From contig LURN01000036.1 of assembly GCA_001628405.1 (NCBI GenBank), forward strand, positions 1-49,582: 49,582 nucleotides of DNA. Reading direction: 5' to 3'. Below, piece after piece: positions 1 through 49,582 of the stretch (its first letter is position 1; the number at the start of each line of letters is the position of its first letter). The stretch comes from Candidatus Thioglobus sp. REDSEA-S12_B1. GTDB taxonomy: Bacteria > Pseudomonadota > Gammaproteobacteria > PS1 > Pseudothioglobaceae. The position numbers were made by a program, and so were the translations under genes. The notes beneath the pieces are model-generated. The model ran no database searches, was not told the DNA's origin, and saw only the letters and a list, made by a program, of their open reading frames with translations.

Positions 1-875
1 CCTCAAGAGAATGCGCCTCATTCGTTTCAAGTGTTGTAAAGGACTCTTTTAGCCTTTGGCTTAACCAACATACTGATATTGCTGAAAAAATTGCTGAATT
101 AGCCATTCTTAATGCTCAATCAAGACTAAAAACTGCAAAAAAGGTTGTCAGAAAGAAAATTGTAAGTGGGCCTGCACTTCCAGGCAAACTTTCAGATTGT
201 ACTAGCTCGGATTTAGAGCAAACAGAAGTTTTTTTAGTTGAAGGTGATTCAGCTGGTGGCTCTGCAAAACAAGCTAGAGACAAAGATTATCAAGCTATTC
301 TCCCCCTAAGGGGTAAGATTCTTAATACTTGGGAGGTTGACTCATCTCAGGTCTTAGCTTCCAATGAAATTCATGATATAAGTGTTGCTATAGGCCTAGA
401 GCCTGATAATAATGATCTTTCAGGACTACGGTATGGGAAGATTTGTATTCTGGCTGATGCTGACTCAGATGGGCTTCATATTGCTACTTTAATATGCGCA
501 TTATTTGTGAAGCACTTTCCTAAGTTGGTGAGTCAGGGGCATGTTTATGTTGCAATGCCTCCCCTTTATCGAATTGATGCAGGCAAACAAGTATTCTATG
601 CATTAGATGATGCAGAAAAAGATCAGATAGAAGCCAAACTAACTAAAGAGAATAAGCGGCAAAAAATACAAGTTCAACGCTTTAAAGGACTTGGTGAAAT
701 GAATCCAAAACAGCTTCGCGAAACTACAATGCAACCTGATACTAGAAGACTCATTCAACTTACCCTAAATCATCCGCTTCAAATTTCTGAAACTATGGAT
801 ATGCTTCTATCCAAAAAAAGGGCCTCAGATCGTAAGTCTTGGCTAGAAACTAAGGGCAATTTAGCCAATGTCTAA
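1..875 (+). CDS. parE: DNA topoisomerase IV subunit B, C-terminal part (5' end outside window)
   Basis: ATPase/TOPRIM subunit of topoisomerase IV, which decatenates daughter chromosomes with ParC. The first full codon in frame is at position 3, and the frame is open to the TAA at 873-875, giving about 290 residues of a protein that is normally about 630. The TOPRIM glutamate motif [14 protein letters not shown] is at bases 240-281, and the second acidic TOPRIM motif DADSDGLH at bases 456-479. The late [11 protein letters not shown] segment and the ending KGNLANV follow E. coli ParE closely. The match [14 protein letters not shown]...[14 protein letters not shown] favours ParE over GyrB, and the GyrB-specific insertion is absent. 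The end overlaps queC by 8 bases. Only the 5' truncation by the window edge is unusual. Confidence 0.95.
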
Positions 876-1539
876 GGCCATAATCCTCTTATCAGGAGGA
901 TTAGACTCAACAACAGTTCTTGCTATTGCAAAAGAGCAGAACTATGATTGTTATGCTTTGAGCTTTGATTATGGACAAAAACAAAGATCAGAACTTGAAT
1001 CATCAATAGCAATAGCCAAGAAATCTAATGTGATTGAGCATAGAATTATGAAAATTTCTCTGAATGATATTGGAGGCTCAGCTCTAACTGATAAAGATAT
1101 TAGCGTTCCAAAATTCTCAGATAGCGATGATATTCCTATCACCTATGTTCCGGCACGAAACACCATCTTTTTATCTTTTGCACTAGCATGGGCCGAAGTT
1201 GTTGATTGTCAGACGATTTTTATAGGCGTTAATGCACTTGATTACTCTGGCTATCCTGATTGCAGACCAGAATTTATTGAGGCATTTGAGGCAATGGCAA
1301 ACCTTGCTACCAAGCAGTCTGTCGAGGGAGACAAGATTCAAATCAAAACCCCATTAATTAATATGACTAAGGCTGAAATAATTAAAAAAGGCCTTAGCCT
1401 GGGTGTTGACTATTCAGAAACAACTAGCTGTTATGATGCTAACTCTTTGGGAGAGGCATGTGGTGAATGTGATGCTTGCGTTTTAAGGAAAAATGGCTTC
1501 AGTAGTGCCAATGTTGAAGACCCAACCAAATATCAATAA
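868..1539 (+). CDS. queC: 7-cyano-7-deazaguanine synthase (preQ0 synthase)
   Basis: Makes preQ0 from 7-carboxy-7-deazaguanine, ammonia and ATP, the last preQ0 step of queuosine tRNA modification. At 223 residues it has the usual family length. The PP-loop SGGLDS is at residues 9-14. The zinc site is C188, C198, C201 and C204 (CGECDAC). The YVPARNT motif near residue 93 is also typical. The ATG lies inside the end of parE (8-base overlap), so translation is probably coupled. I see no strong terminator after the TAA. Recognition is firm. Confidence 0.96.
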
Positions 1540-1620
1540 TTATTTATAAAAATTTACGATATTTGGATGTTTTTGAAGATAAAATGTAGACTTTTAAACA
1601 ACTTAAGGATTTAACTCAAA

Positions 1621-1848
1621 ATGAGTATTGAAGAAAGGGTACGAAAAGTAGTAGCTGAGCAGTTAGATGTGAGTGGTGAAATTGACAATAATGCGTCATT
1701 TATTGATGACCTAGGGGCAGACTCACTTGATACTGTCGAACTGGTAATGTCTCTTGAAGAGGAGTTCGATACTGAAATTGCTGATGAGGAAGCTGAAAAT
1801 ATTACAACGATTCAACAGGCAATCGACTACATTAACGCAAACACGTAA
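1621..1848 (+). CDS. acpP: Acyl carrier protein
   Basis: Carries growing acyl chains on a phosphopantetheine arm for type II fatty acid synthesis. It has 75 residues and is strongly acidic. The attachment serine is S35 in the GADSLDTVE motif. Helix II and III sequences ([20 protein letters not shown]) match E. coli AcpP. AAGGA at 1605-1609 is a candidate Shine-Dalgarno sequence, at a rather long distance of 11 bases. The gene is followed by its own terminator-like hairpin and then fabF, the usual acpP-fabF order; fabD and fabG are not in the window upstream, where queC stands instead. Confidence 0.97.
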
Positions 1849-1868
1849 TATTCTTCATTAAATCTATT

Positions 1869-1904
1869 AAGGCGTTTACTTTCAAAAGTAATACGCCTTT
1901 TTTT
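1869..1904 (+). terminator. Rho-independent terminator after acpP
   Basis: AAGGCGTTTACTTT at 1869-1882 pairs with AAAGTAATACGCCTT at 1885-1899 with a single bulged T. A run of T follows (1898-1904). It lies 20 bases after the acpP stop, and would uncouple the very abundant acpP message from fabF. Confidence 0.8.
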
Positions 1905-1961
1905 ACGCATTTTTTTATTTAAACGATTAAAAATTACTTTCCAAAATTTAATAAATCCATT

Positions 1962-3203
1962 ATGAGCAAAAGAAGAGTAGTAATTACAGGACTTGGTATT
2001 GTTTGCCCAGTAGGAAACAATGTAAATGATGCATGGAGTAATATCCTAAATGGCGTTTCTGGAATTTCATTAATTGAAAATCTAGATACTGAGGCTCAAG
2101 CGGTAAAATTTGGTGGCGCTGTAAAGAATCTTGATGTTTCAGCCTATTTAAGCCCAAAAGAGGCAAAAAAAATGGATGTTTTTATCCATTATGGCATGGC
2201 TGCTGGAATTCAAGCTTTTGAAGATAGCGGTCTAGAGGTTACAGAGGCAAATGCTGAGAGAATTGGTGTTGCAATTGGTGCTGGAATTGGAGGAATATCA
2301 ACTATAGAAAAAACAGCTGATCTTTTTCGAGAAAAAGGACCAAAACGTATCTCTCCTTTCTTTGTGCCCTCTGCAATTATTAATATGGTCTCTGGAAATA
2401 TGTCCATTAAATACGGCCTAAAAGGCCCAAATTTTGCAATAGTGACTGCTTGCACTACTGGTACTCATAATATTGGAGATGCCTCAAGAATTATTGAATA
2501 TGGTGATGCTGATGTGATGATTGCTGGTGGGACTGAAATGTCCTCTACCAACTGTGGTCTTGGTGGTTTTGCAGCGGCTCGTGCTCTTTCAACTAGAAAT
2601 GATGACCCTCAAACCGCTTCTAGACCTTGGGATATTGATCGTGATGGATTTGTGCTTGGTGACGGTGCTGGTGTGGTTGTTCTTGAAGAATATGAACATG
2701 CAAAAAATCGAGGTGCTCGAATTTATGGCGAACTTTCTGGATATGGAATGAGTAGTGATGCCTATCATATGACACTTCCATCGGAAGGCGGTGAAGGCGC
2801 ATCAAGATGTATGAAGAATGCAATGAATAATGCAGGCATTAATCCAGATCAGCTTGATTATATCAATGCACATGGAACATCTACTCCGGCTGGAGACATT
2901 GCTGAAACAGATGCTGCTAAGCTTGCACTGGGGCCTCATTCAAAGAATATTGTAATGAGCTCAACTAAGTCAATGACTGGGCATTTACTAGGTGCTGCTG
3001 GTGGTATTGAAGCGGTATTTACAACGCTTGCCATTAGAGATCAAATAGCACCTCCAACCATTAATATCTTCAATCAAGACCCTAAATGTGACCTAGATTA
3101 TGCTGCTAATGAGGCGAGAGAAATGAAGATTGAGCATGCAATCTCTAACTCGTTTGGTTTTGGCGGAACTAATGGTTCAATCCTTGTCTCAAAAATGACT
3201 TAG
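1962..3203 (+). CDS. fabF: 3-oxoacyl-[acyl-carrier-protein] synthase II
   Basis: Condenses malonyl-ACP with acyl-ACP in fatty acid elongation, and controls the unsaturated to longer-chain balance. At 413 residues it equals the E. coli FabF length. The catalytic triad is C164 (TACTTGTHN), H304 ([11 protein letters not shown]) and H341 ([12 protein letters not shown]). The glycine-rich end FGFGGTNGS is present. The start ATG gives the family N-terminus [12 protein letters not shown]. It is the last gene of the + block, convergent with the small ORF at 3210-3428 only 6 bases away. Confidence 0.97.
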
Positions 3204-3209
3204 AAGATT

Positions 3210-3428
3210 TTACCCTTCCTCTAAAATAATCCCTGCAGAATCTGCAAGCTCTGAATCTGGAATCATATTTCTGACAATATTAAAGATTCTTTTGGCACCG
3301 TTAGTTACACTATTAAAAGCTTCTTTTTTGTTAATTATTAATTGCCAACTACTGTCAGTAGTTTTAAAGTCAAATGCACCACCGATTATGGCTAGAGCAA
3401 GGATGGCCCCAAGTAAATATTTAATCAT
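3210..3428 (-). CDS. Small hypothetical protein with one N-terminal hydrophobic segment
   Basis: I do not recognise this 72-residue protein. The first 21 residues (MIKYLLGAILALAIIGGAF) form one membrane segment or an uncleaved signal. The rest is soluble and mixed charge, ending SAGIILEEG. It lies 54 bases after prlC on the same strand and ends 6 bases from the fabF stop, so it fills the gap exactly. A weak AAGG sits about 12 bases before the ATG. It could be a small inner-membrane protein; the frame could also be fortuitous, but the membrane-like start and neat packing favour a real gene. Confidence 0.5.
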   Translation of the reverse strand: MIKYLLGAILALAIIGGAFDFKTTDSSWQLIINKKEAFNSVTNGAKRIFNIVRNMIPDSELADSAGIILEEG

Positions 3429-3482
3429 GCTTTCATTTAACCTTATGCTTAATGTGTCATTATTTTACCAACTTTATAGACT

Positions 3483-5408
3483 TTAGACTGAAATTCCTGA
3501 TACTTTCAACAATCCATCCAATTTAGGTTTATTTCCCCTAAATTTAATGTATTGCTCCATGAAGTCTAGGCTTCCACCAATCTCAAGAATTTGACTTCTA
3601 AACTCACTGGAAGATTCTGAACCGATACCACCATTAGACTTAACGAATTCATAAGCATCAGCTGCAAGAACTTCAGCCCATTTGTAACTGAAATAGCCAG
3701 CTGCATAGCCTCCACTAAAAATATGTGAGAATGCATTAAGAAAACGATTCTCTTTTATAATTGGAATCAACGAGGTTTTCTCTCTTACTTCGCTTAGAAT
3801 GTCATAAGTATCAGCCTCTGAAATGTGCGTTTTGATGTCCCATAAGGCAAACTCACATTGTCTTAACATCTGCATTCCAGATTGAAAGTTTTTTGATTCA
3901 ATGACCTTTTGAAAAAGCTCATCAGGGAGCTTTTCTCCAGTCTCCCAGTGACCTGAGATATGGTCAATAACTTCTCTTTCATAACAGAAATTTTCCATAT
4001 ATTGGCTTGGAAGTTCAACCCCATCCCAAGGCACTCCGCTTATCCCTGCGGCACATGGAAAAGGAACCTTTGTCAAAAGGTGATGCAGCGCATGACCAAA
4101 CTCATGAAAAATTGTGACGATTTCATCAAAGTCAAATAAAGCCGGCTTACCCTCAGAAGGTGAATTTAAGTTGCAAACAACAAAGGCAACAGGCAATGAA
4201 TCTTTGTAAAGACCCTGATAATCTGACATCCATGCCCCGCCACGTTTATTTTCTCTAGCGTAAACATCCAAGTAAATTCTTCCGATGAGTTCTTTATTGT
4301 CATGAAGCTCTATGACTCTTACATCGTCATGATAAGTATTCTCATCAATCTCAGATAATTTAACACCATAGAGATTTTGAATGGTTTGAAATAAACCATC
4401 AAAAACACTTTTTTCGGGGAAATATGGCTTTAAATCTGATTTCTTAAAACTAAATTTTTTCTGCTTTAATTTTTCAGAGAAATACATCAGGTCCCATGGC
4501 ATTAACTCATGACCGGCAAAGTCTTCTAGCTCAATTAACTCTCTTTTAGCTTGCGGCAAAGACAACTCAATAAGGTTGTCGAGGAAATCAATAACCTCAT
4601 CAGGAGAGTCCACCATTTTTGATTCAACTGAGTATTCTGCATAATTTGAAAAACCAACAAGCCTTGAAAGCTCTGATCTTAACTCTAGAATCTCATCCAT
4701 TATCTGACGATTATCAAAATCCTTCGAAGTAATACCAACATCAGATGCCCTTGAAATATAAGCCTTGTATACCTCCTCTCTTAATTCTCTGTCGTCAGCA
4801 TATGTCATTAAGTCAATGTAAATGGGCATTTGAAGATTTATTACATAATTTTCTCCAGACCTTACCTTAGAAAGCTCAGCTTCACCATAACCCTTTAAAT
4901 CTTCAACTGAAACTTCTTTTTTCCATGAATTTGTTGACTCAAGTACGTTTTTTGAGAACTTGTTACTTAGGACGCTTAATTGCTCCTTAATTGCTTTAAA
5001 ACGAGCAGATTTAGCAGGATTCAGAGCAACACCAGAGAGCTCGAAGCTGCGCAGTGAATTTTTTACAATGTGCTTCTGCTGCTTTGTTAAATGAGTCTCT
5101 TTAACTCTTGTAAATGCCTCATATAGCTCTTTGTTGGCACCCAAATCGCTGTAATAGTTTGAAATTAAGGGCAATGTCTTCTCGTATTGTTCATTAAAGT
5201 CATCAGAAAACATAACAGAGTTTAGATGGGAATTTACACTCATCTCTTTTCCGATAATATGCTCAGCTTCGTCAAGAATGCCAATCACGTTCTCCCAATC
5301 ACTCCCTTGACTTGCTTTGGCAGAATTGGCTTGACCTAACGTAATAGCTTCACTAATACTTCTAACGATATCATCAGGCTCAAAGTTTGGAGATAGATCA
5401 AATTTCAT
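3483..5408 (-). CDS. prlC: Oligopeptidase A (M3 family zinc metallopeptidase)
   Basis: Cytoplasmic endopeptidase that clears short peptides and signal peptides. It is 641 residues long, against about 680 in E. coli PrlC. The zinc motif HEFGH is at residues 435-439, followed by LHHLL. The third ligand is E465 in VELPSQ. The C-terminal FSHIFSGGYAAGYFSYKWAEVLAAD block is typical of M3A peptidases. It starts 82 bases downstream of the oxygenase gene stop, so it may have its own promoter; a perfect 12-base palindrome (AGATTGCAATCT) lies at 5449-5460 in that gap. Confidence 0.93.
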   Translation of the reverse strand: MKFDLSPNFEPDDIVRSISEAITLGQANSAKASQGSDWENVIGILDEAEHIIGKEMSVNSHLNSVMFSDDFNEQYEKTLPLISNYYSDLGANKELYEAFTRVKETHLTKQQKHIVKNSLRSFELSGVALNPAKSARFKAIKEQLSVLSNKFSKNVLESTNSWKKEVSVEDLKGYGEAELSKVRSGENYVINLQMPIYIDLMTYADDRELREEVYKAYISRASDVGITSKDFDNRQIMDEILELRSELSRLVGFSNYAEYSVESKMVDSPDEVIDFLDNLIELSLPQAKRELIELEDFAGHELMPWDLMYFSEKLKQKKFSFKKSDLKPYFPEKSVFDGLFQTIQNLYGVKLSEIDENTYHDDVRVIELHDNKELIGRIYLDVYARENKRGGAWMSDYQGLYKDSLPVAFVVCNLNSPSEGKPALFDFDEIVTIFHEFGHALHHLLTKVPFPCAAGISGVPWDGVELPSQYMENFCYEREVIDHISGHWETGEKLPDELFQKVIESKNFQSGMQMLRQCEFALWDIKTHISEADTYDILSEVREKTSLIPIIKENRFLNAFSHIFSGGYAAGYFSYKWAEVLAADAYEFVKSNGGIGSESSSEFRSQILEIGGSLDFMEQYIKFRGNKPKLDGLLKVSGISV

Positions 5409-5448
5409 ATAGAAAACTAGACAATAAAAATGCTCATTTTAAATAAAT

Positions 5449-5460
5449 AGATTGCAATCT
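5449..5460. repeat. Perfect 12-bp palindrome upstream of prlC
   Basis: AGATTGCAATCT is its own reverse complement. It sits 41-52 bases before the prlC ATG, where an operator would be expected. It is short, and no second copy was noticed, so a regulatory role is only a possibility. Confidence 0.3.
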
Positions 5461-5490
5461 AGATGAAGTTTAGAGGTTAATTCGATGAAA

Positions 5491-6345
5491 TTAGTCAAGC
5501 AGATTATCATTTCTATTTTGCTCTCCATCTCTTTTATTATGAACCTCAGTTACCTTTCCATATAAGTCCTTAACTCGCTCTTTGCTTCCAACAATACCAG
5601 GAGCTTCTGTAAAAGACTGAATCAATAAAAGTCGGTCGGTATTACCATTGTTATGAGTTACCCTATGAAGAGAGTATCTACCTAGAAAAAACTGCAAATC
5701 ACCAGAACGTAAGTCAAGCCTCTTAACCCTGGATCGGTCTCCATCTAAAACTTTTTTTACCTCATCAAAACACTCATCATCTTTCAATCTTAAATTAGGA
5801 ACATACTCAAAACACCCTCCTGATTTTGCTCCTTTTAAAAGATAAGTAATAGTAAATTCATTTGTGTCGAAATGCCAATTAAAAGTTTGTCCGGGCTTAC
5901 AAACATTCACAATCATATTTGATACAGGATCTTCATAGATATAGAGTTTCTGCTTACTTAGACATTTTGCAAGAAATACTCTTAGCGGCTCCCAGTGGTA
6001 AAGACTATAAGAAAAAGTACCCTCAGATAAGAAATCTGCCGTAATAAAACCGTTAGATCTCTCCATAAAAACATTTTGAGGATGATCTTTTGACTCTTTA
6101 GGATTGCCTTTAGCAAGATAGACATTACAAAGCTTTGATTCTGAATAATATGCTTGATCTTTTCGTTGCTCAGCCTCATTTGCTATTGACTCAAGCCCCC
6201 AATCAGTTAAAAAGTCTGAAAGGACACTGCAGCCATCCTGACTGAGTTCATTTTTAACATGGTTAACTACTTTCTTAAATTGAGGACTGTCTGGCTCATT
6301 AATTGGATACTTTGATAAATTAATTAGATTTTCTACTTTTGTCAT
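5491..6345 (-). CDS. HalD/BesD-like Fe(II)/2-oxoglutarate-dependent oxygenase
   Basis: 284 residues with a double-stranded beta-helix oxygenase core. The proximal iron motif H158-F-D160 lies in WHFDTNEFTITYLL. The distal histidine is H227 (YSLHRVTH), and R238 is placed to bind 2-oxoglutarate. The SGGCFEYVPNLR block resembles the HalD/BesD amino-acid halogenase/hydroxylase family. True halogenases of that family have Gly in place of the Asp; here the Asp is present, so hydroxylation is the expected chemistry. The substrate is unknown (free amino acids are used by characterised relatives). ATG overlaps the stop of the dehydrogenase gene upstream (ATGA, 6342-6345), so it is the last gene of the iclR-betBA operon or tightly coupled to it. 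Family assignment is moderately sure, and function is open. Confidence 0.72.
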   Translation of the reverse strand: MTKVENLINLSKYPINEPDSPQFKKVVNHVKNELSQDGCSVLSDFLTDWGLESIANEAEQRKDQAYYSESKLCNVYLAKGNPKESKDHPQNVFMERSNGFITADFLSEGTFSYSLYHWEPLRVFLAKCLSKQKLYIYEDPVSNMIVNVCKPGQTFNWHFDTNEFTITYLLKGAKSGGCFEYVPNLRLKDDECFDEVKKVLDGDRSRVKRLDLRSGDLQFFLGRYSLHRVTHNNGNTDRLLLIQSFTEAPGIVGSKERVKDLYGKVTEVHNKRDGEQNRNDNLLD

Positions 6346-7316
6346 TTACGATAACTATCTTGTCGATTTTGAATAATGACCTCATATCCCTCTTCTTCTG
6401 GCTCATCATCAATCATTTCGGGTGGAAAACCAACACCGAGAACGTCTACATTAGCCCTTTCCTCAAGTCTTTTGATAATATTTGGAGAGAGCTCTCTAGG
6501 ACCATATCGTTTCTCTCCATCCTTAAAAATATCAACTATCATTGGGGCAACCTCTAAACTAAGCCCTCTACGCTCAGCCAACTCATTAAAAATACCTACA
6601 TCCTTTGAAACCAGATCCATAGTAAAGCTTATATCCCTGCTTCCATTGAGAATAACCTGTGACTCTGTTTCATGAACAAAAGAGTTACCCGAAGAAGCTT
6701 TAATAGCCTCATAGGTGACATTCATATCCATACCTAGAAGTTTCATTGTCGTGAGAGCCTCAGAAAGAGACACAAGATTGACAGTCGCTAAGTAATTAGT
6801 CATTACTTTTAGTGTAGAGGCAGTTCCTAAATCTCCAGTATGAAGAACTCTTCGACCCATTGTTTTTAATATTGGAAGTGCTTTTTCAAAAGCCTCCCTT
6901 TTACATCCAGCAAAGATTGAGATATTTCCTGTGTCTGCTCTGTGACAACCTCCAGAAACAGGACAGTCAATAGGTAAAGCGCCTTTTGACTCAACCAGTG
7001 ACCCTATTCTCCTGATTTCAGCCTCATCAGTCGTACTCATTTCTAGCCATATTTTTCCTTGAGTAAGGCCAGCTAATATTCCATCATCTGACTCCATTAC
7101 CTCTGAACAGGCTTTAGGCGAAGGAAGGCAAGTGATTACAATATCACAAGTTTCTGCCATTTCCTTTGGAGAGTTAATACTTTTTGCCCCACGATTCTCA
7201 AATTCTTTAACTAATGAATCATCTAGATCCCTAACCACAAGGTCAAAGCCATTTCTTAAAAGGCTGCCAGCAAGCTTCCCACCTGCGTTCCCTAAACCAA
7301 TAAAACCTACTTTCAT
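6342..7316 (-). CDS. 3-hydroxyisobutyrate dehydrogenase / tartronate semialdehyde reductase family protein
   Basis: NAD(P)-dependent beta-hydroxyacid dehydrogenase of the HIBADH/GarR family, which interconverts small 3-hydroxy acids and semialdehydes. 324 residues. The Rossmann motif GLGNAG is at 7-12. The substrate loop PVSGG is at 119-123 (family DAPVSGG; Cys replaces Ala here). The catalytic lysine is K170, with N174 in LKVMTNYLA. The C-terminus carries an acidic tail (DDEPEEEGYEV) that makes it roughly 30 residues longer than the usual 290-300. It is coupled to the downstream oxygenase by an ATGA overlap and follows the enolase-superfamily gene by 20 bases. The exact substrate cannot be read from sequence. 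Confidence 0.85.
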   Translation of the reverse strand: MKVGFIGLGNAGGKLAGSLLRNGFDLVVRDLDDSLVKEFENRGAKSINSPKEMAETCDIVITCLPSPKACSEVMESDDGILAGLTQGKIWLEMSTTDEAEIRRIGSLVESKGALPIDCPVSGGCHRADTGNISIFAGCKREAFEKALPILKTMGRRVLHTGDLGTASTLKVMTNYLATVNLVSLSEALTTMKLLGMDMNVTYEAIKASSGNSFVHETESQVILNGSRDISFTMDLVSKDVGIFNELAERRGLSLEVAPMIVDIFKDGEKRYGPRELSPNIIKRLEERANVDVLGVGFPPEMIDDEPEEEGYEVIIQNRQDSYRK

Positions 7317-7336
7317 TGAATTCTCCCAATCAATAA

Positions 7337-8542
7337 TTAATCATCATCTACATAATAAGGCTTTTGATTCATAGAAAGATGAAGCTTATTCCCCTTGTAA
7401 GGGGAATTTGATTCAATAACATCAAAATTTAAATCAATACCCAAACCAGGCTTAGTGGATGGAATTATATTGCCTTTATCCCACGCAATAGGTTCTTCCA
7501 ATACCTCTGAGTGAAAATCTCCCCAGCTCTTAATACTTTCCATTATCAAAAAATTCGGGCTTGCTGTTGATAGTTGAATGCTTGCTGCAGCACCCACAGG
7601 CCCGTTATATAAATGCGGCGCAATCTGTGCATAAAAAACCTCTGCAAGACTAGCGATTTTTTTAGCCTCCAGAATACCTCCTACTCGACCCAGATTCATT
7701 TGAATAATTGAGGCTGAATTATTTTTTAATACTTCAAAAAACTCGTACTTTGTTGTCAGTCTCTCACCAGTTGCGATTGGAATTTTTGTTTTTTTAGAGA
7801 CCTGCGCCATAGCACTAGATTGACCAGGTGGTACGGGCTCTTCAAACCAAAGAGGATCAAACTTTTCAAGTCTTTTTGCAAGTCTGATTGCAGATGATGG
7901 TACGAGCTGCCCATGCGTCCCAATAAGAATATCACATTGGTCCCCTACTGCATCTCTAATTTTTTGACAATAGTTCTCGCAATGCCTTAATCTACTTAAA
8001 GATATTTGATGACCTGAGTATGACGAATAAGGCCCAGCAGGATCGAACTTGACTGCAGTAAAACCTTGTTCCATAAAATCAATAGCTGACTGAGCGCCTA
8101 TATCAGGGTCATCATAGTTGAGTTCACCATTTTTGTCTTTCGGATACAAGTAGGTGTATGAGCGCAGCTTTTCATGAACCTTCCCACCAATAAGCTCATA
8201 AATTGGTTTATTTGCCTCTTTTCCAATTATGTCCCAGCAGGCCATCTCAAGACCGCTTAAAACCCCCATCATCGTTAAATCAGGTCTCTGAGTAAAGCCA
8301 CTTGAGAAACACTCTCTGTAAAATCGCTCTACGTGATGAGGATCATGGCCTTTGAGATATCTTTCAAAAACATCGTTAATCCCTTTTACAACAACCTCTG
8401 GATGAAAAGATGCTGAATAAACCTCACCTACACCTAATATTCCGCATTTAGTCTCAATGGATAGAAAAATCCAATACATGCCTCCAATATTTGGCTTTGG
8501 TGTTGCAACAATATATGTATTTAATTTCTCTACTTCCATCAA
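7337..8542 (-). CDS. Enolase-superfamily (mandelate racemase/muconate lactonizing) protein
   Basis: 401 residues with an N-terminal capping domain (about 1-130) and a TIM barrel. Members abstract a proton alpha to a carboxylate, and many are sugar-acid dehydratases. Visible motifs are K165 (AVKFDPAG), E234 in WFEEPVPP, E260 in ATGERL and H310 in IAPHLYNG. The first metal-ligand position, usually Asp (as in VDANG), reads G208 in LIGTHGQL, so the canonical Asp-Glu-Glu metal site looks incomplete, or another residue serves. It sits between betA and the hydroxyacid dehydrogenase gene. Activity could be dehydration or epimerisation of a polyol- or betaine-derived acid; the substrate is unknown. 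Confidence 0.82.
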   Translation of the reverse strand: MMEVEKLNTYIVATPKPNIGGMYWIFLSIETKCGILGVGEVYSASFHPEVVVKGINDVFERYLKGHDPHHVERFYRECFSSGFTQRPDLTMMGVLSGLEMACWDIIGKEANKPIYELIGGKVHEKLRSYTYLYPKDKNGELNYDDPDIGAQSAIDFMEQGFTAVKFDPAGPYSSYSGHQISLSRLRHCENYCQKIRDAVGDQCDILIGTHGQLVPSSAIRLAKRLEKFDPLWFEEPVPPGQSSAMAQVSKKTKIPIATGERLTTKYEFFEVLKNNSASIIQMNLGRVGGILEAKKIASLAEVFYAQIAPHLYNGPVGAAASIQLSTASPNFLIMESIKSWGDFHSEVLEEPIAWDKGNIIPSTKPGLGIDLNFDVIESNSPYKGNKLHLSMNQKPYYVDDD

Positions 8543-8623
8543 AAATAAAGATGAGATCAGGATGAGTTAATTTTTATACGGATTCAAACTAAGAAGCAAG
8601 TTATATTTTTAATAACTAGAAAA

Positions 8624-10318
8624 TTAGTGATTATTTATTTCTCTAGAGGGTTTTGAAAGACGTTGTAATTTTTTCCAATTTGAGTCAACCCAAACACTGA
8701 CATTAGTGGATTTTAATGGCTCTTTTCCAAGCACTGCATCAGCCATTTTTTCAGCCAACATTATTGTTGGGCCATTTAAGTTTCCATTTGGAATGGTTGG
8801 AAAAACTGATGAATCAATAACTCTCAAGCTATCAATCCCAATAACTTGACCTGCACTGTTCACAACAGTCATTGGATCATTAACTGAACCCATCTTACAA
8901 GAACACGAGGGGTGATAAGCGCTTTCGACATTTGCCCTTACCCAAGCATCTATCTCATCATCACTCCTAACTTCAAGACCGGGGTTGGCCTCACCGCCAT
9001 TAAACTCATCGAGAGCAGGCTGGCTGAGGATTTCTCTTGTCAGTCTTATACAATCCCTCCAGTCTTGACGGTCTTCTTCGGTCTCTAAGTAATTAAAAAT
9101 AATGGAAGGCTTCGCTGAAGGGTCAGAGCTCTTTATTTTTACATTTCCTCGACTACTCACTTTATTCACTCCTGCATGGACTTGGTAGCCATGCCCCTTC
9201 ATTGCAGCGTTTCCATCGTAGCGCATGGCTGCTGGAAGAAAGTGATATTGAATATTTGGCCATTCTATACCGGCTCTGGATCTGATAAAGCCACAAGACT
9301 CAAAATGGTTTGTTGCCCCCAACCCTGATTTAGCTAGTATCCATTGAACACCAATAAGACCCTTGCTGAAGAGATTTAATTTGCTATTAAGAGTTATAGG
9401 CTTCTTGCAGTTGTATTGAAAATAAACCTCAAGATGGTCTTGAAGGTTCTCACCAACACCAGGCAATTCATGAAGCAGCTCAACACCTGCATTATTTAAT
9501 ACTTCTTTTGGCCCAATACCGGACAATTGAAGTAGCTGTGGTGATCCTATAGAGCCCGCACAAAGTATCACCTCTTTTTTTGCTTTTATTGTCTTTTTTC
9601 TTCCGTTTACTGAAAACTCAATACCAGTAGCTTTTTTATTTTCAAGAATTACTCTTTCAACAAGAACGCCGGTTAATATCTTGAGGTTTGATCTATTTTT
9701 TGCTGGCTTAATGTATGCATTTGAGGCTGAAGAGCGAACTCCGTTGCCAACCGTCATATGCATAGGCCCAAAGCCCTCCTGTTGTTTGCCATTGTAATCA
9801 TTCGTCTCTGGATAACCTGCCTCCTTGCCTGCATTAATAAATGCCTTATATAGAGGATTAAGCTTCATGTTATTTCCATTTGAAGTGGATAAAGGGCCAC
9901 TTCCACCACGGTATTCATTTTCACCTTCATGCCAAGTTTCACAGCGCTTAAAATAAGGCAAGCAGTCTTGATATGACCATCCTTGTGCACCATGACTCTC
10001 CCATTCATCAAAATCTTTTGCATGACCTCTTACATAAACCATACCATTGATAGAGGAAGACCCTCCCATTACTCTTCCTCTAGGGCAGTGCATTTTTCTA
10101 TTATCTAAATAAGGCTCTGGTTCGGTATGGAACTGCCAAGCAAATTTATCAGTATTCATTGGATATGATAGAGCTGTAGGCATTTGAATCATAATGTTTT
10201 TATCGCTTCCTCCATTTTCAAGAAGAACGACGTTATGTTCACCAGATTCACTAAGTCTATTCGCCAGAACGCAACCAGCTGAACCTGCACCTACAACAAT
10301 AAAATCATATTTATCCAT
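8624..10318 (-). CDS. betA: Choline dehydrogenase-like GMC flavoprotein
   Basis: FAD-dependent alcohol oxidation; in BetA, choline to betaine aldehyde at the membrane. 564 residues. The dinucleotide motif GAGSAGC is at residues 10-16. The GMC signature [18 protein letters not shown] is at 81-98. The C-terminal catalytic histidine is H469 in [13 protein letters not shown], followed by the [16 protein letters not shown] motif. It begins 10 bases after betB, the standard pairing for glycine betaine synthesis. GMC enzymes vary in substrate, and the sugar-acid type neighbours leave open a polyol substrate; choline is the best guess because of betB. Confidence 0.86.
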
Positions 10319-10327
10319 ACTAATTAT

Positions 10328-11782
10328 TTAATAAGGGCTATCGACATCATTGAGTCGAACAAAAACGCTTTTTAATTGGGTATAGCTTTTGAGGGTTTCA
10401 GGACCATTTTCTCGCCCAATTCCTGACTCTTTGTAACCTCCAACTGGCATTTCAGCTGGTGAGTCCCCCCAGCTATTAATCCAACATATGCCTGCTTGCA
10501 ACTGATTAATTACACGATGGGCACGACTAATATCTTGGGTAAAGACTCCTGCAGCCAAACCAAACTTTGTTTCATTTGCTCTACCTATAACTTCTGACTC
10601 GTCATTAAAGCGCAATACAGACATAACTGGACCAAAAATCTCATCTATTACGTGAGGGTCTTTGTCATTGCAATCAGCAAAAATAGTTGGCTCAACAAAG
10701 AAACCATTTTTTGTTTCATCTGAAATGAATCGATTTCCACCAATCAAAAGCTTAGAGTTGCTTTTTTTGGCTTTTTCAATATACCCCATAACTTTATCAA
10801 GATGCTCTTGACTGATAAGGGCGCCCATTTGAGTGTCAAGATTCAAAGGATTACCAATTTTTATTTTTTCACTTCGCTCGCAGGCTATTTTAAGAAACTC
10901 GTCATATATTTCTGATTGAACAAATACTCTAGTTCCATTAGTACAGATTTCTCCCTGAGTATAAAAGTTTGCCAAAAGCGCTCCAGAAACTGCATTATCT
11001 AGATTAGCATCATTGAATACAATCAAAGGTGATTTACCTCCTAGCTCAAGAGTAACCTCTTTGAGAGTTCCTGAAGCATCAGACATTACTTTTTTTCCAG
11101 TTTCACTTTCACCGGTAAATGACACTTTAGCTATTCTTGGATGTCTTGTTAAGAATTGACCAACTCTGTAGTCGCCTTGAACAACGTTAAACACTCCTGC
11201 GGGCATACCTGCCTCAGTGTAGATTTCAGCTAGCTTCAGAACACTTAAAGGTGTCTCCTCGGATGGTTTAAACACCATTGAGTTTCCAGCAGCAAGACAA
11301 GCAGCTGATTTCCAACAGGCGATTTGAATTGGGTAATTCCAAGCACCAATACCAGCACAAACTCCTAAAGGCTCTCTCTTAGAAATAAAAAATGTATCTG
11401 AATCTAAGTCTTGCTGAGACCCCTGCAAAGCAGGCGCTAGGCCAGCATAATATTCAATTACATCTGCGCCAGTCTCAATATCAACGCAGTTTGCTTCCTG
11501 AAGCGGTTTTCCACAATCTATCACTTCGAGTTCAGCGAGTTCATCATTCCTTTCGCGTAGAATTTTAACCGCTTTGAGTAAAATTCTACCTCTCTCAAAA
11601 GCACTCATCTGACTCCATTCAGAAAATCCTTTTTCAGCCGACAATATAGCCTTCTCAACATCGTCTTCGCTTGCCTGCCCAATCGTTGCTATTACTTCAC
11701 CATTTGCAGGGTTAATCGAGTTAAAAGTTTCTCCAGAAGATGACTCAACATGGTCACCATGAATATACAAATCTGTTTTCAT
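10328..11782 (-). CDS. betB: Betaine-aldehyde dehydrogenase
   Basis: NAD(P)-dependent oxidation of betaine aldehyde to glycine betaine. 484 residues (E. coli BetB 490). The oxyanion asparagine is N149 in GAWNYP. The general base is E246 in LELGGK, and the nucleophile is C280 in [10 protein letters not shown]. The N-terminal [24 protein letters not shown] and the ending [10 protein letters not shown] are typical of BetB-type aldehyde dehydrogenases. It is the first enzyme gene after the IclR-type regulator, separated by a 165-base gap that contains inverted repeats. A broader aldehyde substrate range is possible. Confidence 0.9.
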
Positions 11783-11834
11783 AATTATTATCTATTGAAA
11801 GAGTAGTCTAGCTAGTTTTAACTACCAATAATGA

Positions 11835-11874
11835 TACATATGAAATTTGTATGTAATGGGAAATAATTACCCAT
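11835..11874. promoter_or_regulatory. Two inverted repeats upstream of betB, candidate IclR-family operators
   Basis: In the gap between iclR and betB, TACATA (11835-11840) and TATGTA (11850-11855) form one inverted repeat with a 9-base spacer. TGGGAAATAATTACCCA at 11857-11873 is a 17-base palindrome with one mismatched pair around a central A. The second resembles the E. coli IclR box TGGAAATNATTTCCA (known consensus, recalled). The position 75-148 bases before the betB ATG suits an operator of the regulator encoded just upstream. Binding is inferred only. Confidence 0.5.
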
Positions 11875-11947
11875 AAAAAGTTGAAAAAAAGTTATAAAAA
11901 AATTAGAATTAATAAGGAATTTTTCTTAGTCCCAAATCGTTTTTATA

Positions 11948-12637
11948 CTATGGCATTACAATGTTTTTGAGCTGCTCCTTGAGAAGATTTAAAAGTGTAG
12001 CTTTCTGTTTTTCATTAAAGCGAGTGATTGGACCTGAAACTACAATTGCCCCAAGAAGGCTGTCAGTACTCGAGAGAACAGGAACAGCTAGTGCAAAAAG
12101 AGATGGGTTGTGTTCATTAATAGACAAATAATAACCTTTGTCTCTTATTTCTTTATAAAAACCTTTTTTATCATTTTGACGTTTACCATAGGCAAGAATA
12201 ATTCGCCCTGAAGCTCCTCGATTAAGATCTAATCTAGATCCTTGTTCAATGTTATGCCTAACCTCATCTCTAGAGTGAGCTCTGTATAGACAAATACGCT
12301 TATTATCCTCCTCAACAAAAAAAGATGAAGTCTCTCCAGATACATCCCGAATGTAATCAACTATCGGACGAATCTGTTCGAGATGGTTACTTTGAGTATA
12401 GATTGCACTTAAGTACAAAGCCTGGGTTCCAATGACATATTCTTTGTTTTTAAGGCGTGACACATAACCATAGTCCTCAAGAGTTGAGAGAATACGATAA
12501 GTTGTTGAAACGTTAAAATTGAGCTGATCACAAATCTCTTTAATAGAAAAGCTTGACTTGTCTAAGGAGTACATCGACAAGATTTGTAAGCACTTTTCAA
12601 TGGCGTTATATTTCTTATCAATAGATCTAGCTTTCAT
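11948..12637 (-). CDS. IclR-family transcriptional regulator
   Basis: 229 residues. The N-terminal winged helix-turn-helix is at about residues 12-70 (SIKEICDQLNFNVSTTYRILSTLEDYGYV). The C-terminal ligand-binding domain is about 80-229, with the GASGRIILAY and LFALAVPVLSSTDSLLGAIVVSGP motifs of the IclR effector domain. It is the first gene of the minus-strand betBA operon and divergent from aceA, 195 bases away. It could therefore control the bet genes, the glyoxylate genes (the classic IclR target in E. coli), or both. A glyoxylate- or pyruvate-type ligand is plausible but not visible. Confidence 0.9.
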   Translation of the reverse strand: MKARSIDKKYNAIEKCLQILSMYSLDKSSFSIKEICDQLNFNVSTTYRILSTLEDYGYVSRLKNKEYVIGTQALYLSAIYTQSNHLEQIRPIVDYIRDVSGETSSFFVEEDNKRICLYRAHSRDEVRHNIEQGSRLDLNRGASGRIILAYGKRQNDKKGFYKEIRDKGYYLSINEHNPSLFALAVPVLSSTDSLLGAIVVSGPITRFNEKQKATLLNLLKEQLKNIVMP

Positions 12638-12832
12638 TTTAATTTCATATTATGAAAATTCAATATTATATAGTGAAATAACTATATTTTTACAATTTAA
12701 CGTTGGTATTATCTTAAATTAATGTATTTAGTCGTTTTTTCAAGAAGTTAGAACAAATATATTAACCATAAATTCTTTCAAAAAACTGACATAAATTTTA
12801 TTAAATAAACGCCATTAAAAAAGGAGAAGAAG
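12638..12832. promoter_or_regulatory. Divergent promoter region iclR / aceA
   Basis: The 195-base AT-rich gap must hold promoters for both directions. TTTCATATTATGAAA at 12643-12657 is a perfect 6+3+6 inverted repeat right next to the iclR start, possibly autoregulatory. ATATAGT/ACTATAT at 12668-12687 is a second repeat with a 6-base spacer. Because the region is so AT-rich, such repeats can arise by chance. A strong Shine-Dalgarno AAAGGAGAAGAAG directly precedes the aceA ATG. No clear -35/-10 pair stands out. Confidence 0.45.
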
Positions 12833-14140
12833 ATGAATAGAAAGGAACAGATCAAAGCGCTAGAACAAGACTGGAAAGATAACCCAAGATGGAATAATGT
12901 TAAAAGACCTTATTCTGCTGAAGATGTCGTTCGTCTTCGAGGATCAGTTCAGCCAGAGTGTACTTACGCAAGACGAGGCGCCGAAAAGCTTTGGGATTTA
13001 GTAAATGGCTCATCAAAAAAAGGCTATGTTAACTGCATGGGCGCCATTACAGCTGGTCAAGCAATGCAACAAGCAAAAGCAGGGATTGAAGCCATATACC
13101 TTTCTGGTTGGCAGGTTGCAGCAGATGGAAACACTTCTGAGACTATGTATCCTGACCAGTCACTTTATGCTTATGACTCTGTACCAACCATGGTTAGAAG
13201 GATTAACAATACCTTTAAGAGAGCAGATGAGATTCAATGGTCGCAAGGCATAGATCCTACTGATGATAAATATATCGACTTCTTTCTGCCTATAGTAGCT
13301 GATGCAGAGGCTGGCTTTGGTGGCGTACTAAATTCCTTTGAGCTCATGAAAAATATGATTGCAAATGGGGCAGCTGGAGCTCATTTTGAAGACCAACTGG
13401 CTGCAGTTAAAAAATGTGGCCATATGGGAGGAAAGGTTTTAGTTCCAACTCAAGAGGCTGTCCAAAAATTAATCTCTGCTCGATTAGCCTCAGATGTCAT
13501 GGGTGTGCCAACTCTATTGTTGGCTAGAACAGATGCGGAAGCAGCAAACTTACTTACCTCTGATGTTGATCCGCATGATGCTCCTTTTATAACTGGTGAG
13601 AGAACTTCAGAAGGGTTTTATGTTGTTAAAAACGGATTAGAGCAATCTATTTCAAGGGGTGTGGCTTATGCACCGTATGCTGATTTAGTGTGGTGCGAAA
13701 CCGGCAAACCTGATCTTGGCTTTGCACGTGAGTTTGCGGAAGCAGTTTTAGCTGAAAACCCTGGTCAATTATTAGCCTATAACTGTTCGCCATCATTTAA
13801 CTGGAAAAAGAACCTTAACGATAGTGAAATTGCCTCATTTCAAGAAAAAATCTCAGAGATGGGTTACAAGTATCAGTTTATCACTTTAGCTGGTATCCAT
13901 AATATGTGGTATAACATGTTTGACCTTGCATATGAGTACGCAAAAGGCGAAGGCATGAAACACTATGTAGAAAAAGTACAAGAGCCTGAGTTTAGTGCTG
14001 CAAAGAAGGGGTACACATTTGCATCACATCAGCAAGAAGTTGGTGCTGGTTATTTTGATGATGTAACTACCGTTATCCAAGGCGGTGAATCATCAGTAAC
14101 TGCTCTTAAAGGCTCAACTGAAGAAGAGCAATTTAGTTAA
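12833..14140 (+). CDS. aceA: Isocitrate lyase
   Basis: Cleaves isocitrate to glyoxylate and succinate, the first step of the glyoxylate shunt needed to grow on C2 units. 435 residues (E. coli AceA 434). The catalytic KKCGHMGGK loop is at 193-201, with nucleophilic C195. The [12 protein letters not shown] metal-binding segment is at 153-164, and the YNCSPSFNW motif is near residue 321. The start is fixed by an excellent Shine-Dalgarno (AAAGGAGAAGAAG). It is followed by a perfect hairpin and then aceK. The C2 units plausibly come from taurine (acetyl phosphate via Xsc) encoded about 7 kb away. Confidence 0.97.
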
Positions 14141-14158
14141 CCTTCATAATGAATACTT

Positions 14159-14187
14159 AGGAAGCCTTTAAATAATTAAGGCTTCCT
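14159..14187 (+). other. Perfect 10-bp hairpin between aceA and aceK
   Basis: AGGAAGCCTT (14159-14168) pairs perfectly with AAGGCTTCCT (14178-14187) around a 9-base loop. No T-run follows, so it is more likely an mRNA 3'-end stabiliser or processing stop than a full terminator. It would allow much more AceA than AceK, as is known for the E. coli aceBAK message. Confidence 0.65.
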
Positions 14188-14203
14188 AATATAATTAATC
14201 ATT

Positions 14204-16000
14204 ATGATTAGTAATTCATCTCAAAAACTCTCTTTATCAATTGCTATAAAGATTTTAGCTGGCTTCGAGGGTCACTACGAAAATATCAAAAGCGCATCCA
14301 TTGAGGCAAAAAGGTGTTTTGAGGAGAAAGAATGGGAAAAAATTGATAGAGATTCAAAATTACGGCTGAATTTCTATGATGTACGAGTCAACGATTTTTG
14401 TAAAAAACTCTCTCAAGAATTAAAACAAAAAAATCTATATGGGGCAAAGGCAGAATTCAACAAATCCCAGAGTTTGGATAAGTTTAACTCGGATTTTTGG
14501 AAGAGTACAAAGAGCGTTTATACTGAATTAATCACTTCTCATAAGCAACCTGAACTTGCCGAGACTTTTTACAATTCAGTGTTTTGTAGAATATTTTCAA
14601 GGAATTTTTATAACAATCAATATATTTATACTAAACCGTGTGTTTCCTTAAATTATATTGATATGGATGAACCTGTTATTGACAGCTATTTTGTTGAAAA
14701 TAATCAACTAAATAAAATACTTAGATCTGTTCTCAAAAGTTACAAGTTTAAATGCAAATTCGGAAATTTTGACCAGGATATTGAAAGACTTCAAGAGCAA
14801 CTCTTTAAGCAAGTTCCAAGGCTGGAGTCTGAAGTATTTGAGATTCAATTTATCAATACACCTTTTATAAGAGGTAAATGTGCATACATTGTTGGAAAAA
14901 TTGTTACACAGTTACACGCAGATATCCCGGTTCTTATAGCGCTTCTAAATGATGACAATAAAGGGCTTTATGTTGACAGTCTGTTGACCGATGCTGGAGC
15001 TATATCTATTGTATTTAGTTTTTCTAGATCGTATTTCTTTATAACAACTGACTACCCTTCTGCAATTGTTGAGTATCTGAAAGAATTACTTCCAGGAAAA
15101 ACAAGGGCTCTTCTCTACAGTTTGATTGGCCTCCACAAACATGGCAAAACGCATTTGTATAGGCATTTTTTAAAATATTCAAAAATCACAAGTGAAAAGC
15201 TGATTGTTGCTCCAGGCATCAAAGGAATGGTTATGTCAGTTTTTACTTTCCCGATGTACCCCTACGTATTTAAAGTGATTAATGATAGGTTCGCACCGCC
15301 AAAAATGGGGACAAAAGAAATGGTTAAGGACAGATATTATTTTGTAAAAAATCATGTCAGAATTGGAAGATTAGCGGACACGTGGGAGTTTTCTAATGTT
15401 GCTTTTCCTCTTAAAGATATTGACGACACTTTATTGCAAGAATTAAAAAAGAAAGCTGCTTCAAACATTGAGATTGAGGATGATTTGTTAATCGTCAAAC
15501 ATATGTATATAGAAAACAAAATGACCCCACTAAATATCTACCTTGAAACGGCCAATAAAAAACAACAAAACCATATAATTAATGACTATGGAAAGGCAAT
15601 TGATGAGCTTATAAATTCAAATATCTTTCCTGGTGACATGTTAACCAAAAATTTTGGTGTAACTCGACAAAATAGAGTTGTTTTTTATGATTATGATGAA
15701 ATTACTTTGATGAGCACTCCAGTCTTTAGAAAGATTCCGAAAGCAAAAACTTACGAACAAGAGATGGCTTCAGAGCCTTGGTATTATGTGGGACAAAATG
15801 ACGTTTTTCCAGAGGAATTTAGATACTTCATGTTTCCAAATACATTCATGAAGGAGACCTTTAATAAGCGATTTAAAAAACTTCTTGATGCGGATTACTG
15901 GGTTTCTATTCAAGAAAAAATAAAAGAAAATGGTGTGATGGATTATTATCCCTATGGTTCAGAAACACGTATGTGCAAAATTTATAAGGAAAAATTGTAA
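14204..16000 (+). CDS. aceK: Isocitrate dehydrogenase kinase/phosphatase
   Basis: Phosphorylates and dephosphorylates isocitrate dehydrogenase, switching carbon between the TCA cycle and the glyoxylate shunt. 598 residues (E. coli AceK 578). The ATP-binding loop APGIKGMVMSVFTFPMYPYVFKVI lies at about residues 337-360. The FAPPK segment, the DMLTKNFGVTRQNRVVFYDYDEI catalytic region and the C-terminal FRYFMFPN block are all characteristic. Its TAA shares one base with the ATG of the next gene (TAATG at 15998-16002), indicating coupled translation with the RraA-like gene. Confidence 0.95.
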   Translation: MISNSSQKLSLSIAIKILAGFEGHYENIKSASIEAKRCFEEKEWEKIDRDSKLRLNFYDVRVNDFCKKLSQELKQKNLYGAKAEFNKSQSLDKFNSDFWKSTKSVYTELITSHKQPELAETFYNSVFCRIFSRNFYNNQYIYTKPCVSLNYIDMDEPVIDSYFVENNQLNKILRSVLKSYKFKCKFGNFDQDIERLQEQLFKQVPRLESEVFEIQFINTPFIRGKCAYIVGKIVTQLHADIPVLIALLNDDNKGLYVDSLLTDAGAISIVFSFSRSYFFITTDYPSAIVEYLKELLPGKTRALLYSLIGLHKHGKTHLYRHFLKYSKITSEKLIVAPGIKGMVMSVFTFPMYPYVFKVINDRFAPPKMGTKEMVKDRYYFVKNHVRIGRLADTWEFSNVAFPLKDIDDTLLQELKKKAASNIEIEDDLLIVKHMYIENKMTPLNIYLETANKKQQNHIINDYGKAIDELINSNIFPGDMLTKNFGVTRQNRVVFYDYDEITLMSTPVFRKIPKAKTYEQEMASEPWYYVGQNDVFPEEFRYFMFPNTFMKETFNKRFKKLLDADYWVSIQEKIKENGVMDYYPYGSETRMCKIYKEKL

Positions 16001-16476
16001 TGAAATCAACTTGTGACATTTCTGATGAAATGCATCCAAATGTTCAATATCTAAAACCAGTTTTTCAGAGCTTTGGTAAAAAAACTAGGTTTTCAGGTCG
16101 AATAGTTACCATTGAATGCTTTGAAGATAACTCACTTGTTGAGGAAGCACTAAGGTCTGATGGAAGTGAATGTGTCTTAGTTATTGATGCAGGTGCTTCA
16201 TTAAACTGCGCAATGATGGGAGATAAAAGAGCTACAGACGCAATCAAAAACTCATGGGAAGGTATTATTATTAATGGCCCCATAAGGGATTCTGCTGAAA
16301 TCAATACTATGAATATTGGTATTCGTGCACTTGGAACATGTCCTAGAAAGAGCATTAAAAAAGGGGTTGGCAAAAGAGATGTCAATGTATCATTTTCAAA
16401 TGTAAAATTTATCCCGGGACACCATCTTTATGCCGATGAAGACGGGGTAATTGTATTAGAAAATAAGGCAGATTAA
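16000..16476 (+). CDS. RraA-like protein (possible HMG/oxaloacetate aldolase type)
   Basis: 158 residues of the RraA / 4-hydroxy-4-methyl-2-oxoglutarate aldolase family. The VLVIDAGASLNCAMMGD core, the WEGIIINGPIRD loop and the HHLYADEDGVIVL ending are family hallmarks. D75 and R96-D97 form a D-X20-R-D arrangement, which in aldolase-type members lines the metal/substrate site; family members can decarboxylate oxaloacetate or cleave hydroxy-oxo-diacids. The other known role is inhibition of RNase E (RraA). It is flanked by one-base TAATG overlaps with aceK and glcB, so it is made with the glyoxylate enzymes, which argues for a metabolic job. This is inference. Confidence 0.8.
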   Translation: MKSTCDISDEMHPNVQYLKPVFQSFGKKTRFSGRIVTIECFEDNSLVEEALRSDGSECVLVIDAGASLNCAMMGDKRATDAIKNSWEGIIINGPIRDSAEINTMNIGIRALGTCPRKSIKKGVGKRDVNVSFSNVKFIPGHHLYADEDGVIVLENKAD

Positions 16477-18617
16477 TGAGTAATGACCATCAAATAATTA
16501 ATGAAATAAAGGTTGATAATAAATTTTTTGATTTTATTGATAAAGAGGTTTGTGAAGGTTTAGACATTTCTGCCAAAGAATTCTTCCAGTCATTATCAAA
16601 TATATTGGCTAAACATCAAGATGAAAACACGAATCTTTTAGAGAAGAGACAGGAGCTACAATCAAAGATTAATCACTGGCATCAAAACAACAAAAGGATT
16701 GACCAAAATAAATACAAAAGCTTCCTTCAAGATATAGGCTATATCGCTTCTGATCCTGGAGAATTCAATATAGAAGTTGAGGAAGTAGATGATGAGATTT
16801 CACTGGTTTCTGGACCTCAGCTTGTTGTCCCAATAACTAACCAAAGATTCGTTCTCAATGCAGTAAATGCAAGATGGGGTAGTCTTTTTGACTGTCTTTA
16901 TGGAACCAACGTGATCCCAAACAGAGGAAGCATGACAACTTCCTTCGCTCATAATCTTCAGCGTGTAAACCGAACTGCTGAGCTAGCATGTGAATTTCTT
17001 GATGAGATAGCGCCCCTCAAAGGTGCCTCATATAGACAAATTACTTCTCAAGTAAAGTACACTGGAGCTCTAATTTTTAATCTTGATAATGGAGAGCTTG
17101 CCACACTAATTAACCCTGAACAGTTCATAGGTCATACAGAAACTGGAAACATTCTTCTAAGAAATAATAACCTCCATCTAGAAATTGTTTGTGACCAACA
17201 AAAAAGTCTTCACAAAAGCGGAATATTTGATGTCATTTTAGAATCTGCTGTAACAACTATTGTCGATTTTGAGGACTCTGCTGCAACAGTTTCTAACGAA
17301 GAGAAAATTCATGCCTATAGGAATTATCTAGGTCTTATGAAGCGAGATCTCAACTCTACATTCACTAAAAATGGACATACAATCAGCAGATCCTTAAACA
17401 AAGATAAAGAATATATAGATATAGAGGGTGAAAAACTGACTCTTCCAGGAACTAGTTTAACTCTTGTTCGAAACGTTGGAATTCACATGAATACGAGCAT
17501 GGTAAGAAATCGAGATGACTCATCTATACCTGAGGGCATTCTAGATACAATGGTTACCTCACTAATTGCACTTCATGACTTAAAACTTAAGATAAATTCA
17601 AAAAAAGGAAGTATATACATTGTTAAACCAAAGCTTCATGGACCGGATGAAGTGAAATTCACAAATGACCTATTTGAATCCGTCGAAAATGCTTTATCAA
17701 TCAAAAAAAATACCCTAAAGATTGGAATAATGGATGAAGAGAGAAGAACCACTCTAAATCTGAAGGCTTGTATTTATGAGGCAAAAAACCGCATAATATT
17801 TATTAATACTGGTTTCCTTGATAGAACTGGCGATGAAATTCATACATCTATGATGGCTGGTGCAATGCGATGCAAAAATCTGATTAAGGAAGAGGACTGG
17901 TTCTCTGCCTATGAGGAAAATAATGTCAGTGTTGGGCTCGAGTGTGGACTATACAAAAAAGCTCAAATTGGAAAAGGCATGTGGGCACAACCAGACCAAA
18001 TGAGGGAAATGCTTGACAACAAGATGGTTCATCTAGAGGCTGGTGCAAGCTGCTCTTGGGTGCCCTCTCCAACTGCAGCAACTTTACATGCTACCCACTA
18101 TCATCGATTTGATGTTTTTAATCAGCAACAAAAAATATTATCTAAAAACAAAAAACCTAATCAAGATAACTTACTTGTGATTCCTTTTTTAAAACTGGCA
18201 GATCAGCTATCTGAGGAAAAGATTATTAAGGAAATAAATAATAATGCTCAAAGTATTTTGGGATATGTTGTAAGGTGGATTAACCAAGGAATTGGTTGCT
18301 CTAAAGTTCAAGATATTAACCATGTTGGACTGATGGAGGATAGAGCTACGTTAAGAATTTCCTCACAGCATATGGCAAACTGGCTTTACCATGAAATTTG
18401 CTCTAAGGAGCAGGTTAATCAAGCATTTCAAGAAATGGCTTTGATAGTTGATGAACAAAATAAACATGACCCTCACTATATACCAATGGCGCCAAAATAC
18501 GACTGCTATGCATATAAAGCTTCAACAGAGTTAGTCTTTGAAGGAGCTAAGCAGGCAAATGGATACACTGAAGACATTCTAATCAAATATAGACGAAAAT
18601 TTCTTGAAGCCAATTAG
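16476..18617 (+). CDS. glcB: Malate synthase G
   Basis: Condenses glyoxylate with acetyl-CoA to malate, the second glyoxylate shunt step. 713 residues (E. coli GlcB 723), far longer than the A type (about 530). The VDFEDSAATV motif, the GIMDEERRTTLNLKACI active-site block, GLECGLYKKAQIGKGMWAQPD, and INHVGLMEDRATLRISSQHMANWL near the C-terminus are diagnostic. The ATG overlaps the preceding TAA by one base. A weak GACAA/TTGTC stem follows the stop. A GlcG-like gene comes next, echoing the glcG-glcB neighbourhood in E. coli. Confidence 0.96.
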   Translation: MSNDHQIINEIKVDNKFFDFIDKEVCEGLDISAKEFFQSLSNILAKHQDENTNLLEKRQELQSKINHWHQNNKRIDQNKYKSFLQDIGYIASDPGEFNIEVEEVDDEISLVSGPQLVVPITNQRFVLNAVNARWGSLFDCLYGTNVIPNRGSMTTSFAHNLQRVNRTAELACEFLDEIAPLKGASYRQITSQVKYTGALIFNLDNGELATLINPEQFIGHTETGNILLRNNNLHLEIVCDQQKSLHKSGIFDVILESAVTTIVDFEDSAATVSNEEKIHAYRNYLGLMKRDLNSTFTKNGHTISRSLNKDKEYIDIEGEKLTLPGTSLTLVRNVGIHMNTSMVRNRDDSSIPEGILDTMVTSLIALHDLKLKINSKKGSIYIVKPKLHGPDEVKFTNDLFESVENALSIKKNTLKIGIMDEERRTTLNLKACIYEAKNRIIFINTGFLDRTGDEIHTSMMAGAMRCKNLIKEEDWFSAYEENNVSVGLECGLYKKAQIGKGMWAQPDQMREMLDNKMVHLEAGASCSWVPSPTAATLHATHYHRFDVFNQQQKILSKNKKPNQDNLLVIPFLKLADQLSEEKIIKEINNNAQSILGYVVRWINQGIGCSKVQDINHVGLMEDRATLRISSQHMANWLYHEICSKEQVNQAFQEMALIVDEQNKHDPHYIPMAPKYDCYAYKASTELVFEGAKQANGYTEDILIKYRRKFLEAN

Positions 18618-18812
18618 ACAAAGTATTTAAATTGTCAATTTTATTGGAAATAGGTATTTCTAATTTCCTATCGCGCCTCACCTATAAGTAAATGTCAAAC
18701 CGCAATATATGTCTCAGTTGATTTGACCTAAATTGCCTTTGATAATTACTCAATCTATTCATTGAAAATGAAGTTATATTATTACCAAAGTAATCAATAT
18801 AAAGGGGTTTTC
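18618..18812 (+). promoter_or_regulatory. Leader region before the GlcG-like gene: palindrome and 5' UTR hairpin
   Basis: After glcB there are 195 bases before the leader ORF. GAAATAGGTATTTC at 18647-18660 is a perfect 14-base palindrome set in TTGGAAAT...ATTTCTAA, reminiscent of IclR-type half sites. At 18776-18800, ATATTATTAC and GTAATCAATAT pair around CAAA with one bulged C, and the Shine-Dalgarno AAAGGGG (18801-18807) follows immediately. This suggests translational or transcriptional control of the next ORFs; no convincing -35/-10 was found. Confidence 0.4.
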
Positions 18813-18890
18813 ATGAATCATATTATGTATGAGCAATTCAAACAGAGTTTGCTGCAAAGCATATTTGCTATTCCGGGGGTTATAGTATGA
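18813..18890 (+). CDS. Short leader ORF (25 residues) overlapping the GlcG-like gene
   Basis: ATG at 18813 with a good Shine-Dalgarno AAAGGGG six bases upstream, ending TGA at 18888-18890. The product starts MNHIMYEQFK and ends AIPGVIV. The stop overlaps the next start as ATGA, and the GGGGG that serves the next gene lies inside this ORF. It looks like a translated, coupled leader; whether the peptide itself matters is unknown. It could also be the remnant of a truncated gene. Confidence 0.45.
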   Translation: MNHIMYEQFKQSLLQSIFAIPGVIV

Positions 18891-19306
18891 AAAAAGTACT
18901 AAAACTTACACTTGAAGATACAAGGAAAATGATGGATTGCGCCATCAATAAAGCAATTGAGATTGGTATAGATATGGATATCGCTATTGTGGACGATGGT
19001 GGTCACCTCATGCTATTTACAAGAATGGATAATGCAAAAATCACCAGCATTAATGTCTCTATAGATAAGGCATTTACTGCTGCAGCAGCTAGAAAAGCAA
19101 CTTTAGAGTATGGCAAATCTGTGATCAATCACGGACCAGCTTTTGGCATCCAAACCTCCCACCAAGGTCGTTTTTGTGTTGTTGGGGGTGGGTTGCCGCT
19201 TTTTGTTGATGGTCAGATTGTTGGCGGTATTGGTTGTAGTTCCGGAAGTGCAGACCAAGATATAATCGTTGCTCAAGCAGGCATAGACGCATTACTTTCT
19301 AGTTAG
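18887..19306 (+). CDS. GlcG/HbpS family protein (DUF336)
   Basis: 139 residues of the GlcG/HbpS (PF03928) family. The core DIAIVDDGGHLMLFTRMDNAK, the KAFTAAAARKAT segment, the glycine-rich VVGGGLPLFVDGQIVGGIGCSSGS and the terminal DQDIIVAQAGIDAL are typical. Biochemical role is not settled: HbpS relatives bind haem, and GlcG of E. coli is an uncharacterised member of the glycolate operon beside malate synthase G. Here too it follows glcB, supporting a link to C2/glyoxylate metabolism. It begins inside the end of a short leader ORF. Convergent with the DUF924 gene. Confidence 0.85.
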   Translation: MKKVLKLTLEDTRKMMDCAINKAIEIGIDMDIAIVDDGGHLMLFTRMDNAKITSINVSIDKAFTAAAARKATLEYGKSVINHGPAFGIQTSHQGRFCVVGGGLPLFVDGQIVGGIGCSSGSADQDIIVAQAGIDALLSS

Positions 19307-19318
19307 TAAAAAATAATC

Positions 19319-19870
19319 CTAACCTTTGAATGCATTATCAGAGAGAAGATAGTCTAATTCTTCCATAGTGCTCATGCGCCCTAAAATTTCATTTCTATGA
19401 GGGAAGCGACCAAACTTTTTAACAAGATCTCTATGGTGTTTTGAAAAATCGAGGTTGAAGTTGTACTTTTCAAAAAGATAAACTTGAAGATTTTGGTGGT
19501 CTAAATTTTCGCTATGCATTAAAGGCATAAAGAGAAAAAGTAGCTTTTCATTGTCTAATTCCTCATCAAATCCATTATTTATCGCAGACAGTGCTACCTC
19601 AATGGCCATACTTTCTGTTTTAAAACTTTTAGCCTCGGATCGAAACATATTGAGTGGAAATTGATCAAGAATTATGATGAGCGCAACTGAGCCATCCGCC
19701 GTCTCCCTCCATAAACTAAAACCTCCAGAAGCAGCATGCTCCCATACCTTTTCAAATTTTGATTTGATTTCTTTATCTATAGTTGGAGTTGAAGCAAACC
19801 AGAATTGTTTACTTTTTTCAGAAAACCAATAGTCAAGTATATCGCTTGGCTTTGTGGAGTTTTCATTCAT
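19319..19870 (-). CDS. DUF924 family protein
   Basis: 183 residues that match the DUF924 pattern throughout: DILDYWF at 10-16, then FWFASTPTID, the ALIIILDQFPLNMFR block, FMPLMHSENLDHQ and the signature KKFGRFPHRNEILGRMSTMEE. The family is soluble, helical (TPR-like fold) and of unknown function. It is transcribed in the same direction as xsc but lies beyond the xsc terminator, so it is probably a separate unit. No functional link to taurine is evident. Confidence 0.88.
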   Translation of the reverse strand: MNENSTKPSDILDYWFSEKSKQFWFASTPTIDKEIKSKFEKVWEHAASGGFSLWRETADGSVALIIILDQFPLNMFRSEAKSFKTESMAIEVALSAINNGFDEELDNEKLLFLFMPLMHSENLDHQNLQVYLFEKYNFNLDFSKHHRDLVKKFGRFPHRNEILGRMSTMEELDYLLSDNAFKG

Positions 19871-19881
19871 ATTTCAGGACA

Positions 19882-19920
19882 AAAAACCTTTAGAGCAGCA
19901 TAATATACCACTCTAAAGGC
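19882..19920 (-). terminator. Rho-independent terminator of the tpa-ald-xsc operon
   Basis: On the minus strand CCTTTAGAG (complement of 19912-19920) pairs with CTCTAAAGG (complement of 19888-19896) and runs into TTTTTT (19882-19887). The stem is a perfect 9 bp with a 15-base loop. It starts 15 bases after the xsc stop. Confidence 0.75.
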
Positions 19921-19934
19921 TTAAAAGTTATTTC

Positions 19935-21707
19935 TTAACGATGAGGTGATTTTTCACCATAATCTTTGTACTTCTCAAGATGTCTAATTGGTTTACTCAG
20001 GGCGTCCTTTCTAAACGGATCTCCAAGCTCTCTTGAACACATGATTTCAATAATTGTGGTCTTTCTATCATTCATCTGCATATCGATCGCTTTTTTGAGT
20101 GCTGGCCCAACATCTTCAAGTTTATCAACTCGAATTCCTTCTGCCCCCATCGATTTAGCAATATTGACAAAATGTTGGTCTGTCAATTCAGCTGCTACAA
20201 ATCTTCTGTCATAAAAATCAACCTGATTCTTCTTTTCTGCTCCCCAATGACGATTATGAAAAACTACCGCTGTAACTGGAATATCATGACGAACACAAGT
20301 CATTGTTTCAACCATACTCATAGCCCAGGCACCATCACCCGCATATGAGATAGCAGGCCTATGCTGGGCAGCCGCTTTAGCACCAATAATAGTAGGAAAA
20401 GCATAACCACAATTTCCAAAACTCATTGCCGCAAAGAAGCTTCGTGGCTTCTCAAAACGAAGATAACTATTAGCAACTGAGTTAATGTTTCCAATATCAG
20501 TTGAAACCATAACATCTTCTGGCATTGCCTTTTCAAGCTCTCTTAGAACTTGCCTTGGATGAAGCCAACCTTCTTCTTTATTGGCAATCATGTCCATGCT
20601 GTAAGAGTCTGTTTCATGAATCCACTCATCCAACTCTAATTCCCATGCAGCTTTTTCATCTGCAATAGTTTTTGCTCTGTCATTTTTTGTTGAGTCACAA
20701 TTGAGTTTTGCAGAGTCTAATTTTTGACAAAGAACTGAAGCTACAGCTTTTGCATCACCACAAATACCAACATTAATTGGCTTAACCAATCCTAACATTT
20801 TGTGATCAGCATCAATTTGAATAATTTGTGCATCCTTTGGCCAATAATCCATACCGTGTTGAGGCAGAGTACCGAATGGACCTAATCTTGTACCCAAAGC
20901 AATAACTACATCAGCCTTAGAGATTAACTTCATTGCAGCTTTTGATCCTTGATATCCTAGCGGACCACACCACAAATCATGACTAGCTGGGAAAGAGTCA
21001 TTATGTAAATAGCTATTTACAACTGGAGCACCTAAGCGCTCAGCCAAGGCTGCACACTCATCTACGCCATCAGCCATGACAACGCCACCACCAGAAACAA
21101 TTACAGGAAACTCAGCCTTGGCAATTAAAGATACTGCCTCATTAAGTGTATCTTCGCCACCAGTACCTCTATCTATTCTGCTTGGTGTAGGAATCGTAAA
21201 ATCACCATCAGCATAAAAATAATCTCTCGGAATATTTAATTGAGTAGGTGCCATTTCACTCATTGCTCTATCAAAACAGCGGCCAGTAAATTCGGCCATT
21301 CTCATTGGATTGACCACATGCCCTTGATACTTTGTAAACTCTTGGAACATTGGTAGCTGATTGGCCTCTTGAAATCCTCCCAATCCCATACCCATTGTTC
21401 CAGCTTCAGGAGTTACAATAACAACAGGACTGTGAGCCCAATATGCAGCCGCAATAGCAGTAACACAGTTAGATATTCCTGGACCATTCTGTCCAATCAC
21501 AACACCATGCCTTCCACTTACCCTTGAATACCCATCAGCCATGTGAGCCGCACCCTGCTCATGAACTACCGGAATAAACCTTATGCCTGCAGGCTCAAAG
21601 ATATCCATTGCATCCATAAATGCTGAACCCATAATGCCAAATATATCTGTAACTTCATTAGCTACCATAGTTTCAACAAAGGCTTCACTCGAGGTCATTT
21701 TTGCCAT
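19935..21707 (-). CDS. xsc: Sulfoacetaldehyde acetyltransferase
   Basis: ThDP-dependent enzyme that converts sulfoacetaldehyde and phosphate to acetyl phosphate and sulfite, the desulfonation step of taurine breakdown. 590 residues. The ThDP glutamate is E50 in VVHEQGAAHMADGY. The ThDP/Mg motif starts GDGAWAMSMVETMTC and continues to VVFHNRHWGAEKKNQ. The Xsc-type GIMGSAFMDAMDIFEPAGIRF start distinguishes it from acetolactate synthase and glyoxylate carboligase. AGGAG lies upstream of the ATG. Third gene of tpa-ald-xsc. No phosphotransacetylase gene is adjacent, so acetyl phosphate must be used through a gene elsewhere. Confidence 0.94.
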   Translation of the reverse strand: MAKMTSSEAFVETMVANEVTDIFGIMGSAFMDAMDIFEPAGIRFIPVVHEQGAAHMADGYSRVSGRHGVVIGQNGPGISNCVTAIAAAYWAHSPVVIVTPEAGTMGMGLGGFQEANQLPMFQEFTKYQGHVVNPMRMAEFTGRCFDRAMSEMAPTQLNIPRDYFYADGDFTIPTPSRIDRGTGGEDTLNEAVSLIAKAEFPVIVSGGGVVMADGVDECAALAERLGAPVVNSYLHNDSFPASHDLWCGPLGYQGSKAAMKLISKADVVIALGTRLGPFGTLPQHGMDYWPKDAQIIQIDADHKMLGLVKPINVGICGDAKAVASVLCQKLDSAKLNCDSTKNDRAKTIADEKAAWELELDEWIHETDSYSMDMIANKEEGWLHPRQVLRELEKAMPEDVMVSTDIGNINSVANSYLRFEKPRSFFAAMSFGNCGYAFPTIIGAKAAAQHRPAISYAGDGAWAMSMVETMTCVRHDIPVTAVVFHNRHWGAEKKNQVDFYDRRFVAAELTDQHFVNIAKSMGAEGIRVDKLEDVGPALKKAIDMQMNDRKTTIIEIMCSRELGDPFRKDALSKPIRHLEKYKDYGEKSPHR

Positions 21708-21725
21708 TTTTTATTTCTCCTATTA

Positions 21726-22844
21726 TTAATTATTTAGTATATCCAAAGCGGGAACATAATCATATCCTAAGTCATGCGCAACTTCTAAACAAGTTACACT
21801 GCCACTATGAACATTTAATCCAGCTCTTAGATGCTCATCATCCAATAAAGCTTGCTTTATTCCCTTATTTGCAATATTTAAGCCAAAGGGTAGCGTGACA
21901 TTGTTTAAGGCATAAGTTGACGTTTTTGGGACGCCTCCAGGCATATTTGCCACACAGTAGTGAACAACATCATCAACAATGTAGGTTGGTTCTGCATGAG
22001 TTGTAGCCTTTGAGGTTTCAAAACAACCCCCTTGATCAATAGCCACATCGACAATCACAGATCCAGGTTTCATCGCCTTAATCATTTCTTTAGAGACTAA
22101 TTTTGGAGCTTCAGCTCCAGGTATTAATACTCCACCAATAACAAGATCAGCCTGAAGAACATACTCTTCTACCGAACTTTTTGTTGAAAACACGGTATTC
22201 GTACTTCTGCCAAATTGCTGCCAATGTTGCTCTAGAGTATCAGGATTGTTATCAAGCACCCAAACATCAGCCCCCATACCAACAGCCATATGTGCTGCAT
22301 GAGCTCCAACAACTCCACCACCGAGTATCACTACATTGAGTGGATCAACCCCTGGAACCCCTCCAAGAAGCGCACCCATTCCGCCATTTGGATGCTCTAA
22401 AAAGTGGGCACCAGCTTGAATAGCCATTCTGCCAGCTACCTTCGACATTGGAGCCAATAATGGCAAACCCCCTCTTGGTGAAGTTACTGTTTCATAGGCA
22501 ACACAGATGGCTCCGCTTTCCACGAGCCCTTTAGTTTGTTCAGGGTCTGGAGCAAGATGAAGATAGGTGTAGAGAATTTGTCCTTCTCTCAACATAGCAA
22601 TCTCTTCTGCTTGAGGCTCTTTTACTTTTACGATCATATCTGCAGTATCGAATACCTCTTTAGCAGTAGATAAAATCTCAGCGCCACAATCTGCATACTC
22701 CTGGTCAGAAGCGCCAATCCCAACGCCTGCATTTGTTTGGACTGCAACTGTGTGACCATGATTGATAAACTCTTTAACACTTCTAGGCGTTAAACCGACT
22801 CTATACTCATGATTTTTAATTTCTTTTGGGACACCAATAATCAT
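21726..22844 (-). CDS. ald: Alanine dehydrogenase
   Basis: Oxidatively deaminates L-alanine to pyruvate and ammonium with NAD. 372 residues, the family length. R15 (HEYRVGLTP), K75 (VKVKEPQ) and H96 (TYLHLAPD) match the pyruvate-binding and catalytic residues of the family. The Rossmann motif is VVILGGGVVGAHAAHMAVGMGADV. It sits between tpa (33 bases) and xsc (18 bases). In this context it regenerates the pyruvate that Tpa uses as amino acceptor and releases taurine nitrogen as ammonium. Confidence 0.96.
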   Translation of the reverse strand: MIIGVPKEIKNHEYRVGLTPRSVKEFINHGHTVAVQTNAGVGIGASDQEYADCGAEILSTAKEVFDTADMIVKVKEPQAEEIAMLREGQILYTYLHLAPDPEQTKGLVESGAICVAYETVTSPRGGLPLLAPMSKVAGRMAIQAGAHFLEHPNGGMGALLGGVPGVDPLNVVILGGGVVGAHAAHMAVGMGADVWVLDNNPDTLEQHWQQFGRSTNTVFSTKSSVEEYVLQADLVIGGVLIPGAEAPKLVSKEMIKAMKPGSVIVDVAIDQGGCFETSKATTHAEPTYIVDDVVHYCVANMPGGVPKTSTYALNNVTLPFGLNIANKGIKQALLDDEHLRAGLNVHSGSVTCLEVAHDLGYDYVPALDILNN

Positions 22845-22877
22845 TTTATTTTCCTATAAATGTTTATAAATTAAGCT

Positions 22878-24239
22878 TTATGCATTTGCAGCAATAGCGT
22901 TATCAACTGCCTCAACAATCTGATCAATTTCATTTTTTGAACAAATAAAAGCTGGGCTAAAAAGGAGAACGTTATTATTGTATTCAAAGCTTCGATTTGT
23001 TCTTCCAATCATAACTTTATTTTTTAAACAGTGCCCTGCAATAGCCATTGCAACACTCTCATGAACCGGCTCTTTAGTCACCCTATCTTTTACTAACTCA
23101 ACGCCACAAAATAGACCTTTACCTCTTACATCCCCTATAATGTCGTACTTCTCTTCAAGCACATGCAATTTCTCTTTAAGATAATCACCCATAACTTTTA
23201 CGTTTTCTAGAAGGTTTTCTCTTTTAATAATATTTACAACTTCAAGCGCCGCTGCTGGTCCAGCAGTGCAACCACCAAATGTAGATATATCTCTAAAATA
23301 GCTGTCTGGATTGGAAGGGTCTTGTTTGAATCTTTCAAAAATTGCTTCAGACGTTATTGTGACGGAAATAGCGGCATAGCCTGCAGCGAGGCCTTTAGCT
23401 GTCGTAACGATATCTGGCTGAACATCAAAGTGCTGATATCCAAACCATTTACCCGTTCTTCCAAGCCCACATACCACTTCATCTATGTGAAGCAAAACAT
23501 CATATTTATTACATATAGATTGGATTATAGGAAAATACTCTTTTACTGGAGGAATAACTCCACCTCCAGCAGTAATTGGCTCAAGAACAACCGAACCAAC
23601 CGTATCTGGACCTTCCTTTAATATAATGTCCTCAAGAACTGTTGCACATTCTATATTGCATTCACCATATTTTTTTCCAAATGGGCAGCGATAACAGCAG
23701 CAATTTGGCATTTCAACAAAGCCTGGAGCAAAGGGACCATATTGTTTTTTTCTTTGAATTTGAGCTGAAGAGCTCATTGCACCGATAGTCGTGCCATGAT
23801 AGTCACGATCACGATAAATGATTTTATGCTTTTTGCCCTCATTATCGAAATGAGCCAGCTGACGAACCATCTTATAGCCTTTTTCATTGGCTTCTGAGCC
23901 AGAGTTTGAATAATAAACACGATTCATTCCAGGCATTAATGAAGTAATTTCTTGTGCATACTGTGAAGCAGGCTCATTACCGAATGCACCTGCAAAGTAA
24001 GGAATTTTAGAAATCTGGTCACTAACAACCTTTACCATTTCATCTCTTCCATAACCCAGATTCACTGTCCAAACGCCGCCAGAAGTTGCATCCAGGTATT
24101 CATCACCTTTTGAATCAGTTATAATCATTCCGTTAGCATTTGATACAACAAGTGGATCGTTATCCTCAAAAGCTTTATGTTGAGTTAGATGGTGCCAGAC
24201 ATGCTCTTTTGCATTATCAACAACTGTAGTATTAGACAT
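22878..24239 (-). CDS. tpa: Taurine-pyruvate aminotransferase
   Basis: PLP enzyme of class III that transfers the amino group of taurine to pyruvate, giving sulfoacetaldehyde and alanine. 453 residues. PLP lysine K282 is in TTAKGLAAGY, with D253 in LLHIDEVVCGLGRTG. The cysteine-rich MPNCCCYRCPFGKKYGECNIEC segment at 178-198 is characteristic of Tpa-type proteins. It leads the operon with ald and xsc, and is divergent from the MocR-type regulator with a 137-base shared promoter region. Pathway context makes the specific assignment strong within a broad aminotransferase family. Confidence 0.93.
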   Translation of the reverse strand: MSNTTVVDNAKEHVWHHLTQHKAFEDNDPLVVSNANGMIITDSKGDEYLDATSGGVWTVNLGYGRDEMVKVVSDQISKIPYFAGAFGNEPASQYAQEITSLMPGMNRVYYSNSGSEANEKGYKMVRQLAHFDNEGKKHKIIYRDRDYHGTTIGAMSSSAQIQRKKQYGPFAPGFVEMPNCCCYRCPFGKKYGECNIECATVLEDIILKEGPDTVGSVVLEPITAGGGVIPPVKEYFPIIQSICNKYDVLLHIDEVVCGLGRTGKWFGYQHFDVQPDIVTTAKGLAAGYAAISVTITSEAIFERFKQDPSNPDSYFRDISTFGGCTAGPAAALEVVNIIKRENLLENVKVMGDYLKEKLHVLEEKYDIIGDVRGKGLFCGVELVKDRVTKEPVHESVAMAIAGHCLKNKVMIGRTNRSFEYNNNVLLFSPAFICSKNEIDQIVEAVDNAIAANA

Positions 24240-24376
24240 TCTCCCTCCTAGAAAAGATTTCTACGCAAATTTTAAAAAGAATTTTCGCAAATTTAGTAAA
24301 AGAATTATAAAATTTAACTGGTCCTGATTTAACATATATATAGAACCAGAAAACTTACAATTAATAGGCCAGAAAA
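24240..24376. promoter_or_regulatory. Divergent tpa / tauR promoter with candidate MocR-type operator
   Basis: CTGGT at 24318-24322 and ACCAG at 24345-24349 form an inverted pair. CCAGAAAA occurs at 24346-24353 and again at 24369-24376, a direct repeat with 23-base period that ends at the regulator ATG. MocR regulators are known to use combined direct and inverted repeats. The sequences AACTGG and AACCAG also occur upstream of tauA (31769-31774 and 31802-31807). Binding by the adjacent regulator is inferred. Confidence 0.5.
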
Positions 24377-25852
24377 ATGGATGAAATGTGGAATCAATTT
24401 TTTTCTCTAAGGCATGATAAACCTAGAACTCTTCAATTGCAGATTAGACAACAGTTAATTGATGCAATAACCAATGGCTTAATCGGACCAAACGAACCCC
24501 TACCTTCTTCTAGAAATCTTGCAAAGGCTCTTAAGGTTGCAAGAAATACTGTGATTGCCTCTTATAAAGAATTAGAGTTTGATGGTTATATAACCCCCAA
24601 GGAAAGAAGGGGGTATTTTGTAAATGAACAATTCTATGAGAGCTATACTTCAAGCGATAATGGCCAGCAAAATGAGCCTCAATCTCCAGTATGGCTCGAC
24701 AAATTAATTACAAAAAAACCATCTACTCAAATCAATATACATAATCCAGAAAATTGGCAAAACCTTCCATATTCATTCACAATTGGTCAACTCGATAAGA
24801 GCTTGATACCCTACTATGAGTGGAGAGAGGTTGTTAGACACTCCTCAACACTTCCAGAAATTCAAAAATGGAATATGGATCATGTAGATAGTGATGACCC
24901 ATCTCTCATTAAGCAAATCCAATCTAAGGTTCTACCAAAACGAGGCGTTTGGGCAAACAAGGATCAGATTCTTATAACGTCAGGAAGTCAAAATGCAATC
25001 TATATGATTGCAAGCCTCCTAACTAATCAAAGCACTGTTGTGGGAATGGAAAACCCAGGATATCCTGATGTAAGAAATATCTTTCAGTCTAAAACAGATA
25101 ATATTGAGCCAATAAGGATTGATCAAGAAGGGATTGTAGTCGATGATATTAGCCCTAAAACAGATATTGTATTTACTACTCCCAGTCATCAGTATCCAAC
25201 GGGGGTGACAATGAGCATGGAGAGAAGACACGAATTACTTAATATTGCTAGAGAAAATGAAATAGTGATAATTGAGGATGACTATGAAGCAGAAATTAAT
25301 TTTCAAAAAAAACCTCACCCTTCTCTCAAAAGCTTAGATAAAAATAATAATGTAATTTATGTTGGGAGTTTCTCAAAAGCATTTGCTCCTGGTCTAAGAC
25401 TCGGCTATATGGTAGGACCCGAGAGCCTTATAAAGGAGGCTAAAGCCCTCAGAAGGTTAATGATAAGACATATACCAGCAAACAACCAAAGATCCGTAGC
25501 ACTTTTTATAGGGCTCGGGCATTATCACAACATGTTTACAAAAATTCAGAAAACTAACAAGGAAAGATGGGGCTTGATAAATGAAAAAATTAATAATGAG
25601 CCTTTATTATCATGTACTCCAACTCTTGGTGGTTCATCCTTCTGGATAAAAATACCAAAATCAATTGACAGTGAAAATCTTTGCAAAAAACTTTTATCAA
25701 AAGGTGTCGCAGTTAGGTCTGGCAAGACACATTTTTTAGAAGAAGATGCTCCATTAAACTACTTACATCTTGGTTATTCAGCTATAGATACCAATAAAAT
25801 AAATAAAGGGATGGATATTATTATTAATGAAGTAAAGTCAATGAAGACTTAA
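24377..25852 (+). CDS. tauR: MocR-type (GntR/aminotransferase) regulator, TauR-like
   Basis: 491 residues. The N-terminal GntR winged helix is at about 17-85 (LPSSRNLAKALKVARNTVIASYKELEFDGY). The class I aminotransferase-like domain is about 130-488, with the PLP lysine K334 in GSFSKAFAPGLRLGY and the NPGYP and EDDYEAE motifs retained. Such proteins sense PLP-amine adducts and often activate their neighbour. It is divergent from tpa, as TauR is in other proteobacterial taurine clusters. Convergent with the DMGDH-like gene (28-base gap with a hairpin). Name given by family and context; regulation of another amine is possible. Confidence 0.85.
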   Translation: MDEMWNQFFSLRHDKPRTLQLQIRQQLIDAITNGLIGPNEPLPSSRNLAKALKVARNTVIASYKELEFDGYITPKERRGYFVNEQFYESYTSSDNGQQNEPQSPVWLDKLITKKPSTQINIHNPENWQNLPYSFTIGQLDKSLIPYYEWREVVRHSSTLPEIQKWNMDHVDSDDPSLIKQIQSKVLPKRGVWANKDQILITSGSQNAIYMIASLLTNQSTVVGMENPGYPDVRNIFQSKTDNIEPIRIDQEGIVVDDISPKTDIVFTTPSHQYPTGVTMSMERRHELLNIARENEIVIIEDDYEAEINFQKKPHPSLKSLDKNNNVIYVGSFSKAFAPGLRLGYMVGPESLIKEAKALRRLMIRHIPANNQRSVALFIGLGHYHNMFTKIQKTNKERWGLINEKINNEPLLSCTPTLGGSSFWIKIPKSIDSENLCKKLLSKGVAVRSGKTHFLEEDAPLNYLHLGYSAIDTNKINKGMDIIINEVKSMKT

Positions 25853-25861
25853 CAGTTTAAT

Positions 25862-25880
25862 TGGCGATTTTTCCTCGCCA
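25862..25880. terminator. Hairpin between convergent tauR and DMGDH-like genes
   Basis: TGGCGA (25862-25867) pairs with TCGCCA (25875-25880) around a 7-base T-rich loop. It fills the convergent gap. A 6-base run of T appears on the + strand only later (25892-25897), inside the opposing gene, so it may be a weak shared terminator. Confidence 0.4.
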
Positions 25881-28349
25881 TTAGATTCTAATTTTTTCGT
25901 TTAGAGGGTCATACATTGGCTTAAGTGATGCTTTACACTTTTCAATAACGCCTTCAACCTCGATTGTATACTCAGCACTCAGAATATCCTCTTGGCTTTC
26001 ATTTGGTTTACATGGTATATAACCTAGACCAACAGCACTTCCAAGAGTATGGCTATATGTCCCACTTGTTAGATGACCAACAATTTCTCCATTTTTAAGG
26101 ATAGGCTCGTTGTGGTAAAGCATTAAATCTGAATTATCTAATAAAAATTGCATGACACGCATATCATAACCGGCAGTTTTTTTTGATTGAACAGATTCAT
26201 AACCAATAAAGTTTCCGTATTTTGAAGGCTTTTTATCAAGCTTTACTGCAAATCCAAGGCCTGCATTAATTACGTGATCTTCATCAGTAATATCATGTCC
26301 AAAATGTCTATAAGCTTTCTCAATTCTACAACTATCTACTGTATGCATTCCAACATGCCTCAGAGAAAATTTTTCACCAACTGAGTCAATGAGTTCAGCA
26401 ACATAGTTTGAAAACTCAATAGGGAAGTAGAGTTCCCATCCTAACTCGCCAACATAAGTAATTCTATGAGCTCTAACATTCGCCATACCAATCTCGATGT
26501 TTCGCACATTTGCAAATGGGAAGCTTTCATTACTCATATCAGTGTCAGTAATAGATTGAAGTAAATCTCTCGATTTTGGACCCATAATAGCAATACATCC
26601 TTCTGAGCTTGTCGCATCAAACAATGCACAGTTTGCATCTATTGGCATATTCTTTTGAAGCCAATGCATATCTCTATTTAGGCATACTGTTCCACTGACA
26701 ATCAGATAATCATCTGAAGCAAGTCGAGTGACTGTTACATCTGCCTCGATACCACCTTTGCCATTGAGCCACTGAGTGTAAACCATCTTACCGGGATCAA
26801 CATCAACATCATTTGCACAAATCAACTGAAGAAAGTCCATAGCATCTTCACCCTTGACTCTGATTTTTGCATATGAAGACATTTCATACATGCCAACTGT
26901 CTCCCTAATGGCTTGTTGCTCTAATTTATGAAATTCAAACCAATTTTGTCTCCCCCATGAATATTCATACTTTGCCTCAGCTTTTCCAATTAGCTCTTTT
27001 GGAACAAACCAGTTGGGTCTTTCCCACCCAGCTACTTCGCCAAAACAGGCTCCACGTTTTTTGTAGAAATCATATAAAGGCGTTTTTCTCAATCCTCTTG
27101 CTGTTTCATATTGGTGGTAAGGGAAATGATTTTCATAGAGATATCCCAAAGTTTCGGTAACTCTGTTTGCTAAATATGTTTTGTTACTTTGGAAAGACTG
27201 GTTCCTTCTAATATCTACATCCCATAAATCACAAGGTGGCTCTTTTCCAACAATCCATTCAGCAAGATACTTTCCAGCCCCACCAGCAGCCTGAATTCCA
27301 ATTGAGTTAAAGCCAGCTGCAACATAGAAACCACCAAGCTCTGGAGATTCACCAATTTGAAAATTATCATCTGGCGTAAAGCTTTCAGGGCCATTAAAAA
27401 GAGTTTCAATACCTAAGCTCTCCATCACCGGGACTCTACTCATTGCAAGCTCAAGATATGGCATACAGTGATCTAAGTCATCCTGGATTTGGTCAAAGCA
27501 AAAATCCTCTGGTATACCATTTTGAGCCCAAGGTTTTGCGTTAGGCTCAAACAATCCAACTAATATTTTTCCAGCATCTTCCTTGTAATATGCGGACTCA
27601 TCAGGGACTCGCACAACTGGCATATCCCCTAAACCTGGAACTGCTGAAGTCAAAAAATAAAAATGTTCACATGCATGAAGCGGCACAGAGACTCCTGCCA
27701 TTTTTCCGACCTCTCTAGCCCACATGCCACCGCAATTTATAACAACCTCTGATTGGATATCTCCAAACTCAGTACTTACGCCAGTTACCCTTCCATTATC
27801 TTTGAGAATTCCACTAACTTTAACATCCTCAAAAATTTTAACACCGTTATTTTTTGCACCTTTTGCCAAAGCCATTGCTACGTTAGCAGGATCCGCCTTT
27901 CCATCTTTGGGTATCCATGCACCACCAACAATATCATCAAGATTAAAAAAATCTAATTTATTTCTAAGCTCTTCAGTAGTTAAAATTTGGACATCAACTC
28001 CATGAACTTTTGCAAGAGATGCATTACGTTTGTACTCTGTTAGTCTCTCCTGATTAGTGGCAAGGCTTACCGATCCAGTTCTTCTATATCCAGTAGCCAT
28101 TCCTGTTTCAGACTCAAGTGTTTCATAAAGATTCCCTGAGTACTTGACCATTTGAGTTAAATTAAGTGAAGAGCGCATTTGCCCAACAAGGCCAGCAGCA
28201 TGCCATGTTGTTCCTGAGGTCAGTTTTTTTCTTTCAAGAAGAATAACATCCTTGTATCCAAGTTTTGCAAGGTGATAAGCTACAGAGCACCCAACGACTC
28301 CACCACCAATGATAACTGCTTGGGCATGCTTAGGTATAGTTGAAGACAT
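25881..28349 (-). CDS. Dimethylglycine/sarcosine dehydrogenase-like flavoprotein with GcvT domain
   Basis: 822 residues. DAO-type FAD domain at about 9-375, with GGGVVG at 15-20 and the TSGTTWHAAGL motif, whose H50 corresponds to the covalent FAD histidine of DMGDH. A linker domain follows, then aminomethyltransferase (GcvT-like) folate domains from about 430 to the end (RKTPLYDFYKKRGACFGEVAGWERPNWF, HTVDSCRIEKAYRHFGHDI). The chemistry is oxidative N-demethylation, with the C1 unit passed to tetrahydrofolate. It lies 37 bases after tauC on the same strand, so it is probably the last gene of the taurine uptake operon. N-methyltaurine or a related N-methyl sulfonate is a possible substrate; dimethylglycine from betaine breakdown is the conventional one. 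Confidence 0.86.
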   Translation of the reverse strand: MSSTIPKHAQAVIIGGGVVGCSVAYHLAKLGYKDVILLERKKLTSGTTWHAAGLVGQMRSSLNLTQMVKYSGNLYETLESETGMATGYRRTGSVSLATNQERLTEYKRNASLAKVHGVDVQILTTEELRNKLDFFNLDDIVGGAWIPKDGKADPANVAMALAKGAKNNGVKIFEDVKVSGILKDNGRVTGVSTEFGDIQSEVVINCGGMWAREVGKMAGVSVPLHACEHFYFLTSAVPGLGDMPVVRVPDESAYYKEDAGKILVGLFEPNAKPWAQNGIPEDFCFDQIQDDLDHCMPYLELAMSRVPVMESLGIETLFNGPESFTPDDNFQIGESPELGGFYVAAGFNSIGIQAAGGAGKYLAEWIVGKEPPCDLWDVDIRRNQSFQSNKTYLANRVTETLGYLYENHFPYHQYETARGLRKTPLYDFYKKRGACFGEVAGWERPNWFVPKELIGKAEAKYEYSWGRQNWFEFHKLEQQAIRETVGMYEMSSYAKIRVKGEDAMDFLQLICANDVDVDPGKMVYTQWLNGKGGIEADVTVTRLASDDYLIVSGTVCLNRDMHWLQKNMPIDANCALFDATSSEGCIAIMGPKSRDLLQSITDTDMSNESFPFANVRNIEIGMANVRAHRITYVGELGWELYFPIEFSNYVAELIDSVGEKFSLRHVGMHTVDSCRIEKAYRHFGHDITDEDHVINAGLGFAVKLDKKPSKYGNFIGYESVQSKKTAGYDMRVMQFLLDNSDLMLYHNEPILKNGEIVGHLTSGTYSHTLGSAVGLGYIPCKPNESQEDILSAEYTIEVEGVIEKCKASLKPMYDPLNEKIRI

Positions 28350-28386
28350 AAATATTTAGATAATAACTCAAAACAGGATTATAGGA

Positions 28387-29655
28387 CTATTTACCCTTCC
28401 ATGGAACCAGATAATTCTCAGAAATACGCATCAGAATATCAATGGCGTATCCGATGATTCCAATTAACACTATTCCCATAATAACTAGGTCAGTCATTTG
28501 AAACTTGGATGCGTTAATGATCATCATTCCAGCTCCTTTTTGGGCGGCTACTAGTTCTGCTGCAACAACTGTTCCCCAGCAGACCCCCATCGACACTCTT
28601 GCGCCAGTAAAAATCTCGGGCAAGCTGTTAGGTACAATTACCAATCTCATAATCTGCCACTTTGATGCGCCTAGTGAGTATGCGGCATGAATTTTTGAAA
28701 TTTTTACGCCTGAAACTCCTGCTCTTGCAGAAATTGTCATAATCCATAGAGAAGCTAAAAATAGCAAAATAATCTTACCTTGCTCTCCGATTCCAAACCA
28801 AATGATGACTAGTGGAATTAGCGCGAGTGGCGGAACTGGTCTCATAAACTCTACAATTGGATCAAACCACCCTCTAAACCATCCAGATAAGCCCATTGCA
28901 TATCCTAAGGGAATTCCGATTATAGCGCCAGCTAAAAATCCTACAACAACTCGAATAAGTGACCAGCCTAAGTGCTCCCAAAGAGTAAAGTTTTTATAGC
29001 CTTCAGAACCAACTTTCACTAATCTTGACCAGACTGTTTCTGGAGCTGGAAGCCAAACAGGTTGCATCTGCCAACCTTTTTCAGGTGTAACACTTAAAGT
29101 GCCTTTTTTTGTCATGTAGATGCGAGCATTATCAATAAAAACTTCCTGCTCAGGTGATATTTCCTGGCCATTAACAGCAACAACTTTATAGCTTTTGTCT
29201 TTCCCTCCAACGTCATTTTTTTGAACTTTAACTAGTCCGCTCCTGTAGGTTATTATCTGGTCGGTATCGTTAAGAGCAAAGCCATCTCCAGGCTCAATAT
29301 CAAGCTTGTCAGGAATCACTCCACTTTGAACATCGTATACTGTTATTGTCACATCAGCATCGTCAGTCTGACCAGAAGAATTCATCGCGGTGTAGTTAAA
29401 AGTTAGCTCACCAATGAATGGTCCGGGCACATGAATTGGAATTAATTTAGAGCCTGTAAATGCAGCCCATATAGCAAAGATAGCAATTACGGAAATGATT
29501 GATGCAGCCCTGTTTGGTGAAACCGCACTCTCATCTCCGAAAGTTACTGTTTTTAAACTTGTAAAATCATCTTGTGATTTTGTAAATGATGCGGCAATCT
29601 TAACAATATAGAAAGCTGCAACAAAAATTATTATATAAAAAATTAAAATAGCCAT
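28387..29655 (-). CDS. tauC: Taurine-type ABC transporter permease with N-terminal periplasmic insertion
   Basis: 422 residues, well above the 250-280 usual for TauC/SsuC. The inner-membrane permease core (about 215-420) holds the EAA-like loop HAAYSLGASKWQIMRLVIVP and six predicted helices. In front are two extra membrane segments (about 2-24 and 52-72) that bracket or precede a soluble stretch at about 75-205 (FNYTAMNSSGQTDDADVT, GDGFALNDTDQIITYRSG, MTKKGTLSVTPEKGW) that should lie outside the cytoplasm. Start overlaps tauB by one base at 29655. Context with tauA and tauB and the taurine catabolic genes supports taurine; nitrate or sulfonate specificity is not excluded. Confidence 0.82.
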   Translation of the reverse strand: MAILIFYIIIFVAAFYIVKIAASFTKSQDDFTSLKTVTFGDESAVSPNRAASIISVIAIFAIWAAFTGSKLIPIHVPGPFIGELTFNYTAMNSSGQTDDADVTITVYDVQSGVIPDKLDIEPGDGFALNDTDQIITYRSGLVKVQKNDVGGKDKSYKVVAVNGQEISPEQEVFIDNARIYMTKKGTLSVTPEKGWQMQPVWLPAPETVWSRLVKVGSEGYKNFTLWEHLGWSLIRVVVGFLAGAIIGIPLGYAMGLSGWFRGWFDPIVEFMRPVPPLALIPLVIIWFGIGEQGKIILLFLASLWIMTISARAGVSGVKISKIHAAYSLGASKWQIMRLVIVPNSLPEIFTGARVSMGVCWGTVVAAELVAAQKGAGMMIINASKFQMTDLVIMGIVLIGIIGYAIDILMRISENYLVPWKGK

Positions 29656-30470
29656 CAGTTATCTTCCGCCCTACCCATTATTTCTTCTTCCATTTCCCAA
29701 ATAATTGAAAGTATCTCATCACGAGTCTCAGTGTAGCCATCAGCTTTTTTAACTTCTCTTAAATCCATATTGACCCCCATTTCAGCAAAAGGAAGTTCAT
29801 ATTCTTTATGAATCCTTCCAGGCCTTGGGGCAAGAACCAATAATCTTTCTCCAAGAAGAACAGCTTCTTCAACTGAATGGGTGATTAAGATAATTGTTTT
29901 GCCAGTCTCTTTCCAGAGCTTTAAGACAAGTCCCTGCATTTTTTCTCGAGTTAAAGCGTCCAATGCACCTAATGGCTCATCCATTAAAATAACATCAGGA
30001 TCATTAGCAAGACAGCGGGCTAATGCTACTCTCTGTTGCATTCCACCGGACAACTCATAAACAGCCTTATCTTCAAAATCTGCAAGTCCAACAATCTCTA
30101 AAAGGTGTTTAACCTTTTCTTCTTGCTCTGCTTTCGACATGCCTTTCATTCGAGGCCCAAAAGCAACATTTGAACGCACATTCATCCATTCGAAAAGAGC
30201 ACCCTGTTGGAAAACCATGCCACGCTCTGCTCCTGGTCCTTGAACAATCTGATCGTTAAGAACAACCTTGCCCTCTGTAGGCGCTAGAAAACCTGCTATG
30301 ATATTTAAAAGTGTAGTTTTTCCACATCCAGATGGACCAAGTACGGTGATAATTTGGCCTTCATCTATATTGAGCGAAACATCTTTGAGTGCTTGAACTG
30401 AAGAGCCATTCTTCAAGTCAAATCGCATAGAAATATTATTTATTGATAACCCTTTCAAAACTGGCTCCAA
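29655..30470 (-). CDS. tauB: Taurine-type ABC transporter ATP-binding protein
   Basis: 271 residues; powers the importer. Walker A GPSGCGKT is at 45-52, the signature LSGGMQQRVALARCLA is in mid-protein, Walker B VILMDEPLGALD follows, and the switch histidine is in ILITHSVEEA. The subfamily is nitrate/sulfonate/taurine (SsuB/TauB type). The stop shares one base with the tauC start. A strong hairpin separates it from tauA upstream, so its level is probably set below that of the binding protein. Confidence 0.9.
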   Translation of the reverse strand: MEPVLKGLSINNISMRFDLKNGSSVQALKDVSLNIDEGQIITVLGPSGCGKTTLLNIIAGFLAPTEGKVVLNDQIVQGPGAERGMVFQQGALFEWMNVRSNVAFGPRMKGMSKAEQEEKVKHLLEIVGLADFEDKAVYELSGGMQQRVALARCLANDPDVILMDEPLGALDALTREKMQGLVLKLWKETGKTIILITHSVEEAVLLGERLLVLAPRPGRIHKEYELPFAEMGVNMDLREVKKADGYTETRDEILSIIWEMEEEIMGRAEDN

Positions 30471-30486
30471 ATTTGTGTTTCATTAA

Positions 30487-30517
30487 AAAGGTGGCACACC
30501 TTACGTGCGCCACCTTT
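30487..30517 (-). terminator. Strong intercistronic hairpin between tauA and tauB (attenuator-like)
   Basis: AAAGGTGGC.CAC (30487-30499) pairs with GTG.GCCACCTTT (30505-30517), a 12-pair stem with one A/C mismatch and a 5-base loop. On the transcribed minus strand it is followed by two further T residues and AATG. It lies between binding protein and ATPase genes, where partial termination or RNA stabilisation typically gives excess binding protein. Confidence 0.7.
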
Positions 30518-30569
30518 GGTCTAACTTATACTACATTTAAGACTTAAAAAAGTCATTAAATTTTGTACT

Positions 30570-31565
30570 TTATTGCGCTGCTAGTCCTTCTAAGCCGTCA
30601 GTATTGATGGCATTAGCATATGAACCACGTGCACTTGGGATATTTCCACTGTTAACAAATACATCTGCTACACCCTTAAGGAATGCCGCACCTGATCCGC
30701 CAAGCCAGTTTGGACCAAGCTGGTTGCTAACTGAAGGAAATACAAATGTCGCCATTGTCTCTCTTGTGGCTTGCTCATCCATACCAGCATCTTTAGCAAT
30801 GTGAGGAATCATCATTTCAGTAAATCCTCCAGAATTCCACATCGCATTTGCGGCAGCAGTAACACCTAGGAAAGTTTGAAGAACTTCTGCATTTTCATCA
30901 GCAAAGCTTGCTGGTACAGATGTTACATCCCAAACCAAAATACCTAGAGCTGTTTTCTCAGCACCCGTCAATAGAACATTACCATGCTCTAAAGCACGAC
31001 GAAGTGATCCACCCCATCCACAGAACATATCAATGCTTCCTTGTGCTAGTGCAGCTGCACCTTCTGGTGGAGCCATATCAACTACTTGCATTGAGTCTAC
31101 AGAAACGCCAAAGTGTTCCATCTGCTTCAAGAAACCATAGTGAGCAGCTGTTCCAATTGGAACTGATACTTTCTTGCCAGCTAATTCTGAAGCATTACTT
31201 GCATCGATTTCAAGACCTGAAGCCACTACACAGTTATCATTGTCAGCATAACTTACAGCTACGTCAACAATTTGAATGTCTTGACCAGTTGATGCAGCAA
31301 CAATAAATGGAGGCACACCTTGACTGACAGAAATATGAATATCACCAGAAGCCATTGCAGCTGACATCGCTGTACCTGTTCCAAAAGCTTTCCAGTTAAC
31401 CTTCATACCTAAAGCTTCATCGTAAGCACCAATCTGCTTTGCATATTCAAACGGCATTGGCCACTCTTCGAAATAAGCTACATTTAACTCATCAAGAGCC
31501 ATTACGTTTACTGAAGCTATAGCACTTACAACTGTAGCTCCAATTTTTTTATAAATACTTTTCAT
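30570..31565 (-). CDS. tauA: Taurine-type ABC transporter periplasmic binding protein
   Basis: 331 residues with an N-terminal signal peptide (MKSIYKKIGATVVSAIASVNVMA, cleavage likely after residue 23). The mature part reads as a SsuA/TauA-like type II binding protein (LNVAYFEEWPMPFEYAKQIG near the start, then GTGTAMSAAMASGDIHISVSQGVPPFIVA). It leads the uptake operon tauA-tauB-tauC-DMGDH-like. ATTTAGGAGAAAC precedes the ATG, a strong Shine-Dalgarno. Taurine specificity is inferred from the adjoining tpa-ald-xsc genes. Confidence 0.88.
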   Translation of the reverse strand: MKSIYKKIGATVVSAIASVNVMALDELNVAYFEEWPMPFEYAKQIGAYDEALGMKVNWKAFGTGTAMSAAMASGDIHISVSQGVPPFIVAASTGQDIQIVDVAVSYADNDNCVVASGLEIDASNASELAGKKVSVPIGTAAHYGFLKQMEHFGVSVDSMQVVDMAPPEGAAALAQGSIDMFCGWGGSLRRALEHGNVLLTGAEKTALGILVWDVTSVPASFADENAEVLQTFLGVTAAANAMWNSGGFTEMMIPHIAKDAGMDEQATRETMATFVFPSVSNQLGPNWLGGSGAAFLKGVADVFVNSGNIPSARGSYANAINTDGLEGLAAQ

Positions 31566-31857
31566 TGTTTCTCCTAAATTAATATAAATATTAAATTAAC
31601 ACTATTTTCAGCAAAAAAAGAAAGCCTAGGTTGTAGTGTTAAACCCGTTAATTAGCTAACTAGATTTGAATGCCGAAATTAAATACTACCATGAAAATCG
31701 ATAAAATCAATCAAATTTTCGAACATGAGTTTAATTTATTATTGAAGTAAAGAAAAAAATATCTATGGAACCAGAGTTGGATTCATTAATAGTCCAATTG
31801 AAACTGGCTTTAGATTTTAGTTACAATTAATACATTAGAATTAAATGGAATAGCGCC
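31566..31857 (-). promoter_or_regulatory. 292-base upstream region of tauA with sites shared with tpa/tauR
   Basis: The gap between nusB (3' end) and tauA. Besides the Shine-Dalgarno by tauA it contains AACCAG at 31769-31774 and AACTGG at 31802-31807, the same hexamers as in the tpa/tauR region, and AAACTGGCTTTAGATTTT resembles AACTGGTCCTGATTT there. A short TTGGA/TCCAA inverted repeat lies between the sites (31777-31799). No clear promoter hexamers or nusB terminator could be picked out, and no ORF is supported. Confidence 0.4.
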
Positions 31858-32271
31858 TTAGGAAAACTCCACAGCCCTCAACTCTAGTGCAATTTTATCT
31901 AACGATGAGTTAACTAGTTTAAATGATCCTTCTGCACCATAAAGTTTCGCTAGCTCTACTGCTTCATTAATAACAACCTTGTATGGAACTTCTGGTTGAA
32001 ACTTTAATTCATATACTCCTAAATACAATATTGCCTTTTCTGTAGGCCCTAATTCTCCAATATCTCGATCAAGAGTTGGATGAATAATATCCTCAAGAGC
32101 AGCAATATTCTTAGGAATGTTTAACAGCAAGTTTGAGAAAAAAGCCTTAGAAATCTTGCCTTCTTTTTGGTTTAGAAACTGTTGCTCAATTTTTTTTATA
32201 TTCTCGCCAGAAATTAGCCACTGATATAAAGCCTGAACTACTCTGGCTCTTGAGCGCTGTTTGGGAGTCAC
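31858..32271 (-). CDS. nusB: Transcription antitermination protein NusB
   Basis: 137 residues; with NusE it binds boxA RNA in rRNA antitermination. The family pattern [17 protein letters not shown] at the start, [12 protein letters not shown] in the middle and [33 protein letters not shown] at the end match E. coli NusB. The start is GTG, and its bases overlap the lumazine synthase stop as GTGA (32268-32271). Last gene of the riboflavin operon, the common ribH-nusB order. Confidence 0.95.
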
Positions 32272-32726
32272 AGTTTTTCTATTAGGCTAATCATTCGGAT
32301 TGTGCTTTCTGCAGCTTCAGCACCTTTGTTTTCGGAGCCACCCGAGCGCTCAATGGCTTGCTCCACTGTATCAACAGTAAGAACCCCAAAGGCAATAGGT
32401 ATGTCGGAGTCGAGTGCTATTTGAGAGATTCCTTTTACACATTCTCCAGCAACATACTCAAAATGAGGGGTACCACCTCTAATTACAGCTCCTAAAGCAA
32501 TAATCCCATCAAATTTACCAGTATCAGCTACTTTTTTAAGAGCCAATGGAATTTCAAAAGCACCCGGTACGTAAAATATCTCAATATCAGCCTCTTTAGT
32601 GCCACTCTTAAGTAGAGCTTCTTTAGCTCCGCTTATCAAATGCTCAACGACAAAAGAGTTGAAACGTGCAGCAACTAACGCTACTTTTTTATTTTCAATA
32701 GTCAAATCACCCTCAATAGCTTTCAA
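32268..32726 (-). CDS. ribH: 6,7-dimethyl-8-ribityllumazine synthase
   Basis: Penultimate riboflavin step, joining the ribityl-amino-uracil and the butanone phosphate. 152 residues. Recognisable motifs: [19 protein letters not shown], the [15 protein letters not shown] phosphate region, [22 protein letters not shown] with the catalytic histidine after GTP, and [20 protein letters not shown]. Placed between ribB (5-base gap) and nusB (4-base overlap). Confidence 0.96.
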
Positions 32727-32731
32727 TTTAA

Positions 32732-33805
32732 TTACTCCTTTATGTTTACATACTCAGTAATGGTTATTCCAAAACCCTCTAGTCCAGGCCACTTTCTTGG
32801 TTTTCCAAGAGACTTCATGTTTGAAACACCTAAGTCAGATAGGATTTGAGCACCAATTCCAAATGTTTTATCATCGTCACTACTTCGGTAGTCCTGATTA
32901 TCAATATTTTCTAGAATTGCTTGATTAGTCTGCTTCCTTAGTAACAAGAAAACGCCATTTTCAACCTCTGAAATCATGCCCAAGGCGCTATTAATGCTAA
33001 AACCTCTCTGCACCTCTTGAAGGACATCTTTAAAGATATTTTCCATGTGTACTCTTACATAGGGCTCTGTCTTATTATTCACTGAGCCCTTTACAAGCGC
33101 AATATGAATATCATTATGAATCGTATCTAGATAGGAATAGAGTTGAAAATCACCATACTTGGTTTTGAATGGCCTCTGACTTATTCTTTCTACTGTTTTT
33201 TCATTTTCAACCCTGTAATGGATTAAATCAGCAATATGCCCTACTTTAATTCCATGCTTTTTACCAAACTTGTATAAATCATCACTTCGAGCCATTGAAC
33301 CATCATCATTTAGAATTTCAACAATGACCGATGATGCCTCAAAACCAGCTAGACGCGCCAAATCGCATCCAGCCTCTGTATGTCCAGCACGAATTAAAAC
33401 GCCGCCTTGTTGAGCCATTAGAGGAAAAACATGACCAGGCTGAACTATATCAATAGGTTTAGCATCTTTAGCAACAGCATCAAGAATTGTTTTTGCACGA
33501 TCTGCGGCTGAAATTCCTGTAGTAACTCCTGTGGCCGCCTCAATGGAAACAGTAAAGTTAGTAGAGTGTAGGTCACTATTATGTGTCACCATAAGTGGAA
33601 GATTTAATTGTTGGCATCTTTGTTGGGTCAAAGTTAAGCAAATCAATCCTCGGCCATGCGTGGCCATAAAATTAATATCTTCTTTTGTAACTTTTTCAGA
33701 TGCAATTAATAAATCACCCTCATTCTCACGACTTTCGTCGTCCATCAGGATGATCATTTTTCCTTGCTTATAATCCTCTATCAGTTCTTTTATTGAAGCC
33801 TGCAT
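32732..33805 (-). CDS. ribB: 3,4-dihydroxy-2-butanone 4-phosphate synthase with degenerate GTP cyclohydrolase II domain (RibBX type)
   Basis: N-terminal DHBP synthase (about 1-200) makes the C4 unit of riboflavin from ribulose 5-phosphate; [26 protein letters not shown] and [16 protein letters not shown] are the active-site motifs. The C-terminal 150 residues align with GTP cyclohydrolase II, but where RibA has the zinc cysteines (GSxxCDC) this one reads [19 protein letters not shown] with no cysteine, so that domain should be inactive. A working RibA must be elsewhere. Start: ATG at 33805 has AGGTGA just before it; a GTG at 33811, overlapping the riboflavin synthase stop (GTGA), would add two residues. 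Confidence 0.9.
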
Positions 33806-33807
33806 AA

Positions 33808-34410
33808 TCACCTATGATCTTTCAGAGTTAAAAGTCTCTCAACATATCTAGCAACTTGGTCAATCTCTAAATTAACGCTTGAATTCAGTTTAAGCTCTCC
33901 AAGTGTTGTCACCGAAAATGTGTGAGGGACTATATTAACATCAAAAATATTATTCTCAACACTATTGACAGTCAGGCTAACTCCATTGACACATATCGAT
34001 CCTTTTTTAGCAATATATTTGACAATATCACTCTGAACTTCAATCTTGATTCGAATACATTCACCATCCTTATCAATTGAATTGACTGTGCCAACTCCAT
34101 CCACATGGCCACTGACTAAATGACCATCAATTCCTTGATTTAGTCTGAGAGATTTTTCAAGATTGACATTTTGCCCTTGATTGAGCTTAGAAAAAGTTGT
34201 GCAACTCATTGTCTCATTTGAAACATCTGCACTAAACCAATTGTCTGCTACCTCAGTTGCGGTTAAACACACTCCGTCAACCGCAATACTGTCACCCACC
34301 TTGGAGTCTAACAAACTCAATTCATTTGAATTGATTTTCAAACGAGCGCCCTCTTGAGAAGAGCTAACCTCTCGAATACTTCCCTTAGCTTGGATAATTC
34401 CTGTAAACAT
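33808..34410 (-). CDS. ribE: Riboflavin synthase, alpha subunit
   Basis: Final riboflavin step, dismutation of two lumazine molecules. 200 residues with two lumazine-binding repeats (about 1-95 and 96-190). The N-terminus MFTGIIQAKG is the family start. GDSIAVDGVCLTATEV in repeat 1 and KGSICVNGVSLTVNSVENN in repeat 2 are matching segments. First gene of ribE-ribB-ribH-nusB; ribD is not in the window. The 101-base upstream gap to ybiT shows no FMN riboswitch consensus. Confidence 0.95.
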   Translation of the reverse strand: MFTGIIQAKGSIREVSSSQEGARLKINSNELSLLDSKVGDSIAVDGVCLTATEVADNWFSADVSNETMSCTTFSKLNQGQNVNLEKSLRLNQGIDGHLVSGHVDGVGTVNSIDKDGECIRIKIEVQSDIVKYIAKKGSICVNGVSLTVNSVENNIFDVNIVPHTFSVTTLGELKLNSSVNLEIDQVARYVERLLTLKDHR

Positions 34411-34511
34411 CAGATCAATCTTTCATAAAAACATTTATTACCGTTGTTGTATTTAACCATCAAATACTATCTTGAATAATTAATAGATTTCGATGAGAGC
34501 ATCAATTAAAT

Positions 34512-36098
34512 TCACACTTGAGACAAAAGATAGTCTTCGTAATTCCCAGAGTAGTAGTGGGCACCATCCTCTTTGAGTTCAACCACCTTAGTTGACAAAG
34601 AAGATACAAACTCTCTGTCATGACTTACGAAAATTAGAGTGCCTTTGTAATTTTCTAGAGCTAGATTTAAAGCTTCAATAGACTCCATGTCAAGATGATT
34701 AGTTGGCTCATCCATTAACAATATATTTGGTTTTTGGAGCATTAGCCTTCCAAAAATCATTCTTCCTTTTTCGCCACCTGACAAAGATTTAACTGACTTT
34801 TTGACATCTTCTTTACCAAACAGCATTTTTCCTAAAACTGAACGCATCATTTGAACATCATCTTTTTCGTTCTTAAATTGAGTCATCCAATCCAAAACAC
34901 TCATATCTTTTTCAAACTCTTCATTATGATCTTGAGCATAATAGCCAATGTTAGAATTTTCACTCCATTTTTTATTTCCACTATCCGGCTCAATTTCACC
35001 AAATAAAGTTTTTAGTAATGTGCTTTTACCGATACCATTTTGTCCAATTATTGCAACCCTTTCTCCAGTCTCAATCATTAAGTTTATGTCTTTTAGGACT
35101 TGCTCACCATCAAAACCTTTAGACAAACCTTGAACCTCTAAAACATTTCTAAACAATTCCTTGCTTTGGTTAAAAATAATATATGGGCTCACTCTTGAAG
35201 AGGGCTTTATATCATCCAGTTCAATTTTGTTTAGCTGCTTGAGGCGAGAAGTAGCCTGCCTTGACTTAGAGGCGTTTGCTGAAAACCTTGAAACAAAGTG
35301 CTTTAAATCTTTAATCTTCTCTTCTTTTTTGGCATTATCTGCCCTCATTCTCTCCTGGATTGCCGTTGCAGCAATCATAAAGTCATCATAACTCCCTGGA
35401 AAAACATTGAGCGCACCATAATCCAAATCTGCCATGTGAGTACACACTCCATTCAAAAAATGACGATCATGTGAAATAATGACCATTGTTGATTTTCTGG
35501 CGCTTAAAACCTCTTCCAGCCACCTGATAGAGTTAATATCTAAGTTATTTGTAGGCTCATCTAATAATAAAATCTCTGGATCTGAAAATAATGCTTGAGC
35601 TAACAACACTCTAAGTTTCCATCCAGGTGCAATTTCACTCATTAATCCATAGTGTTGATCAAGAGGAATATCTAATCCTAATAATAGCTCGCTTGCAGAA
35701 GACTCAGCAGAGTACCCATCCATCTCTGCAAACTCCATCTCTAACTCGGCAACCTTAATACCATCTTCCTCGCTCATTTCAGGAAGGCCATAAATTCTGT
35801 CTCTTTCTTCTTTAATTTCCCAGAGCTTTTTATGGCCCATAATGACTGTATCAACTACACGAAACTCTTCGAAAGCAAACTGATCCTGAGACAAAACCCC
35901 TAATCTCTGACCCTCTCCAATCAATACTGATCCATGCGTTGGCTTCAACTCACCAGTCAGTATTTTCATTAATGTTGACTTTCCACAACCATTGGCACCA
36001 ATTAAACCATATCGATTACCAGTCTGAAATTTAACGGAGATATTTTCAAAAAGTGGTTTTTCACCAAACTGCATTGTGACATTAGCGGTAGAAATCAT
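34512..36098 (-). CDS. ybiT: ABC-F family ATPase, YbiT type
   Basis: 528 residues, two ABC domains without membrane segments; ABC-F proteins act on ribosomes. Start [19 protein letters not shown], first Walker [10 protein letters not shown], linker [22 protein letters not shown], second Walker [10 protein letters not shown], second signature [17 protein letters not shown] and Walker [15 protein letters not shown] match E. coli YbiT almost throughout. It stands alone, divergent from ftsW with 117 AT-rich bases between. The precise ribosomal role of YbiT is less defined than that of EttA. Confidence 0.93.
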
Positions 36099-36221
36099 CG
36101 TAAATTTGAATTTATAAAAATGAAATATTATCCCATAATGACTTATTGAAAGCTCAACTATTAAGCTTATAGAAATCTATGAGAACTTTTTAATTAATTA
36201 AAGTATAAAATAGATTTGTCT

Positions 36222-37367
36222 ATGAGATTGAATCCAAACATGCGAACAAGACAAATGCCTGATAAGGCGCTTTTGTCATCAATTTTAGCTTTATTGATTT
36301 TTGGATGGCTCATGTCCTTTTCTGCTTCATTAGCCTATTTTTCCAGCTACTCGTTTTTTTTTAAACAAACCATATTTATCTGTGCAGGTTTAGTTGCTGG
36401 ACTAATTATTCTGAATACCCCAATCTCTACATTACAAAAATACTCGATTCCTCTGTTTATACTTTCTTTAATTCTCTTAACAGTTGTATTCTTTCCTCCG
36501 CCCATTGGGCACACCGTTAATGGGTCTACAAGATGGATTAATTTTGTTTTTTTTAAGTTTCAACCATCTGAATTAATGAAATTATCGATGGTGCTCTTTA
36601 TGGCTGGTTTTTTAATTCGTCAAGAAAAAGATATTAGAAAGCCATGGAAGGGGTTTCTGAAAACTCTAGTCATTATTGGTATTGCCGATATTCTTTTACT
36701 CTTAGAGACTGATTTTGGAGCCACCTTAATCATCTCACTAACAGCACTTGCTATGCTTTATGCTGCGGGAGTATTTTTAAAACAACTTTCTATAGTAACT
36801 GCAGGTCTGTTTGCATTTGTAGGGATATTTATTTATCTTAATCCAAATCGAATAGCTCGTCTGACTTCATTCTGGGTTGATGACTTTTGGGCCAGTAGTG
36901 ACGCTAAGGTTCATCAAACTCAGCAAGCCTTAATTGGTATAGCCAGGGGTGATTGGTTTGGAACTGGAATAGGTGCTGGAATTCAAAAGTATTCTTTGCT
37001 TCCTGAAAGGCATACAGATATGATTTTTGCAGTCATTGGAGAAGAATTAGGAATCTTAGGGATGATGTTTGTATTGATTTCCTTTCTATTTATCCTTTTA
37101 AAGGGATTTAAGATTGCCAAAATTGCACTCCAAAAAGGCAGATACTATAGCTCCTATGTAGTTTTTGGTATATGTACTTGGTTTGCTATGCAAATTACAG
37201 TCAATATAGGGATGAATCTAGGTCTTTTACCCCCAAAAGGATTCACCTTGCCTTTGTTAAGCTATGGAGGCACATCAATGATTTTTGCTATCATCTCCTT
37301 AGCAATCGTTTTGCGTGTCGACATGGAAAATAGAACGAATTATTCTAAACAACGCCACTATGTCTAA
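36222..37367 (+). CDS. ftsW: Peptidoglycan glycosyltransferase FtsW
   Basis: SEDS-family polytopic membrane protein that polymerises septal peptidoglycan with FtsI. About 381 residues with roughly ten hydrophobic segments. Conserved motifs: NGSTRWINFVFFKFQPSELMKLS, LLLETDFGATLIIS, HTDMIFAVIGEELGILG and LPLLSYGGTSM. Immediate murG neighbour picks FtsW over RodA. Start is uncertain: no Shine-Dalgarno is visible; ATG at 36222 is chosen, but TTG at 36216 or ATG at 36240 are possible. The end overlaps murG by 8 bases. Confidence 0.93.
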   Translation: MRLNPNMRTRQMPDKALLSSILALLIFGWLMSFSASLAYFSSYSFFFKQTIFICAGLVAGLIILNTPISTLQKYSIPLFILSLILLTVVFFPPPIGHTVNGSTRWINFVFFKFQPSELMKLSMVLFMAGFLIRQEKDIRKPWKGFLKTLVIIGIADILLLLETDFGATLIISLTALAMLYAAGVFLKQLSIVTAGLFAFVGIFIYLNPNRIARLTSFWVDDFWASSDAKVHQTQQALIGIARGDWFGTGIGAGIQKYSLLPERHTDMIFAVIGEELGILGMMFVLISFLFILLKGFKIAKIALQKGRYYSSYVVFGICTWFAMQITVNIGMNLGLLPPKGFTLPLLSYGGTSMIFAIISLAIVLRVDMENRTNYSKQRHYV

Positions 37368-38385
37368 AAAAATTCTAATAATGGCTGGTGGTACTGGTGG
37401 CCATATTTTCCCTGCACTTTCTATTTCAAAAGAGCTATCCAAAAGAGGTGCAAGGGTTGAATGGCTTGGAGGTAAAAAATCTATGGAGAGCAACCTAGTT
37501 CCAAGTCACGGAATAAAATTTCATGGTGTCTACACTAGTGGAATTAGAGGAAAGAAATTAATTGTGATACTTAAAGCCCTATTTCTACTGAGCGTTGGTT
37601 TTATTCAAACTATGTTTGTCTTTATAAAATATCGACCCAATGCTGTGATTGGAATGGGGGGCTATGCATCAGGCATCGGTGGCTTAATTGCAAAAATATT
37701 TTTTGTGCCTTTATTTCTTCATGAACAAAACACTATTCCAGGCTCTACTAATAAACTATTAAGTAAGATTTCAACGCTCAATTTTCAAGCATTTGAAAAC
37801 TCCTTTAACAATGATGCCAATGCCATTACCACAGGAAATCCTATCTTATTTGAACCAAAATTAAAGAAAGTCGTCACTGAAGTCAATAATTTACTTGTAC
37901 TGGGAGGCTCATTAGGTTCAAAAAAAATTAATGAAACCATTCCGCTCATTAAGTCCTCTTTAAATATATGGCATCAGACAGGCAAAAGCCATTTTGATGA
38001 AGTCCAAAGCTTGTACAACAGGAGTAGCCATACTCAGGTCAATATCGAGCCATTTATCAAAAATATGGAGGAAGCCTATGCCTGGGCAGATCTAGTTATT
38101 TGTAGAGCAGGCGCTATGACAGTTTCAGAACTCATTGCGACAAAAACAATTGGCATACTCATTCCATTTCCATATGCTATTGACGATCACCAAACCGTTA
38201 ATGCTCAACACTTATCTGAGAATGAGGCAGGCATATTAGTTCAAGAGGAACATCTTAGCCCCGAAGCAATAGATAAAGAGATATCTCAATTAAGTCATGA
38301 GAAACTTAAAAAGATGACTAAAAGGCTGGAATCACTTAAAGTGCAATGTCCTGAGCGATTGATTGTTGATTATCTTCTGAATTAA
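37360..38385 (+). CDS. murG: UDP-GlcNAc:lipid I N-acetylglucosaminyltransferase
   Basis: Adds GlcNAc to lipid I to make lipid II at the inner face of the membrane. 341 residues from the ATG at 37360, which gives the family start [18 protein letters not shown]; an upstream GTG at 37315 would add 15 non-conserved residues. [49 protein letters not shown] and [12 protein letters not shown] are donor and acceptor site motifs. Overlaps ftsW by 8 bases. murC does not follow; instead the gene overlaps bioB tail-to-tail by 50 bases. Confidence 0.95.
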
Positions 38386-39316
38386 TTCCTAGTCGATTAA
38401 AAAGAAGCTTATCATTAGCTACCGTTGGGTTGTCAGTAGTCAGCAATTGTTCGCCATAAAAAATCGAATTAGCTCCTGCAAAGAAGCAGAGTGCTTGCAT
38501 TCCCTCTCCCATATCAAGACGTCCAGCAGAGAGCCTTACAACCGATTTAGGCATTAAGATTCTTGCAACTGCAATGGTTCTCACAAATTCACTTTCACTC
38601 GGCGGCTTAACATTCTCAAATGGCGTCCCTGGAATTGGAACAAGTAGATTAATTGGAACACTATCAGGGTGTTTTTCAAGGTTAGCGAGAGATTGAAGCA
38701 TTGAAGCGCGATCTGCCTCCGTCTCACCCATTCCAAGAATACCCCCGCTGCATACGTTAATATTAGCTTCCTTGACTGCCTCTAGGGTATCTAACCTGTC
38801 TTGGAATTCTCGAGTTGTTATTACGTTTGAATAGTTTTCTTTTGAGGTGTCAATGTTGTGGTTGTAATAGTCAAGTCCAGCCTCTTTCAAAACTGAAGCT
38901 TGTTTGGGTGTTAACATGCCCAACGTCACACAAGTCTCCATACCCATTGCCTTAACGCCCTGAATCATTGGAATCACCTTATCTAGGCTTTTGTCAGTTG
39001 GGTTTCTCCATGCAGCACCCATACAAAAACGAGTTGCACCCTTATTTTTTGCATTTTGAGCTTGCTTTAAAACTTCTTCAACTTCCATCAACTTTTCGCG
39101 CTCTAGTCCAGTGTCATATTTTGAACTTTGCGAGCAATATGAACAGTCCTCTGGGCAAGCACCAGTTTTAATATTAAGTAATGAACTAACCTGAACCTTG
39201 TTTGGATCAAATGTCTCTCTATGGATAGAGTGTGCTTTGTAAAGAAGGTCGTTGAATGGAAGCTCAAATAGAGCTTTTATTTCATCTATTTCCCAATCAT
39301 TTCTTAGTTCAATCAT
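38336..39316 (-). CDS. bioB: Biotin synthase
   Basis: Radical SAM enzyme that inserts sulfur into dethiobiotin. 326 residues. The radical SAM cluster is in the [13 protein letters not shown] motif (CxxxCxxC). [25 protein letters not shown] and [12 protein letters not shown] are the second-cluster and substrate motifs, and [28 protein letters not shown] ends the barrel. No other bio genes are nearby. The last 16 codons run antisense into the end of murG (50-base overlap). Confidence 0.96.
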
Positions 39317-39382
39317 AAGTGTTCTTTTAAAAAATAAATTTATGTCTATTTTATCTTATCCATAAAGCTATGAATAGACAAT

Positions 39383-39409
39383 AAAAAGCCGCACGAAGTG
39401 CGGCTTTTT
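39383..39409. terminator. Rho-independent terminator after glnA
   Basis: AAAAAGCCGCA (39383-39393) pairs perfectly with TGCGGCTTTTT (39399-39409) around CGAAG, an 11-bp stem with A/T tracts on both sides. It is 20 bases beyond the glnA stop on the minus strand and separates glnA from bioB. Confidence 0.88.
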
Positions 39410-39429
39410 GTCAACAACTATTGACTCTA

Positions 39430-40836
39430 TTAACAGCTGTAGTACAAGTCAAACTCAAGCGGCTGCGGAGAAGCTCTCATCGCAGTTACTTCTTGCATCT
39501 TCAGGTCAATAAATGAATCAATCACTTCATCAGTAAAGACGCCACCTTGCTTAAGGAATTCACGGTCTTTGTCAAGCTCCTCAAGTGCGATATGAAGCAT
39601 TCCACTTACCTTTGGAATAGAACTATCGTGCTCTTCATAAAGGTCTTGGTCAGCAGGATCACCTGGATGAATCTTATTTTTAATTCCATCGAGTCCTGCC
39701 ATAAGAAGCGCTGAGAATGCAAGGTATGGATTCGAGGTAGAATCTGGGAAACGAACCTCAATTCTTCTTCCTTTAGGGTTTGAAACAAATGGAATTCTGA
39801 TTGCAGCTGAACGATTCTTTGCCGAATAAGCAAGCATTTCAGGAGCTTCAAAACCAGGTACTAACCTCTTGTAAGAGTTAGTTGAAGGGTTTGTGAAAGC
39901 ATTTAAAGCTTTACCGTGCTTAATGATTCCACCAATGTAATAAAGCGCTGTCTCACTCAAATTTCCATAGCCGTCACCATCAAATAAATTCTTACCGTCT
40001 TTAGAGATTGACATATGAACATGCATACCGTTTCCATTATCAACAGCAATAGGTTTTGGCATAAATGTTGCTGTTTTGCCGTATAGATGAGCAACATTGT
40101 GAACGCAATATTTTAAAATTTGAGTTTCATCAGCCTTTTTAACTAGAGTGTTAAACAATGCACCAATCTCACACTGTCCAGCTGTACCAACCTCATGGTG
40201 GTGAACCTCAGTAGTGACACCCATTTCTTCAATTGCAAGACACATCTGAGAACGAAGGTCGTGAAGTGAATCAACTGGAGGAACTGGAAAATAACCACCC
40301 TTAATTCTTGGACGGTGACCTTTATTACCACCTTCCATGTCTTCTCCAGACATCCAAGCAGCTTCCTCAGAACTGATCTCGAAGAAAGCTTTTCCAAGAC
40401 CATGACCTGTATCCCATTTGACGCTATCAAATACGAAGAACTCAGGCTCATTTCCAAAATAAGCTGTATCACCGATACCAGAATCTTTCAAGTACGCTTC
40501 GGCTCTATGAGCAATTGAGCGAGGATCTTTTACATAACCCTTCATATCAGTAGGCTCAATAATATTGCATCGAATGTTGAGCGTTACTTCTTCAGTAAAA
40601 GGGTCAATAACTGCAGTTTCACAGTCTGGCATTAAAATCATGTCAGACTCGTTGATATCTTTCCAACCTGCGATTGATGAGCCGTCAAACATTTGGCCAG
40701 CATCAAGCTTAGCAGCGTCGACTGTGTGCGCAGGAACACTTACGTGTTGCTCCTTTCCTTTTGTATCTGTGAATCGAAAATCAATAAACTTAACGCTTTG
40801 CTCTTCGATTGTTTTCATTACATCTTTTGCAGACAT
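39430..40836 (-). CDS. glnA: Glutamine synthetase, type I
   Basis: ATP-dependent amidation of glutamate; the main ammonium assimilation enzyme. 468 residues, the GS-Ibeta length. [16 protein letters not shown] near 52-67, the [11 protein letters not shown] glutamates, [16 protein letters not shown], and [10 protein letters not shown] are active-site segments. The adenylylation tyrosine is probably Y400 in [12 protein letters not shown], implying GlnE-type control. It would capture ammonium released from taurine by Ald. A 179-base upstream region holds two inverted repeats; no clear sigma-54 site was seen. Confidence 0.96.
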
Positions 40837-41015
40837 AGCTATACTCCCTATAAATAATAGTAAATTTAAAATTGACAGGCATTGTCAGAAGTCTGCGCCG
40901 TTGCAAACGAAATGTTGTCTCAAAGTGGGGACAACACAAGATATTTCAACGGTGGATTATATCCTAGTTTTTAAAGTCTTTCACTAGAAAATTATTCAAG
41001 TTAAGTTGATATTAA
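40837..41015 (-). promoter_or_regulatory. Upstream region of glnA with two inverted repeats
   Basis: TGACA/TGTCA at 40873-40887 (5-base spacer) and TGTTGTC/GACAACA at 40913-40936 (10-base spacer) lie 37-100 bases before the glnA ATG. TATAGGGAGTATAGC gives the ribosome-binding AGGGAG before the start. No TGGCAC-N5-TTGC (sigma-54) match was found, so NtrC control is not evident from the promoter. Confidence 0.4.
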
Positions 41016-41777
41016 TCAAATCCAATTTCTTGGCTTAAGAAAATAGCTAGTAAGTTTTTCTTCTTCGCTATTAGGTTCAATATTGTACTGGTAAGTCCAC
41101 TTTACTAAGGGCGGTAGTGACATCAAGATTGACTCGGTTCTCCCACCACTTTGAAGACCAAACAAGGTTCCCCTATCTTGAATTAAATTAAATTCAACGT
41201 ATCGACCCCGCCTGAAGAGTTGAAATTCTCTCTGCTTTTCAGTGAATGACATTCCTTGTCTTTTTAGAACAATTGGCTTGTATGCTTCACAAAAATGGCT
41301 TCCAACACTTTTCATGAATTCAAAGCAAGTATCAAATCCCTCTTCGTTAAGGTCATCAAAGAAAAGCCCTCCGACTCCTCGCTGCTCATCTCTATGATTT
41401 AAATAGAAATAATCATCACACCATTTCTTATACTTTTCGTAAACACTCTTTCCAAAGGGTTTGCATGTCGTTGGAACAAAAGGATTCTGGGGATGAAACA
41501 CGAGAGATATTCCAAGAGCTGTATATTTCCTTCCCTCTAACTCAGGCCTGAGCTCTGTTGCTGATTTAGGCATCTTTTCGCCACTAATAATTGAAAAGTT
41601 AACGCCGCCTTTTTCGAACAGACTTCCATCAGAAATGACTCGAGTTATTCCTCTACCTCTTCCGTCATTTCTCTGCCAAACATCTTTATCAAAATTAGAT
41701 TTGGAGTCTAAAGCTCCAAACTCTTCACAAATATCATTTTGGAGGCTCAACAAATACTTTTCTACTTGCTCTATCAT
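41016..41777 (-). CDS. hemF: Coproporphyrinogen III oxidase (aerobic) with a large internal deletion
   Basis: HemF decarboxylates coproporphyrinogen III with oxygen in haem synthesis. This copy has 253 residues against 299 in E. coli. The N-terminal half ([44 protein letters not shown]) and C-terminal half ([71 protein letters not shown]) align well. They are joined in frame at residues 103-105, so about 47 residues (E. coli 105-151) are missing. The lost part holds the HANVRFF and GGGFDLTPFYG motifs and H106 and H145, two of four histidines proposed as metal ligands. The product is probably inactive, unless the deletion is an assembly error. Confidence 0.88.
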
Positions 41778-41825
41778 CTATATTTGAGTTAGATTAATTT
41801 TACTTTCAGCCATACTTTTGTTTAA

Positions 41826-42377
41826 TTACCTAATTCGCTCACCAGTAATCAAATTAATGATCCTTGAGGGTTGTGAATTATACCCGCTCGGTGGAAGCGC
41901 ATAGTCTAGCTCATTTCCGAAGTAACGTTTTAATTCGCGCTTCGATGTCGCCACCTTTTTGCCTTGCAAATTTGCACTTGTAGATATAAGAGCTGAGTCT
42001 GTATTTTCACAAAAAAACTTAATCAAGGGGTTTGAGGTGATTCTGATTGCCAAAAGCTCATTTACTCCAGCCAAAAGTGGTGACAGCTCATCCGACTTTG
42101 GTACTAAAAAAGTTGTTGGAGTTTCAGAGGGTTGTGAAATTTTTTTTAATAAATTTTCACTCATACTAGTATCAATGTAAGGAAGTAAATACTGTATATC
42201 AGAGGCAAGGAGAATAAAACCTTTGCTCATGTCTCTCTTTTTAAGCTCAATAATTTTTTTTATTCCAGCTGGATTATTGGCGAGACAGCCAAGACCATAA
42301 ATTGTATCTGTAGGATGCGCAATCACTCCATTTTTTAGACGATGCAATGCTAAGCGAATTCTTGTATTGATAATCAT
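41826..42377 (-). CDS. tsaC: Threonylcarbamoyl-AMP synthase (Sua5/YrdC family)
   Basis: Makes threonylcarbamoyl-AMP for the t6A37 modification of tRNA. 183 residues, the short TsaC form (E. coli 190). PTDTIYGLGC near 21-30, the KKRDMSKGFILL motif, the TTFLVP strand and ALISTSANLQGK are the nucleotide-binding elements. Its ATG overlaps the xerC stop (ATGA, 42374-42377), so the two are co-translated. The 48-base gap to hemF suggests these three genes may share a transcript. Confidence 0.93.
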   Translation of the reverse strand: MIINTRIRLALHRLKNGVIAHPTDTIYGLGCLANNPAGIKKIIELKKRDMSKGFILLASDIQYLLPYIDTSMSENLLKKISQPSETPTTFLVPKSDELSPLLAGVNELLAIRITSNPLIKFFCENTDSALISTSANLQGKKVATSKRELKRYFGNELDYALPPSGYNSQPSRIINLITGERIR

Positions 42378-43288
42378 TTTTTAGCTCTCGGATGAAATTC
42401 ATCATAGACTTTTGACAACTCAAGAAAATCTAAGTGAGTATAGACCTGGGTACTTTTAATACTCTTGTGACCTAAAAATTCTTGAACCGTCCTCAAATCA
42501 TGACTGGATTGAAGAAAATGTGTCGCCGCTGCATGTCTCAACATATGAGGGTGAACGTTGATTGAAACGCCTACTTCAAGCGCTCTATTCTTAACAATAT
42601 TTTGAACTGTTCTTGTAGAAATTCTTAAATTTTTTTGATTTATAAATAAAGCATCTGTATTGCAATTTGGTCTTTGTTTTACATAGCGCTTCAGAACTTC
42701 AATTGTTGTTTGCCCCATGGGTGAAAATCTTGCCTTTCCTCCTTTTCCCATAACCTTTACAAAACCCTCATTCATATCAATATCTTCAAGATTTATTCCA
42801 ACAAGCTCAGACACCCTTAAGGCGCAAGAATATAACAATTCAATCATCAGTACTGACCTCAACTCTTTGTATTTAGATGATTTAATTGTCATCATTTTTT
42901 TCAAGTCATCAAAATCGATTGTCTTAGGAAGGTCACGCTCGATTTTCGGAGTTTTAATTGAAAGCGCAGGATTTATTTCGAGCTCATCTCTTTCCATTAA
43001 GAAAGTAAAAAACACCCTAATGGAGGATAAATATCTTTTTAAAGACTTTCCAGATGTGCCTGCATTCCTTAACTCCATGATGAATAGATTGAGAGTATCG
43101 GAGTCAATCCCTTTGAAATCATTAAAACCTTTTTTGTTTAGGAATGATGAAAATTTTAAAAGGTCTCTTTCGTATGAAGAAATTGTGTTTTCTGCATAGT
43201 TTTTTTCAACACTCAAGTAGCTTACAAAATCTTCAATTTGTTTGGTTAAAATTGCGTTTTCGCACTTGTTTTTTTTGTTATTGACCAT
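42374..43288 (-). CDS. xerC: Tyrosine recombinase XerC
   Basis: Works with XerD at dif to resolve chromosome dimers. 304 residues. The N-terminal SAM-like core-binding domain is about 13-105. Catalytic residues: R158 (CALRVSELVG), a lysine in GKGGKARF (K182 or K185), H248 and R251 (HPHMLRHAAATHFL), H274 and the nucleophile Y283 (TQVYTHLDF). The ending YDEFHPRAKK and YTHLDF are XerC rather than XerD features. Divergent from htpG with 37 bases between. Confidence 0.92.
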   Translation of the reverse strand: MVNNKKNKCENAILTKQIEDFVSYLSVEKNYAENTISSYERDLLKFSSFLNKKGFNDFKGIDSDTLNLFIMELRNAGTSGKSLKRYLSSIRVFFTFLMERDELEINPALSIKTPKIERDLPKTIDFDDLKKMMTIKSSKYKELRSVLMIELLYSCALRVSELVGINLEDIDMNEGFVKVMGKGGKARFSPMGQTTIEVLKRYVKQRPNCNTDALFINQKNLRISTRTVQNIVKNRALEVGVSINVHPHMLRHAAATHFLQSSHDLRTVQEFLGHKSIKSTQVYTHLDFLELSKVYDEFHPRAKK

Positions 43289-43325
43289 ATCTTTACATTT
43301 TACGTTAAACGATAGGGGATTTTGA

Positions 43326-45182
43326 ATGAGTAAAAAACAAACGCATGAATTTCAAACTGAAGTTTCTCAGCTTCTTAATTTGATGATTCATTCTCTTTAT
43401 TCTAATAAGGAGATTTTTCTCAGAGAGCTAGTTTCAAATGCTTCGGATGCAATTGATAAACTCAAGTTTGAATCATTATCAAACGATAAGCTTATTGAAG
43501 GAAAGCAAGAGCCTAGCATTCATATTGATGTCGATAAGGATGCAGGGACAATTACTATTAGAGATAACGGTATAGGAATGACTCAGGAAGAGGTTATGGA
43601 AAATATTGGAACCATTGCCAATTCAGGAACAAGAAAATATCTAGAAAGTTTAGATAAAAATCAAACACAAGATTCTAATTTAATTGGTCAATTTGGTGTT
43701 GGTTTTTATTCAGCATTTATAGTTTCAAACACTGTCACCCTTTTAAGTAGAAAGGCTGGCGATGATAAAGCAAATGGAACTAAATGGACTTCAAAGGGTA
43801 AGGGTGAATATTCAATTGAAACTGTTGAACTTGAGGATTATGGAACTACAGTGATTCTTGACGTAAAAAAAGCTGAAAGTGAGTTTATTGACGGTTTTCG
43901 TTTGCGCGGAATCGTCTCAAAGTACTCTGACCACATCACTGTTCCAATTATGATGGTTAAGCCTTCAGAAGAGGACGAATCTGAGATTGTTTATGAGACT
44001 ATCAATAAGGCAACAGCCTTTTGGATGCAAGACAAAAAAGAACTCTCTCAAAGTGACTACGATGAATTTTATAAATCGCTGACATACGACTTTGAAGGCC
44101 CATTAACTCAAATTCACAACAGGGTTGAGGGTAAGTTGGATTACACCTCTTTATTATTTATCCCAAAAAAGGCGCCCTTTGATATGTGGGAGCCAAAAAG
44201 AAAGGGTGGCGTCAAACTCTATGCCAAACGAGTTTTTATTATGGAAGGAAACGAAGAGTTACTTCCTCAATATCTTCGTTTCATTAAGGGTGTTATTGAT
44301 ACTGCAGATCTCTCACTTAATGTCTCAAGAGAGATTCTTCAAGGCAGCAAAGTAGTTGATACCATCAAAAAAGCATCGGTCAAGAGAATTCTTTCAGAAC
44401 TTGAAAAAATGTCCAAAAATAAGCCAGAAGATTATGCTGCTTTTTGGAGTGAATTTGGAATGGTTATCAAAGAAGGTGTTGTCGAAGATTTTGCAAACAA
44501 AGATAAAATTACAAATCTCTTAAGATTCACAACTACTGCAACCGATTCTTCTGACCAAACCGTTTCACTCAAAGACTATATCGGTCGAATGAAAAAGGAC
44601 CAAAAAAACATCTATTATGTCACTGCGGACAGTTATGATGCTGCAAAAGGGTCTCCACATCTTGAGATTTTTAAGCAAAAGGATATTGAAGTCTTGCTTC
44701 TCTCGGATAGAGTTGATGAATGGCTAGTTGCTAACTTTGGAGAATTCGAAGAGCTTTCGTTGAAATCTATTGCCAAAGGAGATTTAGACGATCTTGATTC
44801 AAAAGAAGAAAAGAAAGAGAAAGAGAAAACTGTCAAAGACTATGAAAAGGTTATCTCGAAAGCTCAGGAAATTCTTGATAACCAGGTTAAAGAGGTTAAA
44901 GTTTCAAGTCGATTGAGTGAATCACCCTCCTGTCTAGTTGCAGACGAGAATGAACTCGGTGGCAATATGGAAAGAATTATGAAGTCACTTGGGCAGGACG
45001 TTCCTGAAACCAAGCCAATTCTTGAAATTAACCCGAGCCATCCTTTAGTGATGAAACTAAAATCTAAAGTTGACGAAGACATCGTTAAGGTGTTGTTCGA
45101 TCAAGCAGTTCTTAGTGAAGGTGGGCAAATCAAGGAGCCTGCTGAGTTTGTCAAGAGAATGAATAAGCTCATGCTTGGGTAA
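43326..45182 (+). CDS. htpG: Molecular chaperone HtpG (Hsp90)
   Basis: 618 residues (E. coli 624), ATP-dependent chaperone. GHKL ATPase domain about 1-215: LRELVSNASDAIDKL, IRDNGIGMTQEEV, GTIANSGTRKYLE and LIGQFGVGFYSAFIV. The middle domain carries VFIMEGNEELLPQYLRFIKGVIDTADLSLNVSREILQ; the C-terminal dimer domain is short. A charged EEKKEKEKTVKD stretch precedes it. GGGGA lies before the ATG. No heat-shock promoter could be identified in the 37-base gap. Confidence 0.97.
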   Translation: MSKKQTHEFQTEVSQLLNLMIHSLYSNKEIFLRELVSNASDAIDKLKFESLSNDKLIEGKQEPSIHIDVDKDAGTITIRDNGIGMTQEEVMENIGTIANSGTRKYLESLDKNQTQDSNLIGQFGVGFYSAFIVSNTVTLLSRKAGDDKANGTKWTSKGKGEYSIETVELEDYGTTVILDVKKAESEFIDGFRLRGIVSKYSDHITVPIMMVKPSEEDESEIVYETINKATAFWMQDKKELSQSDYDEFYKSLTYDFEGPLTQIHNRVEGKLDYTSLLFIPKKAPFDMWEPKRKGGVKLYAKRVFIMEGNEELLPQYLRFIKGVIDTADLSLNVSREILQGSKVVDTIKKASVKRILSELEKMSKNKPEDYAAFWSEFGMVIKEGVVEDFANKDKITNLLRFTTTATDSSDQTVSLKDYIGRMKKDQKNIYYVTADSYDAAKGSPHLEIFKQKDIEVLLLSDRVDEWLVANFGEFEELSLKSIAKGDLDDLDSKEEKKEKEKTVKDYEKVISKAQEILDNQVKEVKVSSRLSESPSCLVADENELGGNMERIMKSLGQDVPETKPILEINPSHPLVMKLKSKVDEDIVKVLFDQAVLSEGGQIKEPAEFVKRMNKLMLG

Positions 45183-45201
45183 TAACTTACTTTATGACTC
45201 G

Positions 45202-45227
45202 AAAAAGCCCGAATTTCGGGCTTTTTT
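45202..45227. terminator. Bidirectional terminator between htpG and trmJ
   Basis: AAAAAGCCCGAA (45202-45213) pairs with TTCGGGCTTTTT (45215-45226). A-tract on one side and T-tract on the other let it serve both convergent genes; the trmJ stop begins 3 bases later. Confidence 0.88.
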
Positions 45228-45229
45228 AT

Positions 45230-45988
45230 TTATGGCTCATAAGGATTGATTTTATTGAGAATTCCTCTTAATATAGCAATCTCTTCTTTTTCAGGCGTAC
45301 TTCTTCCAAAAAGTCTTCTTAAGCGCCTCATAAGAAGGTTTTTTGGTTTTTTTGAGTCAAAGTAATTAACGTGCTCGAGAACCTGCTCTAGATGACGATA
45401 AAAGCTGTTTAATTCATCAAAGCTTGCAATATCCTTAAGAGAGTTATCAAACTTTCCATCAATGCTACTCACAAGGTTCTGATATGCAAAAACCTGAATG
45501 GCTGAAGCCACATTAAGCGAGAAATATTTTGGATTACCAGGTATGGTCATTAGAATTGAGCAAAGGTCAAGCTCTTCATTAGTTAAGCCAGAATTCTCGG
45601 TTCCAAAAACTACTGCTACTTCCTCATCATTTGATGCAATAGTTGTTTGAATTTCACTGCATGCATCAATCACATCTAATTGCCTCCACTTTATATTCCT
45701 TTGGCGGGCACTAGCACCAATAACTAATGAAGCGCCCCTTAAAGCCTCCTCTAGAGTTGAACATACTTTGGCGTTTGACAACACATCATCCGCGCCACTT
45801 GCTCTAGCAGTAGCAACCGCAGAAGGATAATTTGAAGGAGAAACAAGATAGAGCTCACTTAACATCATATTTTTCATAGCTCTGGCTGCAGCCCCAATAT
45901 TTCCGGGCTCAGTAGTATTCACCATGACAATCCTCACTTTATTAAAATTCGTCAAGGTATAATTCATTCCATTATTTATTTGGCTCAT
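45230..45988 (-). CDS. trmJ: tRNA (cytidine/uridine-2'-O-)-methyltransferase TrmJ
   Basis: SPOUT methyltransferase that 2'-O-methylates position 32 of tRNAs. 252 residues. Motifs: VRIVMVNTTEPGNIGAAARAMKNM, VAVVFGTENSGLTNEELDLCS and PGNPKYFSLNVASAIQVFAYQ, the SAM-knot signatures; C-terminal helical extension about 165-252. The start at 45988 lies only 5 bases from the suhB start; an internal ATG at 45967 (residue 8) is an alternative, still leaving the conserved region intact. Confidence 0.93.
   Translation of the reverse strand: MSQINNGMNYTLTNFNKVRIVMVNTTEPGNIGAAARAMKNMMLSELYLVSPSNYPSAVATARASGADDVLSNAKVCSTLEEALRGASLVIGASARQRNIKWRQLDVIDACSEIQTTIASNDEEVAVVFGTENSGLTNEELDLCSILMTIPGNPKYFSLNVASAIQVFAYQNLVSSIDGKFDNSLKDIASFDELNSFYRHLEQVLEHVNYFDSKKPKNLLMRRLRRLFGRSTPEKEEIAILRGILNKINPYEP
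45935..45963 (+). promoter_or_regulatory. Candidate suhB promoter inside the trmJ 5' end
   Basis: A perfect -10 hexamer TATAAT is at 45958-45963, 30 bases before the suhB ATG, lying within the first codons of trmJ on the other strand. The -35 side (CACTTT about 17 bases upstream) is poor. The leader would be about 24 bases with no Shine-Dalgarno. Confidence 0.35.
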
Positions 45989-45993
45989 TTACG

Positions 45994-46794
45994 ATGCATC
46001 CTACCGTTAATATTGCAGTTAGAGCTGCCAGAGCAGCTGGTGATATTATTTTAAGGTATCACAATCAAGTCGATTTATTAACTATTGAAAATAAATCTGA
46101 AAATGACTTTGTGTCTGAAGTCGATAAAAGTGCTGAAAATGCAATCATTAAAGAGATTAAGAAAGCTTTTCCTCAGCATTCTATACTAGGGGAAGAGAGC
46201 GGAAAAATGATTGGTGATAACGACTATCAATGGATCATTGATCCATTAGATGGAACTACAAATTATCTTCATGGCTTTCCTCAATATGCCGTTTCGATTG
46301 CTCTATTAGAGAAGGGCATTACAACTCATGCTGTTATTTATGACCCCTACAAAGAGGAGCTTTTTACTGCTTCTAAAGGTGAAGGTGCCTATTTAAACAA
46401 TGAGAGAATTCGCGTTACCTCAACTAATGGTTTAAAAGATACTCTTATTGGGACAGGTTTCCCGTTTAAGCACCCGCAACACCTAGACTGCTATATTGAA
46501 ACTTTTAGAGCGATACACCCTCATGTTTCAGGAATTCGAAGGGCTGGAGCTGCTGCACTTGACCTAGCCTATCTTGCAGCAGGAAGATTAGATGGTTTCT
46601 GGGAAATTGGGCTTAACTCTTGGGATATGGCTGCTGGAGCATTAATGATTAAAGAAGCTGGCGGCTTTATTGGGGATTTTTCAGGTAGAGACAAATACAT
46701 GGAAACGGGTAACGTGGTTGCGGGCAACTCAGACGTTTACAAACAAATCTTAAAAAAAATTCACCCTCATCTTACCGAAGACCTTCAGCGTTAG
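45994..46794 (+). CDS. suhB: Inositol-1-monophosphatase family protein SuhB
   Basis: Mg-dependent inositol monophosphatase; in E. coli SuhB also joins the rRNA antitermination complex with Nus factors. 266 residues. Start MHPTVNIAVRAARAAGDI equals the E. coli SuhB N-terminus pattern, fixing the ATG. Metal-site motifs: GEESG near 69, WIIDPLDGTTNYLHGFPQYAVSIAL, and NSWDMAAGALMIKEAGG. No Shine-Dalgarno is seen before the start. Convergent with the SDR gene, one base apart from stop to stop. Confidence 0.94.
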   Translation: MHPTVNIAVRAARAAGDIILRYHNQVDLLTIENKSENDFVSEVDKSAENAIIKEIKKAFPQHSILGEESGKMIGDNDYQWIIDPLDGTTNYLHGFPQYAVSIALLEKGITTHAVIYDPYKEELFTASKGEGAYLNNERIRVTSTNGLKDTLIGTGFPFKHPQHLDCYIETFRAIHPHVSGIRRAGAAALDLAYLAAGRLDGFWEIGLNSWDMAAGALMIKEAGGFIGDFSGRDKYMETGNVVAGNSDVYKQILKKIHPHLTEDLQR

Positions 46795-46795
46795 T

Positions 46796-47545
46796 TCAAT
46801 CTGAAATCGTTAACTGCTCACCATTTATCTTTGGACTTGAGCTAGACAATAAATAGGCAATCGCCTGGCTCTTTTCTTCTGGTAAAGGGACAGTTGATGA
46901 GTCCTCTGCTGGATATGCCGCCCTTCTCATCTCTGTTCTCATCTTTCCAGGGTTGACTGTATTAACGCTAATCTTTGTTTTTTCAAGCTCCTCTGAAAGC
47001 GTTTTTGCAAAGCCTTCAATTCCAAACTTACTGACACTATAAGCACCCCAATAAGCCCTGGCCACTCTTCCAACAGTTGAAGACATAAAAATGACTCTTG
47101 CATCTTCTGATTTTAAAAGTGCAGGAATTAGAAACTGAGTTAACATAAAAGGGGCGCTCAGATTAATCTGCAAAGTTGAATACCATAATTTAATATCGTA
47201 CTGCTCGATAGGCATTTGAGTGCCAAGTATGGATGCATTATGAACTAGCCCATCAAGCTTCCCGAACTGGCCTAAAAGGTTTTCTTGAAGCTCCTGATAA
47301 TTCTCAGGAGTGGCGCCCTCCAAATCCAAAGGATAGAGAATTGGCTCAGTCAGCCCGGCATCGACAACTGCATCGTAGGCATACTCGAGTGAACCTAAGT
47401 CTCTACCAAGCATAATGACTGTTGCACCAGCCCTAGCAAGGTCCATTGTAATTGCGAGGCCAAATCCCCTATTTGCCCCTGTAACGAGTACAACCTTCCC
47501 CTCAAACTCATCCGCCTTAATGGTTTGCTCTCTTTCAATTATCAT
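46796..47545 (-). CDS. SDR-family oxidoreductase, YciK-like
   Basis: 249 residues, classical short-chain dehydrogenase. Cofactor motif TGANRGFG at 22-29, NAS at 103-105, catalytic serine S155/S156, and Y169-x3-K173 in WGAYSVSKFG. LDGLVHNASILG, SSTVGRVARAYWGAYSVSK and NPGKMRTEMRRAAYP resemble E. coli YciK, an NADP-dependent enzyme of unclear physiological substrate. Start overlaps the rmuC stop by four bases (ATGA, 47542-47545), so the two are co-translated. Confidence 0.85.
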   Translation of the reverse strand: MIIEREQTIKADEFEGKVVLVTGANRGFGLAITMDLARAGATVIMLGRDLGSLEYAYDAVVDAGLTEPILYPLDLEGATPENYQELQENLLGQFGKLDGLVHNASILGTQMPIEQYDIKLWYSTLQINLSAPFMLTQFLIPALLKSEDARVIFMSSTVGRVARAYWGAYSVSKFGIEGFAKTLSEELEKTKISVNTVNPGKMRTEMRRAAYPAEDSSTVPLPEEKSQAIAYLLSSSSPKINGEQLTISD

Positions 47546-48681
47546 TCACTGATTTCCTTGTTTGACTTAACACCGAGTGCTTTAAGCTTCTCTGCTCTGC
47601 TAATTAAATTACCTTTACCTGTCGATAGTTTATTTCTAGCACTGGTAAAGCCTTCTTTTGTTTTTTCAAGTTGATTCTCAATCTTGTCTAGATCTTCAAC
47701 AAACAAAGCCAACTTGTCGTACATTCCTGCAGCTTGCCTGGCAATCTCATCAGCATTTTTGTTTTGCTTATCGGTTTGCCACATAAAGTTAACAGTTTTC
47801 AAACTCATACTCAGCATCGATGGCGACACAAGCATGATATTTTTCTTGAGCGCGTCATCAAACAAACTATGTTTGTGCTGAAGAGCAAGCAAGAGTGCTC
47901 CTTCTATTGGAATAAATACAAAGATGAAATCTAAACTTCTGACACCCTCTAAATTCTCATACTCCTTAATGCTTATATTTTTTATCTGATTTTCAATTGA
48001 TGTAATGTGCCTTTTTAAGGCTAATTCATTGGTTTGATCAGCTACATATTCGACGTAATCTTTTAATGATACTTTTGAGTCAATTACAACATCCTTTCCC
48101 TCTGGTAAATGAAGAATCACATCAGGCTTAAACTTTTCTCCCATTTCATTTTTGTACTGCTTCTGGAGGTCAAACTCTACGCCTTCCTGGAAACCATAAC
48201 TTGATAAAAGGGAGCTTAAAATTTCTTCACCCCAGTCACCCTGAACTTTATTATCATAAGTCAGTGCATCAGTTAAATTTTTTGCCGACTGCTGAGTCTC
48301 AATATTGGCTTGGTGGAGTGACTTAATTTGTTCTTTGAGGGTCGTTCTCTCCTCGACCTGCTCCTTAGTAATTGTCTCAATCCTCTCCCTAAAACTTTTG
48401 AGCTGAGATTGAAGAGGGGTCAACAAGTCTGAATTATCAACCTTTAGTTTATCTCGATCATTTTTTAAAATATCTGATGCAATTGTCTTAAATTCATTAT
48501 TCACCTGATTTTTAAGGTGTTCAACAAGTTGCAGTTTCTCAGTATAGTTCTTTTCTTTCTCATCGAGCTTTGTCTCTAACTGAATATTTTTCTGAGAGAC
48601 AGTAAAGAGCTTTTTATTGAGAAAATAGTAACTTATTCCTGCGCCAATTAAGAGAGAAACAACACCTATTAAAAAAGACAT
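47542..48681 (-). CDS. rmuC: DNA recombination protein RmuC
   Basis: 379 residues. N-terminal membrane anchor about 3-20 (LIGVVSLLIGAGISYYF), long coiled coil about 25-130, then the nuclease-like RmuC domain: NKVQGDWGEEILSSLL, KPDVILHLPEGKDVVIDSKVSLKDY, SLDFIFVFIPIEGALLLAL and IMLVSPSMLSMSLKTV. The family limits inversions at short inverted repeats; a PD-(D/E)XK nuclease is predicted. Divergent from plsC with 121 AT-rich bases between. Confidence 0.93.
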   Translation of the reverse strand: MSFLIGVVSLLIGAGISYYFLNKKLFTVSQKNIQLETKLDEKEKNYTEKLQLVEHLKNQVNNEFKTIASDILKNDRDKLKVDNSDLLTPLQSQLKSFRERIETITKEQVEERTTLKEQIKSLHQANIETQQSAKNLTDALTYDNKVQGDWGEEILSSLLSSYGFQEGVEFDLQKQYKNEMGEKFKPDVILHLPEGKDVVIDSKVSLKDYVEYVADQTNELALKRHITSIENQIKNISIKEYENLEGVRSLDFIFVFIPIEGALLLALQHKHSLFDDALKKNIMLVSPSMLSMSLKTVNFMWQTDKQNKNADEIARQAAGMYDKLALFVEDLDKIENQLEKTKEGFTSARNKLSTGKGNLISRAEKLKALGVKSNKEISE

Positions 48682-48802
48682 GGGTGGTTTAGTAATTCAA
48701 AAATTAAGAAATGTTTTACTGCATTCATAAATTAGACCTAACAGTGAGCACTAAAGTTAGTAAAATTTTAATTAAATTATAACGCCTAGACTTCTTTAAG
48801 CC

Positions 48803-49507
48803 ATGTTACTTTTCAGATCAATATTGTACTTTGTTGGTTCAATTATTAGTTTAATTTTGATTTCTTTTATTAGTCTATTTCTCGTCTTTACAAGTTACCA
48901 CACACGCCAAAAGTTTATATCTCAATGGGCTATTTTCTGTATATGGTGGCTTAAAATTACTGTCAACATTAAAACTAAAGTTATTGGGCGGGAAAATATT
49001 TTGTACTCTCCTTGCATCATTATTTCAAACCATCAGTCAACCTGGGAGACACTTGCCTTTCAAACCATTTTTCCCCCTCACACTTGGGTACTCAAACGTG
49101 AGCTATTATGGTTACCAGTCTTCGGCTGGAGTTTAGCCTTATTAAACCCAATTATTATTAATCGTGGGGACAAATTAAATGCCATTAAAAAAGTAATAAG
49201 ACAAGGCTCGGATAGACTAAAGAAAGGTATATCAATTGTTATCTATCCTGAGGGGACAAGGCAGCCATACAAACAATTGGGTGCCTATCAAAACGGTGGA
49301 AGCGCAATCGCAAAGAAAACTGGGCATAGCATTGTGCCTGTCTATCACAATGCGGGTAAACTATGGGCTAAGGGAAGCTTTATTAAAAAACCTGGCGAAA
49401 TTACAGTAGTCATTGGAAAAGCTATCTCTAATTCCGATTTAAAACCTTCTGAGGTCACTGAGCGAATAAGGCACTGGACTTTAGAGCAAGAAAATAAATT
49501 TAATTAA
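48803..49507 (+). CDS. plsC: 1-acyl-sn-glycerol-3-phosphate acyltransferase
   Basis: Acylates lysophosphatidate to phosphatidate in phospholipid synthesis. 234 residues with one N-terminal membrane segment (about 5-32). Motif I reads SNHQSTWET, an H-X4-E version of the usual H-X4-D; motif III is YPEGTR; IVPVYHNAG is motif IV-like. Start ATG at 48803 has little Shine-Dalgarno. Another ORF begins 12 bases after the stop. Confidence 0.92.
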   Translation: MLLFRSILYFVGSIISLILISFISLFLVFTSYHTRQKFISQWAIFCIWWLKITVNIKTKVIGRENILYSPCIIISNHQSTWETLAFQTIFPPHTWVLKRELLWLPVFGWSLALLNPIIINRGDKLNAIKKVIRQGSDRLKKGISIVIYPEGTRQPYKQLGAYQNGGSAIAKKTGHSIVPVYHNAGKLWAKGSFIKKPGEITVVIGKAISNSDLKPSEVTERIRHWTLEQENKFN

Positions 49508-49519
49508 TGAATAAACGAT

Positions 49520-49582
49520 ATGTCTGAATTTAAATATAGCCTTTTTCATCAAAGAACTGCTGAAAATATTAGTGTTGAAATT
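49520..49582 (+). CDS. Start of an unidentified gene (cut by window end)
   Basis: ATG at 49520, 12 bases after plsC, opens a frame that runs to the window edge: 21 residues starting MSEFKYSLFHQRT. Too short to identify. Position right behind plsC suggests a co-transcribed gene; no obvious Shine-Dalgarno is seen. Confidence 0.4.
   Translation, partial: MSEFKYSLFHQRTAENISVEI

Follow-up and report, generated by a model that had tools for sequence, protein, structure and literature searches.

On sequence comparison, the short open reading frame (ORF) that precedes a glcG-like gene in the window, i.e., the whole stretch of 49,582 nucleotides analyzed here, can be firmly assigned as a diverged segmental duplicate of the 5' end of mcl, a relative of malyl-CoA lyase genes that is present intact elsewhere in the same genome. 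This duplicate probably serves glcG both as a captured promoter and as a translated leader cistron, indifferent in its amino acid sequence, that would feed ribosomes to glcG. Under such a mechanism, the RNA would begin at the captured mcl-type promoter, ribosomes would enter at the start site inherited from mcl and translate 25 codons whose amino acid sequence is irrelevant, and the same ribosomes would stop at the ATGA and restart on glcG. Gene glcG would thereby gain an mcl-like expression of its own, replacing the rraA-glcG coupling found in relatives. We infer the promoter activity and the translational coupling from sequence. A more specific proposal falls a little short of an even chance, namely that one duplication created a natural bicistronic element in which glcG and the malyl-CoA lyase gene are under the same regulator and the truncated mcl start, as a ribosome feeder, replaced the rraA-glcG ATGA coupling.

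The GlcG/HbpS-like gene (139 aa; PF03928, E 4.7e-37) is located at 18887-19306 on the forward strand, and its closest copies on named contigs are labeled as PS1 clade, SUP05 cluster or gamma proteobacterium. Upstream on the same strand are an rraA-like gene of the RraA family (16000-16476; Pfam PF03737, and NCBIfam PRK09372 above cut-off) and the immediate neighbor glcB, encoding malate synthase G (16476-18617; NCBIfam PRK02999 above cut-off). The layout of the glcB-glcG gap described in an earlier note on this DNA was borne out by direct reading of the sequence. The motif AAAGGGG (18801-18807, + strand) precedes an ATG at 18813, which opens a leader ORF of 25 sense codons (18813-18890, + strand; peptide MNHIMYEQFKQSLLQSIFAIPGVIV), the TGA of the leader (18888-18890) overlaps the glcG ATG at 18887 as ATGA, and a GGGGG (18875-18879, + strand), a possible Shine-Dalgarno (SD) sequence of glcG separated from its ATG by 7 nt, is located within the leader ORF. 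An in-frame TTG start at 18762 would lengthen the leader; in the alignment, the ATG at 18813 is the position matching the mcl start. When the 269-nt gap was shuffled 5000 times with dinucleotides preserved, an ATG-initiated ORF of at least 25 codons ending at the glcG ATGA arose in 223 shuffles, and such an ORF plus an SD-like motif in only 21, thus the combination of leader ORF and SD is unlikely by chance.

Origin of the leader from mcl

The leader DNA was searched in 29 genomes of the genus, its own included. An orthologous leader was found in four other genomes (G022, G006, G007 and G025), and a second matching place was found in the own genome and in others. In the own genome, the leader region matches the mcl 5' region (G000:C44:2939-3101) with 79% identity over query bases 25-188 (E 7.4e-33), where a gene of 317 aa has the same promoter and SD in front of it and starts with the same codons. 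The product of this gene matches malyl-CoA/beta-methylmalyl-CoA lyase in PDB (5ugr, 389.7 bits), and matches the CitE and malyl-CoA lyase models of NCBIfam with scores under their curated cut-offs. As judged from the DNA match and the alignment, the duplicate covers the promoter, the SD and the first codons of mcl. Codons 1-21 read MSHIIYEPVRQRLQRSELAVP in the own-genome parent and MNHIMYEQFKQSLLQSIFAIP in the leader (18813-18875), and the AAAGGGG is inherited, an identical motif preceding mcl in several genomes including the own one. The match ends within the mcl coding sequence, at query base 188, which corresponds to leader codon 22, and the leader frame stops thereafter. The final four codons of the leader form a junction, perhaps derived from an old rraA tail, for which the match is too short for a test. 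An origin of the leader as an rraA relic alone was ruled out because codons 1-21 align with mcl.

The upstream edge of the duplicate is marked approximately by a decayed copy of the 3' half of a tRNA-Glu gene (18638-18670, + strand; local alignment, 0 of 1000 mononucleotide shuffles), at which ARAGORN called no tRNA. An intact tRNA-Glu gene is located directly before mcl (L051:2831-2907). The remnant was found upstream of the leader at three of the five leader loci (the window, G022 and G006; 0/1000 shuffles each), was marginal in G007 (62/1000) and was undetectable in G025 (521/1000). With this remnant included, the copied piece covers about 18638-18875, consisting of part of the tRNA-Glu gene, the mcl promoter block, the 5' UTR with AAAGGGG and 21 codons.

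Gene mcl was found in 16 of the 29 genomes; in G007, a genome that is 70% complete, the leader was found and mcl was not. When the 22-aa mcl start was searched against 83 genomes of the family (E up to 0.5), it matched at 22 places: the five glcG leaders, 16 mcl gene starts and one frame of 329 aa in G032. The source of one unannotated leader ORF has been traced to a front-end duplicate of another gene.

Beside mcl there is also a second tRNA-Glu-like gene, called at 13 loci and mostly with the anticodon TTC. Because the anticodon is TTG (Gln) in L052:3793-3869 and TTT (Lys) in L058:3886-3962, L062:3952-4028 and L064:4060-4136, this anticodon may be drifting or the gene may be decaying.

Gene order and history in the genus

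This glcG is present in 10 of the 29 genomes, and its upstream junction takes three forms. At five loci glcG is preceded by the leader, which in every case has 25 codons and ends in the same ATGA. At four loci (G021, G027, G026 and G001) rraA itself overlaps glcG by ATGA. At the remaining locus, in G008, glcB is followed by a remnant of the rraA tail (L067), which ends KEKL, and then by glcG, with an intact rraA, ending KEKASL, upstream of glcB. The persistence of an rraA tail before glcG despite the intact rraA upstream suggests that a short duplication accompanied the entry of glcB between rraA and glcG. Four of the leader genomes (G000, G025, G007 and G006) have the order rraA, glcB, mcl-derived leader, glcG. 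In the fifth, G022, the leader and glcG (L072:2398-2885) are located between other genes away from the rraA-glcB cluster, as if the captured promoter, leader and glcG had moved as one unit.

Four of the leader genomes yielded an rraA; these split from G008, G021, G027, G026 and G001 in the rraA tree with a support of 100, and the same four split from G008 and G026 in the glcB tree with a support of 99. The five leader copies themselves group with a low support of 27, and G006 is joined to the leaderless G008 in the glcG tree (support 63), both of which count against a simple single origin of the leader. We infer that the rraA-glcG coupling is older and that the mcl-derived leader came later. 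The genus thus offers a natural series for the rewiring of expression: coupling to rraA, glcB followed by an rraA tail, the mcl-derived leader, and leader plus glcG placed elsewhere.

In the citT case of the Lenski experiment, a duplication reportedly placed a promoter before another gene. Tandem duplication has also been described as a way in which transferred genes are activated (PMC11111574). Both resemble the present case in that a duplicated stretch brings a promoter before another gene; here, in contrast, source and copy do not at present adjoin one another in tandem, a tRNA gene fragment and 21 codons were copied along, and the arrangement comes from natural genomes instead of a selection experiment. 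In a literature search that extended to few of the subscription papers, the matches listed contained no on-point case of promoter capture by partial duplication, and no on-point leader made of a truncated gene copy was found.

Probable translation of the leader and coupling to glcG

The conservation of the leader in relatives, raised by the earlier note, divides into that of the peptide and that of the frame. The peptide sequence drifts across the five leaders, with a mean dN over mean dS of about 1.2 (a hand-calculated average over codons 2-25 of 10 pairs), and substitutions from the consensus are spread evenly, numbering 20, 19 and 15 at codon positions 1, 2 and 3. With dN/dS about 1, there is no sign of amino acid constraint across the five leaders. 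In mcl itself, codons 2-21 in 8 of 15 copies (28 pairs) give dN values of at most 0.07, with dS from 0 (one pair) to 1.9 and seven pairs undefined. The frame, on the other hand, is kept open and free of indels over 25 codons in all five leader-bearing genomes. A neutral simulation gives P = 0.006 for five open frames, or P = 0.037 with the start codon held, these P values being modest and based on a star tree with the consensus as ancestor and five related sequences. Furthermore, no indel is found in the 75-nt sense frame, compared with at least three indel events in the spacer from the -10-like site to the ATG (P = 0.025, counting three in 32 nt).

If the peptide were a regulatory leader or attenuator acting by metabolite sensing or ribosome stalling, the arrangement expected would be that seen here, a metabolic gene preceded by a short ORF whose SD is strong. 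This reading is nonetheless extremely unlikely: the amino acids drift freely at dN/dS about 1, no codon run is present in the five peptides, a simple scan found no terminator-like site in 18600-18900, and Rfam gave no match in 18560-18960 up to E 1. Scarcely any credence can be given to a functional small protein derived from the mcl N-terminus, for which the open frame in five of five genomes would speak, given that no amino acid constraint was seen and that the leader peptide has no Pfam match. Thus, of the two possibilities that the earlier note had left side by side, a regulatory peptide is not borne out, and translational coupling gains indirect support from the five indel-free 25-codon frames ending in ATGA. 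The leader also carries a warning that a small ORF that is open and positionally conserved need not encode a functional peptide.

The ATGA overlap of stop and start, as expected of a translationally coupled pair, is present in all five leader genomes. Ribosome binding was approached through predicted anti-SD energies. The leader SD of the window has -7.3 kcal/mol, the same as in 7 of 15 mcl copies, and the leader SD is strong in four of the five genomes (-7.3 to -11.2 kcal/mol), with -3.1 in G025. For the glcG SD, the predicted energy is -9.3 kcal/mol in the window (the GGGGG), whereas the other four genomes with a leader have -2.5 to -3.5 and the five leaderless loci -6.1 to -9.2; in G025 both the leader SD and the glcG SD are weak. 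A strong leader SD together with a weak glcG SD fits loading at the mcl-type start and restart at the ATGA. In the window, the GGGGG at -9.3 kcal/mol may render coupling unneeded, so that both routes are open.

These energies also bear on a passive alternative, in which the captured promoter works, the 21-codon stub is debris and glcG uses its own SD. Such a by-product would agree with the unconserved peptide and with the strong GGGGG before glcG in the window, but we consider it rather unlikely, because all five frames are open and indel-free at a neutral-like divergence and because the glcG SD is weak in four of the five leader genomes. The preferred explanation, a leader cistron translated without regard to its peptide, resembles engineered bicistronic design expression cassettes, in which the gene to be expressed follows a short first cistron; here that cistron is natural and derived from another gene. 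Among overlapping gene pairs, 13 of 14 were strictly coupled, and the SD requirement for termination-reinitiation differs by pair, according to a previous study (Huber et al. 2019, PMC6728339). As far as described there, the ATGA termination-reinitiation pairs share with the present arrangement the ATGA overlap, an upstream frame with its own SD and a downstream SD of varying strength; they differ in that here a 25-codon stub from an unrelated enzyme gene forms the upstream cistron and that the coupling here is read from sequence.

The putative promoter block and the hairpin

The captured mcl-type promoter block is 64 bp long (18717-18780, + strand), contains TTGATAATTACTCAA (18739-18753) and ends in the -10-like hexamer TATATT (18775-18780), which was read from the alignment. 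Of the 18 mcl and glcG copies aligned, 17 keep this length of 64 bp and one is 1 bp shorter, whereas the distance from the block to the ATG ranges from 30 to 102 nt across the same copies. The fixed length of the block against this varying distance favors the TATATT/TATAGT at its end as the putative -10. A simple scan with the sigma-70 consensus proposes another site, TTGATT-17-GATAAT (18718-18746), with one site compared to 1.6 expected from shuffles. Among the five glcG-leader copies, the mean pairwise identity is 0.89 in the first 45 bp of the block, against 0.73 for third positions of glcG, which points to constraint on the block. An 80-bp stretch farther upstream has 0.64; the leader codons have identities of 0.81 (codons 1-12) and 0.68 (codons 13-25).

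A bulged inverted repeat of 12 pairs (18774-18802, + strand) overlaps this hexamer with its 5' arm. The earlier note had reported a 10-bp hairpin ending exactly at AAAGGGG; the repeat with its one bulged base is real, but it comprises 12 pairs and its 3' arm reaches into the motif as far as the second A. If the hairpin were an RNA or operator element controlling the leader start, its pairing should stand out among the five leader copies, and indeed 88.3% of the cells are pairable, exceeding every slid version (25-53%). However, this value is not above that of shuffles (mean 89.0) and no pair has changed on both sides in the five copies. The hairpin in the window is near chance, because its folding z is -1.51 and an equal or better fold is reached by 16 of 200 shuffles. 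Upon free folding, the stem appears in the window and G022 and is shortened in G006, and it is not seen in G025 or G007. At the corresponding place, the mcl copy of the own genome forms another stem, of 8 pairs (-3.0 kcal/mol), which might be taken in favor of such an element, but the leader-type fold is not seen in any of the 13 mcl copies folded. Eight of these provide a fair comparison covering the same stretch, because in the other five the 5' UTR is at least 55 nt and the folded stretch falls short of the -10-like site. In addition, the overlap of the 5' arm with the conserved -10-like hexamer means that the hairpin may not be fully transcribed. A controlling role of the hairpin is therefore very unlikely; as a conserved RNA element it is unsupported by the z of -1.51, the lack of covariation and the lack of the fold in mcl copies, and we regard it as a coincidence of AT-rich sequence located within or close to the start site.

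Within the own genome, TTGATAATTACTCAA has 23 sites with at most two mismatches, compared with 14 for a reversed control, and the three sites with one mismatch look coding by eye, so TTGATAATTACTCAA was rejected as a regulon motif. A literature search for a regulator of malyl-CoA lyase gave only unrelated papers among the matches listed. A gene of the IclR type is located in the window at 11948-12637, divergently oriented to isocitrate lyase (family model scores under the cut-offs), and its product is a possible candidate for the regulator of this glyoxylate cluster.
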